The position numbers and the translations under genes are program-made. From Alphaproteobacteria bacterium (GTDB taxonomy: Bacteria > Pseudomonadota > Alphaproteobacteria > UBA9219 > RFNS01): 47,799 nt of DNA. Below the pieces are notes generated by a model. That model worked only from the letters and a program-made list of their open reading frames with translations. It was not told the origin of the DNA and did not search any database. This document shows, one piece after another, positions 1-47,799 of this stretch. The stretch covers positions 1-47,799 of the forward strand of contig RFNS01000259.1 in NCBI GenBank assembly GCA_009927055.1. The letters run 5' to 3'. Numbering within the stretch: position 1 is the first letter of the stretch; each line of letters opens with the position of its first letter.

Positions 1-490
1 CGGCCACATTTTTCATATCCCATGGCGCCAGAAACTGACCTTTTTTCACATTAATCACTTTGCCTGTTTGCCCTGCGGCCAGCAGCAAATCGGTCTGGCG
101 GCACAAAAACGCGGGGATTTGCAGAACATCCACCACCTTCGCCACCTCGGCGCATTGGTAGGATTCGTGCACGTCTGTCAGCATGGGCAGATTGGTTTTC
201 TGGCGCACCTCGGCAAAAATATCGAGGGCCGCACTCAGCCCCAGCCCGCGCTCTGATGACACCGAGGTGCGATTGGCTTTATCGAACGATGATTTGTAAA
301 TAAGCGGAACATTCAACTGGGCCGAGACGTCGGCCAGCGCCGCACTCACCTCCAGCGCATGCTGGCGCGATTCCAGCACACACGGCCCCGCAATAATGAC
401 AAGCGGCAGGTTGTTGGCGATTTTTATCTCACCCGATTGGGGGCGCCTTAGGGTGATTTGTTTTGTGTGCGGCCCATGTGGTGTTGTCAT
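1..490 (-). CDS. kdsA: 3-deoxy-D-manno-octulosonate 8-phosphate synthase, 3' end outside window
   Basis: KdsA condenses phosphoenolpyruvate with arabinose 5-phosphate to give KDO 8-phosphate, the cytoplasmic first committed step toward the KDO of lipopolysaccharide. The reverse-strand reading frame opens with ATG at 490 and stays open to the window edge, about 163 codons, roughly the N-terminal 60 percent of the family's usual ~280 residues. Visible family motifs are LPLVIIAGPCVLES near residue 30, YKSSFDKANRTS, LTDVHE, IPAFLCRQTDLL and NVKKGQFLAPWDM. The start is the only ATG giving the usual short N-terminus, although a ribosome binding site is not obvious. Its presence implies an LPS-bearing Gram-negative envelope. 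The gene diverges from the LOG-family gene. Identification is firm; only the C-terminal end is unseen. Confidence 0.95.
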   Translation of the reverse strand, partial: MTTPHGPHTKQITLRRPQSGEIKIANNLPLVIIAGPCVLESRQHALEVSAALADVSAQLNVPLIYKSSFDKANRTSVSSERGLGLSAALDIFAEVRQKTNLPMLTDVHESYQCAEVAKVVDVLQIPAFLCRQTDLLLAAGQTGKVINVKKGQFLAPWDMKNVA

Positions 491-563
491 CGCATCATTC
501 CGTTGGTTCTGGTGTATCGATACTGGCCAAAAAAGACTTTACGAAACAACACCATCATGCCGG

Positions 564-648
564 GGTTAATCCGGCATCTGGGGCGGCATTCACAAACCCA
601 GCAACTTTTTGGGCCGCCCCAGATTCCGGTTTTCGCCAGAATGACACG
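564..648. repeat. REP/BIME-like dispersed palindromic element, copy A
   Basis: A nested palindrome fills the gap between kdsA and the LOG gene. Central arms ATCTGGGGCGGC (576-587) and GCCGCCCCAGAT (613-624) are perfect 12-base inverted repeats. Each is flanked by a smaller hairpin: GCCGG-GTTAAT-CCGGC type on the left and ATTCCGG-TTTTCG-CCAGAAT type on the right. The left and right ends (ATGCCGG... and ...GAATGAC) match those of the element at 21427-21520, so this is a dispersed family. Elements of this build are non-autonomous, sit outside genes and can fold into a cruciform in DNA or a double hairpin in RNA. It may help end or protect transcripts, which is inference. Confidence 0.75.
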
Positions 649-714
649 ATGTTGACGCACCAAAATCTTTTCATGATCGCCCAAACCCTAGCAGGCAACT
701 GATTGTTTTTCAAT

Positions 715-729
715 TTAACCTGTTCTTAA
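715..729. promoter_or_regulatory. CtrA-like box upstream of the LOG gene
   Basis: The sequence TTAACCTGTTCTTAA matches the full CtrA consensus TTAA-N7-TTAA exactly, with TTAA at 715-718 and 726-729. It lies 35 bases before the chosen start at 764, close to where a promoter would be. CtrA is the alphaproteobacterial response regulator for cell-cycle and flagellar genes. A 15-base site with eight fixed positions will also arise by chance, so binding is inferred. Confidence 0.5.
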
Positions 730-763
730 AGCCCTTGCCGCTTGAATGGTGTTGAGAGATTTC

Positions 764-1351
764 ATGGTTTCTGTCTGCGTTTACTGCGGTTCATCCAACC
801 GCGTTGCCCCCAAATATATCGAAAGCGCGCACGAGGTGGGCACAACCCTGGCCCGCCACAACATCCGCCTTGTGTATGGTGGTGGGCGCACAGGTTTAAT
901 GGGTGTGGTGGCCGATGCTGCGCTGGCGCATGGCGGCGAGGTTGTGGGCGTTATTCCGAAAGATTTGGTGACAAAAGAAGGCCGCCACCCTGTGTTGAAA
1001 CATCTGCACGTGGTGGATGATATGCACGAACGTAAAATGATGATGGTGAAGCTGTCTGATATGTTTGTGGTGCTGCCAGGTGGCCTGGGCACGCTGGATG
1101 AATTGTTTGAAGTGCTGACGTGGAAGCAGCTGGGATTTCATAACAAAAAAATTATCATCTTCAACATTCATGGTTTCTGGCAGCCATTGTTGCAAATGAT
1201 CGACCACATCATCGCCCACAAATTTGCCCCCACCAACAACAAACTTTTGTACGACGTGATTGATAACCTAGATACCCTGATGGCCGCCATTGAATCTCCC
1301 GCCATGCCTGAACTTGATTCCTCTGAAAAATGGTCGTCAAATCAAGGGTAA
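764..1351 (+). CDS. LOG-family protein (TIGR00730), nucleotide 5'-monophosphate phosphoribohydrolase
   Basis: LOG (lysine-decarboxylase-like) proteins cut the N-glycosidic bond of nucleoside 5'-monophosphates. Plant-associated members release cytokinins, but bacterial members such as PpnN act more generally on purine nucleotides. The 195-residue product has the Rossmann-type motifs GGGRTGLMG (residues 39-47) and PGGLGTLDE (105-113), whose arginine and glutamate are the family's active residues. I chose ATG 764, giving MVSVCVYCGSS, because GAGAG precedes it at 754-758 and homologues begin there; an in-frame ATG at 746 has no visible ribosome binding site. A CtrA-like box lies 35 bases upstream. 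icd follows 72 bases downstream in the same direction. The true substrate cannot be told from sequence. Confidence 0.9.
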   Translation: MVSVCVYCGSSNRVAPKYIESAHEVGTTLARHNIRLVYGGGRTGLMGVVADAALAHGGEVVGVIPKDLVTKEGRHPVLKHLHVVDDMHERKMMMVKLSDMFVVLPGGLGTLDELFEVLTWKQLGFHNKKIIIFNIHGFWQPLLQMIDHIIAHKFAPTNNKLLYDVIDNLDTLMAAIESPAMPELDSSEKWSSNQG

Positions 1352-1423
1352 GACTCATTCATGAGGAACACCGCTTTCCCTCACCCTATCGTCATCCCCC
1401 AGTCACCTGCACAGGAGAAACCC

Positions 1424-2644
1424 ATGACAAAAATAAAAGTCAAAACACCGGTGGTCGAGCTTGATGGCGATGAGATGACGCGCATCATTTGGGCGATGAT
1501 CAAAGAAAAGTTGATTGCGCCTTATTTGGATATTGATTTGAAATATTTTGATTTAGGCGTAGAGGCGCGCGACCGCACCGATGATAAAATCACCATCCAA
1601 TCGGCCGAGGCGATTAAGCACTATGGCGTAGGCATTAAATGCGCCACCATTACGCCCGATGAAGCGCGGGTGAAAGAATTTAATTTGAAAAAAATGTGGA
1701 AATCGCCGAACGGCACCATTCGTAACATTCTGAACGGCACGGTGTTCCGCGAGCCTATTATCATCAAAAACATCCGCCCCTATATTCCCACATGGACACA
1801 GCCCATTGTGATTGCGCGCCACGCCTATGGCGATCAATATCGCGCGACCGATTTTAAGGTGCCAGGCAACGGCAAACTCAGCATCACCTTCACGCCCGAT
1901 GATGGCAGCGCGCCGATTGTGCATGAGGTGACGCAATATAAAAACGGATCAGGCGTGGCCATGGCCATGTTTAATGAGGATGAAAGCATCCGCGGTTTTG
2001 CGCGCGCCTGCTTTAACTATGGCCTGATGCGGCATTATCCTGTTTTTCTTTCCACCAAAAATACCATTCTGAAAGCCTATGATGGCCGGTTCAAAGATAT
2101 TTTTGCCGAGGTGTTTGAGGCTGAATTTGCCGCACAATACGATACCGCCAAACTATCTTATGAACACCGTTTGATTGATGATATGGTGGCCCAGGCCATT
2201 CGTGGCAGCGGCGGCTTTTTGTGGGCGTGCAAAAATTATGATGGCGATGTGCAATCAGACAGCGTGGCGCAGGGTTTTGGTTCGCTCGGTCTCATGACAT
2301 CGGTGCTGCTGTCGCCCGATGGCAAAACAGTGGAAACCGAAGCAGCGCATGGCACGGTCACGCGGCATTATCGTGAACATCAGGCCGGCAGGCCCACCAG
2401 CACCAACCCCATCGCCAGCATTTTTGCCTGGACACAGGGGCTGATGTATCGCGGCCGTTTTGATGAAACACCTGACGTGATCAAATTTGCTGAAACGCTG
2501 GAGCGCGCGTGCATCGCCACCGTGGAAGAAGGCCACATGACCAAAGATTTGGCGGCGCTGACAGGCATGAAAAATCAGCCCCACCTCAACACCACCGAAT
2601 TTATGGATGCGATTGCCGCTAAGTTGAAGGCGTTGCGGGGTTAA
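1424..2644 (+). CDS. icd: NADP-dependent isocitrate dehydrogenase, eukaryotic-type (type II)
   Basis: This enzyme oxidises isocitrate to 2-oxoglutarate in the TCA cycle and makes NADPH. The 406-residue product has the length and motifs of the homodimeric type II family shared by mitochondria and many alphaproteobacteria: [14 protein letters not shown] at the N-terminus, [19 protein letters not shown] in the substrate loop, and [13 protein letters not shown] with [13 protein letters not shown] near the C-terminus. ATG 1424 is preceded by CAGGAGAAACCC; an upstream in-frame ATG at 1361 would add 21 unconserved residues. The stop codon overlaps that of the convergent acyltransferase gene by four bases (TTAA). 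A second isocitrate dehydrogenase of another subtype lies about 0.9 kb downstream, so one of the two probably serves a separate condition. Confidence 0.95.
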
Positions 2645-3369
2645 CCCAGTCTTCCGCCCTCTGTCACAAAATGCCAGTTTTGTGGGTTTTCGGCGCGCAA
2701 ACGCTCCAGCAGCGTGCTCACCTTCGCATACACCGGCATGCGCAGGCCATGAAAATCCATCGCTGGGCCGGCGGGCGCAAAAAACAGCCCCAGCCGCTTC
2801 ATGGTAATGTGCAGCGCGGGTTCAACAATGGCACACACATGCGTGATGTTGCGATCTTGAATTTGGCGCAGCGCTTCGCGGCACAATCCCAGCATGATAT
2901 GCGGCAATCTTCGCCGCTCATCCTCTTTGTTGTCCATCACGCGGCCATACATTAAATCGCCTTGTCTGCGACGCATCTGGTTCGCGATGACAAGACGCGA
3001 CAACTCAACGGTCGAGGCCATCTCGCACGATTCTGTCATCTGCGGGCACAGCGCAAACGCTGGCAGCACATGGTTTCCACGATCAGACGCAATAAGGCGC
3101 ATACACCCCACCAACTTTTCTGTTGGCCTGTGCCACAGCATCAAAGGCACGGCATGCTCGTCGTGCTCATCTTTTTCTTGGTGGTTCGGATACTGGCTCA
3201 TGCTCAGCAGCAGCCTTTCCTCGCACAACACTTTGTAACGCAGGGTGAATACCGCCGCATGATCTTCGGCCGTATAGGCCGGTCGCGCCTCGAAATACTG
3301 ATCATACAGTTTGCCCATCTCGGCGGCTGAAAATTCATCCATGCCGGCCAGCTGCATGTGGCGCTTCAT
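2641..3369 (-). CDS. LuxI-like / PEP-CTERM-exosortase-type acyltransferase (TIGR03694-like)
   Basis: The 242-residue product resembles the GNAT-fold family that includes N-acyl homoserine lactone synthases and the putative acyltransferase linked to exosortase/PEP-CTERM loci. Supporting motifs are [13 protein letters not shown] (about residues 40-52), [11 protein letters not shown] around residue 68, LVGCMRLI, and [15 protein letters not shown], which parallel the R, D/D, RL and ELSR positions of LuxI. The remaining third is less conserved. ATG 3369 has GGGAGG six to seven bases upstream. No luxR, exosortase or PEP-CTERM gene is visible nearby, so neither signalling nor surface-polymer function can be assigned. 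The stop codon overlaps that of icd. The 170-base gap upstream is shared with the second isocitrate dehydrogenase and holds degenerate CtrA-like sites. Confidence 0.7.
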
Positions 3370-3437
3370 AACGTCCTCCCTTCAAAAAAAATCTTCTAAA
3401 TCTGTGTAATAATGATTGTCAGCATATATGGCCACGC

Positions 3438-3499
3438 TTAATGCAACTTTAGATTAACCAACAATTTCGAAATAGCTGATTTTCTTAGCAGCCCCTTAA
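3438..3499. promoter_or_regulatory. Two degenerate CtrA-like sites in a divergent promoter region
   Basis: Between the divergent acyltransferase and isocitrate dehydrogenase genes are TTAA-N7-TTAG at 3438-3452 and TTAG-N7-TTAAC at 3485-3500. Each differs from the CtrA consensus TTAA-N7-TTAA by one base. The region is visibly AT-rich compared with the flanking genes, as expected for a double promoter. Either gene, or both, could be controlled from here. One-mismatch sites are common by chance, so this is a weak call. Confidence 0.25.
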
Positions 3500-3538
3500 C
3501 CATGCTTCGCTATGTTTTCCTTTCGCAAAGGACCCACC

Positions 3539-4972
3539 ATGACAACCCCCATCACAGTCACCTATGGCGATGGCATTGGCCCCGAAATTATGAAAGCCAC
3601 GCTGGCCGTTTTGAAGGCTGCTGGCGCCGATATTGCTGTGGAAGAAATTGATGTGGGCGAAAAAGTGTACCTGAGCGGCATTGCCACCGGCATTCCTGAC
3701 AGCGCGTGGGACAGCCTGAACAAAACCAAAGTTTTTCTGAAGGCGCCCATCACCACCCCTGTGGGCGAGGGATATAAAAGCTTGAACGTCACCATGCGCA
3801 AACGCCTGGGTCTTTTTGCCAACGTGCGCCCGTGCGTTTCTTATACGCCTTATGTGGCCACCAAACACCCCCAGCTGGATGTGGTGGTGGTGCGCGAAAA
3901 TGAGGAAGATTTATATGCCGGCATTGAATATCAGCAATCGCAAGATGAAGTGGAGTCGATTAAACTTGTCACCGCCCAGGGGTGCGAGCGGATTATTCGT
4001 TATGCCTTTGGCTATGCGCGGGCCAATGGCCGCCAGCGCGTGACATGTTTTCATAAGGCCAACATTATGAAGCAGACCGATGGTCTTTTCCTGCGCCTGT
4101 TCCGCGAGATTGCGCCCGAATATCCCGATATCAAAGCCGATGAAATGATTATTGATATTGGCACGGCGCGCCTTGCCGCATCGCCCGAAAAATTTGATGT
4201 GATTGTAACCCTCAACCTCTATGGCGATATTATTTCTGATGTCGCGGCAGAATTAACAGGCTCGGTCGGCCTTGGCGCCAGCAGCAATATCGGCCCCAAC
4301 ATTGCCATGTTCGAAGCCATTCATGGCAGCGCGCCCGATATTGCGGGCAAAGATATGGCTAATCCATCGGGTCTGCTGTTGTCATCGGTCATGATGCTGG
4401 TGCACATCGGCCAGCCCGATGTTGCCAGCGCCATTCATAACGCGTGGCTGAGAACGATTGAGGATGGCGTGCATACGGGCGATTTGTATAAGCCCGAACT
4501 TTCAACACAAAAAGTGGGCACGCAAGGGTTTGCCCAAGCGGTCATCGCACGTCTTGGCCAGAAGCCGCAAAAATTCAAACCTGTCAGTTATCGCGCAGGT
4601 ATCAGAGAAAACATTGCCAATATCACCCTCAAACCGCGGGCCGCCAAAACAATCACGCTGGTGGGGGCTGATATTTATGTAGGCTCGCAGGGATTATCAC
4701 CCGCCGCGCTTGCCGAAAAAATCAACCACACGGTTGGTGGTGCGCTTAAACTCCAGCACATCAGCAGTCGCGGCGTGCCCGTGTGGCCCAAAGGCGGCGA
4801 TGGCGTGTTACTGGTTGATCGTTTCCGCTGTCGCTTTATCTCTGAACCCTCTCAGGCAATTTCTTACAACGATATCTTGGCCATTCAGAAAAATCTCTCA
4901 TCATTGGGGCTTGACATCGCCAAGCTTGAAACCCTGCGCCTGATGGATGGCAAACCGGCGTATCAAGGGTAA
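3539..4972 (+). CDS. Isocitrate dehydrogenase, alphaproteobacterial long type (TIGR02924-like)
   Basis: The 477-residue product belongs to the isocitrate/isopropylmalate dehydrogenase superfamily but to a different subtype from the enzyme at 1424-2644. It starts with ITVTYGDGIGPEIM, has the substrate-serine segment ITTPVGEGYKSLNVTMRK, VVVRENEEDLYAGIEY, and the Mg/cofactor segment MFEAIHGSAPDIAGKDMANPSG. Beyond about residue 335 it carries a further ~140 residues, the extension typical of the Rickettsia-type enzyme. ATG 3539 follows AAAGGACCCACC; an in-frame ATG at 3512 has no such site. It is predicted to act in the TCA cycle. NAD versus NADP use is not decided here. The 159-base gap that follows separates it from the flagellar operon. 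Confidence 0.9.
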   Translation: MTTPITVTYGDGIGPEIMKATLAVLKAAGADIAVEEIDVGEKVYLSGIATGIPDSAWDSLNKTKVFLKAPITTPVGEGYKSLNVTMRKRLGLFANVRPCVSYTPYVATKHPQLDVVVVRENEEDLYAGIEYQQSQDEVESIKLVTAQGCERIIRYAFGYARANGRQRVTCFHKANIMKQTDGLFLRLFREIAPEYPDIKADEMIIDIGTARLAASPEKFDVIVTLNLYGDIISDVAAELTGSVGLGASSNIGPNIAMFEAIHGSAPDIAGKDMANPSGLLLSSVMMLVHIGQPDVASAIHNAWLRTIEDGVHTGDLYKPELSTQKVGTQGFAQAVIARLGQKPQKFKPVSYRAGIRENIANITLKPRAAKTITLVGADIYVGSQGLSPAALAEKINHTVGGALKLQHISSRGVPVWPKGGDGVLLVDRFRCRFISEPSQAISYNDILAIQKNLSSLGLDIAKLETLRLMDGKPAYQG

Positions 4973-4991
4973 GTTCAAAAATCGCCACAAA

Positions 4992-5006
4992 TTAACCTCG
5001 CGTTAA
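4992..5006. promoter_or_regulatory. CtrA-like box upstream of fliF
   Basis: TTAACCTCGCGTTAA at 4992-5006 matches the CtrA consensus TTAA-N7-TTAA exactly and lies within the longer inverted repeat ATTAAC-CTCGC-GTTAAT (4991-5007). It sits about 125 bases before the fliF start in the only sizeable gap of the flagellar cluster. In Caulobacter CtrA directly controls early (class II) flagellar genes including fliF and, through the operon, flbD, so position and neighbour both fit. No sigma54 element was found in this gap. Confidence 0.65.
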
Positions 5007-5131
5007 TCAAAAAAATCTTGCTAGGCAAAAATTTCCTGCCCTTAAGAGCTTTTTCATAAAATTCGTCACAATATTTTGGTTAATCCGGCCCGTGTTCATT
5101 GTTGTGGCCCGATTCAGTGGGGAGAACTGAC

Positions 5132-6796
5132 GTGAGCGCGTTTTTTGGCACTTTGCGGGCCCTTGGCCCCGCCCGACTGATGGCCATCGGCATTGTGGCC
5201 GTCGCCATGTTGGGTTTTTTCACATTTCTGACCACGCGCATGGGCAGCGCCCCTATGTCGTTGCTTTATGCCGATCTTGAACAATCTGATGCGGCGGCCA
5301 TGGTCTCGCGTCTGCAGCAGCAAAAAATCCCGCACGAGATTTCGGCCGATGGGCGCACACTGAAAGTGGCCAGCAACGAAGTGGGGCGCGCGCGCATGGC
5401 CTTGGCCAGCGAAGGGTTGCCGCGCGGCGGCTCGGTCGGGTATGAAATTTTTGATCAGAAAGAAAGTTTCGGCACCACCAGCTTTGTGCAAAATGTCAAT
5501 CACCTTCGCGCGCTAGAAGGCGAATTGGCCCGCACCATTTCCACCCTTGCCAACATTGCCAGCGCGCGCGTGCATCTTGTGCTGCCGCAGCGCGAATTGT
5601 TCAGCCGCACCGAAACCCAGGCCACCGCCAGCGTTTTTATCAAACTGCGCGGCAGCGCGGGGCTTGATAAGGAGCAAGTCACCGCCATTCAAAATCTTCT
5701 GGCCGCCGCTGTGCCCAAACTTCAACCCAACCAGATTTCGATTGTCGATGACCGCGGCAATTTGCTGGCCCGCCCCAAGGCGCAAGACAGCGTGCTGGCC
5801 ACCAGCGCCACGCAAGATGAAATCAGGCAAAATTATGAGCAAACGCAAGCCAAAAAAATTGAAGACCTGCTGGCGCAGTCTCTGGGTTTTGGAAAAGTGA
5901 GGGCGCAGGTTTCGGTTGAAATGGATTTTGACCGCGTCACCACGCAATCTGAAATTTTTGATCCTGAAAGCCAGGTGGTGCGCTCGCAGCAAACAACATC
6001 AGAGCAAAACAGCAGTGCCTCTGCCGCGGCTGATGCGGCAAGCCTCAGCTCTAATCTTCCTGGGGGAGAAGCGGCCGCCGGCGGCGGCGAAGGCAGCAAA
6101 GGCGAGCGCGCCGAAGAAACCATCAATTACGAAATCAACAAAACCATCCGCAGTCAGGTGCGCGAGTCTGGGCAGATCCGCCGTATGTCTGTGGCTGTGG
6201 TGGTTGATGGCCTTTATTCAAAAGGCGAAGCCGATAAACTGAACTATACCCCCCGCACGAGCGAGGAGATGGAGCAAATCAAATCGCTGGTGCGTTCGGC
6301 CGTGAACATGGACACAGCGCGCGGCGATACGCTGGAAGTTGTCAACATGCGCTTTATTCAAGAAGACGCGGCCGAGGTCGATTTGCTGGCCAATGTCGAT
6401 ATGATGTTTGGTTTCCCGAAAGAAGATTTATTCCGTCTGATCGAAATTGGCGTGCTGGGTCTTGTGGGCATTCTTGTGCTGCTGCTGGTGGTGCGCCCCC
6501 TTCTCAACCGCGCGATGGAGGCCACAGGCAGCGCGCTTGAGCAAGTCAACAGCGGGCAAACTCTTGGCCAACTTGAAGGCGGCGGCATGCCGGCCCAGCT
6601 GGCCGGCCCCGCGGGAAGTGGCCTGATGGCCTCGGGCGAAGAAGAAACATCGGCCATTGATCAGCTGATTGACATTGGCAAGGTTGAAGGTCGTGTGAAG
6701 GCCACCAGCATTAAAAAAGTTGGCGAGCTTGTGGATGCGCACACCGAAGAATCGGTGGCCATTTTGCGTAACTGGATGAACCAGGAAGGTCGTTAG
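5132..6796 (+). CDS. fliF: Flagellar MS-ring protein FliF
   Basis: FliF forms the inner-membrane MS ring, the base on which the flagellar rotor and export gate are built. The 554-residue product has a first membrane helix near residues 13-36, the ring-building YscJ/FliF domain with GLPRGGSVGYEIFD and LEGELARTI, a Gly/Ala/Ser-rich periplasmic stretch around 295-330, a second membrane helix (IGVLGLVGILVLLLVV) near 445, and a cytoplasmic C-terminal tail that binds FliG. I chose GTG 5132 because GGGGAG lies seven bases upstream; a TTG 33 bases earlier adds residues without a ribosome binding site. It is the first gene of a nine-gene unit and is preceded by a CtrA-like box. fliG follows after two bases. 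Confidence 0.95.
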   Translation: MSAFFGTLRALGPARLMAIGIVAVAMLGFFTFLTTRMGSAPMSLLYADLEQSDAAAMVSRLQQQKIPHEISADGRTLKVASNEVGRARMALASEGLPRGGSVGYEIFDQKESFGTTSFVQNVNHLRALEGELARTISTLANIASARVHLVLPQRELFSRTETQATASVFIKLRGSAGLDKEQVTAIQNLLAAAVPKLQPNQISIVDDRGNLLARPKAQDSVLATSATQDEIRQNYEQTQAKKIEDLLAQSLGFGKVRAQVSVEMDFDRVTTQSEIFDPESQVVRSQQTTSEQNSSASAAADAASLSSNLPGGEAAAGGGEGSKGERAEETINYEINKTIRSQVRESGQIRRMSVAVVVDGLYSKGEADKLNYTPRTSEEMEQIKSLVRSAVNMDTARGDTLEVVNMRFIQEDAAEVDLLANVDMMFGFPKEDLFRLIEIGVLGLVGILVLLLVVRPLLNRAMEATGSALEQVNSGQTLGQLEGGGMPAQLAGPAGSGLMASGEEETSAIDQLIDIGKVEGRVKATSIKKVGELVDAHTEESVAILRNWMNQEGR

Positions 6797-6798
6797 CC

Positions 6799-7821
6799 AT
6801 GGCGCGCGGAGGGAAAGATGACGCACGATCGATGAGCGGAGCCGAACGCGCCGCCGTGCTGATTTTTACATTGGGCGAGGATAGGGCCGCCCGCATTTTC
6901 AGCCACATGTCGGATGACGAGATCAAGGAAATTTCCCAGGCGATGGCCAGCATTGGCACTGTCGGATCGGGCGTTGTGGAGCGTTTATTGTTCGATTTTA
7001 CTGAACAACTTTCCAGCACCAGCTCGATGATGGGGAACCTTGAATCGACCGAACGCCTGCTGGCCAAAGTGTTAGATAAAAACCGTGTTAGCAGCATTAT
7101 GGAAGATATTCGCGGCCCCGCAGGACGCACCATGTGGGATAAACTGGGCAACGTCAGCGAAACGGTGCTGGCCAGCTATTTGAAAAATGAATATCCGCAA
7201 ACGGTGGCGGTGGTGTTGTCAAAAATCACCCCGGATCATGCAGCGAAAGTTTTGGCCGTGCTGCCAGAACCCTTTGCCATGGAAGTTGTCAATCGCATGT
7301 TGCGCATGGAGACTGTGCAGAAAGAAATTCTGGACGATATAGAGCGCACGCTGCGCAGCGAGTTTATGACCAACCTGGCGCGCACCAACAAGCGCGATCC
7401 GCATGAATCGATGGCGGAGATTTTCAACAACCTCGATCGCAGCAGCGAAGCCAAATTCATGACCGCACTGGAGGAACGCAACAAAGAAAGCGCCGACAAA
7501 ATAAAAAGTTTGATGTTCACCTTTGAAGACATTGGCAAGATCAATGATCAAGGCATTCAGGCCATTCTGCGCGTGGCCGATAAAGCCAAGCTGCCCGTGG
7601 CCCTGAAAGGTGCAAACGAAACAATGCGCGGCCTGTTTACACGCAACATGTCAGAGCGCGCGAGCAAACTGCTGATGGAAGATATTGCCTCGCTTGGCCC
7701 CATTCGCGTGCGCGATGTGGAGGAGGCCCAATCACACCTGGCTCAGATCGCGAAAGATTTGCAGGCGAAAGGTGAAATTACAGTGGCGAAAGATAATCAA
7801 CAAGAAGAAATGGTTTACTGA
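6799..7821 (+). CDS. fliG: Flagellar motor switch protein FliG
   Basis: FliG sits on the cytoplasmic face of the MS ring and couples stator ion flow to rotor torque and switching. The 340-residue product has the family's usual length and segments: MSGAERAAVLIFTLGED at the start of the N-terminal FliF-binding domain, the middle domain with EYPQTVAVVLSKITPDHAAKVL, and the C-terminal torque domain with MFTFEDI and the charged helix around RVADKAKLPVALKGANE. ATG 6799 is preceded by GGAAGG inside the fliF end. The gene overlaps fliH by one base (TGATGATG arrangement), pointing to translational coupling. Confidence 0.95.
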   Translation: MARGGKDDARSMSGAERAAVLIFTLGEDRAARIFSHMSDDEIKEISQAMASIGTVGSGVVERLLFDFTEQLSSTSSMMGNLESTERLLAKVLDKNRVSSIMEDIRGPAGRTMWDKLGNVSETVLASYLKNEYPQTVAVVLSKITPDHAAKVLAVLPEPFAMEVVNRMLRMETVQKEILDDIERTLRSEFMTNLARTNKRDPHESMAEIFNNLDRSSEAKFMTALEERNKESADKIKSLMFTFEDIGKINDQGIQAILRVADKAKLPVALKGANETMRGLFTRNMSERASKLLMEDIASLGPIRVRDVEEAQSHLAQIAKDLQAKGEITVAKDNQQEEMVY

Positions 7822-8510
7822 TGATGACGCAGAACGATCCTTCCGTACGCAAATTCAATTTTGGCCGCTCGTTCGATGCCTCGGCCATGGCGGCCGAAAC
7901 ACAAAAGGCCAAGCCGCCCACGTTCACCCAGCAGCAGCTGGATGATGCCAAAAGCGCGGGCTATGCCGAAGGGTTGGCGGCCGGACAAAAAGTGGCGGAA
8001 GAAAATATTTCAGCTTTGCTGAAAAAACTTCATGATCAATTCAAACAGGCGTTTGAGCAACAGGTTCAAGGACAATCGCGCCACGACCAAACCGCCAGCG
8101 AACTTGCCCTGCAGCTGATGCGCAAGCTGCTGCCCGCGTATGAAGCCGAATTTGGCCTGACCGAAATTTCGTTTCTTATTCAAGAAACGCTGCAGGAACT
8201 TTCTCAGGAGCCGCGCCTCGTTGTGCGCGTGGCCGATAGCATGTTCGATGCGGTGAATGAACGGCTGGCGAAATTGACCGAGCGCGCGGCCTTTGCCGGA
8301 AAAATTATTCTGCTGGCTGAAAATGCCATGGGCCCCAGCGATGTGAAAATTGAATGGGCCGATGGCGGATTAGAGCGCGACATGGCCGCGCTTGTGCAAT
8401 CTCTTGAAGCCGCGCTGATCAAGGCGCGCGCGAAGCTGGATGATCGGCCCATTGGTTCATCACAACCGGCCGAACAACAACAGCAACCCACAACCTCACT
8501 GACCACTTAG
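7821..8510 (+). CDS. fliH: Flagellar export-apparatus stator protein FliH
   Basis: FliH regulates the flagellar export ATPase FliI and docks it at the C-ring through FliN. The 229-residue product lies in the standard place between fliG and fliN. It has an N-terminal variable region, the segment AKSAGYAEGLAAGQKVAEE typical of FliH/YscL N-termini, an alpha-helical middle, and a C-terminal domain (ELALQLMRKLLPAYEAEFGL... and LVVRVADSMFDAVNERLAKL) resembling FliH. Two adjacent ATGs exist at 7821 and 7824; the first is used here. The C-terminal tail is Gln/Thr-rich. fliI is not in the window, so FliH and its ATPase are encoded apart. Primary sequence conservation in this family is low, so context carries part of the call. 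Confidence 0.85.
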   Translation: MMTQNDPSVRKFNFGRSFDASAMAAETQKAKPPTFTQQQLDDAKSAGYAEGLAAGQKVAEENISALLKKLHDQFKQAFEQQVQGQSRHDQTASELALQLMRKLLPAYEAEFGLTEISFLIQETLQELSQEPRLVVRVADSMFDAVNERLAKLTERAAFAGKIILLAENAMGPSDVKIEWADGGLERDMAALVQSLEAALIKARAKLDDRPIGSSQPAEQQQQPTTSLTT

Positions 8511-8519
8511 GAGCCCACC

Positions 8520-8837
8520 ATGTCTGATTCTGACTCGCTGACACTTTCCGAACTTGAATCGGATAAAGGAAAAGATACCCCTCCGCCCCAGGCCACGCTG
8601 GAAGATTTGGGCGCTGTTTACAGCATTCCTGTTCAGGTCTCTGCCGTGCTTGGCCGCGCTGAAATGCCTGTCAGTCACTTGCTTAAACTGGGGCGCGGCG
8701 CGGTGATTGAGCTTGATCGCAAAGTGGGCGAAGCGGTTGATATTTACGTGAACAACAGGCTGGTGGCGCGCGGCGAAGTGGTGGTGGTGGAAGATCGTTT
8801 GGGCATCACCATGACAGAAATCATCAAGGCGGAGTAG
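8520..8837 (+). CDS. fliN: Flagellar motor switch protein FliN
   Basis: FliN forms the lower C-ring with FliM and takes part in switching and export. The 105-residue product is mostly a single SpoA domain: YSIPVQVSAVLGRAEMPVSHLLKLGRGAVIELDRKVGE is characteristic. The length fits short alphaproteobacterial FliN proteins. AGGAG lies just upstream of ATG 8520. The first ~30 residues are acidic and unconserved. fliM is not in this cluster. flbD follows four bases after the stop. Confidence 0.95.
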   Translation: MSDSDSLTLSELESDKGKDTPPPQATLEDLGAVYSIPVQVSAVLGRAEMPVSHLLKLGRGAVIELDRKVGEAVDIYVNNRLVARGEVVVVEDRLGITMTEIIKAE

Positions 8838-8841
8838 AGCG

Positions 8842-10179
8842 ATGCGCTTACTAATTATCGGTCAACTCTCTGGCTATATTACCGAAGCCGGCCGCATCGC
8901 GACACAAAAAGGCGCCAAGGTGGCGCATGTTGATACGGTGGAAGGCGGCTTGAATGCCATTCGCATGGGCCAGGGTGGCGATTTGGTGATGGTGGATGTG
9001 AAGCTGGATGTTTATCAGCTTGTCTCTCACCTTCAATCAGAACGCATTCATATTCCTGTGATTGCGTGCGGCATCGGCACCGATTCTGACGCCGCCGTGC
9101 GCGCCATTAAAGCGGGTGCCAAAGAATATCTGCCCCTGCCGCCTGATGCTGAATTAATCGCGGCGGTGCTGGCCGCGGTGGCCGAAGAAAACAACACCAT
9201 TATTGCGAACGATCCTTCTATTCGGGCGGTCATCAGCCTGGCCGATAAAATTGCGGGCAGCGATGCCACCGTGTTGATGACGGGTGAAAACGGCACAGGG
9301 AAAGAGGTTTTGGCGCGCTATGTGCACAACAAAAGCAAACGCAAAAATGCCAACTTTGTTTCGGTTAACTGCGCTGCGATCCCTGATAATCTTTTAGAGT
9401 CAGAATTATTCGGCCACGAAAAAGGCGCCTTTACCGGTGCGGTGGCGCGGCGTGTGGGAAAATTTGAAGAAGCTAGCGGCGGCACCTTGCTGCTGGATGA
9501 AATTTCAGAGATGGATTTGCGCCTTCAAGCTAAATTGCTTCGCGCCATTCAAGAACGTGTGATCGATCGCGTAGGCGGCACACAGCCGGTGAAAGTCGAT
9601 ATTCGTATTATCGCCACCAGCAACCGCGATATGGAATCTGAAGTGAATGCCGGGAAATTTCGCGAAGATTTATATTTCAGGTTAAACGTCGTCAACCTTC
9701 ATCTGCCGCCGCTGCGCCAACGCAAGGCCGATATTGTGCCGCTGGCCGATTTCTTTGGCAAAAAATATGCCGAAGCAAACGGCGTGCCGTACCGACCTCT
9801 CAGCGAACCTGCCAGAGCGATGCTGCAATCTCACCACTGGCGCGGCAACGTGCGCGAGCTTGAAAACACCATGCACCGCGCGGTTTTGCTGGCGCGCATG
9901 GCCGAGATTGAACCCGAAGCGATTGTGCTTTCTGGCACCCAACTTTCAACACCTGGCGGCGGCCCTGCGGCTTTGGCGGGCCAGCCGTGGGTGGGCAGAA
10001 AAGTGGAAGATGTCGAGCGCGATTTGATCCTCGATACGCTCAACCATTGTCTTGGCAATCGCACACATGCGGCCAACATTTTGGGCATTTCCATCCGCAC
10101 GCTTCGCAACAAGCTGAAAACTTATTCCGATTCAGGCGTCACCATTCCGCCACCGCAGGAAGAGCGAGCCGAGGCATGA
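8842..10179 (+). CDS. flbD: Sigma54-dependent flagellar regulator FlbD
   Basis: FlbD is an AAA+ enhancer-binding protein that activates sigma54 promoters of late flagellar genes. The 445-residue product has an N-terminal receiver-like domain, a central ATPase with GENGTGKE (residues 148-155) and the sigma54-contacting GAFTGA loop (195-200), and a C-terminal Fis-type helix-turn-helix around HAANILGISIRTLRNKL. The receiver is degenerate: it starts LLIIGQLSG where normal receivers have an acidic pair, though an Asp is kept at residue 52. This is known for FlbD, which is not a conventional phosphorylated regulator. Its place inside a CtrA-box-headed operon fits the Caulobacter hierarchy in which early genes encode the activator of later ones. 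Confidence 0.93.
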   Translation: MRLLIIGQLSGYITEAGRIATQKGAKVAHVDTVEGGLNAIRMGQGGDLVMVDVKLDVYQLVSHLQSERIHIPVIACGIGTDSDAAVRAIKAGAKEYLPLPPDAELIAAVLAAVAEENNTIIANDPSIRAVISLADKIAGSDATVLMTGENGTGKEVLARYVHNKSKRKNANFVSVNCAAIPDNLLESELFGHEKGAFTGAVARRVGKFEEASGGTLLLDEISEMDLRLQAKLLRAIQERVIDRVGGTQPVKVDIRIIATSNRDMESEVNAGKFREDLYFRLNVVNLHLPPLRQRKADIVPLADFFGKKYAEANGVPYRPLSEPARAMLQSHHWRGNVRELENTMHRAVLLARMAEIEPEAIVLSGTQLSTPGGGPAALAGQPWVGRKVEDVERDLILDTLNHCLGNRTHAANILGISIRTLRNKLKTYSDSGVTIPPPQEERAEA

Positions 10180-10214
10180 TGCTGACGCCCCTTCACCGTT
10201 TCTAAAGGCAACCC

Positions 10215-12338
10215 ATGGCCGACAACGCAGTGGCAACAACCGGGCAAAACGCAGCGCCCCCAACAGGCGGCACAGGAGCGGATATTGGCAATATGTTCAT
10301 GCGCGGCGATGTGTGGATGGCGCTGGGCCTTCTTTTTATTTTGGGCGCCATGGTCATTCCGCTGCCCTCGTTTATTGTCGATCTTGGGCTGGCGCTATCC
10401 ATCACTTTTGCTGTGATTGTTTTAATGACCGTGCTGTTCATCGACCGCCCGCTAGATTTCAGCGCTTTCCCCACCATTCTTCTTATCGCCACGCTTATTC
10501 GCCTCACGCTCAACATCTCAACCACGCGTCTTATTCTCTCTCATGGTCACGAGGGCGAGACGGCCGCAGGCGAGGTGGTGAAAGCCTTTGCCGGCTTTGT
10601 GATGAGCGGTGATTTTATCATCGGGGTCATTGTTTTTGCCATCCTTACCATCGTCAATTTTGTGGTGATCACCAAAGGTTCGGGCCGTATTGCCGAAGTG
10701 GCGGCGCGGTTCACACTCGATGCCATGCCCGGAAAACAAATGGCCATCGATGCTGATTTATCATCGGGGCTGATTGACGAAACAGAAGCCCGCCGCCGCC
10801 GCCGCGATCTGGAAGACGAAAGCAGCTTTTTTGGCGCCATGGATGGCGCGGCAAAATTTGTGCGCGGCGATGCGATTGCGGGCATCATCATCACTTTTAT
10901 CAACATTGCGGGCGGCATTGCCATTGGCATTTTCAGACATGATATGGAAGTGTCGGCCGCGGCTGATAGCTATGTGCGCCTGACGGTGGGTGATGGTCTT
11001 GTCACCCAAATTCCGGCCCTTCTTGTGTCGGTGGCGGCTGGTTTACTTGTCTCCAAGGCGGGGGTTTCAGGGGGCGCTGAAAAAACCATGTTCAGGCAGC
11101 TTGGGAATTATCCCATGGCGCTTGGCCTCACTTCGGTTTTAATGATGACCATGGGCCTTGTGCCTGGCATGCCGCTTATTCCGTTTCTTATTCTTTCGGG
11201 TGGCACGGCCTATGCCGCGTTCACCATGCATCAGCAGCAGCAAACCACCAAACGGCAAGAGCACGCCGCCGCTGAAGCCGCCAAGGTTCAGGTTAAACCG
11301 GCCGAGGAATCGATTTCTAAAACGCTGGCCATGGATCACATCCGGCTTGAGCTTGGCTATGGCCTGCTGGCGCTTGTGAACAGCGATGCAGGACAAAAAC
11401 TGACTGATCAGATTAAAGGTCTGCGCCGTCAAATGGCCAGCGATATGGGCTTTATTATGCCCGCCGTGCGCATTCAAGATAATTTACAGCTGCAGCCCAA
11501 TGCCTATGTCATCTACATCAAAGAAATTGAAGCTGGCCGCGGCGAGGTGCGCCCCAACATGCTGATGGTGATGGACCCGCGCGGCGACACCATTACTCTG
11601 CCTGGCGAAAATACAGTCGAGCCTACCTTTGGTCTGCAGGCCATGTGGGTGTCGCCGCATTATCGGGAAGAAGCCAATTTCAAGGGATACACCGTGGTGG
11701 ATCCGCCCACGGTGATGACAACACACCTAACCGAGGTGATTAAGGATAATATTCCTGAATTGATGACCTACAGCGAAACACAAAAACTTCTGGATGAAAT
11801 GGGCAAGGAGCAGCAAAAGCTGGTCAGCGATGTTATTCCAAGCCAGATCACGGTCACTGGCCTGCAGCGCGTGCTGCAAAACCTTTTGGCCGAGCGTGTG
11901 TCTATTCGCGATCTTTCCAATATTCTTGAAGGTGTTGCCGAAGCCTCGGCCTTTACGCGCAACCTGACACTGATCACCGAGCATGTGCGCTCGCGCCTTG
12001 CGCGCCAAATTTCAGATGATCATACCAGCAGTGTGGGATATATCCCCATCCTCACACTTTCGCCGGAGTGGGAGCAAAACTTTGCAGAAAGCCTGGTGGG
12101 CCAGGGCGAAGATAAACAGCTGGCCATGCAGCCATCTCTGCTTCAATCGTTCATTCGCCATGTGCGCGAGGTGTATGAAAAACACGCCATGATGGGAGAA
12201 AACCCCGTGCTGGTCACAAGCCCCGCCATTCGGCCCTATGTCCGCTCGATTATCGAGCGTTTCAGGTCACAAACCGCTGTTCTTTCACAAAATGAAATTC
12301 ATGCGAAAGCCAAAATTAAAACCTTGGGGATGATATAA
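10215..12338 (+). CDS. flhA: Flagellar type III export gate protein FlhA
   Basis: FlhA is the large export-gate protein of the flagellar type III secretion system, acting in the inner membrane and presenting substrates through its cytoplasmic domain. The 707-residue product has an N-terminal membrane region with several helices (from about residue 30 to 330) and the FHIPEP family signature ARFTLDAMPGKQMAIDADL around 175-195. After about residue 350 comes the soluble domain, ending in a conserved region with VLSQNEI. AAAGGCAACCC precedes ATG 10215. The first ~35 residues are a low-complexity cytoplasmic leader. flhF follows after four bases. Confidence 0.95.
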   Translation: MADNAVATTGQNAAPPTGGTGADIGNMFMRGDVWMALGLLFILGAMVIPLPSFIVDLGLALSITFAVIVLMTVLFIDRPLDFSAFPTILLIATLIRLTLNISTTRLILSHGHEGETAAGEVVKAFAGFVMSGDFIIGVIVFAILTIVNFVVITKGSGRIAEVAARFTLDAMPGKQMAIDADLSSGLIDETEARRRRRDLEDESSFFGAMDGAAKFVRGDAIAGIIITFINIAGGIAIGIFRHDMEVSAAADSYVRLTVGDGLVTQIPALLVSVAAGLLVSKAGVSGGAEKTMFRQLGNYPMALGLTSVLMMTMGLVPGMPLIPFLILSGGTAYAAFTMHQQQQTTKRQEHAAAEAAKVQVKPAEESISKTLAMDHIRLELGYGLLALVNSDAGQKLTDQIKGLRRQMASDMGFIMPAVRIQDNLQLQPNAYVIYIKEIEAGRGEVRPNMLMVMDPRGDTITLPGENTVEPTFGLQAMWVSPHYREEANFKGYTVVDPPTVMTTHLTEVIKDNIPELMTYSETQKLLDEMGKEQQKLVSDVIPSQITVTGLQRVLQNLLAERVSIRDLSNILEGVAEASAFTRNLTLITEHVRSRLARQISDDHTSSVGYIPILTLSPEWEQNFAESLVGQGEDKQLAMQPSLLQSFIRHVREVYEKHAMMGENPVLVTSPAIRPYVRSIIERFRSQTAVLSQNEIHAKAKIKTLGMI

Positions 12339-12342
12339 CATC

Positions 12343-13332
12343 ATGCGACTAAAATCATTCCACGCCGGCACTCTTAGCGAAGCCATGAAAATGGTGCGCG
12401 AGGCGCTGGGCGACGATGCCATTATTGTGGCCACGCGCGATGATGAACAAGGCGGCGTGCGCGTGACCGCCGCGCTGGATGATGACGCAAAACCAGCCAC
12501 CGAAACACCCGCCGCCGCCCCATCTGCCAAACAAACCGATGAAAACGTCATCGACCGACTGGCCAGCCACCTCTATCGCCACGGGGTCACCGCCGCACTT
12601 TCAGAAAAACTTTTGGCCACCGCCATGCACTATAGTGGCGATGATGCCTCTCTGGCGCTGGCCGCCGCGTGCGATGCGCACCTTAAATTCAAACCACTGT
12701 TTCAAACAGCCGATAGAAAACCCATTATTTTTGTGGGGCCGCCGGGGGCTGGCAAAACACTCAGCACCGCCAAAATTGCCACGCAGGCAAAAATTCAAAA
12801 CAAACCTGTGTGCGTCATGACCACCGATACCATTCGCGCTGGCGGGGTTGAGCAACTTTCGTCTTTCACCAAACTTCTCAAGGTTCCTTTGCTGCAAATT
12901 GAAGATACCAACGCGCTGAAAGATGCGCTGAGCGTTCATCAGAACGATATGGTTATCATCGATACTGCCGGCCGCAACCCTTTTGATGCGGCCGATTTGC
13001 GTGAACTTAAATCAATCCTGGGCACGGCGGCGCTGACCATCACCATGGTGCTTCCCGCATCGTATGATACACAAGATGGCGCCGAAATCGCCGCCATTTT
13101 CAAAGAGCTTGGCGCTGGCAGCCTCCTCATCACGCGGGTCGATATGGCGCGTCGTCTCGGCAGCATGCTCAACATCTGTCATCTTGCGGGCATTCCGCTT
13201 GCCGCGCTCAGCCGCTCATCCAACGTCACCGAACCGCTTGAAATTCTCAACCCCGTTCTTCTGGCGAAACTTCTTTTATCGCCACCCCTTTTGCCCCACC
13301 ACAACACCATGCGCGAAGCAAAGCGAGCCTGA
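12343..13332 (+). CDS. flhF: SRP-type GTPase FlhF, flagellar placement
   Basis: FlhF is the third SRP-family GTPase and sets the polar site and number of flagella. The 329-residue product begins with the short basic B domain (MRLKSFHAGTLSEAM), has a Pro/Ala linker near residues 45-65, an N-domain helical bundle, and a GTPase domain with GPPGAGKT (132-139), MTTDTIRAGGVEQL and IIDTAGRNPFD. It is shorter than the ~400-residue Vibrio or Pseudomonas proteins because the B domain and linker are reduced. Its overlap with flhA context and the following flhG is the usual arrangement. Presence of this pair suggests polar flagella, which is inference. Confidence 0.92.
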   Translation: MRLKSFHAGTLSEAMKMVREALGDDAIIVATRDDEQGGVRVTAALDDDAKPATETPAAAPSAKQTDENVIDRLASHLYRHGVTAALSEKLLATAMHYSGDDASLALAAACDAHLKFKPLFQTADRKPIIFVGPPGAGKTLSTAKIATQAKIQNKPVCVMTTDTIRAGGVEQLSSFTKLLKVPLLQIEDTNALKDALSVHQNDMVIIDTAGRNPFDAADLRELKSILGTAALTITMVLPASYDTQDGAEIAAIFKELGAGSLLITRVDMARRLGSMLNICHLAGIPLAALSRSSNVTEPLEILNPVLLAKLLLSPPLLPHHNTMREAKRA

Positions 13333-13334
13333 CC

Positions 13335-14108
13335 ATGACCGAACCCGCCGCCCAAACGTCTCACCTTGTGCTGCCAGCGCCCAACATTTTGGCCGTGGCC
13401 AGCGGCAAGGGCGGCGTGGGCAAAACATGGTTTTCTATCACACTCGCGCAAGCCTTGGTTCAGCAAGGGCAGCGCGTGTTGTTGTTCGATGGCGATTTTG
13501 GTCTGGCCAATGTCGATCTTCAGTTAGGCCTCACCCCCAAACATGATCTGGGTGATGTAATGGACGAAAAAATGACACTGCGTCAGGTTGTGCAGCGCCA
13601 CACCGAAACGGGTATCGATATTATTGCGGGGCGTTCAGGTTCTGGTGCGCTGGCGAACATGCCGCTGCCGCGTGTGAATGATATTCGCGATCAACTCACA
13701 ATTCTTGCCGGCGATTATGACCGCGTGATTATCGATATCGGCGCCGGCGTCGATCGCCTCAACCTCCACCTCGCCGCACTGGCCAAAACATTGCTGATTG
13801 TGGTGACCGATGAACAAACAAGCTGGATGGATGGTTACGCCTTCATCAAAAAAACGTGGCAAACATCGCCCAAGGCTGATGTGCGGGTGGTGGTCAACAT
13901 GTCTTCCAGCGTGGCAGAGGGTGAAAAAAGTTATCAGCCTATCAAGCTGACGGCCGAACGCTCGCTGGGGCGCGCACCGCAGCTGGCCGGCATCATTCGG
14001 CGCGATGTGAAAGTCAGCGCGGCCATTAAATCTCAAACATCACTGCTGACGCGCTATCCCAACACTGACGCCGCGCACGATGTGCTGGCGCTGGCCAAAA
14101 CGCTGTGA
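13335..14108 (+). CDS. flhG: MinD/ParA-type ATPase FlhG (FleN-like)
   Basis: FlhG limits flagellar number by antagonising FlhF and, in some bacteria, the flagellar master activator. The 257-residue product has the deviant Walker A GKGGVGKT (residues 24-31), FDGDFGLANVDLQLGL, and IIDIGAGVDR where MinD proteins have the switch Asp. A C-terminal amphipathic membrane helix is not obvious by eye. The N-terminal DQAxxLR helix that stimulates FlhF in classical FlhG proteins is not visible in the first 20 residues. The start follows the flhF stop after two bases. The stop overlaps the next gene by GTGA. A general MinD-like role is the alternative, but the position next to flhF argues for FlhG. Confidence 0.88.
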   Translation: MTEPAAQTSHLVLPAPNILAVASGKGGVGKTWFSITLAQALVQQGQRVLLFDGDFGLANVDLQLGLTPKHDLGDVMDEKMTLRQVVQRHTETGIDIIAGRSGSGALANMPLPRVNDIRDQLTILAGDYDRVIIDIGAGVDRLNLHLAALAKTLLIVVTDEQTSWMDGYAFIKKTWQTSPKADVRVVVNMSSSVAEGEKSYQPIKLTAERSLGRAPQLAGIIRRDVKVSAAIKSQTSLLTRYPNTDAAHDVLALAKTL

Positions 14109-15646
14109 GTGGTGGCGAAATTCCTCCTCTCACGCTCGCCAGTCTATTATCGGGCGGCACGCATCCTTCGCTGCCCCAAAACGCCTTAACCACCCTGGCG
14201 GTGCAAATTTTATCGCGGCCGCCGCACATCACCATTCCTGACAACGGTTTGCTGCTGCAGGGGAAAATTTTTCTTCAACCGCCCACGCAAAATCCTTATG
14301 CAACACAGCTGATTTTTGAAACACCACAGGGGAAATTTTCTTTGTCTGCGTCGCTGCCCTTACACGATTTACAGCAAAAACTTTCTCTCTCGTCATCGCT
14401 GGCCAGTCCGCAAATTTCTGCCTCGCTGCGGCTTTTTTCGTCATCCTCGGCGCAAGTTTCGTTGATGATTGGCACACCCACCACCACAAAAACAACACCC
14501 GCAACAACGGCACAAAAAGATTCACAAAAAATCGGTCTCGCGCTCACGCCTCTGCCATCGGGGCTGGCTGGCGCGACAACACTGCCAACGGCCAAAGATG
14601 ATGGCCGCCCCCCATGGAACAACACGCTGCAGCAACTTAAAAATATCGTCGCACCACTGATGGATAAAATATCAGGTGCGATGACACCGCCTGGCACATC
14701 GGTGCCGCACATTTCTTCCACGCCATCCAAAGAAGGATTAGCCAATCCCGCGGGCCAAGCCGCCATCAACGTCTCGCTTGAAAGTCTTGCGTCTGCGGTA
14801 AAAACCGTGGGCGATAAGGCAGGCCCGCGCCTGCTTGTGGCGCAGGTGATTGGCCACACAGCCCAGCAATACAGCATCATCCAAATCGCCGATAAAGCGT
14901 TTACAGCACCCGCTTTTCTGCCCCTGCATTCAAAATACACTGTCGTGGCCGAGGTTGGCCATCAAAATCTGTTACAACAATCGCTGTCTGGCAACACAAC
15001 GCCTGTGCAATTTCATGAAAAACTTTCCGATCTTCACGCCACACTCGCCTCGCTTCAACTTCCTGCCGATGTGCCCACAAAAATTTCTTGGCCGCAGGCG
15101 AAAGAACCATCAACACTCGTCATGTGGCTTGCGGGTTTGCGCAAGTTTGATCAATCGCACGATCGGCTTCAACAGTTGATGAATGATTTTCCGCAACTTC
15201 GCGGCAACGTGGCCGATATCCTGGCCGAAGTGAACAAACACATCACCCCTGCGCGCGATCATCAGAACGATCTGTGGCGACATTATCAGCTGCCCCTGAA
15301 CGATGCGGGCTATGCCGGCCCTATGCACCTTTATGTTCACCGCGATCATGAACGCCACAATTTTGACCCTGTGCAGAACAAAAAGGAATCTCAAACTCGT
15401 TTTATCGTCGATGCGCAGTTTACAAACATGGGCGCTGTGCAGATCGAGGGGCTGGTGCGTCCCTCGATACTCGATGTGATCTTGCGAAGCGAAAAAACGC
15501 TGCCGCCCCCCCTGTGCGAGAGTATTCAGGCCGCCTATCAAACCGCCCTGATGGCCATCAACTACGCGGGCGAACTGTCATTTCAGGCCGGCCACGATCG
15601 TTTTTACAGGCTGACCGCCGAAAACCCCATGAATGGCGCCCTTTAG
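14105..15646 (+). CDS. Flagellar hook-length control (FliK)-like protein
   Basis: The 513-residue product is the last gene of the flagellar unit and overlaps flhG by four bases. Its build resembles FliK: a long N-terminal part rich in Thr, Pro and Ser with low complexity around residues 115-235, and a compact C-terminal domain (from about 405) with FIVDAQFTNMGAVQIEGLV followed by helical sequence ending SFQAG. FliK measures hook length and switches export specificity through such a C-terminal domain. Overall similarity is weak, so the call leans on context and architecture. The GTG start is set by the overlap. It could instead be an unrelated exported flagellar accessory. Confidence 0.5.
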   Translation: MSGGEIPPLTLASLLSGGTHPSLPQNALTTLAVQILSRPPHITIPDNGLLLQGKIFLQPPTQNPYATQLIFETPQGKFSLSASLPLHDLQQKLSLSSSLASPQISASLRLFSSSSAQVSLMIGTPTTTKTTPATTAQKDSQKIGLALTPLPSGLAGATTLPTAKDDGRPPWNNTLQQLKNIVAPLMDKISGAMTPPGTSVPHISSTPSKEGLANPAGQAAINVSLESLASAVKTVGDKAGPRLLVAQVIGHTAQQYSIIQIADKAFTAPAFLPLHSKYTVVAEVGHQNLLQQSLSGNTTPVQFHEKLSDLHATLASLQLPADVPTKISWPQAKEPSTLVMWLAGLRKFDQSHDRLQQLMNDFPQLRGNVADILAEVNKHITPARDHQNDLWRHYQLPLNDAGYAGPMHLYVHRDHERHNFDPVQNKKESQTRFIVDAQFTNMGAVQIEGLVRPSILDVILRSEKTLPPPLCESIQAAYQTALMAINYAGELSFQAGHDRFYRLTAENPMNGAL

Positions 15647-15693
15647 GGCAGATTTCATTTGCTTACAGCCCGCGCTTCCGCTACTTGTGGCGC

Positions 15694-17514
15694 ATGAATC
15701 TTCGCAATATCGCCATTATCGCCCACGTTGACCACGGCAAAACCACACTGGTTGATGCCATGCTGCGCCAGGGCGGCGTGTTTAGGGCCAACCAACAAGT
15801 GGCCGAACGCGCCATGGATAGCAACGATTTAGAGCGCGAGCGCGGCATTACCATTCTGGCCAAATGCACCGGCGTGGCCTGGCACGATTATCGTATCAAC
15901 ATCGTCGATACGCCCGGCCACGCCGATTTTGGCGGCGAAGTTGAACGCATTTTGGGCATGGTCGATGGCGTGGTGCTGCTGGTGGATGCGGCCGAAGGCC
16001 CCCTGCCCCAAACAAAATTTGTGCTGTCCAAGGCTTTGCGCCTCGGCCTGCGCCCCATTGTTGTGATCAATAAAATCGACAGGCCCGATGCCGACCCCGA
16101 TAAAGTTCACAACGACATTTTCGATTTGTTTGCCGCGCTTGATGCCAGCGAAAATCAGCTGGATTTCCCCACACTTTATGCCAGTGGCCGCCAAGGTTGG
16201 GCCATTGAAAAGCTGGGCGATGAGACAAAAGATTTATCCCCCCTGTTTAATCTTATTGTCCGCCACGTGCCCGCCCCCGTGGTTGATGCTGAAGCCCCCT
16301 TCACGCTTCTGGCCACTATTTTAGAAAGCAACCCATTCCTTGGGCGCATTTTAACAGGCCGCATTGCCAGCGGGCGCGCGCGCACCAACATGAACATTCG
16401 CGCCCTCGGCGGCGATGGTCAGGCCATTGAAACAGGGCGCATTACAAAACTTCTGGCCTTTCGCGGGTTAGAGCGGGTGCCGGTCGATGAAGCGCAGGCG
16501 GGCGATATTGTAGCCATTGCGGGCCTGACCAAAGCCACCGTGGCCGACACCATTGCCGATGTGGCCGTCACAGAACCACTGAAGGCTCAACCGGTTGATC
16601 CGCCCACCATCGCCATGACCTTCTCTGTCAACGACAGCCCGCTGGCCGGCACCGAGGGCGATAAAGTCACCAGCCGCGTTATTCGTGATCGCTTGCTGCG
16701 CGAGGCGGAAGGCAACATCGCCATTCGCATCACCGAAAGTGGCGATAAAGACGCGTTTGAAGTGGCCGGTCGCGGCGAACTTCAGTTGGGCATTCTCATC
16801 GAAACCATGCGCCGCGAGGGGTATGAACTTTCCATCAGCCGCCCGCGCGTGTTGTATAAGCACGATGACACGGGCCAGCGGTTGGAACCGATTGAAGAAG
16901 TGATCATCGATGTTGATGAAGCTTACAGCGGCACCGTTGTGAACAACATGAACGAACGCAAGGCCGAGTTGGTCGATATGCGTCCCAGCGGCGGCGGTAA
17001 ACAGCGGCTTGTTTTTTATGCACCATCGCGCGGGCTTATTGGCTATCACAGTCAATTTTTGTCAGAAACGCGCGGCACAGGGTTGATGAACCGGCTGTTT
17101 CATGGTTACGCCCCTTACAAAGGCAACGTGGCGGGGCGTCGCACGGGTGCGCTGATTTCCAATGGCGCGGGCGAGGCTGTGGCCTATGCCATGTGGAAGC
17201 TGGAGGAGCGCGGGCCGATGCTGATTGAGCCTGGCGTGAAAATTTATGCCGGCATGATTATTGGCGAACATGCCAAAGGCAATGATTTGGAAGTGAACAT
17301 TTTGGAAGGAAAAAAACTGACCAACGTGCGCGCCTCAGGTAAGGATGAGGCCGTGCGCCTGACCCCGCCCCTGATCATGACGCTTGAGAAGGCGCTGGCC
17401 TATATCGAGGATGACGAGCTGGTGGAAGTCACCCCCCAAAGCATCCGCCTGCGCAAGCGCTATCTCGATTCTAACGAGCGCAAACGCATGGCCAAAAAGG
17501 CTGAAAGTGCGTAA
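15694..17514 (+). CDS. typA: Translational GTPase TypA/BipA
   Basis: TypA is a ribosome-binding GTPase of the EF-G family that helps 50S assembly and growth under stress or low temperature. The 606-residue length is normal. The G1 motif AHVDHGKT is at residues 10-17, followed by the switch region [24 protein letters not shown] and NKIDRP. The C-terminal part shows the BipA-specific [17 protein letters not shown] region. I chose ATG 15694 ([13 protein letters not shown]); the frame is open upstream to 15514, but that stretch overlaps the fliK-like gene and is not conserved. It starts 47 bases after the flagellar unit and could be transcribed with it or on its own. Confidence 0.95.
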
Positions 17515-17589
17515 CGCTTTGGTATCATTAATGTTTCTGCCTTGATTAATTTTTAGTTATTTTTTGCTACGCTTCTCCAAGAGCTAACC

Positions 17590-18819
17590 TTGGATACGCA
17601 CGACAACACCCCCTTGCCGCCAGCCTTGGGCAATATTGCAGCAGCTCTACCCCAAGCAATCAGCGAAACTGATGCCGTGATATCTCGTTTCTTTCCTCAT
17701 CCATCACTCAACATTTCTATTAAAGACACACCAGCACGCGCCATTGCCAAAACACTTCTTGCGCAGCCTTCAGGGGCCATGGGGGCCGGGCAAACACTTT
17801 TTTTGATGGAACTTAAAGGTGTTAGCATGCTCGCGGCCAAGCAAAATAAAAAACTCAGCTTGCCTCTGCAACAGCAGAAAGGAATTGATGTTGGCGCAAA
17901 AATTATCAATCACTACTTACAATTTCTACCGGGGCATCATCATCAAATCACGAACGCACAAATCAAAGAATATCATGAGACAGCAGCTTTAGAAATCAGA
18001 GAGCAGTTTTTAAGAGAAGCCCGCGCCCAACTCCCTGAAGACAATAAAGTCACTGATGCTGTGTATCAGAAGCTTAAAAGGGCACTCGAGTCAGGCGACC
18101 ACCAACTTGTCCAAAGAGCCGTCAACACATCGTTATTTGATCATATGAAACATGAAATTTCAAAACAAATTCCCAAAGGGACAGCCGCCACTGTGGGGGG
18201 AGCTTTGGCCAAGCAATCTGATCGCATCGCTGATGAAGCCGTCAAAGTTATTCAAGAAAAAACAGGCGTTAAAATAAGTGGCGCGAGCGTAGATGCCATT
18301 ATGTGGCCAGAAGTTATGCGGCGCACAGGCGGAAAAATCACCCCAACACCAGAATTTCAATCAACAGCAAGATCACAAATCATTGATCAATTAAAACAAG
18401 ATTTTCGCACTGCTGTCCATCAATCACCGCCCCTTAAAAAATTTCTTCAAAAAGATGTTGGCACGCTATCCTTTCAGCAACTCATCACACTGCGCACCGA
18501 TGCCGAAGGCATCACCAGTCTGGCCACGGGCCAGGGCCCGCTGTTTGATAAAACGGGGGCGACAAAGGGTTATCTAGCCCGCATCGATAAGGCTTTTCAG
18601 GATAAACTTCAGCAAAAAATCACGGCGGCTTCTAATACGTTATGCCTTATTCAGAAGCAGGCTTTTTCAGAAACGGGCACACATTGCACCATCCTGCCGC
18701 ACACAAAACCAACAACGCTGAAAGCAGGCGGTAAACCATTTGGCCCAAAAAAATTTCCCAACAAAAAACAGCTGCCCGATGGTCAGTCATCAATGATGGC
18801 GCTGTCTCAAGAACGATAA
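17590..18819 (+). CDS. Unrecognised 409-residue protein, lineage-specific candidate
   Basis: I do not recognise this protein. The start is TTG at 17590 with AAGAG a few bases upstream; an in-frame TAG close upstream rules out a longer form. The product is soluble, rich in Lys, Gln, Ala and Thr, with long predicted helices such as the segment around residues 115-190. It has no signal peptide, membrane helix or Walker motif. Repeated AxxQ/K-rich stretches suggest a helical bundle. The DNA is visibly richer in A and T than its neighbours up to about 18480, then turns GC-richer, which could mark acquisition or relaxed selection. It stands alone between typA and the convergent ribosomal operon and runs directly into that operon's terminator. 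Confidence 0.7.
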   Translation: MDTHDNTPLPPALGNIAAALPQAISETDAVISRFFPHPSLNISIKDTPARAIAKTLLAQPSGAMGAGQTLFLMELKGVSMLAAKQNKKLSLPLQQQKGIDVGAKIINHYLQFLPGHHHQITNAQIKEYHETAALEIREQFLREARAQLPEDNKVTDAVYQKLKRALESGDHQLVQRAVNTSLFDHMKHEISKQIPKGTAATVGGALAKQSDRIADEAVKVIQEKTGVKISGASVDAIMWPEVMRRTGGKITPTPEFQSTARSQIIDQLKQDFRTAVHQSPPLKKFLQKDVGTLSFQQLITLRTDAEGITSLATGQGPLFDKTGATKGYLARIDKAFQDKLQQKITAASNTLCLIQKQAFSETGTHCTILPHTKPTTLKAGGKPFGPKKFPNKKQLPDGQSSMMALSQER

Positions 18820-18850
18820 AAAACCCGGGCCGCTTTCGCAACCCGGGTTA
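18817..18850 (-). terminator. Rho-independent terminator of the rplKAJL operon
   Basis: Read on the minus strand, arms AACCCGGG (18842-18849 complement) and CCCGGGTT (18822-18829 complement) form an eight-base GC-rich hairpin with a 12-base loop. A run of six T residues follows, from the A-run at 18818-18823 on the plus strand. It lies directly downstream of rplL. It overlaps the stop codon of the convergent orphan gene at 17590-18819. Transcription therefore appears to end here rather than continue to rpoBC. Confidence 0.88.
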
Positions 18851-18866
18851 GAGAACTGAAGCAACC

Positions 18867-19253
18867 TTATTTCAAGGTGACTTTGGCGCCAACGGCTTCT
18901 AAAGCTTTTTTGGCTTTTTCGGCATCGGCTTTCGACATCGCTTCCTTCACGGTTTTGGGCGCGCCTTCCACCAGGTCTTTGGCTTCTTTCAGGCCAAGCC
19001 CTGTGATGGCTCGCACTTCCTTGATCACGTCGATTTTCTTATCGCCCGCGTTATCAAGAACAAGCGTGAATTCGGTTTGCTCTTCAGCGGCGGCGGCGGC
19101 ACCACCACCCGCGGCAGCGCCCGCCACTGCGGCCACAGCCACAGGAGCCGCCGCACTGACGCCCCATTTTTCTTCCAGCATTTTGCTGAGTTCGGCCGCT
19201 TCCAGCACGGTCAGTGTGCTAAGATCTTCGGCAATTTTTTCCAACTTAGACAT
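18867..19253 (-). CDS. rplL: 50S ribosomal protein L7/L12
   Basis: L7/L12 forms the flexible stalk of the large subunit that recruits translation factors. The 128-residue product has the N-terminal dimerisation domain ([26 protein letters not shown]), an Ala/Gly-rich hinge at about residues 40-58 and the C-terminal factor-binding domain with [20 protein letters not shown] and [18 protein letters not shown] at 19253 is preceded by AGGAG; an in-frame start at 19277 adds only eight unconserved residues. It is the last gene of the operon. The usual downstream neighbours rpoB and rpoC are absent; a terminator follows instead. Confidence 0.97.
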
Positions 19254-19286
19254 GTTTGTTCTCCTTTTGTGTGACAATAATTAGCG

Positions 19287-19796
19287 TTATTCCTGACGCC
19301 CTCTGGCCGCCATCACACGCGCCAGCTGACCTGCGGGTTCTTTGAGAAGAACAGCAAGGCGTGTGGCAGGTGTTTGAAGCAGACCCAGAAAACTGGCGCG
19401 TATTTCGGGCAAACTGGGCAATGTGGCAAGATTTTTGACGCTTTGAGCATCTAAAATCTGACCATCCATGGCGCCGCCAACAATTTTCACCTTGTCGTTT
19501 GTTTTGGCAAACTCGGCAATTACTTTGGCGGGCGCAATGGCATCTGACGAAAACGCCAGCGCCGTTTGACCCTTCAGGAAGTTGGCAATTCCGGCAAACT
19601 TTGTGCCTTCAATGGCGCGTTTGGCCAAGGTGTTTTTAATCACCTTCAGCGTCACGTTACCGGCACGTGTTTTCACACGGAATGTGCGCGTTTCATCGGC
19701 AGAAAGGCCCGAAGCCTGCACAACCACCACGGTGGTTGCACGGTTCATGCTTTCCTGCAAATCGCTAATCGCTGCCGCTTTGGCTGCGCGATCCAT
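19287..19796 (-). CDS. rplJ: 50S ribosomal protein L10
   Basis: L10 anchors the L7/L12 stalk dimers to 23S rRNA and commonly represses its own operon by binding the mRNA leader. The 169-residue product has the family N-terminus MDRAAKAAAISDLQESM, the ASGLSADETRTFRVKTR region, and NTLAKRAIEGT. AAGGGAGAAGCGC precedes the ATG. A 283-base gap rich in hairpins separates it from rplA, the expected place for L10 autoregulation. rplL follows 33 bases downstream. Confidence 0.97.
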   Translation of the reverse strand: MDRAAKAAAISDLQESMNRATTVVVVQASGLSADETRTFRVKTRAGNVTLKVIKNTLAKRAIEGTKFAGIANFLKGQTALAFSSDAIAPAKVIAEFAKTNDKVKIVGGAMDGQILDAQSVKNLATLPSLPEIRASFLGLLQTPATRLAVLLKEPAGQLARVMAARGRQE

Positions 19797-20007
19797 GCGC
19801 TTCTCCCTTACTTATGCAAATGTCGCAGAGTTTGGCACCACGCCGCCCTTTCCTGCCGCATTCGCGGTTTGGGTTGCTTTCACAACCCCCTGCCCCGCGA
19901 GCGACCGGATAAGGCCTTTGGCCTTTTTTATCCTCTCACCCCCGTCTGCGTCAGATGTTTAATCGTACTGGCTTGCAGCACGACCTGACGGTCTTGGACA
20001 GGCATCA
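19797..20007 (-). promoter_or_regulatory. Probable L10 autoregulatory leader upstream of rplJ
   Basis: This untranslated stretch between rplA and rplJ holds at least two hairpins on the transcribed (minus) strand. One at 19907-19933 pairs GGATAA with TTATCC and AAGGCC with GGCCTT around an AAA loop. Another at 19871-19888 pairs GGGTTG with CAACCC around TGAAAG. In many bacteria L10 bound to L7/L12 recognises a kinked structure in this leader to balance stalk protein synthesis. No coding frame is supported here. I did not identify the kink-turn itself, so the L10-binding role is inferred from position. Confidence 0.5.
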
Positions 20008-20037
20008 GGGAAAAATCCCACATGTGGGAAATTTCCC
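20008..20037 (-). terminator. Attenuator-like hairpin after rplA
   Basis: The perfect 14-base palindrome TCCCACATGTGGGA (20016-20029) is followed on the minus strand by five T residues and framed by GGGAAA/TTTCCC outer arms. This looks like a terminator within the operon, lying about 50 bases after the rplA stop. It could lower read-through from rplKA into rplJL, or shield the 3' end of a processed rplKA mRNA. Confidence 0.5.
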
Positions 20038-20050
20038 CAATAAACTAATA

Positions 20051-20071
20051 CTCTGTCGCTTGGCGACAGAG
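20051..20071 (-). other. Perfect hairpin just after rplA stop
   Basis: CTCTGTCG-N5-CGACAGAG is a perfect eight-base inverted repeat starting nine bases after the rplA stop codon. No T-run follows at once on the minus strand, so it is not a classical terminator. It may stack with the hairpin at 20008-20037 as an mRNA-processing or stability structure. Confidence 0.5.
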
Positions 20072-20079
20072 AAAACCTA

Positions 20080-20799
20080 TTACGCCGCTTGCGCGGTGTT
20101 CACATCAACCTTCACGCCTGGCCCCATGGTGCTGGAGAGGGTGATTTTGTTGATGTATGTCCCTTTCACGGCGGCAGGCTTGGCTTTGGCCACGGCATCG
20201 ACAAAGGCACGCACGTTCTGCGCCAGCTGATCAGCCGTGAAGCTGATTTTGCCAATACCCGCGTGCACAATGCCCGCTTTTTCCACACGAAACTCAACCG
20301 AACCCGCCTTGGCCGCCTTCACCGCATCGGCCACGTTCGGGGTGACTGTGCCCAGTTTGGGGTTGGGCATCAGGCCGCGTGGGCCTAGAACCTTACCCAG
20401 TTTGCCCACCACGCCCATCATATCGGGGCTGGCGATGACGCGATCAAACTCCTGCCATCCACCTTCAATTTTTTGGGCCAGATCATCGCCACCCGCGGCA
20501 TCGGCGCCGGCCTTCAGCGCAGCTTCGGCCTTTTCGGGCTTGCAGAACACAATCACGCGCACGCTTTTGCCTGTGCCCGCGGGCAACTGCACCATGCCGC
20601 GCACGTTTTGATCAGAGTGTTTGGGGTCCACACCCAAATTCATAGAAATATTCAGCGTTTCATCAAACTTGCGGCCTGCGTCCTGGCTCATTTTCTGAAC
20701 AAGTTGCACGGCTTCTGTCAACACATAGGCCTTGCTGCGATCAACCTGAGGCGCCACTTTGCGGTATTTTTTTCCGCCGATAATTTGTTCTTTTTTCAT
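20080..20799 (-). CDS. rplA: 50S ribosomal protein L1
   Basis: L1 forms the mobile L1 stalk that guides tRNA exit and in many bacteria represses the L11 operon mRNA. The 239-residue product shows the family motifs [57 protein letters not shown] and GTVTPNV, at normal length. The start lies three bases after the rplK stop, so the two are probably translationally coupled. Confidence 0.97.
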
Positions 20800-20802
20800 G
20801 GC

Positions 20803-21231
20803 TTACTCCACCACCTCAATGCCCATCGACCGCGCCGAACCCACAATCATTTCCATGGCGGCATCTTCATCGTTGGCGTTCATATCGTTGAATTTTGCTT
20901 TTGCAATTTCACGCACCTGCGCTTTCGTAATCTTCCCTGCCACGTGCGTGCCCGGCGTTTTCGAGCCGCTTTCAAGCTTGGCGGCCTTCTTCACAAAATA
21001 CGAAACCGGCGGCGCTTTGGTCACAAAGGTAAAACTGCGATCAGAAAAGGCCGTGATGATGACCGGAATAGGCACGCCTTTTTCCATGCTCTGCGTCTTG
21101 GCGTTAAACTGCTTGCAGAATTCCATAATGTTCAAGCCGCGTTGACCCAAGGCAGGGCCGATGGGCGGCGATGGATTGGCAGCGCCCGCAGGCACCTGAA
21201 GTTTAATAAAACCAATGGCTTCTTTGGCCAT
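20803..21231 (-). CDS. rplK: 50S ribosomal protein L11
   Basis: L11 binds the GTPase-associated centre of 23S rRNA together with L10-L12 and is needed for RelA activation. The 142-residue product starts [32 protein letters not shown] and includes the segment FNAKTQ and the C-terminal RNA-binding domain with the TPPVSYF-like [19 protein letters not shown] precedes the ATG at 21231; the frame is open six codons further up without conservation. It is the first gene of the operon, about 115 bases after a good promoter. The normal upstream partners secE and nusG are absent. Confidence 0.96.
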
Positions 21232-21356
21232 GATATCCTCCCACAGCACCGGGGCGTTATTTCAGCGGATCCAGCGCGTTCGGCCACAACCCAGGCCAAC
21301 AATTGGGTGCCGTAGTGCGGCGGGCCAGCGGCCAAACCTTCTACAGCGGTTGCCCC

Positions 21357-21385
21357 GTTATAATGCGTGCTTTGTCTCCTGTCCA
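21357..21385 (-). promoter_or_regulatory. Sigma70-type promoter of the rplKAJL operon
   Basis: Read on the minus strand, TGGACA and TATAAC are separated by exactly 17 bases, each one base from the consensus hexamers TTGACA and TATAAT. Transcription would start near 21350, leaving a leader of roughly 115 bases before rplK. That leader has no supported coding frame. It could hold an L1-binding target, which I did not identify. Confidence 0.7.
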
Positions 21386-21426
21386 GTCCTTCTTTGCTTG
21401 CACCCTGCGCATCCGCTGAAAAAGTC

Positions 21427-21520
21427 GTCATGCCGGCGCAAGCCGGCATCTAAGGCGGCAAAAACAAACCCAGCAGTTTCTTGGATGACCTGAGATTCCG
21501 GCCTTCGCCGGCATGGCGAT
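21427..21520. repeat. REP/BIME-like dispersed palindromic element, copy B
   Basis: Left end GTCATGCCGG-CGCAAG-CCGGCAT and right end ATTCCGG-CCTTCG-CCGGCAT form two hairpins, closely like copy A at 564-648, and both copies share the central segment AACAAACCCAGCA (or CACAAACCCAGCA). The long central arms seen in copy A are only partly kept here (ATCTAAGGC against CCTGAGAT). It sits between the rplK promoter and the end of lysA, and nothing else is coded in this stretch. Confidence 0.75.
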
Positions 21521-21545
21521 GTTAAGAAATCAATGCCCACTTTTA

Positions 21546-22841
21546 TCAACCTTGATCGAGCCACCCCGGCATCCTGTCCAGCCCTATTAACGCATCCACC
21601 GTCTGACGGGGGCGGATGATGGCCCAGTCACCCCCTTTGACCATCACCTCTGGCACCAGCGGACGAGTGTTATAGGTGCCCGCCATTACCGCGCCATAGG
21701 CGCCAGCCGACATCACCGCCAGAAAATCGCCCGCCTGCACGTCTGGCATCATTCTGTCTTGCGCCAAAAAATCGCCCGTTTCGCACACAGGCCCCACCAC
21801 ATCGGCCAGATTTTTTTGCGCGGCATCATTCTTCATCACGGGCCAAATTTCATGATACGCTTCATACAACGTGGGGCGGATCAAATCATTCATCGCCGCA
21901 TCAACAATGATAAAATTTTTGTGCGCCGTTTTTTTAATATACATCACTTGCGTAACCAGCACACCCGCATTCGCCACAATCGCGCGCCCTGGCTCAACAA
22001 TCATTGTGCAGCCAAGATCGCCAAAATATTCGTGCACCAGTTTTCCTAAATCAGCCGGCTGGGGCGTGTTGGCCGTCGCATTTTCATAAGGCGCATGCAG
22101 TTCCTCATACGGCACGCCAAGGCCGCCACCCAGGTCGATATATGTCAGCTGATGCCCATCAGCCCGCAAGGCCAACACAAAATCGCGCAAGCGTTGATAA
22201 GCCGCACGAAAAGGATCGAGGCTTAAAATCTGACTGCCAATGTGCATATCCACACCAACAATTTTTATATTTTTCATGCTGGCGGCATGCGCATAAATTT
22301 TTTTGGCATCAGTCAGGGGGATGCCAAATTTTGTGTCTGCTTTTCCGGTATTAATTTTTTCACTAAAGCTTTCTGAATCCACATCCGGGTTCACGCGCAG
22401 GGCAATGGGGGCAGAAACGCCCATGGATTCGGCCACCGTGTTGATGGCGTGCAACTCAGGTTCCGACTCCACATTAAATTGCAGAATGCCTGCCTTCAAT
22501 GCTTGCGCAATTTCATAGGGCGTTTTGCCCACGCCAGAAAAAACAATTTTGTGCGCAGGGACGCCCGCCCGCAACGCCCGCGCCAACTCGCCCCCCGAAA
22601 CAACATCGGCCCCGCTGCCCCATTGCGCCAGTGTGGCCAACACCGCCTGATTAGAATTGGCCTTCATTGAATAACACACCACATGCGGCAACGCGGCCAG
22701 TGATTGATCAATCACCTGATAATGCCTCACCAGCGTGGCGGTGCTATAGGCATAAAAAGGTGTGCCTACATCGGCCGCCAGTTGGGCTAAATTTGTTTGC
22801 TCGGCGCACAAAACATTGTGGTGATAGGAAAAATGATGCAT
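21546..22841 (-). CDS. lysA: Diaminopimelate decarboxylase
   Basis: LysA decarboxylates meso-diaminopimelate to lysine using pyridoxal phosphate, the last step of bacterial lysine synthesis. The 431-residue product has the PLP lysine in CYSMKANSNQ (Lys60), the family segments GVGKTPYEI and LDLGGGLGVPY-like IDLGGGLGVPYEE, EPGRAIVANAGVLVTQV, GPVCETGDFLA and AGAYGAVMAGTYN. Length is normal. It lies 32 bases downstream of the NtrC-type regulator on the same strand but is probably unrelated in function. Its 3' end faces the ribosomal operon's upstream region on the same strand, separated by repeat copy B. Confidence 0.96.
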   Translation of the reverse strand: MHHFSYHHNVLCAEQTNLAQLAADVGTPFYAYSTATLVRHYQVIDQSLAALPHVVCYSMKANSNQAVLATLAQWGSGADVVSGGELARALRAGVPAHKIVFSGVGKTPYEIAQALKAGILQFNVESEPELHAINTVAESMGVSAPIALRVNPDVDSESFSEKINTGKADTKFGIPLTDAKKIYAHAASMKNIKIVGVDMHIGSQILSLDPFRAAYQRLRDFVLALRADGHQLTYIDLGGGLGVPYEELHAPYENATANTPQPADLGKLVHEYFGDLGCTMIVEPGRAIVANAGVLVTQVMYIKKTAHKNFIIVDAAMNDLIRPTLYEAYHEIWPVMKNDAAQKNLADVVGPVCETGDFLAQDRMMPDVQAGDFLAVMSAGAYGAVMAGTYNTRPLVPEVMVKGGDWAIIRPRQTVDALIGLDRMPGWLDQG

Positions 22842-22873
22842 GCCACCACATTAAACCAACACGCCGCGCCTGA

Positions 22874-24274
22874 CTACTGCTTTTTTTTCTCATCCATCTT
22901 TCGATAAAAAGTTGATTTTGCCATGCCCAAATTGTCTGCCGCTTTTGTTACATTGCCTGCGCAATCTTCCAGTGTCAGTGCCATGGCTTCTTGCTCTATC
23001 TCATCCATTGTCTTGGGTGTGCCGTCATCTTTTCTCAGGGTGATGTGGCGTGTTTCGGCCACAGTGCGCACAGGCGCTTCGGTTGAAAAACCCTGTTGCA
23101 AATCTTGCAAAATGGCGGCGGTCAAAACATTCTGATCAGACAGCACAAGCGCACGACGCATCAGGTTTTCCAGCTCGCGTACGTTGCCGGGCCAGTGGTG
23201 AGCGCGCAAATAATGCTGCGCATCGGGTGATAATTTTTTTGTCGTGGCCATATCCAGCGCAGCGTAATGCGATAAAAAATGCTGCGCCATCATCGGCACA
23301 TCATCGCCGCGCTCTCGCAAAGGGGGCAGCGTGATGGGCAGCACATTCAACCTGAAAAACAAATCTTCTCTCAAGGCACCTGCCGTCACTTCGTGGGCAA
23401 GGTTTTTATGCGTTGCGGCCAGAATGCGCACATTCACCTTCACCGGTCGCGCAGCCCCTACCGGCTCAATCTCTTTTTGTTGAAGAGCGCGCAAAATTTT
23501 TACCTGCGCATCGGCCGAAAGTTCGGCAATCTCATCAAGAAAAAGTGTGCCGCCTTCAGCCTCTCTAAACTTCCCCAGCGTGCGCTGAATGGCCCCCGTG
23601 AATGATCCTTTTTCATGACCGAACAACGTGCTCTCCACCAAATTAGCCGGAATAGCCCCGCAATTCACCGCAATAAACGGCGCGCCGGCGCGCCGCCCTT
23701 CTCCATGAATGGCGCGCGCAAACAATTCTTTCCCCGTTCCTGTCTCGCCCTGCAACAGCACGGGCGCTTCTGTCAGCGCGGCTTTTTTCCCAATCGCCAC
23801 GGCCGTGCGTAAACCAGAATTGTGACCAATCAAATCGGCGAACGAAAGCGCGCCCGCCTGATCGCGCTTAATTTTCGCCAAATCATTCGCCATGCGCGCA
23901 TAACGCAACGCATTCTCCAATGATAGCGACAGCACATCGGGGTTCAGCGGTTTGGGAATATAATCGGCCGCGCCCAATTTCATCGCTTGCACGGCATGCG
24001 ACATATCATCACTCGCCGTCAGCACAAGCACCGGCAAACTAGAACGCAGATTTTTAATAGCGCTCAAGGCCTCTAATCCGTTCATGCGTGGCATGAACAC
24101 ATCTAAAATAACCGCAGCAATATCTTCGGGGTGCGATCGCTCAACCGCCGCTACCGCCTCATCATCATCGCTGGCTTCCACAACGTTGAAGCCCATTTTT
24201 TTTTGCAGAAGCACCTTCAGCATTTCCCGCTGCAATGGCTCATCCTCCGCGATTAAGATCGTTTCAGAACTCAT
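22874..24274 (-). CDS. NtrC-family sigma54 response regulator
   Basis: The 466-residue product is a complete phosphorylation-controlled sigma54 activator. A receiver domain covers residues 1-120 with the acidic pair E10/D11, phosphoacceptor Asp58 and the KPL lysine near 108. The AAA+ domain has GETGTGKE (176-183) and the sigma54 loop as GSFTGA (223-228), a serine variant of GAFTGA. A Fis-type helix-turn-helix ends the protein (NVTKAADNLGMAKSTFYRKM). It is transcribed away from the receiver-protein and hybrid-kinase operon starting at 24423. A sigma54 promoter lies in the shared region, so that operon is the likely target. The cognate signal is unknown. It is distinct from FlbD, which has a degenerate receiver. 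Confidence 0.92.
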   Translation of the reverse strand: MSSETILIAEDEPLQREMLKVLLQKKMGFNVVEASDDDEAVAAVERSHPEDIAAVILDVFMPRMNGLEALSAIKNLRSSLPVLVLTASDDMSHAVQAMKLGAADYIPKPLNPDVLSLSLENALRYARMANDLAKIKRDQAGALSFADLIGHNSGLRTAVAIGKKAALTEAPVLLQGETGTGKELFARAIHGEGRRAGAPFIAVNCGAIPANLVESTLFGHEKGSFTGAIQRTLGKFREAEGGTLFLDEIAELSADAQVKILRALQQKEIEPVGAARPVKVNVRILAATHKNLAHEVTAGALREDLFFRLNVLPITLPPLRERGDDVPMMAQHFLSHYAALDMATTKKLSPDAQHYLRAHHWPGNVRELENLMRRALVLSDQNVLTAAILQDLQQGFSTEAPVRTVAETRHITLRKDDGTPKTMDEIEQEAMALTLEDCAGNVTKAADNLGMAKSTFYRKMDEKKKQ

Positions 24275-24276
24275 GC

Positions 24277-24355
24277 GTATGATTATAAGAATAATAGTTC
24301 TAATAAATTCTCAATATCGAACTAATTTTCATTCACTGATGCGGTTAAATCATAC
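24277..24355. promoter_or_regulatory. Candidate enhancer region with inverted repeats
   Basis: The AT-rich gap between the NtrC-type gene and the divergent operon holds two inverted-repeat pairs: GTATGATT (24277-24284) with AATCATAC (24348-24355), and TAGTTC (24295-24300) with GAACTA (24319-24324). They lie about 55 to 135 bases upstream of the predicted sigma54 start near 24411, the normal range for enhancer sites. Binding by the neighbouring activator is inference. Confidence 0.4.
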
Positions 24356-24382
24356 AACCCATTGATCATCATCATTTCTAAT

Positions 24383-24400
24383 TTTGGCACTCAATATGCA
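24383..24400 (+). promoter_or_regulatory. Sigma54 (RpoN) promoter of the phosphorelay operon
   Basis: TTTGGCACTCAATATGCA contains the invariant GG (24386-24387) and GC (24398-24399) at the required 10-base spacing, inside TTGGCAC and ATGCA blocks close to the consensus TGGCAC-N5-TTGCA. Transcription would begin near 24411. That excludes the in-frame ATG at 24396 as a start codon and leaves ATG 24423 with a short leader holding AGAGA. A sigma54 activator is encoded directly upstream in the opposite direction. Confidence 0.75.
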
Positions 24401-24422
24401 GTGTGATGATCAGAGAAAAAAA

Positions 24423-25286
24423 ATGATTATCAATGATGAACATGCAGAAACCAAATTTCTCAAACTTCTGGAGAGGCCGGAAGACATTGCGAGATTAAGG
24501 CTTCTGACTATCACCGCCGCCAAGGCCAATAAAAATATCATCGCCCAAAATTTGATCAGTCAGGCGCACCAATCATTTCTAGAAAACGCGCAAGCGTTTT
24601 TATGCATCGATGGCGATGTTTTCATTACCTCAGAATCTCTTTCAGCGCGCGATGCGAAACGGCTGATTGATGCGCTGGTGGCTGAAAAAATTATTGCGCT
24701 GTCATCACGCCAAGAATTGATGGATATGGCCACAAACGTTACGCGCATTAAAAGCATCATGCTTCAAAAAGAAGATCATGAAAGAAAAAAAACAGAAGCC
24801 GCACAAAAAATTTCGGAAGAAAAAGAAAAACTGCAACGCCGCAAAGATATTCTAACATCCGCGCAGCATTTTGCTCAACATCAATCGTGCAGAGAGAGGC
24901 GCGCCGCGCACAGCAGGCCGCATGTGATGCTGATTGAAGATGATCATTTCTCTCGCCGTCTGGTTGAAAATATTATTCCAAAAACCATTCAGGTGCTCAG
25001 TCTCTCAACGGCCGAGCGCGCGATATCATCTTATCTGGCCACTGCGCCACATCTTTTGCTGCTCGATATCAACCTGCCCGATGTGACAGGTCATGAACTG
25101 TTGCAGGAAATTATCAAACTGGATGCGGAAGCGTGCATTGTCATGCTCAGCGGTAATGCCGACAAAGAAAATATCTCTCAAGCCATGAAACTGGGTGCCA
25201 AAGGTTTTATTGCCAAGCCATTTACGCGCGAAAAAATACTGCAATACCTGGAAAAATTTTCATTGATCAAAAAACAAGGAGAATAA
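24423..25286 (+). CDS. Protein with C-terminal receiver domain, paralogue 1
   Basis: The 287-residue product has an unrecognised N-terminal region of about 115 residues, a Lys/Glu-rich probable coiled coil (about residues 115-150) and a C-terminal CheY-like receiver. The receiver shows LIEDD, phosphoacceptor Asp215 in LLLLDINLPD, the switch serine in VMLSG and the conserved lysine in AKPF. Receivers are usually N-terminal; here it is last. I chose ATG 24423 because the predicted sigma54 start (~24411) lies after the other possible ATG at 24396. The next gene is a divergent paralogue with the same order. A phosphate shuttle or an output through the unknown N-terminal region is possible; neither is shown by sequence. 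Confidence 0.8.
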   Translation: MIINDEHAETKFLKLLERPEDIARLRLLTITAAKANKNIIAQNLISQAHQSFLENAQAFLCIDGDVFITSESLSARDAKRLIDALVAEKIIALSSRQELMDMATNVTRIKSIMLQKEDHERKKTEAAQKISEEKEKLQRRKDILTSAQHFAQHQSCRERRAAHSRPHVMLIEDDHFSRRLVENIIPKTIQVLSLSTAERAISSYLATAPHLLLLDINLPDVTGHELLQEIIKLDAEACIVMLSGNADKENISQAMKLGAKGFIAKPFTREKILQYLEKFSLIKKQGE

Positions 25287-25287
25287 C

Positions 25288-26136
25288 ATGCGCCTGATCA
25301 CAGAAAACACTTATGATTATCTTCAGCCACTTCTTGTGTCGCTTGAGCGTGACCCTCTCAGCCTGTGTGGGTGGCAGGCTGTCAAAATTTCTGCGCCCAG
25401 CCAGCAAAACTTTCTGCTCAAAAATCTTTCGCAACTGCCTCAAATTTATGGCGCGCATGATGGCGATGTTGTCCGCTCGTGCGAGGGAGATATTCTGATC
25501 CTCAGTCGCGAGATGAAGCGCGCCGAGTTGGAGCAGATGTGCGCCTTTATTCTGCAGGAAAACGAGGCCACGCCACAATTTTTTGATGCTTATACCGATT
25601 GGCGGCAACTGCGAGCGTTTGTGGCCGATCTTGTGCTGCAATCACGTCGTCAAAGCTGTGGCCGTCCTTCTGTCATCACTCCTCCGGTGGGCATTTTTGG
25701 TGAAACGTCGGCCATGAAAGGCATTTTAGATGACGCACGAAAAAGAAGAAAGTGCCGCAGCCCGCTGCATGTTCTTGTTGTGGAGGATGACCCTTTAACG
25801 CGCCGCATTATCGCCAGTTGCCTGAAAGATGACCACGCCCTCATCACAGCCACCAACGCGCATGAAGCTGTGGCCAATTATCTGATCTACGCGCCCGATA
25901 TTGTTTTTCTTGATATTGGTTTGCCCGATGTCGATGGTTTTGCAGCGCTGCACGAAATTGTGGCGAACGATCATGACGCTTATGTGGTCATGCTTAGCGC
26001 CAACAGTTATCTGGATAATGTCACGGCCGCACTCAACGCCGGCGCTTCTGGCTTTATTGGCAAGCCATTCAAAAGAGACCAACTGCTGCAATATATTGGC
26101 GATAGCGCCGCCCATCATCGCAAAACCTTGAATTAG
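25288..26136 (+). CDS. Protein with C-terminal receiver domain, paralogue 2
   Basis: The 282-residue product shares the layout of the preceding gene: an N-terminal region of about 150 residues without a recognised domain, a basic linker (RKRRKCRS) and a C-terminal receiver with VVEDD, Asp209 in VFLDIGLPD, VMLSA and GKPF. The N-terminal parts show limited likeness (GDVFITSES against GDILILSRE), suggesting an old tandem duplication. AAGGAG precedes ATG 25288, one base after the previous stop. No DNA-binding or enzymatic output domain is visible. It is followed nine bases later by the hybrid kinase. Confidence 0.82.
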   Translation: MRLITENTYDYLQPLLVSLERDPLSLCGWQAVKISAPSQQNFLLKNLSQLPQIYGAHDGDVVRSCEGDILILSREMKRAELEQMCAFILQENEATPQFFDAYTDWRQLRAFVADLVLQSRRQSCGRPSVITPPVGIFGETSAMKGILDDARKRRKCRSPLHVLVVEDDPLTRRIIASCLKDDHALITATNAHEAVANYLIYAPDIVFLDIGLPDVDGFAALHEIVANDHDAYVVMLSANSYLDNVTAALNAGASGFIGKPFKRDQLLQYIGDSAAHHRKTLN

Positions 26137-26144
26137 AGGCGGCG

Positions 26145-28892
26145 ATGAAACTCCTCAACCCAAAAAATCTCAAACATAAAAATCTGCTTACGCTGTCTAT
26201 CATTCTTTCTCTTGTCGCCCTTCTAGCGTGGGCGGTGGGATATTGGGGATACAGCCTTGAGATGGTGAAAACGCACCAGGTGGCCATTGTGCTTCTTGTG
26301 GCTTTTGTGGCGGTGATTTTTGCCAAACTTGTGCATCAACAAAATTTGGCCAAACAAACACTGCGCATTGTCACGCTGCTGAAGACCGTGACAACGGCCG
26401 CCAACGAAGCCACCTCCATCACCACAGGGTTAGAGGAGAGCCTGAAAATTCTGTGTCAATTTGCGGGATGGCCCGTGGGACACGCTTATATTTATCAGGA
26501 AGAAAGCAAAAAACTGACAAGCTCTGGCGCGTGGTATATTCAAGACCCGAACAAATATCATCAGTTCCGCTGGGAGAGTGAGTGCCACACCTACACACCC
26601 GGCGTGGATTTTATCGGAGAATCTTACGCCGATTGCACCCCTCTATGGCTTTTAGATGTGAGCACGTCAAACGTCTATGCGCGCAAAAATTCAGCCATGG
26701 CGTGCGGGCTGCGCACCGCACTTGCCTTTCCCATTATGATTGGGAAAAAGCCCGTGGGCGTGATTGAATTTTATTCAACAAAAGCCGAGGTACCCGCGCA
26801 AGAACTGTTAAGCGCCATGGCCAATATTGGCCGGCAACTTGGCCAGGTGATTGAGCGCGGCCTGGCCTCGCGCAAGGCCATTCTTCTTGAAACTGTGCTG
26901 CAAAGCGTGAAAGATGGCGTGATCATTACCAACAATGATCTTGATCAGGGTGGGCCAGAAATTATTTACGTCAACAATGCTTTTACCGAAATTTCGGGTT
27001 ATTCTCAGCACGAAATTATTGGAAAAACACCACGAATTTTGCAAGGGGCCGAAACAAATAAAAACACGCTGCACGAAATAAAACAGCGTCTGCGCCAGAA
27101 AATGCCGTTCAACGGCGAGTTGCTGAATTATTCAAAAGAAGGTCATCCTTACTGGCTGGGCATCAGCATTGTGCCCATTGTGGATGAAAGCGGTAGCGTG
27201 ACACATTTTGCGGCGGTTGAGCGCGACATCACCCAGCAAAAACACGCGCAGGCCGAGTTAAATGACACACTGCAGCAATTGCGCATTGCCAACGAAAAGA
27301 CAGAAAAGTATTCTCACGAACTTGAAATTTCTCTGAAACGGGCCGAAGAAGCCAACCGCGCCAAAAGTGATTTTCTTGCGAACATGAGCCACGAATTGCG
27401 CACGCCCATGAACGGGGTGTTGGGCATGACGCATTTGCTGGAAGATACCGCCCTCTCTGATGAGCAGAAAGAATATGTTAGCACCATTGGCGGCTCAGCC
27501 GAGACGTTGCTTGTGCTGCTGAATGATATTTTAGATATTTCAAAAATCGAAGCGGGCGCGCTGGAACTTGAAAAAATTCCCTTCGCGCTGCACCCAACGG
27601 TGCAACAAACAGTTGATTTGCTGCGGCCGCAGGCCATTAAAAAAGGCATTGATATTTTTCTGGATATCGATCGTCAGTTGCCGTCGCATATTTGGGGCGA
27701 TCCTGGTCGCTTCAGGCAGATTATTACAAATTTGCTGGGCAATGCGGTCAAATTTACAGAAAATGGATATGTGGGCGTCACGTTAAACGCCAGTGGAAAA
27801 AATATACAAATGCTGGAAATTTCTGTGACCGATACCGGCATTGGCATTCCCAGAGACAAGCTGGATAAAATTTTTGATAAATTTTCGCAGGCCGATGCCA
27901 GCGTGACACGCAAATTTGGCGGCACGGGTCTTGGTCTGGCCATTACCAGGCAGTTAGTGCAGATGATGGGCGGCGGCATTCATGTGACAAGCACGGTGGG
28001 GCACGGCTCTAGCTTTGTGTGTCATATTCCCTATGCTGTGGCTGATGATGCTGATATTAAAAATTTTCATGATCAGCTTTTTTACATTGCGCCCACAGAT
28101 AGGAAAAAAATAAAAATTGAAAACGCGAAAGCGTTATTGGTGGAAGATTATCCTGTTAATCAGATTTTTGCAGAAAAACTATTGAAAAAATTTGGCTTAA
28201 CATCGATTGCGCTGGCTACAAACGGGAAAGAAGCCATCGAAAAATGCAAAGAAACGGCCTATGATGTTATTTTTATGGATTGTCAGATGCCAGAAGTTGA
28301 TGGCTATCAAGCCACGCAAAAAATACGCGAAGAAGAAAAAAATCTTGGCCGGCATGTGCCCATCATCGCCATGACAGCGAATGCTATGGTGGGCGACAAA
28401 GAAAAATGCCTGAAAGCCGGCATGGATGATTATCTGACAAAACCACTGCGGGCTGATCATGTTCGCCGCGCGCTTTTGAATTTTTTTAAACTTTCGGGCA
28501 ACAGCGTGGGCGAAAAAATATCGGCCAGCACGCCCGCAGAATTGCCCACCCATTCATCATGTCCCATCAACATGGAGCAACTGCGATTATTTACCGATGG
28601 CGATGTGCAGGAAGAGCAGCATCTTATTTCTCTGTTTCTTGAGCAGGCGTATGAAATTGTGTCTGTGCTGCAGCACGCGATGACGTATGATGATGCTTCG
28701 GCCTGGCAATCGGCCGCGCACAGATTGAAAGGCGCTTCGGGCAATCTGGGCGCCGAGAGCCTGCGAGAGGCGTGCTATGCCGCCGAGCAGAACCGCGATG
28801 CCACAAAGGCGCAAAAAGAAATGATGCTGAAAACCATTCAGGGCCTTATCGACAGCATTGCGGCGTACTTTAGGCAAAGCATTTCACACTAG
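26145..28892 (+). CDS. Membrane hybrid histidine kinase, GAF-PAS-HisKA-HATPase-REC-HPt
   Basis: The 915-residue product is a complete multistep phosphorelay kinase. Two membrane helices (about residues 14-36 and 44-62) enclose only a very short loop, so it has almost no periplasmic sensor. A GAF domain (~80-240) and a PAS domain (~250-370) follow and probably sense a cytoplasmic cue. HisKA has His416 in NMSHELRTPMNG; the ATPase has N533, DTGIGIP and GGTGLGLAI. The receiver carries Asp712 in VIFMDCQMPEVDG, and the C-terminal HPt has His859 in AHRLKGASGNLGA. The architecture resembles BarA/ArcB. The HPt can pass phosphate to the two operon-mates with C-terminal receivers and perhaps to the NtrC-type activator. 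GAGGCGGCG precedes the start. Confidence 0.92.
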   Translation: MKLLNPKNLKHKNLLTLSIILSLVALLAWAVGYWGYSLEMVKTHQVAIVLLVAFVAVIFAKLVHQQNLAKQTLRIVTLLKTVTTAANEATSITTGLEESLKILCQFAGWPVGHAYIYQEESKKLTSSGAWYIQDPNKYHQFRWESECHTYTPGVDFIGESYADCTPLWLLDVSTSNVYARKNSAMACGLRTALAFPIMIGKKPVGVIEFYSTKAEVPAQELLSAMANIGRQLGQVIERGLASRKAILLETVLQSVKDGVIITNNDLDQGGPEIIYVNNAFTEISGYSQHEIIGKTPRILQGAETNKNTLHEIKQRLRQKMPFNGELLNYSKEGHPYWLGISIVPIVDESGSVTHFAAVERDITQQKHAQAELNDTLQQLRIANEKTEKYSHELEISLKRAEEANRAKSDFLANMSHELRTPMNGVLGMTHLLEDTALSDEQKEYVSTIGGSAETLLVLLNDILDISKIEAGALELEKIPFALHPTVQQTVDLLRPQAIKKGIDIFLDIDRQLPSHIWGDPGRFRQIITNLLGNAVKFTENGYVGVTLNASGKNIQMLEISVTDTGIGIPRDKLDKIFDKFSQADASVTRKFGGTGLGLAITRQLVQMMGGGIHVTSTVGHGSSFVCHIPYAVADDADIKNFHDQLFYIAPTDRKKIKIENAKALLVEDYPVNQIFAEKLLKKFGLTSIALATNGKEAIEKCKETAYDVIFMDCQMPEVDGYQATQKIREEEKNLGRHVPIIAMTANAMVGDKEKCLKAGMDDYLTKPLRADHVRRALLNFFKLSGNSVGEKISASTPAELPTHSSCPINMEQLRLFTDGDVQEEQHLISLFLEQAYEIVSVLQHAMTYDDASAWQSAAHRLKGASGNLGAESLREACYAAEQNRDATKAQKEMMLKTIQGLIDSIAAYFRQSISH

Positions 28893-28928
28893 CATTCGCC
28901 TATCAGAAAAAATCATGTACATTGGCGT

Positions 28929-29162
28929 GTGCCACAAAAAAAATCATCTCCTGTCCTCAAACATTCGGTCTCGCTGTCGGGGCACCGCACCAGCGTGAGT
29001 GTGGAAAAAGTTTTTTGGGATGCGCTGAACAGTATTGCGAAAAAAAACAACCAATCTCTCTCGCAACTGATTAATGAGATTGACAGTGGGCGCGAGGGAA
29101 ACCTTTCCAGCGCCATCCGCGTTTATGTGGCAGAATATTTTTTGAAAAATTCTAAGATTTAG
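28929..29162 (+). CDS. Ribbon-helix-helix DNA-binding protein (RHH_4-like)
   Basis: The 77-residue product resembles the short alphaproteobacterial ribbon-helix-helix family (PF13467): SLSGHRTSVSVEKVFWDALNSIA gives the DNA-contacting strand and first helix, and SLSQLINEID and SAIRVYVAEYF the second part. Such proteins are small dimeric transcription regulators. The GTG start at 28929 is the only suitable one; no strong ribosome binding site is seen. It follows the hybrid kinase after 36 bases on the same strand and may belong to that operon. It overlaps the convergent accC end by 11 bases. No toxin partner is present, so it is not an obvious antitoxin. Confidence 0.8.
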   Translation: MPQKKSSPVLKHSVSLSGHRTSVSVEKVFWDALNSIAKKNNQSLSQLINEIDSGREGNLSSAIRVYVAEYFLKNSKI

Positions 29163-30495
29163 ACTTCGCCAAAAATTTTTCCAGCCAGTGAATATCATAA
29201 TCGCCGTTCAAAAAATCTTGCTGCGCGATGATGCGTTGGTGCAGCGCCAGTGTTGTATCAATCCCCCCCACCACAAATTCTTCAAGGCAGCGGCGCACGC
29301 GCAGCAAACATTCGTTGCGTGTGCGGCCATGCACAATCAACTTCGCGATCATGCTGTCATAGTGTGGCGGAATGCGATAACCATCATACAGCGCGCTATC
29401 AACCCGCACGCCAAGACCACCCGGCGCATGATAGCTCTTGATCACGCCCGGTGATGGCACAAATGTTTCAGGATTCTCAGCATTAATACGGCATTCAATG
29501 GCGTGGCCTTCAAACGTAATATCTTCCTGCTTATAAGGCAGCGGCAGGCCAGAAGCCACGCGAATTTGCTCACGCACCAAATCTATGCCTGTCACCATTT
29601 CGGTGATGGTGTGCTCAATCTGCAGGCGCGTGTTCATTTCAATAAAATAAAACTCACCATCCTGATACAAAAATTCCATGGTACCGGCGCTGCGATAGCC
29701 AAATTTTGTAGCGGCGCTGGCGGCGATGTTGCCAATGCGCGCGCGTTCCTCGGCGTTCAGGCCGGGCGATGGCGCCTCCTCCACCACTTTTTGGTGGCGG
29801 CGTTGAATGCTGCAATCGCGCTCGCCAAAATGCAGCACTGTTTTGCCATCCCCCAGCAGCTGCACTTCAATATGCCGCGGCTTTTCTAAATATTTTTCCA
29901 TATACACGGTATCATCGCCAAACGCGGCCTTGGCTTCGCTGCGCGCAAGTTGATAGGCCTCGCGCAGGCTTGGTTCATCGCGGCCCACTTTCATGCCTTT
30001 GCCGCCGCCGCCGGCCGCCGCCTTAATCAGCGCAGGATAGCCAATATCGGCCGCGCAGGTGACAGCATCATCAACACTGGCCAGCGCGCCAGCAGACCCA
30101 GGCACCAGCGGCAGGCCCAATTCTTTCGCCTTCAATTTGGCGGCCACCTTATCGCCCATCACACGAATATGCTCGGGGTCGGGGCCAATCCACGTAAAGC
30201 CGTGCTGCTGCACCATTTCGGCAAAGCGCATGTTTTCAGACATAAACCCAATGCCGGGGTGGATGGCATCGGCCCCCGTAATGGCGGCCGCGGTAAGAAT
30301 GGCCGGAATATTCAAATAACTTTCACGGGCCAGTGGCGGGCCAATGCACACGCTTTCATCGGCCAGGCGCACGTGCATGGCATCGGCATCGGCGGTAGAA
30401 TGTACGGCCACCGTGCGAATGCCCATTTCGCGGCAGGCGCGATGAACACGAAGGGCAATTTCACCACGATTAGCGATAAGAATTTTTTCGAACAT
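29152..30495 (-). CDS. accC: Acetyl-CoA carboxylase, biotin carboxylase subunit
   Basis: AccC carboxylates the biotin on AccB with ATP and bicarbonate, the first half of malonyl-CoA synthesis. The 447-residue product has the N-terminus MFEKILIANRGEIALRV, the ATP-grasp glycine loop GGGGKGMKVG, the EAPSPGL segment, FIEMNTRLQIEHTITE and the C-terminal RVDSALYDGYRIPPHYDS. In FIEMNTRLQ the leucine stands where most AccC have valine. An immediately upstream GTG (30498) is also possible. It is the last gene of the seven-gene rne unit, six to nine bases after accB. No terminator is seen in the overlap with the convergent RHH gene. Confidence 0.97.
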   Translation of the reverse strand: MFEKILIANRGEIALRVHRACREMGIRTVAVHSTADADAMHVRLADESVCIGPPLARESYLNIPAILTAAAITGADAIHPGIGFMSENMRFAEMVQQHGFTWIGPDPEHIRVMGDKVAAKLKAKELGLPLVPGSAGALASVDDAVTCAADIGYPALIKAAAGGGGKGMKVGRDEPSLREAYQLARSEAKAAFGDDTVYMEKYLEKPRHIEVQLLGDGKTVLHFGERDCSIQRRHQKVVEEAPSPGLNAEERARIGNIAASAATKFGYRSAGTMEFLYQDGEFYFIEMNTRLQIEHTITEMVTGIDLVREQIRVASGLPLPYKQEDITFEGHAIECRINAENPETFVPSPGVIKSYHAPGGLGVRVDSALYDGYRIPPHYDSMIAKLIVHGRTRNECLLRVRRCLEEFVVGGIDTTLALHQRIIAQQDFLNGDYDIHWLEKFLAKSKS

Positions 30496-30504
30496 CACTC
30501 AGCC

Positions 30505-30972
30505 TTAGCCCAGCACCAGCAAGGTTTCGCCAAATTCGACCGGCTTGGTATCGGCCACCACAATTTTTTTAATCACGCCATCGCGCGGCGCCTTGATGGG
30601 GTTCATCACCTTCATGGCCTCAATAATCAGCAACGTATCGCCAGTCTTGACCGTGGCGCCGGTGCTGATAAACGGCTTGGCCCCCGGCTCTGGCGACAAA
30701 TAAGCCGTACCCACCATGGGCGATTTAATAGTCTCTCCACCCGCATCCTCGGCGGCGGGGGCGGGAGTTGCCTGGGTGGCCGACTGAAACTGGGCCGGCT
30801 GTGCAACCGCCATGGCCGCAGGCGCCGCCACATAGGCCGCTTGGGGTTGGTGGCGCGTCAGGCGAATGCGCGCCTCACCCTCGGCATACTCAATTTCAGT
30901 CAGGCCCGTTTCATCCAATAACTTGGCCAGCTTGCGTACAGCGTCGGTATCGATGTTCAGTGTCGATGTCAT
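30505..30972 (-). CDS. accB: Acetyl-CoA carboxylase biotin carboxyl carrier protein
   Basis: AccB carries the biotin that shuttles carboxyl groups between AccC and the carboxyltransferase. The 155-residue product has the N-terminal segment VRKLAKLLDETGLTEIE, an Ala/Pro-rich linker (about 45-80) and the biotinyl domain with EAMKVMN, in which Lys121 is the biotinylation site. ATG 30972 is used; an in-frame TTG at 30984 is the alternative. It is placed between aroQ and accC, the common alphaproteobacterial order. Confidence 0.96.
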   Translation of the reverse strand: MTSTLNIDTDAVRKLAKLLDETGLTEIEYAEGEARIRLTRHQPQAAYVAAPAAMAVAQPAQFQSATQATPAPAAEDAGGETIKSPMVGTAYLSPEPGAKPFISTGATVKTGDTLLIIEAMKVMNPIKAPRDGVIKKIVVADTKPVEFGETLLVLG

Positions 30973-30987
30973 GGTCTGCTTCAAAGG

Positions 30988-31419
30988 TTAAGAGCGCCAC
31001 CGGGCCATGGCTTCCAGCGCGGCAAAGTAGCCATGCGAACCTAGCCCGCAAATGACTCCTTTGCAAACCGCCGAAAGTAAACTGTGATGACGAAAACTTT
31101 CACGCGCATAAATGTTTGAAAGATGCACCTCAATGGCCGGAACAGATATGCCCGAAAGCGCATCACGCAGCGCGACCGATGTATGGCTATAGCCCCCCGC
31201 GTTGATCATAAGACCTTCATACCTCCCATCGGCCCCATGCACAGCCTCAATCAAGGCGCCTTCATGGTTGCTTTGAAAGGTCTCCACCTTCATGGCCAGA
31301 CGGGCACCGTGCGTAATGCAGCGCTCCATCAGCTGGTCATAGGTTTCATGACCATAAATATGCGGCTCGCGCTTGCCCAGCAGATTAAGATTGGGGCCAT
31401 TGATAATAATAACGTTCAT
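30988..31419 (-). CDS. aroQ: 3-dehydroquinate dehydratase, type II
   Basis: AroQ converts 3-dehydroquinate to 3-dehydroshikimate in aromatic amino acid synthesis. The 143-residue product has IINGPNLNLLGKREPHIYG with the catalytic tyrosine (Tyr22), QSNHEGALIEAVH, INAGGYSHTSVALRDAL and EVHLSNIYARESFRHHS with the catalytic histidine in EVHLSN. It starts inside the end of the DsbA-like gene (four-base overlap), indicating coupling. Confidence 0.96.
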   Translation of the reverse strand: MNVIIINGPNLNLLGKREPHIYGHETYDQLMERCITHGARLAMKVETFQSNHEGALIEAVHGADGRYEGLMINAGGYSHTSVALRDALSGISVPAIEVHLSNIYARESFRHHSLLSAVCKGVICGLGSHGYFAALEAMARWRS

Positions 31420-32162
31420 GGCGTTTTGGGCGTCGCGCTGGCCCTGATGCCGGCCAAAATTTCCTTAATCTGATCGGTACCCATGGCGCCAGGATAGGTT
31501 TTATCGCCAATGACAAACAGCGGTGTGCCGCGCCCGCCCAGAGATTCAGCCAGCTCGCGGCTTTTGTTGACATAGGCCACAACCGGTTCCGATTCCATAT
31601 CCTGCTTCAACTTGTCCACATCCAAACCAACATCCTTAGCCAGTTTATTAATCTCCTCCTCAGTCAGGGGGAGTTTATGTTTCATAAAGGCCGTGTGCAG
31701 GGGTAAAAACTTTCCCTGCTTATGCGCGGCCACCGCAGCTTTGGCCGCCAGCAGTGAGTTGGGGCCAAGAATGGGGAATTGCTTATAAACATAGCGCAGG
31801 TTTTTATCCTCGGCCAAAACCTTTTCTGTCTCCTCGTGCGCGCGCTTGCAGAACCCGCACTGATAATCAAAAAATTCCACCACCGTCACATCGCCCTTGG
31901 GGTTGCCGGTCACCGGGGCTTCGGCATCCTCATAAATATCTTTCCAACGATCTTTGATCATGCCGGCGGCCTTGGCCTGATCTTCAGCCTCGCGCTTGGC
32001 TTGCAACGCCTCAATCGCTTTCGCCACAATATCGGGGTCTTTTTGCGTCAAAAGCTGGCGCACAATGGTTTCAACTTCGGCTTTTTGTTCGTCGCTCAGG
32101 GCTGCGGCCAATACCACAGCAGGTGTTAACACAAGAAACCCTAACAGAATCGCGATGCGCAT
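31416..32162 (-). CDS. Periplasmic DsbA-family thiol:disulfide protein
   Basis: The 248-residue product has a signal peptide (hydrophobic residues 3-20, cleavage near ALA-ALS), a helical N-terminal region of about 65 residues rich in Glu/Lys, and a thioredoxin-like DsbA domain. The active site is Cys102-Gly-Phe-Cys105 in FFDYQCGFCKRAHE, and the cis-proline loop is GGRGTPLFVIG. CGFC with such a helical N-terminal arm resembles Com1 and ScsC-type proteins, which can be oligomeric isomerases. Oxidase or isomerase activity cannot be separated here. It sits in the aroQ-accBC unit as in several alphaproteobacteria. Confidence 0.88.
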   Translation of the reverse strand: MRIAILLGFLVLTPAVVLAAALSDEQKAEVETIVRQLLTQKDPDIVAKAIEALQAKREAEDQAKAAGMIKDRWKDIYEDAEAPVTGNPKGDVTVVEFFDYQCGFCKRAHEETEKVLAEDKNLRYVYKQFPILGPNSLLAAKAAVAAHKQGKFLPLHTAFMKHKLPLTEEEINKLAKDVGLDVDKLKQDMESEPVVAYVNKSRELAESLGGRGTPLFVIGDKTYPGAMGTDQIKEILAGIRASATPKTP

Positions 32163-32185
32163 GGTTGTCTCCCTTCTTTAACAAA

Positions 32186-32797
32186 TCAGTTTTGATAGCC
32201 ACCGTCAATCGCTGAAGGTGATTGAAGTTGTCGGCGACGCAACAAAAGCAGCCCCACCAAAAATATGTTGGCCACTATCATGGCAAAAGAATAAATACTG
32301 GTGGTGAGATTAAAATTAACAAGCGCGAGCAAAATAAACACATGCTTGATGCTCGATAAAAGATAAGGGATGCGGGGTTCACTCCACGGATTATTCCACG
32401 ATTTTCGGCAGATCGGATAATAACACACGATATCGATGGCGGTGACCCACAGCACGGCATACAGCGGATCATGCGCCAGCAGCCAAAACGGAATACCCAG
32501 CGATGCCGCGCCCACCACCACCCAATCAACCGGTTTAATATCGCGCGTGCCGCGCCACAGCGCCAGGCCAACATACACCACACACATCAAAAAATTGACC
32601 GCATAAATCCAAATGCTGGGGCCGGCTTCTTCGGCAATCTGGCTGGCGAAAATAATACCGCCGATCACCGCCCACGGCAGCTGCGAGGCGATGTGCGGGC
32701 GTGTGCGACCATAGGCCACGCTGTGAACGTATAAAGCATCGCCTGTCAGCCGCGCGATTGTACCCAAAATGCCGGCGATGGGTGTAAAATCCATCAA
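32186..32797 (-). CDS. PQ-loop-like multi-pass membrane protein, uncharacterised
   Basis: The 203-residue product has about six to seven hydrophobic segments. It looks internally repeated: DALYVHSVAYGRTRPHIASQLPW early and DIVCYYPICRKSWNNPWSEP later both place a short basic G/K-x-R/W-x-x-P loop after a helix, as in SWEET/PQ-loop proteins. I recall unannotated membrane proteins with a G-x-T-x-P-H/N-R-x-T-W pattern that this resembles, but I cannot name a family. Transport of a small solute is one possibility; nothing shows a substrate. It overlaps the M48 protease gene by four bases, so it is translated with it. Confidence 0.7.
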   Translation of the reverse strand: MMDFTPIAGILGTIARLTGDALYVHSVAYGRTRPHIASQLPWAVIGGIIFASQIAEEAGPSIWIYAVNFLMCVVYVGLALWRGTRDIKPVDWVVVGAASLGIPFWLLAHDPLYAVLWVTAIDIVCYYPICRKSWNNPWSEPRIPYLLSSIKHVFILLALVNFNLTTSIYSFAMIVANIFLVGLLLLRRRQLQSPSAIDGGYQN

Positions 32798-34173
32798 TTT
32801 TTCTCGATGACTTTTTCAACAGCCAGGCGTAAATCGCTGGCCTTCAACCACAGGGGATGATCTTTGGGCAATTGCTCCAGCGCGCGCTTGACCAGCGGCA
32901 AGGCAACCTTGGCATCGCCTTTGCTCATCGCCTCCTCGGCCAGCGCATAGGCAACCAATCCGGCTGAATTTTTTTCTTTGCCCAGCTCGCCCAAGCGCCC
33001 CCACCCCGTGGCCAGAAGACGCCAGCTTTCAGGCTCGCGCGGTTCTTTTTGCAAGGCTGTTTGAATTTGGGTCAACGCCAGCGGAATCTGGTTATCATCT
33101 CTGCTTTCCAGCAACGCGCGCGCATAGGCGATATTAATCAGCGGTGCCTGGGGCAAAAGTTTGATGGCTTTGGCATAGGCGGCGGCGGCGTCACGCGGTT
33201 TTGAGTTTTCCAGCAAAATCTGCCCCCGCAACTCATACAAATAGGGGTTGGTGGTTTCTGTTTTTTCCAGTTCATCCAAAATGGCCAGCGCGCGCGGCAT
33301 GTTGTTTGTGCGATATAACGCAATGGCGCGGGCATAGCGTGCGGCCCAGCGGCTGTCATGATCGGTATAGCGCAGCAACGCCTGCTCAGGCTGCAAAAAC
33401 CCCACCAGCTTGGCCTGAATGCGGGCCAATAAAGTTTTCCATTCATGCGGCAGGGGCTGATTGCGCAGGGGGGAATCCATCACATGCGTTTGCACGGTAT
33501 CCACGCGATCGAGTGTAATGGGGTGGGTGCGCACCCATTCGCTTTGACGGTCATAGGGCAGCAGTTCTTGCGATGCCAATTTTTGTAAAAATTCGCCAAG
33601 ACCTGACGGGTTGATGCTGGCCCTGTTTAAGTATTCCAGCGCTGCCGCATCTGCGCTGCCTTCTTGCGCGCGCGAGTGTGTAAAAAAAGTGCGCCGCGCG
33701 GTGTCTTGCGTGCCGCCCAGCACAAACAATCCAGCTTCAGGCGATCCGGCCGCCACGCCGGCCGCCACCGCCGCCAGAGTGCCCAAAATGGTTTGCACGC
33801 CGGCATATTTGGCAGCCTCGCGCCCGCGCACCAAATGCCCGCCTGCAATGTGGCCCAGCTCGTGCGCGATCACGCCAATCAGCTGGCCTGGATGTTCCGC
33901 TTGCTGAATAAGCCCCGTGTTCAGAAAAATATTCATCCCCCCCGCCACAAAAGCGTTGAGATCAGAATTTTGGATCAAGATAAAACGAATATCTTCGGGC
34001 TTGTGTCCGGCGGCGCGAATAACGGGCGTGGCCAGCTGGCGCAGCCCCATCTCAATTTCGGTGTCGCGAATAATGCGCATCTCGCCCAATTGCGCGCGGG
34101 CCAAAGGGGCCGCGCCCCCCACCACCAGCATCATCAGCAGAAACGCCACAAAGATTCTCATGCCCGTCATCAT
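32794..34173 (-). CDS. M48-family periplasmic metalloprotease with TPR repeats (BepA/YfgC-like)
   Basis: The ~459-residue product has a signal peptide (MRIFVAFLLMMLVVGGAAPLARA), a zinc-protease core with HELGH (His104-His108) and the third ligand in EGSAD (Glu171), and a C-terminal half of TPR-like helices (for example ARYARAIALYRTNNMPRALAIL). This is the layout of BepA, which degrades or assists outer-membrane beta-barrel and LptD assembly intermediates. Start is uncertain: ATGs at 34173, 34170 and 34161 all give the signal peptide and none has a strong ribosome binding site. It lies 21 bases after rne on the same strand. Confidence 0.88.
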   Translation of the reverse strand: MMTGMRIFVAFLLMMLVVGGAAPLARAQLGEMRIIRDTEIEMGLRQLATPVIRAAGHKPEDIRFILIQNSDLNAFVAGGMNIFLNTGLIQQAEHPGQLIGVIAHELGHIAGGHLVRGREAAKYAGVQTILGTLAAVAAGVAAGSPEAGLFVLGGTQDTARRTFFTHSRAQEGSADAAALEYLNRASINPSGLGEFLQKLASQELLPYDRQSEWVRTHPITLDRVDTVQTHVMDSPLRNQPLPHEWKTLLARIQAKLVGFLQPEQALLRYTDHDSRWAARYARAIALYRTNNMPRALAILDELEKTETTNPYLYELRGQILLENSKPRDAAAAYAKAIKLLPQAPLINIAYARALLESRDDNQIPLALTQIQTALQKEPREPESWRLLATGWGRLGELGKEKNSAGLVAYALAEEAMSKGDAKVALPLVKRALEQLPKDHPLWLKASDLRLAVEKVIEKN

Positions 34174-34194
34174 GGCACACGATTGTGGCAAAAA

Positions 34195-36795
34195 CTATTC
34201 TCCACTACCTGTCAGCCGCTGCCACCAGCCTGCTTTGGGTTTAGCGGGCGGAGGGTTCACCACCTCGTGCTGCGCGGCGGGACGCTCTGTCACCTGCTCG
34301 CGTGGCGGCTCAACATAAAGCGGCACCACAGGGCTTGTGCGCGGCGACGGCGGTTGCGCGGCGGCCCCCGACACGTTCTGATCAACCGATAGCGGCTGCG
34401 CCCTGCCCTCACCACCACCTTGAAAACCATCGCGGCGGCGATGGTCGCCACCCTCAAAACGATCACGTCCGCCACCACCACCCTGACGGCGACGCCCACC
34501 CCTGCGACCACGACGACGGCGACCACGATCATCGTCATTCTCATTCGCGGAAGCCTGCTGGGGCTGATAATCAGCGCCATTGCCAATATTATTGGCCGCA
34601 TCGCTGTTAAAATTATTCACCAACGTCACCTCGCCGCCTGGCGCGTGCGCGCCATCAACGGGTTGTAACGGATCGGCCGCCGCATCTTGCGCATAGTTTG
34701 TCTGGCGCTGCTGATAGCCGCCACCGCCACCACCGCCGCGCCCATGACGACGACGCCCGCCGCGATCGCGTCCGCCGCGCCTGTTTTCCTCACGCCCATA
34801 GGATGATTGTTGGGCCTCAGCGCTCGCCTCTGGCATCGCCTCGGCGGTGTTGTCATGCGAAGAATGATCAGACGCATGGTCATGATGATCGTACTGATGG
34901 CGATAATTCTCGCTCGTCTCTCCGCCACGGCCGCGCTGGCGATTAATCACAAAATCTTGCACTTCGGCTTCTACAAACTCAACCGTCAAGCCATAACGAC
35001 GTTCAATCTCGCCAATGGCATGACGCTTGTTGTTCAACAGATACAGCGCCACCTTAGATGGCATTTGCACCGTGATATCACCCGAACCACGACGCAACCC
35101 TTCATCTTCCAGCGCGCGCAGAATGCCAAGGGCCGATGATTCAGCCGCCCGCACATAGCCGCTGCCGGCACACGCGGGGCATTTTTCAAAATGTGTTTCA
35201 ATCAGGCTGGGGCGCAACCGCTGACGCGATAACTCTAGCAACCCAAACTGCGAAATGCGCCCAATTTGCACGCGGGCGCGATCAATGCGCATGGCTTCGC
35301 GAAAACGACGCTCGACATTATAATTGTTGCGGCTGTCTTCCATGTCGATGAAATCGATCACAATCAGACCTGCCAGATCGCGCAAACGCAGTTGCCGCGC
35401 CACTTCGCCCGCAGCCTCCAGGTTGGTGCGATAGGCCGTTTCTTCAATATGGCGTTCGCGGGTCGAACGACCACTGTTCACGTCAATGGCCACCAAAGCT
35501 TCGGTGGTGTTGATGACGATATATCCGCCCGAGCGCAGCTGCACCGTATTGCTGTGCAGATTATCAATCTGGCGCTCCACCCCAAAGCGGCTGAAAATGG
35601 GCACAGGCTCGGTATAGGGTTTGATTTTGCCCACTTCTTCGGGCACCAGCGTTGCCATATAGTCGCGGGCGATTTTATAACCCTCGTCCCCCGCCACCAG
35701 AATTTCCTGGGTGTCGCTGGTATAAAAATCGCGCAGCGCACGCTTGATCAGATTGGCTTCTTCATAAATCAGCGCCGGCGCGTTCGATTGTAATGTCTGT
35801 TCGCGCGTGTTGTTCCACAGGCGTAGCAGAAAATCGAGATCGCGCTGAATTTCTGGCGCGGTCTGATCCATGCCAGCGGTACGCAAAATCACGCCCATGC
35901 CTTCGGGCACTTCCAGCTGATCCAGCAGCTCGCGCATGCGGCGGCGTTCATCAAAATCAGTAATCTTTCGGCTGACCCCGCCCTGATGCAGGGTATTGGG
36001 CATCAGCACGCAATAACGGCCAGCCAGCGATAAATAAGTGGTCAGCGCCGCCCCTTTGGTGCCGCGTTCTTCCTTCACCACCTGAATCAGCATCACCATG
36101 CCGCGCTTGATGACTTCCTGAATTTTATAGCGGGGGCGATATTGCCGTGGCGGGCGCGCTTCTTGCGGTTGGGCGGCCTGCGGCTGGGCTGGCATGTCGG
36201 GCATGGGGGCCACCGGCATGGGCGCTGGCTGGCCAAAATTGGTGACGGGGCCCTGGTTAGCAAAATCGGGCAGCAAATCGCTCAGCGCGCCCGAACCTGG
36301 CGCTGTCGTTTGCCACGGGTCAAAGGCCGGGGGGGCCTGCATAGGGGCATGCACGGGGGCAACAGGGACGGGCTGAACCTGAACCTGGGGTGATCCATCA
36401 GCAATCGGCGCCACCTCGCCCGGTTCATCCATATTTTGTTCGGCGGCTAGTTCGGCGGCATCGGCCTGATACTCGGCCATTTCGGCGGCATCCATGCCTT
36501 CGTCAGAACCTTGATCCTGATCATCATCCAGCATGGGCGGGCGATCGCCCACGGGGATGCGAAAATAATCAGGGTGAATTTCGGTAAAGGGCAGAAAACC
36601 GTGGCGGTTGCCCCCAAAATCGACAAATGCGGCCTGAAGCGAGGGCTCAACCCGCATCACCTTGGCCAGATAAATATTGCCTTTCAGCGTGCGGCGGCTG
36701 GCCACTTCAACATCCAGATTTTCCAGATACTGGCCATCCAGCGTCGCAACACGAGTCTCCTCCGACTGCACGGCGTCGATAAGCATACGATTCAT
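34195..36795 (-). CDS. rne: Ribonuclease E
   Basis: RNase E is the main mRNA-decay and RNA-processing endonuclease. The 866-residue product begins MNRMLIDAVQSEETRVATLD, has the S1 domain interrupted after about residue 75 by an acidic then Pro/Ala-rich insertion of roughly 140 residues, rejoining at YKIQEVIKRGMVMLIQVVKEE. The catalytic DNase I-like region includes IDFIDMEDSRNN with its Asp residues, and the Zn-link is CPACAGSG near residue 538. The tail is disordered, rich in Arg and Gly (RGRRGGRRRQ), and ends with GWW (residues 856-858), which in Caulobacter RNase E binds PNPase. AAAGGTAACCCC precedes the start; an in-frame extension to 36843 is unsupported. Confidence 0.95.
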   Translation of the reverse strand: MNRMLIDAVQSEETRVATLDGQYLENLDVEVASRRTLKGNIYLAKVMRVEPSLQAAFVDFGGNRHGFLPFTEIHPDYFRIPVGDRPPMLDDDQDQGSDEGMDAAEMAEYQADAAELAAEQNMDEPGEVAPIADGSPQVQVQPVPVAPVHAPMQAPPAFDPWQTTAPGSGALSDLLPDFANQGPVTNFGQPAPMPVAPMPDMPAQPQAAQPQEARPPRQYRPRYKIQEVIKRGMVMLIQVVKEERGTKGAALTTYLSLAGRYCVLMPNTLHQGGVSRKITDFDERRRMRELLDQLEVPEGMGVILRTAGMDQTAPEIQRDLDFLLRLWNNTREQTLQSNAPALIYEEANLIKRALRDFYTSDTQEILVAGDEGYKIARDYMATLVPEEVGKIKPYTEPVPIFSRFGVERQIDNLHSNTVQLRSGGYIVINTTEALVAIDVNSGRSTRERHIEETAYRTNLEAAGEVARQLRLRDLAGLIVIDFIDMEDSRNNYNVERRFREAMRIDRARVQIGRISQFGLLELSRQRLRPSLIETHFEKCPACAGSGYVRAAESSALGILRALEDEGLRRGSGDITVQMPSKVALYLLNNKRHAIGEIERRYGLTVEFVEAEVQDFVINRQRGRGGETSENYRHQYDHHDHASDHSSHDNTAEAMPEASAEAQQSSYGREENRRGGRDRGGRRRHGRGGGGGGGYQQRQTNYAQDAAADPLQPVDGAHAPGGEVTLVNNFNSDAANNIGNGADYQPQQASANENDDDRGRRRRGRRGGRRRQGGGGGRDRFEGGDHRRRDGFQGGGEGRAQPLSVDQNVSGAAAQPPSPRTSPVVPLYVEPPREQVTERPAAQHEVVNPPPAKPKAGWWQRLTGSGE

Positions 36796-36900
36796 GGGGT
36801 TACCTTTCTGGCTTGCCGTCGCGGTGTTTGACTGCCGCGCCAAGGAAAGCCCATCCCTTGTGTGATGCGCCGCCGCCTGTCAGTACGTTCTGAGGGGGCC

Positions 36901-36951
36901 ATGCGACGCGAATGGCTGATTATTAAACGCCTGAAGATTAAGCGCAAGTGA
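36901..36951 (+). CDS. Candidate 16-residue basic micropeptide
   Basis: In the gap between rne and the end of recG, the plus strand has GAGGGGG five bases before ATG, then 15 codons and TGA, giving MRREWLIIKRLKIKRK. The peptide is very basic and amphipathic. The Shine-Dalgarno match is one of the strongest in the window, which is why I list it. Expression is not shown and chance is a real alternative. Confidence 0.25.
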   Translation: MRREWLIIKRLKIKRK

Positions 36952-36960
36952 AAACAGCAT

Positions 36961-39048
36961 TTAATGACGATAAAACTTTGCTTCCATATTTTTATTGAAC
37001 AATATCAACAAATTACGCAACAAAATTCCTCGCGCACTTGTTAAATTTTCATCCTTCTCCACAATCATTTTGGCCTCGGTATGGGCCAGACGCAGCAGTT
37101 CGGCGTGCAGGTTGAAGTCAACAAACCGCATGGGGGGCAGGCCGCTTTGGCGCGTGCCCAGAAATTCGCCAGCGCCCCGCAGGCGCAAATCTTCCTCGGC
37201 GATTAAAAAACCATCATGGGTGTCACGCATCATACTCAGGCGCGCCTGCGCGGTGGGCGACAGGCGGCCATGATACAGCAAAATACAGCTTGAATTTTTC
37301 TCGCCCCGCCCCACCCTGCCCCGCAGCTGATGCAACTGGGCCAGGCCAAAACGTTCGGCATGTTCAATCACCATCACGGTGGCCGCCGGCACGTGCACCC
37401 CAACCTCGATCACCGTGGTGGCCACCAGCACGGGCAGATGCCCCAGCACAAATGATTGCATGGTGGCCTCGCGCACATGGGCTTTTTGCTGGCCGTGCAC
37501 CAGCCCCACCTTATGCTTGCCCAACACCTCCTGCAATTTTTCGGCGCGCATGGTGGCGGCGGCCAAATCGCTTTCATCGGTTTCACCAATTTGCGGGCAC
37601 ACCCAGTAAATCTGCGCGCCCAGCGCCATTTGCCGCGCCAATCCCGCCACCAAATCATCATACTTTGTCATCTCCATCACACGGGTGGTGATGGGCTGGC
37701 GCCCCGCTGGTTTTTCAGTCAGGCGAGAAATATCCATATCGCCATACACCGCCATGGCCAGCGTGCGCGGAATGGGCGTGGCCGTCATCACCAGCAAATC
37801 AACATCGCGGCCTTTGCTGGCCAGTTTCATGCGCTGTTCAACCCCAAAGCGATGTTGTTCATCAATCACCGCCAGGCCCAGATCATCAAAATCAACCTTC
37901 TGGGTCAGCAGCGCATGCGTACCCACCACCAAGCGACACGCGCCGGTGGCCAACGCCGCCATCACCGCCTTCTGCCCCTTGGCGCGCTGGCCGCCCAGCA
38001 ATAATTCCACCCGCATGTTCAGGGGGGACAGAAAACGATTCAGCGTTGCCGCGTGCTGCCGCGCCAAAATTTCGGTGGGGGCCAGCAGCGCCGCCTGTTT
38101 TCCATTTTCAGCCGCCTGCAGCATGGCCAGCAGCGCCAAAATTGTTTTACCGCTACCCACATCGCCCTGCAGCAAGCGCGCCATGCAATAGGGCGATGAC
38201 ATATCGCGGCTGATCTCGGCCCACACCGATTGTTGACCATCGGTCAGTTGAAAAGGCAGCGTGGCCAAAAGTTTCTGCGTCAAAAAGCCGCTGGCGGGTT
38301 TAGGCTCGCCTTTTCTTTTGCTGGCCGCCTTGCGTATCAACTGCAGCGCCAGCTGCGATGCCAGCAATTCATCATAGGCAAGCCGTTGCCGCGCGGATGA
38401 TGTGGGCAGGCAATCATCAGGGCTTTGTGGGTGATGCATATCCCGCAGCGCCTGCCGCCAGGTGGGCCATTGCTGGCGCGCGATAAAAGCCGCATCCAGC
38501 CATTCGGGCACATCGGGCACGCGCGGCAGGGCCAGCTGAATAATATATCGCACCTGTTTGCTGGTGAGGTTCAAAGCCAGCGGATAAACCACTTCTGTAC
38601 TAGGGCCAGATTTTTCATCGCGCCAGGGCTGCACCTCATCGGGGTGGGTGATTTGCCATCCTTCATCATATTTTTCCAACCTGCCGCTGATCAGCAATCT
38701 GGCCCCCACCGGAAATTTTTTGGCCAGATAATCACCATGCCAGTTAAAAAAACTCAGCGTCACATCATCATCGCCGCACAAACAATGAATGCGATACGGC
38801 CTGCGCCCCACGCGCCGTGTGGGGGCATCATGCTCGTTCACCTGCACGGGCAGCGTCACCATTGTTCCGGCCTCGGCCCCTTTCAGGTGCGGCCGATATT
38901 CACGCTGAACAACGGTTGTGGGCACATGGCACAGGACATCCCACACAGTTTCTCCGCCCAACAAATGCTTCAGGCGCGTCGTCAGGCTGGCACCCACACC
39001 CTTTAAGGTCGAGAGGGGTGCAAGCAAAGGGGCGATTGATGCAGTCAT
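36961..39048 (-). CDS. recG: ATP-dependent DNA helicase RecG
   Basis: RecG remodels stalled replication forks and branched recombination intermediates. The 695-residue product has the N-terminal wedge domain (LSTLKGVGASLTTRLKHL, then an OB fold), the helicase motor with GDVGSGKT (near residue 298), DEQHRFG (near 393), TATPIPRTLAMAVYGDMD, and motif VI as QLRGRVGRG. The length is normal. Its start is only 22 bases from the divergent sdhE start, so the two promoters must overlap each other's coding region or leader. Confidence 0.96.
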   Translation of the reverse strand: MTASIAPLLAPLSTLKGVGASLTTRLKHLLGGETVWDVLCHVPTTVVQREYRPHLKGAEAGTMVTLPVQVNEHDAPTRRVGRRPYRIHCLCGDDDVTLSFFNWHGDYLAKKFPVGARLLISGRLEKYDEGWQITHPDEVQPWRDEKSGPSTEVVYPLALNLTSKQVRYIIQLALPRVPDVPEWLDAAFIARQQWPTWRQALRDMHHPQSPDDCLPTSSARQRLAYDELLASQLALQLIRKAASKRKGEPKPASGFLTQKLLATLPFQLTDGQQSVWAEISRDMSSPYCMARLLQGDVGSGKTILALLAMLQAAENGKQAALLAPTEILARQHAATLNRFLSPLNMRVELLLGGQRAKGQKAVMAALATGACRLVVGTHALLTQKVDFDDLGLAVIDEQHRFGVEQRMKLASKGRDVDLLVMTATPIPRTLAMAVYGDMDISRLTEKPAGRQPITTRVMEMTKYDDLVAGLARQMALGAQIYWVCPQIGETDESDLAAATMRAEKLQEVLGKHKVGLVHGQQKAHVREATMQSFVLGHLPVLVATTVIEVGVHVPAATVMVIEHAERFGLAQLHQLRGRVGRGEKNSSCILLYHGRLSPTAQARLSMMRDTHDGFLIAEEDLRLRGAGEFLGTRQSGLPPMRFVDFNLHAELLRLAHTEAKMIVEKDENLTSARGILLRNLLILFNKNMEAKFYRH

Positions 39049-39070
39049 GGCAAATGTCTAAACAGAATAC

Positions 39071-39358
39071 ATGGCAAGCAACCCCACCCACAAGCCCCAG
39101 GATATGCGCACCCTGCGGGCCCGTTTAATGTATCAAAGCGCCCACCGCGGCACGCGCGAGATGGATTTGCTGCTGGGCAGTTTTGCCCGCGCGCATCTTG
39201 ATCAATTCAATGAATCTCAGCTGGCGGAATATCACAACCTGCTGAACGAAAAAGATAATGATCTGTACGATTGGTATGCCGGCTATCTGCCCGTGCCTGC
39301 CGAAAAAAACACGGCTGTGCTTCAACTTTTTCTGGCCCACCCGTTTGCCGCATCATGA
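39071..39358 (+). CDS. sdhE: FAD assembly factor SdhE
   Basis: SdhE helps attach FAD covalently to succinate dehydrogenase (and fumarate reductase). The 95-residue product has the signature RGTREMD (residues 26-32), followed by LLLGSFARAHLDQFNESQLAEYHNLL and DNDLYDWYAGY. Its stop overlaps the mfd start (ATGA). The recG, sdhE, mfd order recurs in alphaproteobacteria, with no succinate dehydrogenase genes nearby. Confidence 0.94.
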   Translation: MASNPTHKPQDMRTLRARLMYQSAHRGTREMDLLLGSFARAHLDQFNESQLAEYHNLLNEKDNDLYDWYAGYLPVPAEKNTAVLQLFLAHPFAAS

Positions 39359-42300
39359 TGGACTGGAACACATATCATCTCGATTCCGCCGCGCGTCATG
39401 TGCTGCAAGGGTGCCCCGCGGGGTATGATGCGTTTCTTTTGGCAGACCTGGCGCAGCGCCTTGGCCCCCGCGGCCTTGTGCATGTGTGCGCCGATGACCA
39501 CGATGCTGAAAGTTTTCGGGAACAAATTTTATTTTTCGCGCCCCAGCTTCAAACCTTCCTTTTCCCCGCGTGGGATTGTTTGCCGTACGATCGCACGGGC
39601 CCCTCGCGCGATGTTTCAGGCGCGCGGCTGGCTGTTCTGGCCGCCCTCTTGCAGCCGCCGCAGGCGTTTATTCTCATCACAACCGCTGCCGCCTTCACCC
39701 AACTTGTGTTACCTGTTCATGAACTCAAAAACTCGGTGGTGTCGGTGGTTGAAGGGGCCACGGTCAACCTTCTCCATCTCAATAATTATCTGGTTGCGCA
39801 CGGCTATAGCCGCACCGATGTAGTGCGCGATGTGGGCGATTATGCCTGGCGCGGCGGCATTTTGGATATTTTTCCGGGCGGCGCTGAAAACCCCATCCGG
39901 CTTGATTTTTTTGGCAACACGCTGGAAAAAATCCGCGTGTTCGATGCGCTTAGCCAGCTGACCATCGGGACGGTGTCTGAATGGCATTTCAAACCCGCGA
40001 CAGAAATCAGTTTATCGGCCGATGCGGTTGAACGTTTTCGCACGCGTTATCGCGAATTGTTTGGCGCGGGCAGCACGCACGATGCGCTGTATCAATCGGT
40101 CACCGCGGGGCGCATGCACCCTGGCATCGAACACTGGCAGCCTTTGTTTTTTGAAAAATTGGTGCCGCTTCTCAGTTACACGCCCCATGCGGCGGTTTCA
40201 TTCTCTGCCCAGGCCGCCGCCAGCCAGCAAGCGCGATGCGAACAGATTGCCGAATATTATCAGGCCCGGCATGATTTTCTGACAGCCAGCAAAACACAAA
40301 AAAATCATGCAAATATTTACAAACCCATCCCCACATCATGGCTTTACTGGCCGGCCGATGATGTGGAGAAAACATTATCGCAGCATGTGTGCATCACCCT
40401 CTCTCCATTTGCCGATGAAGGCGGGAAACATGATGCAGGCGCCCGCGCAGGGGCTGATTTTGCCGCCGCGCGCCAGCAAGGAAGCCGCCAGCTTTATGAG
40501 GCGGTGAAATTCTATCTCGCTCAACAAAAAACGCGCGTTATTATGGCGTGCCACAGCGCTGGCAGTCGTGAAAGGCTTTCTAAAACCTTCAGCGAGCAGC
40601 ACATCGTGTGCGCGGTTGTTTCATCTCTTGGCGCGGCGCGGCAACTGCCCGAAAAAACATTGGCTTTGGGCGTGTTTAATCTGGCGCATGGTTTCCGCAG
40701 TGCCAATATGACCATCATTACCGAGCAAGACATGATGGGCGATCGTCTGGCGCGGCGTGAGAAGAAAAAACGCGCGTCTGAAGCATTTCAGCTTGAGCTA
40801 TCGACCCTTGCCATCGGCGATCTGCTTGTGCACGCCGAACATGGCATCGGCCGATATGATGGCCTGTTGGCGCTGGATGTTTTGGGCGCGCCGCACGATT
40901 GCATTAAACTGCTTTATCAGGGCGGTGATAAATTGTTTGTGCCAGTCGAGAATATGGATCTGCTGAGCCGTTATGGCAGCGACACATCGGAAGGTGCGCT
41001 GGATAAACTGGGTGGGGCCGGCTGGCAGCAGCGCAAGGCGCGCGTGAAAAAACGTTTGAAAGATATGGCCGATGCGCTGATGAAAGTGGCGGCCGCCCGC
41101 GCCGCACAGCAGGGCGAGGTGATGGACGCCCCCGAAGGGTTGTACGAAGAATTTTCGGCGCGCTTTCCTTATGTCGAAACCGATGATCAGGCCCGCGCGA
41201 TTGATGCCGTGCGTGATGATTTATCCAGCGGCAAACCCATGGATAGATTGGTTTGCGGCGATGTGGGTTTTGGCAAAACCGAAGTGGCCCTGCGCGCGGC
41301 GTTTATTGCGGCCCAAGCGGGCATGCAGGTGGCGGTGCTGGTGCCCACCACGCTGCTGGCGCGCCAGCATTATCAAAATTTCTCAAAGCGTTTTGCGGGT
41401 CTGCCTTTCAAAATTGCGCAGCTATCACGTTTTATTTCAGCCCTTGATGCCAAAAAAATCAAAGCCGATTTGCAGGAAGGAAAAATTGATGTTGTCATTG
41501 GCACGCACGCCCTGTTGACGAAAGATTTATCGTTCAAAAATCTTGGCCTGCTGATTGTGGATGAAGAACAGCATTTTGGCGTGAAGCAAAAAGAACGTTT
41601 GAAAGAGCTGAAAAACAACGTGCACATTCTCACCCTCAGCGCCACGCCCATTCCGCGCACGTTGCAGCTATCGTTGGCCGGGGTGAGGGATTTATCCCTG
41701 ATCACCACCCCGCCCATCGATCGCCTGGCCGTGCACAGCTTTGTGCTGCCGTACGATCCCATGATCATTCGCCAGGCCATCATGCGAGAACATTTTAGGG
41801 GCGGACAGGTGTTTTATGTCTGCCCACGCATTGAAGATTTGGAGGATATGACAAAGCAACTGGCCGAGTTGGTGCCCGAAGTGCGCATTGTTATGGCGCA
41901 TGGCCGCATGCCGCCCGCGCAGTTGGATGATATTATGACCGCGTTTGATAGCGCCGAATTTGATGTGCTGCTGAGCACTAACATTGTCGAAAGCGGCCTC
42001 GACATCCCCAACGCCAACACCATGATCATTCATCGCGCCGATATGTTTGGCCTGTCGCAGCTTTATCAGCTGCGAGGGCGCGTGGGGCGCGGCAAGCAGC
42101 GGGCTTATGCCTATTTCACCTATGCCCAAACGTTGAACGAGATGGCGCAGCGGCGGCTGGAAATCATCCAAACACTTGATCAGCTGGGGGCCGGATTTCA
42201 GCTGGCCAGCCACGATATGGATTTGCGCGGTGCAGGCAATTTGCTGGGCGAAGAACAATCGGGCCACATTCGCGAAGTGGGGGTCGAACTTTATCAGCAG

Positions 42301-42807
42301 ATGCTGGAAGATGCCGTGAATAACGCGAAACAACATGGCGAAAATATTGAGTCTGACTGGACACCGCAAATCAACCTTGGCCTTTCGGTTTTGATCCCTG
42401 AAAAATATGTGGCCGATTTGAATGTGCGGCTGGCACTTTATCGACGCGCATCGCAGCTGGCCGATGATTCAGCCATTGAATTGTTCGCGGCCGAGTTGAT
42501 CGATCGTTTCGGCCCCCTGCCCGCTGAAGTGGAAAATCTTCTCCAGGTTATTCGCATCAAACAGCAATGCAAAAATATTGGTGTCTCGAAGGTAGATGCC
42601 GGGCCGCAGGGCGCCGTGGTGACCTTCTACAACGATCAGTTCAGGGGCGATGCGGCAAAATTGGTTCAATGGCTTGGCACGCAGGCCGGCAGCGCCAAAT
42701 TGCGCCCCGATCAGAAACTGGTGCTGGTGCGCGTGTGGCCCGATGCGCAAGATAGATTGCGGGGGATGACACAATCGCTGCGGCAACTGTCTGATCTGGC
42801 GGCGTAA
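39355..42807 (+). CDS. mfd: Transcription-repair coupling factor Mfd
   Basis: Mfd releases RNA polymerase stalled at DNA lesions and recruits UvrA. The 1150-residue product has an N-terminal UvrB-like region, a CarD/RID polymerase-interaction domain (LVHAEHGIGRYDG near residue 490), the RecG-like translocase with GDVGFGKTEVALRAAF (near 634) and DEEQHFGV (near 735), TATPIPRTLQ-type SATPIPRTLQ, QLRGRVGRG, and the C-terminal TRCF domain. ATG 39355 overlaps the sdhE stop; a second ATG is directly next to it. The longer open frame upstream lies over sdhE and is ignored. recO begins within the mfd stop codon. Confidence 0.97.
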   Translation: MMDWNTYHLDSAARHVLQGCPAGYDAFLLADLAQRLGPRGLVHVCADDHDAESFREQILFFAPQLQTFLFPAWDCLPYDRTGPSRDVSGARLAVLAALLQPPQAFILITTAAAFTQLVLPVHELKNSVVSVVEGATVNLLHLNNYLVAHGYSRTDVVRDVGDYAWRGGILDIFPGGAENPIRLDFFGNTLEKIRVFDALSQLTIGTVSEWHFKPATEISLSADAVERFRTRYRELFGAGSTHDALYQSVTAGRMHPGIEHWQPLFFEKLVPLLSYTPHAAVSFSAQAAASQQARCEQIAEYYQARHDFLTASKTQKNHANIYKPIPTSWLYWPADDVEKTLSQHVCITLSPFADEGGKHDAGARAGADFAAARQQGSRQLYEAVKFYLAQQKTRVIMACHSAGSRERLSKTFSEQHIVCAVVSSLGAARQLPEKTLALGVFNLAHGFRSANMTIITEQDMMGDRLARREKKKRASEAFQLELSTLAIGDLLVHAEHGIGRYDGLLALDVLGAPHDCIKLLYQGGDKLFVPVENMDLLSRYGSDTSEGALDKLGGAGWQQRKARVKKRLKDMADALMKVAAARAAQQGEVMDAPEGLYEEFSARFPYVETDDQARAIDAVRDDLSSGKPMDRLVCGDVGFGKTEVALRAAFIAAQAGMQVAVLVPTTLLARQHYQNFSKRFAGLPFKIAQLSRFISALDAKKIKADLQEGKIDVVIGTHALLTKDLSFKNLGLLIVDEEQHFGVKQKERLKELKNNVHILTLSATPIPRTLQLSLAGVRDLSLITTPPIDRLAVHSFVLPYDPMIIRQAIMREHFRGGQVFYVCPRIEDLEDMTKQLAELVPEVRIVMAHGRMPPAQLDDIMTAFDSAEFDVLLSTNIVESGLDIPNANTMIIHRADMFGLSQLYQLRGRVGRGKQRAYAYFTYAQTLNEMAQRRLEIIQTLDQLGAGFQLASHDMDLRGAGNLLGEEQSGHIREVGVELYQQMLEDAVNNAKQHGENIESDWTPQINLGLSVLIPEKYVADLNVRLALYRRASQLADDSAIELFAAELIDRFGPLPAEVENLLQVIRIKQQCKNIGVSKVDAGPQGAVVTFYNDQFRGDAAKLVQWLGTQAGSAKLRPDQKLVLVRVWPDAQDRLRGMTQSLRQLSDLAA

Positions 42808-43514
42808 TGGAATGGCAGGATGATGCCATTGTATTATCGGCCCGCAGGTGGCGCGAAAACGGCATGTTGCTGACCGTGCTTTCGGCTCAGCACGGGCTTG
42901 CGCGCGGGCTGCTTCATGGTGGGCAGAGCAAAAAAAAATCACCACACCTTCAGGCGGGCAATGTGGTGCATGTGCAATGGCGCGCGCGCCTGGCCGAGCA
43001 GTTGGGGCATTTCACGCTTGAAGTGCTGAAAAATATATCAGCCCGCTGGCTTTCAGCCCCCGCCCCGCTGGCATGCGTGGGCAGCGCGTGCCATTTGCTG
43101 GAGATATGCTGCGCCGAAGGCCACCCCATGCCCCAGCTTTTTGATGAGACCATAAAGTTGTTTGAGACTGATCATGCCGATGACTGGCCCGCACGTTACG
43201 TGATGTGGGAAATTTCCCTGCTGTCTGAATTGGGTTATGGGCTTGACTTATCGCGCTGCGCCTTAACGGGCATCGCTGAAAACCTGGCCTTTGTCAGCCC
43301 CAAAACAGGGCGCGCCGTGTGCCTTGATGCCGGCAAAGCGTGGGAGGGAAAACTGCTGCCCCTGCCCGCCTTTTTGACCAGCCCCAATGCACCTGCTGAA
43401 AAAAGAGATATCCAGCAGGGTTTGGCGCTGGCCGCCCATTTTATTGAGCGACACCTTCTGGCCGGAAAGCGCCACACCAAACTTCCAGAACTCAGAAAAT
43501 TGATTGTGGGCTAG
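42807..43514 (+). CDS. recO: DNA repair protein RecO
   Basis: RecO loads RecA onto SSB-coated single-stranded DNA with RecR. The 235-residue product starts MEWQDDAIVLSARRWRENGMLLTVLSAQHGLARGLLHGGQS, the typical N-terminal OB fold, then a helical domain with LSRCALTG where some RecO have a zinc-binding CxxC; only single cysteines are seen here. TAATG joins it to mfd (one-base overlap), so the two repair proteins are translated together. Confidence 0.92.
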   Translation: MEWQDDAIVLSARRWRENGMLLTVLSAQHGLARGLLHGGQSKKKSPHLQAGNVVHVQWRARLAEQLGHFTLEVLKNISARWLSAPAPLACVGSACHLLEICCAEGHPMPQLFDETIKLFETDHADDWPARYVMWEISLLSELGYGLDLSRCALTGIAENLAFVSPKTGRAVCLDAGKAWEGKLLPLPAFLTSPNAPAEKRDIQQGLALAAHFIERHLLAGKRHTKLPELRKLIVG

Positions 43515-43549
43515 AGGGCATTCAGAACGCCCGCGCCACATACACAATT

Positions 43550-43655
43550 GTCATTCCCGCCCCGTATCGGGGTACGGGGTAAACTCCAGCGGGAATCCAT
43601 TATCCAGAAAGCATTAAGGGTGGAAGAATGGATCCCCGCCTCCGCGGGGATGACG
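43550..43655. repeat. REP/BIME-like dispersed palindromic element, copy C (variant)
   Basis: This element between recO and the DJ-1-like gene has ends GTCATTCCCGC and GCGGGGATGAC in inverted orientation. Internal hairpins are CCCCGTA-TCGGG-TACGGGG, TTCCCGC against GCGGGAA, and ATCCCCGC-CTCC-GCGGGGAT. The sequence differs from copies A and B but has the same two-ended plan with GTCAT/ATGAC termini, so it is a second subfamily. It lies after two convergent gene ends, a usual site for such elements. Confidence 0.7.
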
Positions 43656-43714
43656 CCATTTCTTTTGCTGATGACACTCAACTTTTATAGGTCTTCCCCT
43701 GTTGGACTCTATCC

Positions 43715-44296
43715 CTAAGCCGCTTCGGCAATCATGTCGGCGTGCGTTTCTTCCACTTGGCCTGTGCTGAACAACTGCAGGCTGGCTTGCACCCACGCAT
43801 CGGGCGCGGGGCCAAGGGCAGTTAGCAAATTATCATCGTGCACAATGTCTGCGGTGGTCAACGTTACGTGCTGCGCGCGCAACACGTCGGCATCGGCTGG
43901 GGCCGCGGTCACTTCGCGACCCGAAATTTTTGGCGACAATGCCAAAAGGCCCACGGCCTCGCCCATCACCGTAATGGGTTTGTTCGCTTCCAAAAAGTGG
44001 TTGATGAGGCGGCGCGTGTGCAAATTCTCACGCAGTTTTTGCATGGCGCGCTGGCCGCCCGGCACAATCAGCGCATCAAAATCGCTGCCCAAAACTTCGC
44101 CCACCACTTTATCAACGGGGTAAAAATGCCCCCACGAGGCACCATGCCAGCTTTGCACCACGCCGGTTGATGGCGCCACGGTGGTAAGTTTATAGCCGGC
44201 CTTGATCACCGCGCGCTGAATTTCAGTAAATTGGGTTTCGTCAACACCGTTGGCAAACAGGCACAAAATACTGGCATCGGCGCGAAGTGGCGTCAT
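43715..44296 (-). CDS. DJ-1/PfpI-family protein lacking the nucleophilic cysteine
   Basis: The 193-residue product has the class I glutamine-amidotransferase-like fold of DJ-1/PfpI: an N-terminal strand ILCLFANGVDETQFTE with the conserved Glu20, a middle ALIVPGG segment, and the nucleophile-elbow region PITVMGEAVGLLAL. In that elbow the usual (A)-I-C-H-G is replaced by V-M-G-E-A, so the catalytic Cys becomes Gly112 and the His becomes Glu113. Hydrolase or glyoxalase chemistry of the usual type is therefore unlikely; a binding, chaperone or regulatory role is possible. It is monocistronic and convergent with recO. Confidence 0.8.
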   Translation of the reverse strand: MTPLRADASILCLFANGVDETQFTEIQRAVIKAGYKLTTVAPSTGVVQSWHGASWGHFYPVDKVVGEVLGSDFDALIVPGGQRAMQKLRENLHTRRLINHFLEANKPITVMGEAVGLLALSPKISGREVTAAPADADVLRAQHVTLTTADIVHDDNLLTALGPAPDAWVQASLQLFSTGQVEETHADMIAEAA

Positions 44297-44416
44297 GATA
44301 TTCCTCAGAGGTTTTTAGGTGGTGATGTTTGTGGCAGGGCACAAAAGCAACGTCATACATCTGTTTAACAAACATGCACCGTTTGGCAAGAACAAAATTA
44401 CTTGCAACATCCCCTC

Positions 44417-44893
44417 ATGCGATTGTTGCCCATCATGCGATTGTTGATTCTGTTGATGGCCTTATTCATGCCACCTTTGGCATGGGCCGAGACAGCGCCC
44501 CACACAACCTGGCCGCTGATGGGCCAACCCACGCGCGAGGTGGGGATAGAAAATTTTCGGGGCATGTGGGTGCTGGTCAATTTTTTTGCCAGTTGGTGCC
44601 GCCCTTGCGTGGCCGAGCATCCACAACTGATGCAACTATCGCAGCAGCGCGGGTTGGTTTTATTGGGCGTGGCCTACCGCGATCGCGATGAAAGCACCAA
44701 CTCATTCCTGCGACATCATGGCAGCCCCTATGCGGCGGTGGGCATCGATTTATCGGGACGCGGGGCCGCCGCCTGGGGTGTTCGGGGCATCCCCCAAAGT
44801 TTTTTGGTTAACCCACAGGGCCAGATTGTTTGGCACCATGCGGGGGTGCTTTCTGTCAATAATCTGGCCAGTATTCGGGAACAGATACAATAA
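44417..44893 (+). CDS. TlpA/ResA-like exported thioredoxin
   Basis: The ~158-residue product has a signal peptide or membrane anchor (residues 7-24, ending AWA-ET) and a thioredoxin fold of the TlpA/ResA/DsbE group. The active site is Cys61-Arg-Pro-Cys64 in NFFASWCRPCVAEHP, and the cis-proline loop is VRGIPQSFLVNPQGQIV. Such proteins keep apocytochrome c or other periplasmic thiols reduced. The start may be ATG 44417 or 44435; neither has a strong ribosome binding site. No cytochrome c biogenesis genes are nearby. A strong terminator follows 49 bases after the stop. Confidence 0.85.
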   Translation: MRLLPIMRLLILLMALFMPPLAWAETAPHTTWPLMGQPTREVGIENFRGMWVLVNFFASWCRPCVAEHPQLMQLSQQRGLVLLGVAYRDRDESTNSFLRHHGSPYAAVGIDLSGRGAAAWGVRGIPQSFLVNPQGQIVWHHAGVLSVNNLASIREQIQ

Positions 44894-44898
44894 TTGGC

Positions 44899-44926
44899 TT
44901 GATTTTTCTGGTCAGTCTGATATCTA
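44899..44926 (+). promoter_or_regulatory. Weak candidate promoter ahead of the rimP-nusA-infB operon
   Basis: TTGATT and TATCTA are 16 bases apart in the gap after the TlpA-like gene. Both hexamers are imperfect and the spacing is short by one. It would fire into the terminator hairpin 16 bases downstream. I list it because the downstream operon needs a promoter in this gap. Confidence 0.25.
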
Positions 44927-44941
44927 TGAGGCAACGATAAC

Positions 44942-44977
44942 AACAAAAAGGTGGGCCAAAAGCCCGCCTTTTTTGTT
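44942..44977 (+). terminator. Rho-independent terminator or attenuator before rimP
   Basis: Arms AAAAAGGTGGGC and GCCCGCCTTTTTT pair (one T-G pair) around a CAAAA loop, extended by AAC/GTT, and are followed by a T-run. This is a strong intrinsic terminator. It closes the TlpA-like transcript. It ends only about 26-29 bases before rimP, so it could also serve as an attenuator if the rimP promoter lies upstream of it. Confidence 0.85.
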
Positions 44978-45005
44978 GGCTTTTTACCAAAGGGTTTTCG
45001 TCTTG

Positions 45006-45506
45006 ATGATCGGGGCTGATACCACATCGCAACGCATTGCCACACTGGCATGTCCAGTGGCCGAGGGCATGGGGCTGCAACTGGTGCGCGTGCAGATGCA
45101 GGGCGGCAAAGGCTCGCCCGTGGTGCAGATTATGATCGAGCGCGGCACCGAGAGCCCCACCATTGATGATTGCGCGAACCTGAGCCGCGCGCTGGGCCCC
45201 GCTTTGGATGAAACCGATATTTTTACAGGCGCCTACCGGCTGGAGGTGAGCAGCCCCGGCATTGATCGCCCCCTGACGCGGCCTGATGATTTTAACCGCT
45301 TCAATGGATACGAAGCCAGAATTGAAACCGCCATCGCGCACGATGGTCAGCGCAATTTTACAGGTCGCCTGCTGGGCCTTGAAGGAAAAAACGTTCATCT
45401 GCGCACAGATAAAGGCGAGGTGGCTTTGCCCCTGGCCCACATTGCGCGCGCCAAACTGGTCTTGACAGATGATCTGATCAAGGCCACCCAGAAACAGAAG
45501 GTTTGA
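45006..45506 (+). CDS. rimP: Ribosome maturation factor RimP
   Basis: RimP assists 30S subunit maturation. The 166-residue product has the N-terminal domain with PVAEGMGLQLVRVQMQGG and VQIMIERG, the signature YRLEVSSPGIDRPLTRPDDFNRFNG around residues 75-100, and the C-terminal SH3-like domain. ATG 45006 is used, but TTG 45003 is better spaced from AAAGGG (44989-44994) and is a real alternative. nusA follows after 11 bases. rimP-nusA-ylxR-infB is a widely conserved operon. Confidence 0.93.
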   Translation: MIGADTTSQRIATLACPVAEGMGLQLVRVQMQGGKGSPVVQIMIERGTESPTIDDCANLSRALGPALDETDIFTGAYRLEVSSPGIDRPLTRPDDFNRFNGYEARIETAIAHDGQRNFTGRLLGLEGKNVHLRTDKGEVALPLAHIARAKLVLTDDLIKATQKQKV

Positions 45507-45517
45507 AGGAGAAAACA

Positions 45518-47023
45518 ATGGACCTGATTCACGTTGCCGATGCAGTGGCCCGCGAAAAATCGATTGATAAAGAAGAAGTGCTGGCCGCGATGGAAGAAGC
45601 CATCCAAAAGGCTGGCCGCACCAAATATGGCCTAGAGCATGATATTCGCGCCACCATCGATCGCAAAACAGGTGCCACGCGCCTGCAACGCTATCGTCAG
45701 GTGACCGAGCTGGTGGAAAACGAATTTACGCAAATGACCGTTGAGCAGGCCAAGCGCGAGAAAAAAGATGCCGCGGTGGGCGAATTTCTGATTGATGATC
45801 TGCCGCCCATTGATTTTGGACGCATCGCCGCCCAAACCGCCAAGCAGGTGATTGTGCAAAAAATTCGTGATTTTGAGCGCGATCGCCAGTTTAATGAGTA
45901 TAAAGATCGCGTGGGCGAAATTGCCAGCGGCATTGTGAAGCGTGTGGAATATGGCAACGTCACGGTCGATCTGGGCCGCACCGAAGCCGTGCTGCGGCGC
46001 GATGAAACCATCCCGCGTGAGCATTTCAAAAACGGCGATCGCATCAACGCCTATATTTACGATGTGCGGCGCGAGCAGCGCGGGCCGCAAATTTTCTTGT
46101 CGCGCACGCACCCCATGTTTATGGCCAAACTTTTTGCGCGCGAAGTGCCCGAAATTTATGATGGCATTATCGAAATTAAATCGGTGGCGCGTGACCCCGG
46201 AAGCCGCGCCAAAATTGGCGTTTTCAGTAACGACAGCAGCATTGATCCGGTGGGCGCCTGCGTGGGTATGCGCGGCAGCCGCGTGCAGGCTGTGGTGGCC
46301 GAACTGCAAGGCGAAAAGGTTGATATCATCCCCTGGTCGCCCGACCCCGCCACGTTTGTGGTCAACAGCCTTGCGCCGGCCGAAGTCAGCAAAGTGGTGC
46401 TGGACGAGGAAAACAACCGCATCGATGTGGTGGTGCCCGATGAACAATTATCGCTGGCCATTGGTCGTCGCGGTCAAAACGTGCGTCTGGCCGCCATGTT
46501 AACGGGTCTGGATATTGATATTTTAACCGAGAAGGAAGAAAGCGAACGCCGTCAGGAAGAAAACAAACTGCGCACCGCGCTGTTTATCGAAGCGTTATCG
46601 GTTGATGACATGATCGCACAGCTGCTGGTGGCCGAAGGCTTCAGCAAGGTTGAGCAGGTGGCCGATATCGCGCTGGATGAACTGGGCGAGATTGAAGGCT
46701 TTGACGCCGAAGTGGCGGGCGAGCTTCAACAGCGCGCGCGCGATTGGCTGCAGGCCCGCGCCGCCGAGATGGAGCGCAAGCGCAAAGAACTGGGTGTGGA
46801 TGATGCGGTGCTGGGGCTGCCGCACTTAACACCTAATGTGGCGGTGAAGCTGGGTGAAAAAGGCATTCGCACGCTGGATGATGTGGCCGATCTGGCCAGT
46901 GATGAACTGCGCGAGGCCGTGGGCGCCGACCATATGCCCGAAAGCCGCGCGAATGAAATCATCATGGCGGCACGCGCTCACTGGTTTAAGGATGAAGCGC
47001 CCGCCGCTTCGCCTGAAGCCTAG
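45518..47023 (+). CDS. nusA: Transcription termination/antitermination factor NusA
   Basis: NusA binds RNA polymerase and modulates pausing, termination and antitermination. The 501-residue product has the N-terminal polymerase-binding domain, the S1 domain (about 130-200: GIVKRVEYGNVTVDLGRTEA), two KH domains with DPVGACVGMRGSRVQ and SLAIGRRGQNVRLAA, and two C-terminal helix-hairpin-helix repeats (from EGFSKVEQVADI and from EKGIRTLDDVADLA). GAAGGAG precedes ATG 45518. The C-terminal repeats match the longer proteobacterial type. Confidence 0.97.
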   Translation: MDLIHVADAVAREKSIDKEEVLAAMEEAIQKAGRTKYGLEHDIRATIDRKTGATRLQRYRQVTELVENEFTQMTVEQAKREKKDAAVGEFLIDDLPPIDFGRIAAQTAKQVIVQKIRDFERDRQFNEYKDRVGEIASGIVKRVEYGNVTVDLGRTEAVLRRDETIPREHFKNGDRINAYIYDVRREQRGPQIFLSRTHPMFMAKLFAREVPEIYDGIIEIKSVARDPGSRAKIGVFSNDSSIDPVGACVGMRGSRVQAVVAELQGEKVDIIPWSPDPATFVVNSLAPAEVSKVVLDEENNRIDVVVPDEQLSLAIGRRGQNVRLAAMLTGLDIDILTEKEESERRQEENKLRTALFIEALSVDDMIAQLLVAEGFSKVEQVADIALDELGEIEGFDAEVAGELQQRARDWLQARAAEMERKRKELGVDDAVLGLPHLTPNVAVKLGEKGIRTLDDVADLASDELREAVGADHMPESRANEIIMAARAHWFKDEAPAASPEA

Positions 47024-47041
47024 GGAGCGGGGGATGTTCCC

Positions 47042-47683
47042 GTGCACGTCAACCCTCCACTGCCCGATGACGGTCAGCCAGACATAACCCCAGATCAGGC
47101 CGCGACCGAGCGTCGCTGCCTTGTTCTGGGAGAGGCGTTGCCGCGCGCGCAACTGATCCGTTTTGTGGTGGGGCCACAGCACCAGGTTTTCCCCGATATC
47201 GATGAAAAACTGCCGGGGCGCGGCCTGTGGGTCTCGGCCTGCCGGGATAAACTGGCCCACGCTATTAAAAAAAATCTGTTTGCCAAGGCGGCACGCGCTT
47301 CGGCCAAACCGGCGGCGGATCTGCTTGAATTAACCATCAGCCTACTTCAACAAAAATCATTATCTTTAATGGGGTTGGCCAATAAAGCTGGTGTTGTTGT
47401 TCATGGATTTCCACAGGTCCAGGCTGCGGCCAAGGCCCATCAACTGTCTTTACTCCTCACCGCCCCCGATGCTGGGGCCGATGGTCTGCGGAAACTGGCC
47501 CCCTTTGCCCTTCCCATGCTGCAAGTGCTTGATAGCGCACAGCTGGGGCGGGCGCTGGGCCACGATGCCTTGACATTTGTGGGGCTTTGCCCCCACCCGC
47601 TGACCACAAAAGTGCAGGAAAATTTGCAGAAATTGGCGGGATTGCTTGCATTGCCGCCCCAAAGCATGCCACACAACACATGA
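47042..47683 (+). CDS. YlxR (DUF448) and L7Ae-like RNA-binding fusion protein
   Basis: The 213-residue product has an N-terminal YlxR domain (RCLVLGEALPRAQLIRFVV and VFPDIDEKLPGRGLWVS; the usual RxCxxxR motif is altered to ERRCLVLGE) and a C-terminal region with GLANKAGVVVHGF, the L7Ae/L30e-like RNA-binding fold. This two-domain form is standard between nusA and infB in alphaproteobacteria. The start is GTG 47042 behind the strong GGGAGCGGGGG; the nearby ATG at 47034 is out of frame. Function is poorly known; YlxR has been linked to nucleoid or RNase P interaction. Confidence 0.9.
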   Translation: MHVNPPLPDDGQPDITPDQAATERRCLVLGEALPRAQLIRFVVGPQHQVFPDIDEKLPGRGLWVSACRDKLAHAIKKNLFAKAARASAKPAADLLELTISLLQQKSLSLMGLANKAGVVVHGFPQVQAAAKAHQLSLLLTAPDAGADGLRKLAPFALPMLQVLDSAQLGRALGHDALTFVGLCPHPLTTKVQENLQKLAGLLALPPQSMPHNT

Positions 47684-47690
47684 GAGAAAA

Positions 47691-47799
47691 ATGAGCGAAA
47701 ACCAGAAAATTTTAAGCCTTGGCCAGAAACCGAAACTGGAGCTGAAAAAGCCCGTGGCCGATGGCGGTGGGGCCGGCACCGTTCGGCAGAGCTTTACGC
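47691..47799 (+). CDS. infB: Translation initiation factor IF-2, N-terminal end only
   Basis: The frame from ATG 47691 is open to the window edge and reads MSENQKILSLGQKPKLELKK..., then ...VRQSF. This is the alphaproteobacterial IF-2 N-terminal pattern (LxLKKPV...VRQSFSHGR). The GTPase part lies outside. It starts seven bases after the ylxR-type stop, with GAGAGAAAA as ribosome binding site, in the expected last place of the operon. Confidence 0.88.
   Translation, partial: MSENQKILSLGQKPKLELKKPVADGGGAGTVRQSFT

Follow-up and report, generated by a model that had tools for sequence, protein, structure and literature searches.

Gene organization of the locus

The window, a 47,799-nt stretch of alphaproteobacterial DNA (contig RFNS01000259.1), contains a 148-bp gap between an NtrC-type activator gene on the minus strand (22874-24274) and a divergent set of three closely packed genes on the plus strand (24423-28892). 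The first two of these genes (24423-25286 and 25288-26136) share an architecture, an unassigned N-terminal part followed by a C-terminal receiver domain. The third (26145-28892), which is kept downstream in relatives, encodes a hybrid histidine kinase in which Pfam identifies GAF, PAS, HisKA, HATPase, receiver and Hpt domains. Intergenic distances of only 1 nt and then 8 nt give the three genes the character of an operon (receiver, receiver, hybrid kinase), a point absent from an earlier reading of this DNA made from sequence only. The N-terminal parts of both receiver proteins (24423-24900 and 25288-25770) have no Pfam match. The AlphaFold prediction for the receiver protein is confident for the receiver domain only, with low confidence in the N-terminal part, and none of the best fold hits matched beyond the receiver domain.

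The sequence-only reading had placed an NtrC-family gene beside the gap, and Pfam bears this out. The activator has a receiver domain, a sigma54-interaction AAA+ domain and a Fis-type HTH (HTH_8), the domains expected of a group 1 bacterial enhancer-binding protein (bEBP), together with a GAFTGA-type loop, here GSFTGA. Both GSFTGA and GAFTDA have been reported as functional loop variants in Desulfovibrio (PMC4641369). Its score against the NtrC equivalog TIGR01818 is 376.7 bits, under the curated cut-off of 558.6, and it likewise falls under the equivalog cut-off of all the named families listed, including NtrC, FlbD, AtoC, NtrX and LuxO. We found three clear sigma54-type activators in the genome, an assembly fragmented into 315 contigs: the protein just described, FlbD (window 8842-10179, an NCBIfam equivalog with an intact GAFTGA loop), and an NtrX-type protein. 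Because the last lacks a GAFTGA loop, at most two activators could serve a sigma54 promoter in the gap. RpoN itself is encoded in the genome (PF04552, E 5.8e-65). Among the named database hits, those ranked highest come mostly from Alphaproteobacteria, which points to that class. The same contig also carries a flagellar cluster with fliG, fliH, flbD, flhA and flhF (window 6832-13332).

A predicted sigma54 promoter and the start of the receiver gene

Between the activator gene and the first receiver gene lies a -24/-12 element, TTGGCACTCAATATGCA (24384-24400, plus strand; TTGGCAC-TCAA-TATGCA), that agrees with TGGCAC-N5-TTGC at 9 of 10 positions. The earlier claim of a near-consensus site with GG and GC at a 10-base spacing was confirmed, the core bases being GG at 24386-24387 and GC at 24398-24399 with a spacing of exactly 10 bases. 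Dinucleotide shuffling of the 148-bp gap produces a same-strand site of equal quality with P = 0.0013. Counted against the promoter reading, the spacer is AT-rich and is without the G usual after TGGCAC. Scoring with an RpoN matrix, which had also been proposed, counts against it as well: a matrix built from the relatives' sites puts this one 10th among 95,562 window positions, behind nine that lie in genes.

About a dozen 9-10/10 matches occur in the window, most inside genes; among them the exact consensus match at 45663-45677 (minus strand), within an opposite-strand gene, and another at 11201, inside flhA, look like background and were set aside. Across the genome we counted 48 copies of TGGCAYN5WTGC, compared with 35 for an N4 spacer and 12 for an N6 spacer, and a crude gene caller placed 39 of the 48 inside genes. 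Intergenic copies directly upstream of a same-strand gene number four for N5, one for N4 and none for N6, the four N5 sites including 24384-24400, one before an apparent flagellar hook gene (L161) and one before a GGDEF protein. We dropped these genome-wide counts as evidence, as they are too noisy and consist mostly of genic matches. Since the pattern is so frequent inside genes, a sequence match alone is little proof.

A simple gene caller had put the start of the first receiver gene at ATG 24396, a codon within the -12 element that shares its reading frame with ATG 24423. When translation is read from 24423, all 17 distinct full-length relatives align with the protein from its first residue and have an ATG there, which provides independent support for the earlier choice of ATG 24423 over ATG 24396 and fixes the start of the gene at 24423. 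From standard -24/-12 geometry, transcription would start at about 24411 and leave a predicted 12-nt leader, CAGAGAAAAAAA (24411-24422, plus strand). The distance from promoter to ATG is identical in one relative, G554, and longer in other relatives.

Other features of the gap were also considered. There is no Rfam match around it. On either side of the promoter, at window 24363-24371 and 24404-24412, are the arms of a perfect 9-bp inverted repeat, TGATCATCA/TGATGATCA; as an operator it was set aside, as it is absent from the alignment of the relatives, and shared AATCATAC words were set aside as operators because that alignment shows none.

The predicted promoter is conserved with the activator loop

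Searches for relatives used the receiver protein and the activator as queries, and the gene neighborhood was found to recur in diverged genomes. We scored GG-N10-GC as a site if it lay no more than 110 nt from the start of the receiver gene. Of 13 loci whose activator has a GAFTGA-type loop, 12 have such a site upstream of that gene (G000, G016, G008, G505, G554, G522, G428, G451, G430, G540, G507a and G438), compared with a chance background of about 0.025 per locus for an 85-position window. In this set the activator is tandem rather than divergent in G522 and G507a and lies about 2 kb away in G430, and the receiver start is uncertain in G438. The 13th loop-intact locus, G267, has TGGCACAGCACTTGT, a GG-N10-GT one base off. 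In an alignment of the gaps, the -24/-12 elements of the window share their columns with the sites of G554, G505 and G535.

Unrelated sequence stands in place of the activator loop in six loci (G142, G476, G553, G433, G489 and G515, the last with its activator split over two contigs), and in none of the six was GG-N10-GC found. Loss of GG/GC in close relatives had been named beforehand as the test that could refute the site; what we observe is retention in 12 of 13 loop-intact loci and absence in the six loop-less ones. RpoN is present in all four relatives tested, including the loop-less G142. Because relatives keep the site together with the sigma54-contact loop and are without it when the loop is lost, the promoter is very probably real and worked by the adjacent regulator. 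Counted against this explanation is G475 (L306), with a 10/10 sigma54 site upstream of its receiver gene; in its assembly we found no FlbD and no ortholog of the activator. At the promoter position upstream of rec1 in the loop-less G489 (L294) we noted TTGGCGAGCTTGTGCA, with GG and GC 9 bases apart, which may be a decayed sigma54 site.

A Fisher test on five lost loci gives P = 0.0007, a value that treats related loci as independent, and for this reason we prefer the result from the trees. A tree of the activators groups the five loop-less proteins that were tested first into a single clade (97/90) whose sister is the loop-intact G505; G515 joins this clade. As all six loop-less loci form one clade, promoter and loop were lost together in one event, not six, and this single co-loss is well supported. 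The receiver tree provides 2-4 independent contrasts, of which two lie on well-supported branches in the expected direction; with so few contrasts a sign test cannot reach significance.

A candidate operator upstream of the promoter

Absent from the earlier reading is an enhancer-like operator near -90. In the closest relatives of the window it is 28 bp long, TTCTCAnnnTCGAACGnnnnnnTGAGAA, and the window has a candidate upstream activator sequence, TTCTCAATATCGAACTAATTTTCATTCA, at 24308-24335 (plus strand), centered at about -89. The left half in the window, TTCTCAnnnTCGAAC, matches at 12 of 12 positions, a score never reached in 5000 shuffles. The right half is degenerate, and the overall match is 13/19 (P = 0.05). 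Relatives score higher, with 19/19 in G476, G535 and G515, 18 in G505 and 17 in G142; G489 and G554 have the operator with one base shifted. The center falls at -89 in the window (G000), at -90 in G554 (in a related register) and at -91 in both G505 and G535, where the full dyad is found. A distance of about 90 bp is typical for an enhancer-binding protein. A weak candidate for a further half-site, TAAGAATA (24286-24293, plus strand), aligns with TGAGAATA of the relatives.

Four of the loop-less loci (G142, G476, G489 and G515) have kept the operator with the promoter gone, which argues that the operator belongs to the regulator and not to sigma54. A sigma70-like promoter candidate for the activator gene (24291-24320, minus strand) overlaps the operator, so autoregulation of the activator is possible; the consensus scan found two such minus-strand candidates in the gap against 1.0 expected in shuffles, a weak excess. 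The best reading of 24384-24400 is a sigma54 promoter of the ordinary type, with a putative activator and enhancer of its own.

Proposed regulation of the operon and alternatives

We consider it highly probable that 24384-24400 is a working sigma54 promoter with a start near 24411, and that it drives the operon at 24423-28892 through the divergent activator bound at 24308-24335. The predicted promoter, the loop, the candidate operator and the synteny can all be read from the genomes compared, as can the way they vary together. In the proposed sequence of events, RpoN-RNA polymerase would wait at 24384-24400 as a closed complex, and the activator would bind its operator at about -89 once its own receiver domain is phosphorylated. 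DNA looping would then let the GSFTGA loop of the AAA+ ring contact sigma54, and the activator would open the promoter by hydrolyzing ATP. The product of the operon would be more of the hybrid kinase and of the two receivers of the same pathway, and because these are what the operon encodes, positive feedback within one signaling pathway is likely. That the hybrid kinase is the phosphate source of the activator is a guess from adjacency.

The site might instead be a real sigma54 promoter driven mainly by FlbD, which would make the operon part of the flagellar programme. The flbD gene also lies in the window, its product has an intact loop, and a sigma54-type site precedes the apparent flagellar hook gene elsewhere in the genome. 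We regard this as improbable, because the site tracks the adjacent activator and not FlbD: FlbD-like proteins with GAFTGA are present in G495 and G419, which are without an ortholog of the adjacent activator and also without the site, and in G515, where the activator is loop-less and the site is likewise missing. The operator near -90 moreover lies in the gap that the operon shares with the adjacent activator. More doubtful still is a chance match, with the operon transcribed from an unrecognized sigma70-type promoter and perhaps translated from ATG 24396 or TTG 24384. The abundance of the GG/GC pattern in genes of this genome speaks for chance; the placement kept in nearly all loop-intact loci, against the low background per locus, speaks against it, as do the common start of the relatives at the codon equivalent to 24423 and a consensus scan that found no sigma70-like promoter on the plus strand of the gap. 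Sigma54 holoenzyme binds DNA stably without opening it, so the site could serve repression or silent binding, a reading to which we give very little credence because activation fits both the joint absence of loop and promoter and the geometry of the -90 operator.

About 13 relatives have a truncated haemoglobin gene next to or within the orthologous locus (L122, L250, L286, L290, L292, L294, L298, L299, L301, L302, L308, L312 and L313), which hints at oxygen or nitric oxide as the signal; we found no such gene in the genome to which the window belongs. We found no paper joining truncated haemoglobin, a hybrid kinase and sigma54. Genes resembling ShlB/FhaC-type outer-membrane transporters occur near the activator in G008 (L122 8412-10097) and G267 (L251 2428-4155).

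Relation to known systems

Judged by its sequence features, the site is a predicted sigma54 promoter that is paired with an enhancer-binding protein of group 1. The system resembles those of NtrC-type bEBPs in its receiver, AAA+ domain with GAFTGA-type loop, Fis-type HTH, -24/-12 promoter and candidate operator about 90 bp upstream. It differs in that the activator lies below every named equivalog cut-off listed and, compared with NtrC, in that it is predicted to control phosphorelay genes of its own instead of nitrogen genes. In Caulobacter, TacA is a GAFTGA-bearing activator that works with the ShkA-ShpA phosphorelay, comprising a hybrid kinase and an Hpt. The window locus is similar in having a GAFTGA-type activator, a hybrid kinase and an Hpt, but its kinase has its own Hpt and is encoded divergently together with two receivers. 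A Caulobacter homolog (L040) and other alphaproteobacterial homologs form a group separate from the activator of the window.

The loop-less clade invites a different comparison. NtrC of Caulobacter and of Rhodobacter capsulatus has lost the GAFTGA loop and acts at sigma70 promoters (PMC10274813), and the loop-less activators described here also retain their receiver, AAA+ domain and HTH. Unlike those proteins, the clade has loop-intact sisters in whose corresponding gap the ancestral sigma54 promoter and the operator are available for comparison. Its loop is replaced, its -24/-12 element is gone, and at least four of its six loci retain the operator. On balance this favors, with some reservation, a reading in which the same regulator of the same operon in G142, G476, G489, G515, G433 and G553 switched from sigma54 activation to sigma54-independent control.

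Overall, what began as a lone motif match is now a predicted circuit that comprises an activator, an operator, a promoter and the operon they would serve; for this lineage, the libraries searched named no regulator of the activator's group. What the comparison adds is a probable loss of sigma54 dependence for which the state of promoter, loop and operator can be read both in loci with the loop and in loci without it. How regulators without GAFTGA act at non-sigma54 promoters is an open question for Caulobacter NtrC (PMC10274813), and the loop-less clade offers matched natural pairs for addressing it. If the proposed switch is true, the intact sister loci would make this family a natural experiment in an enhancer-binding protein leaving sigma54.
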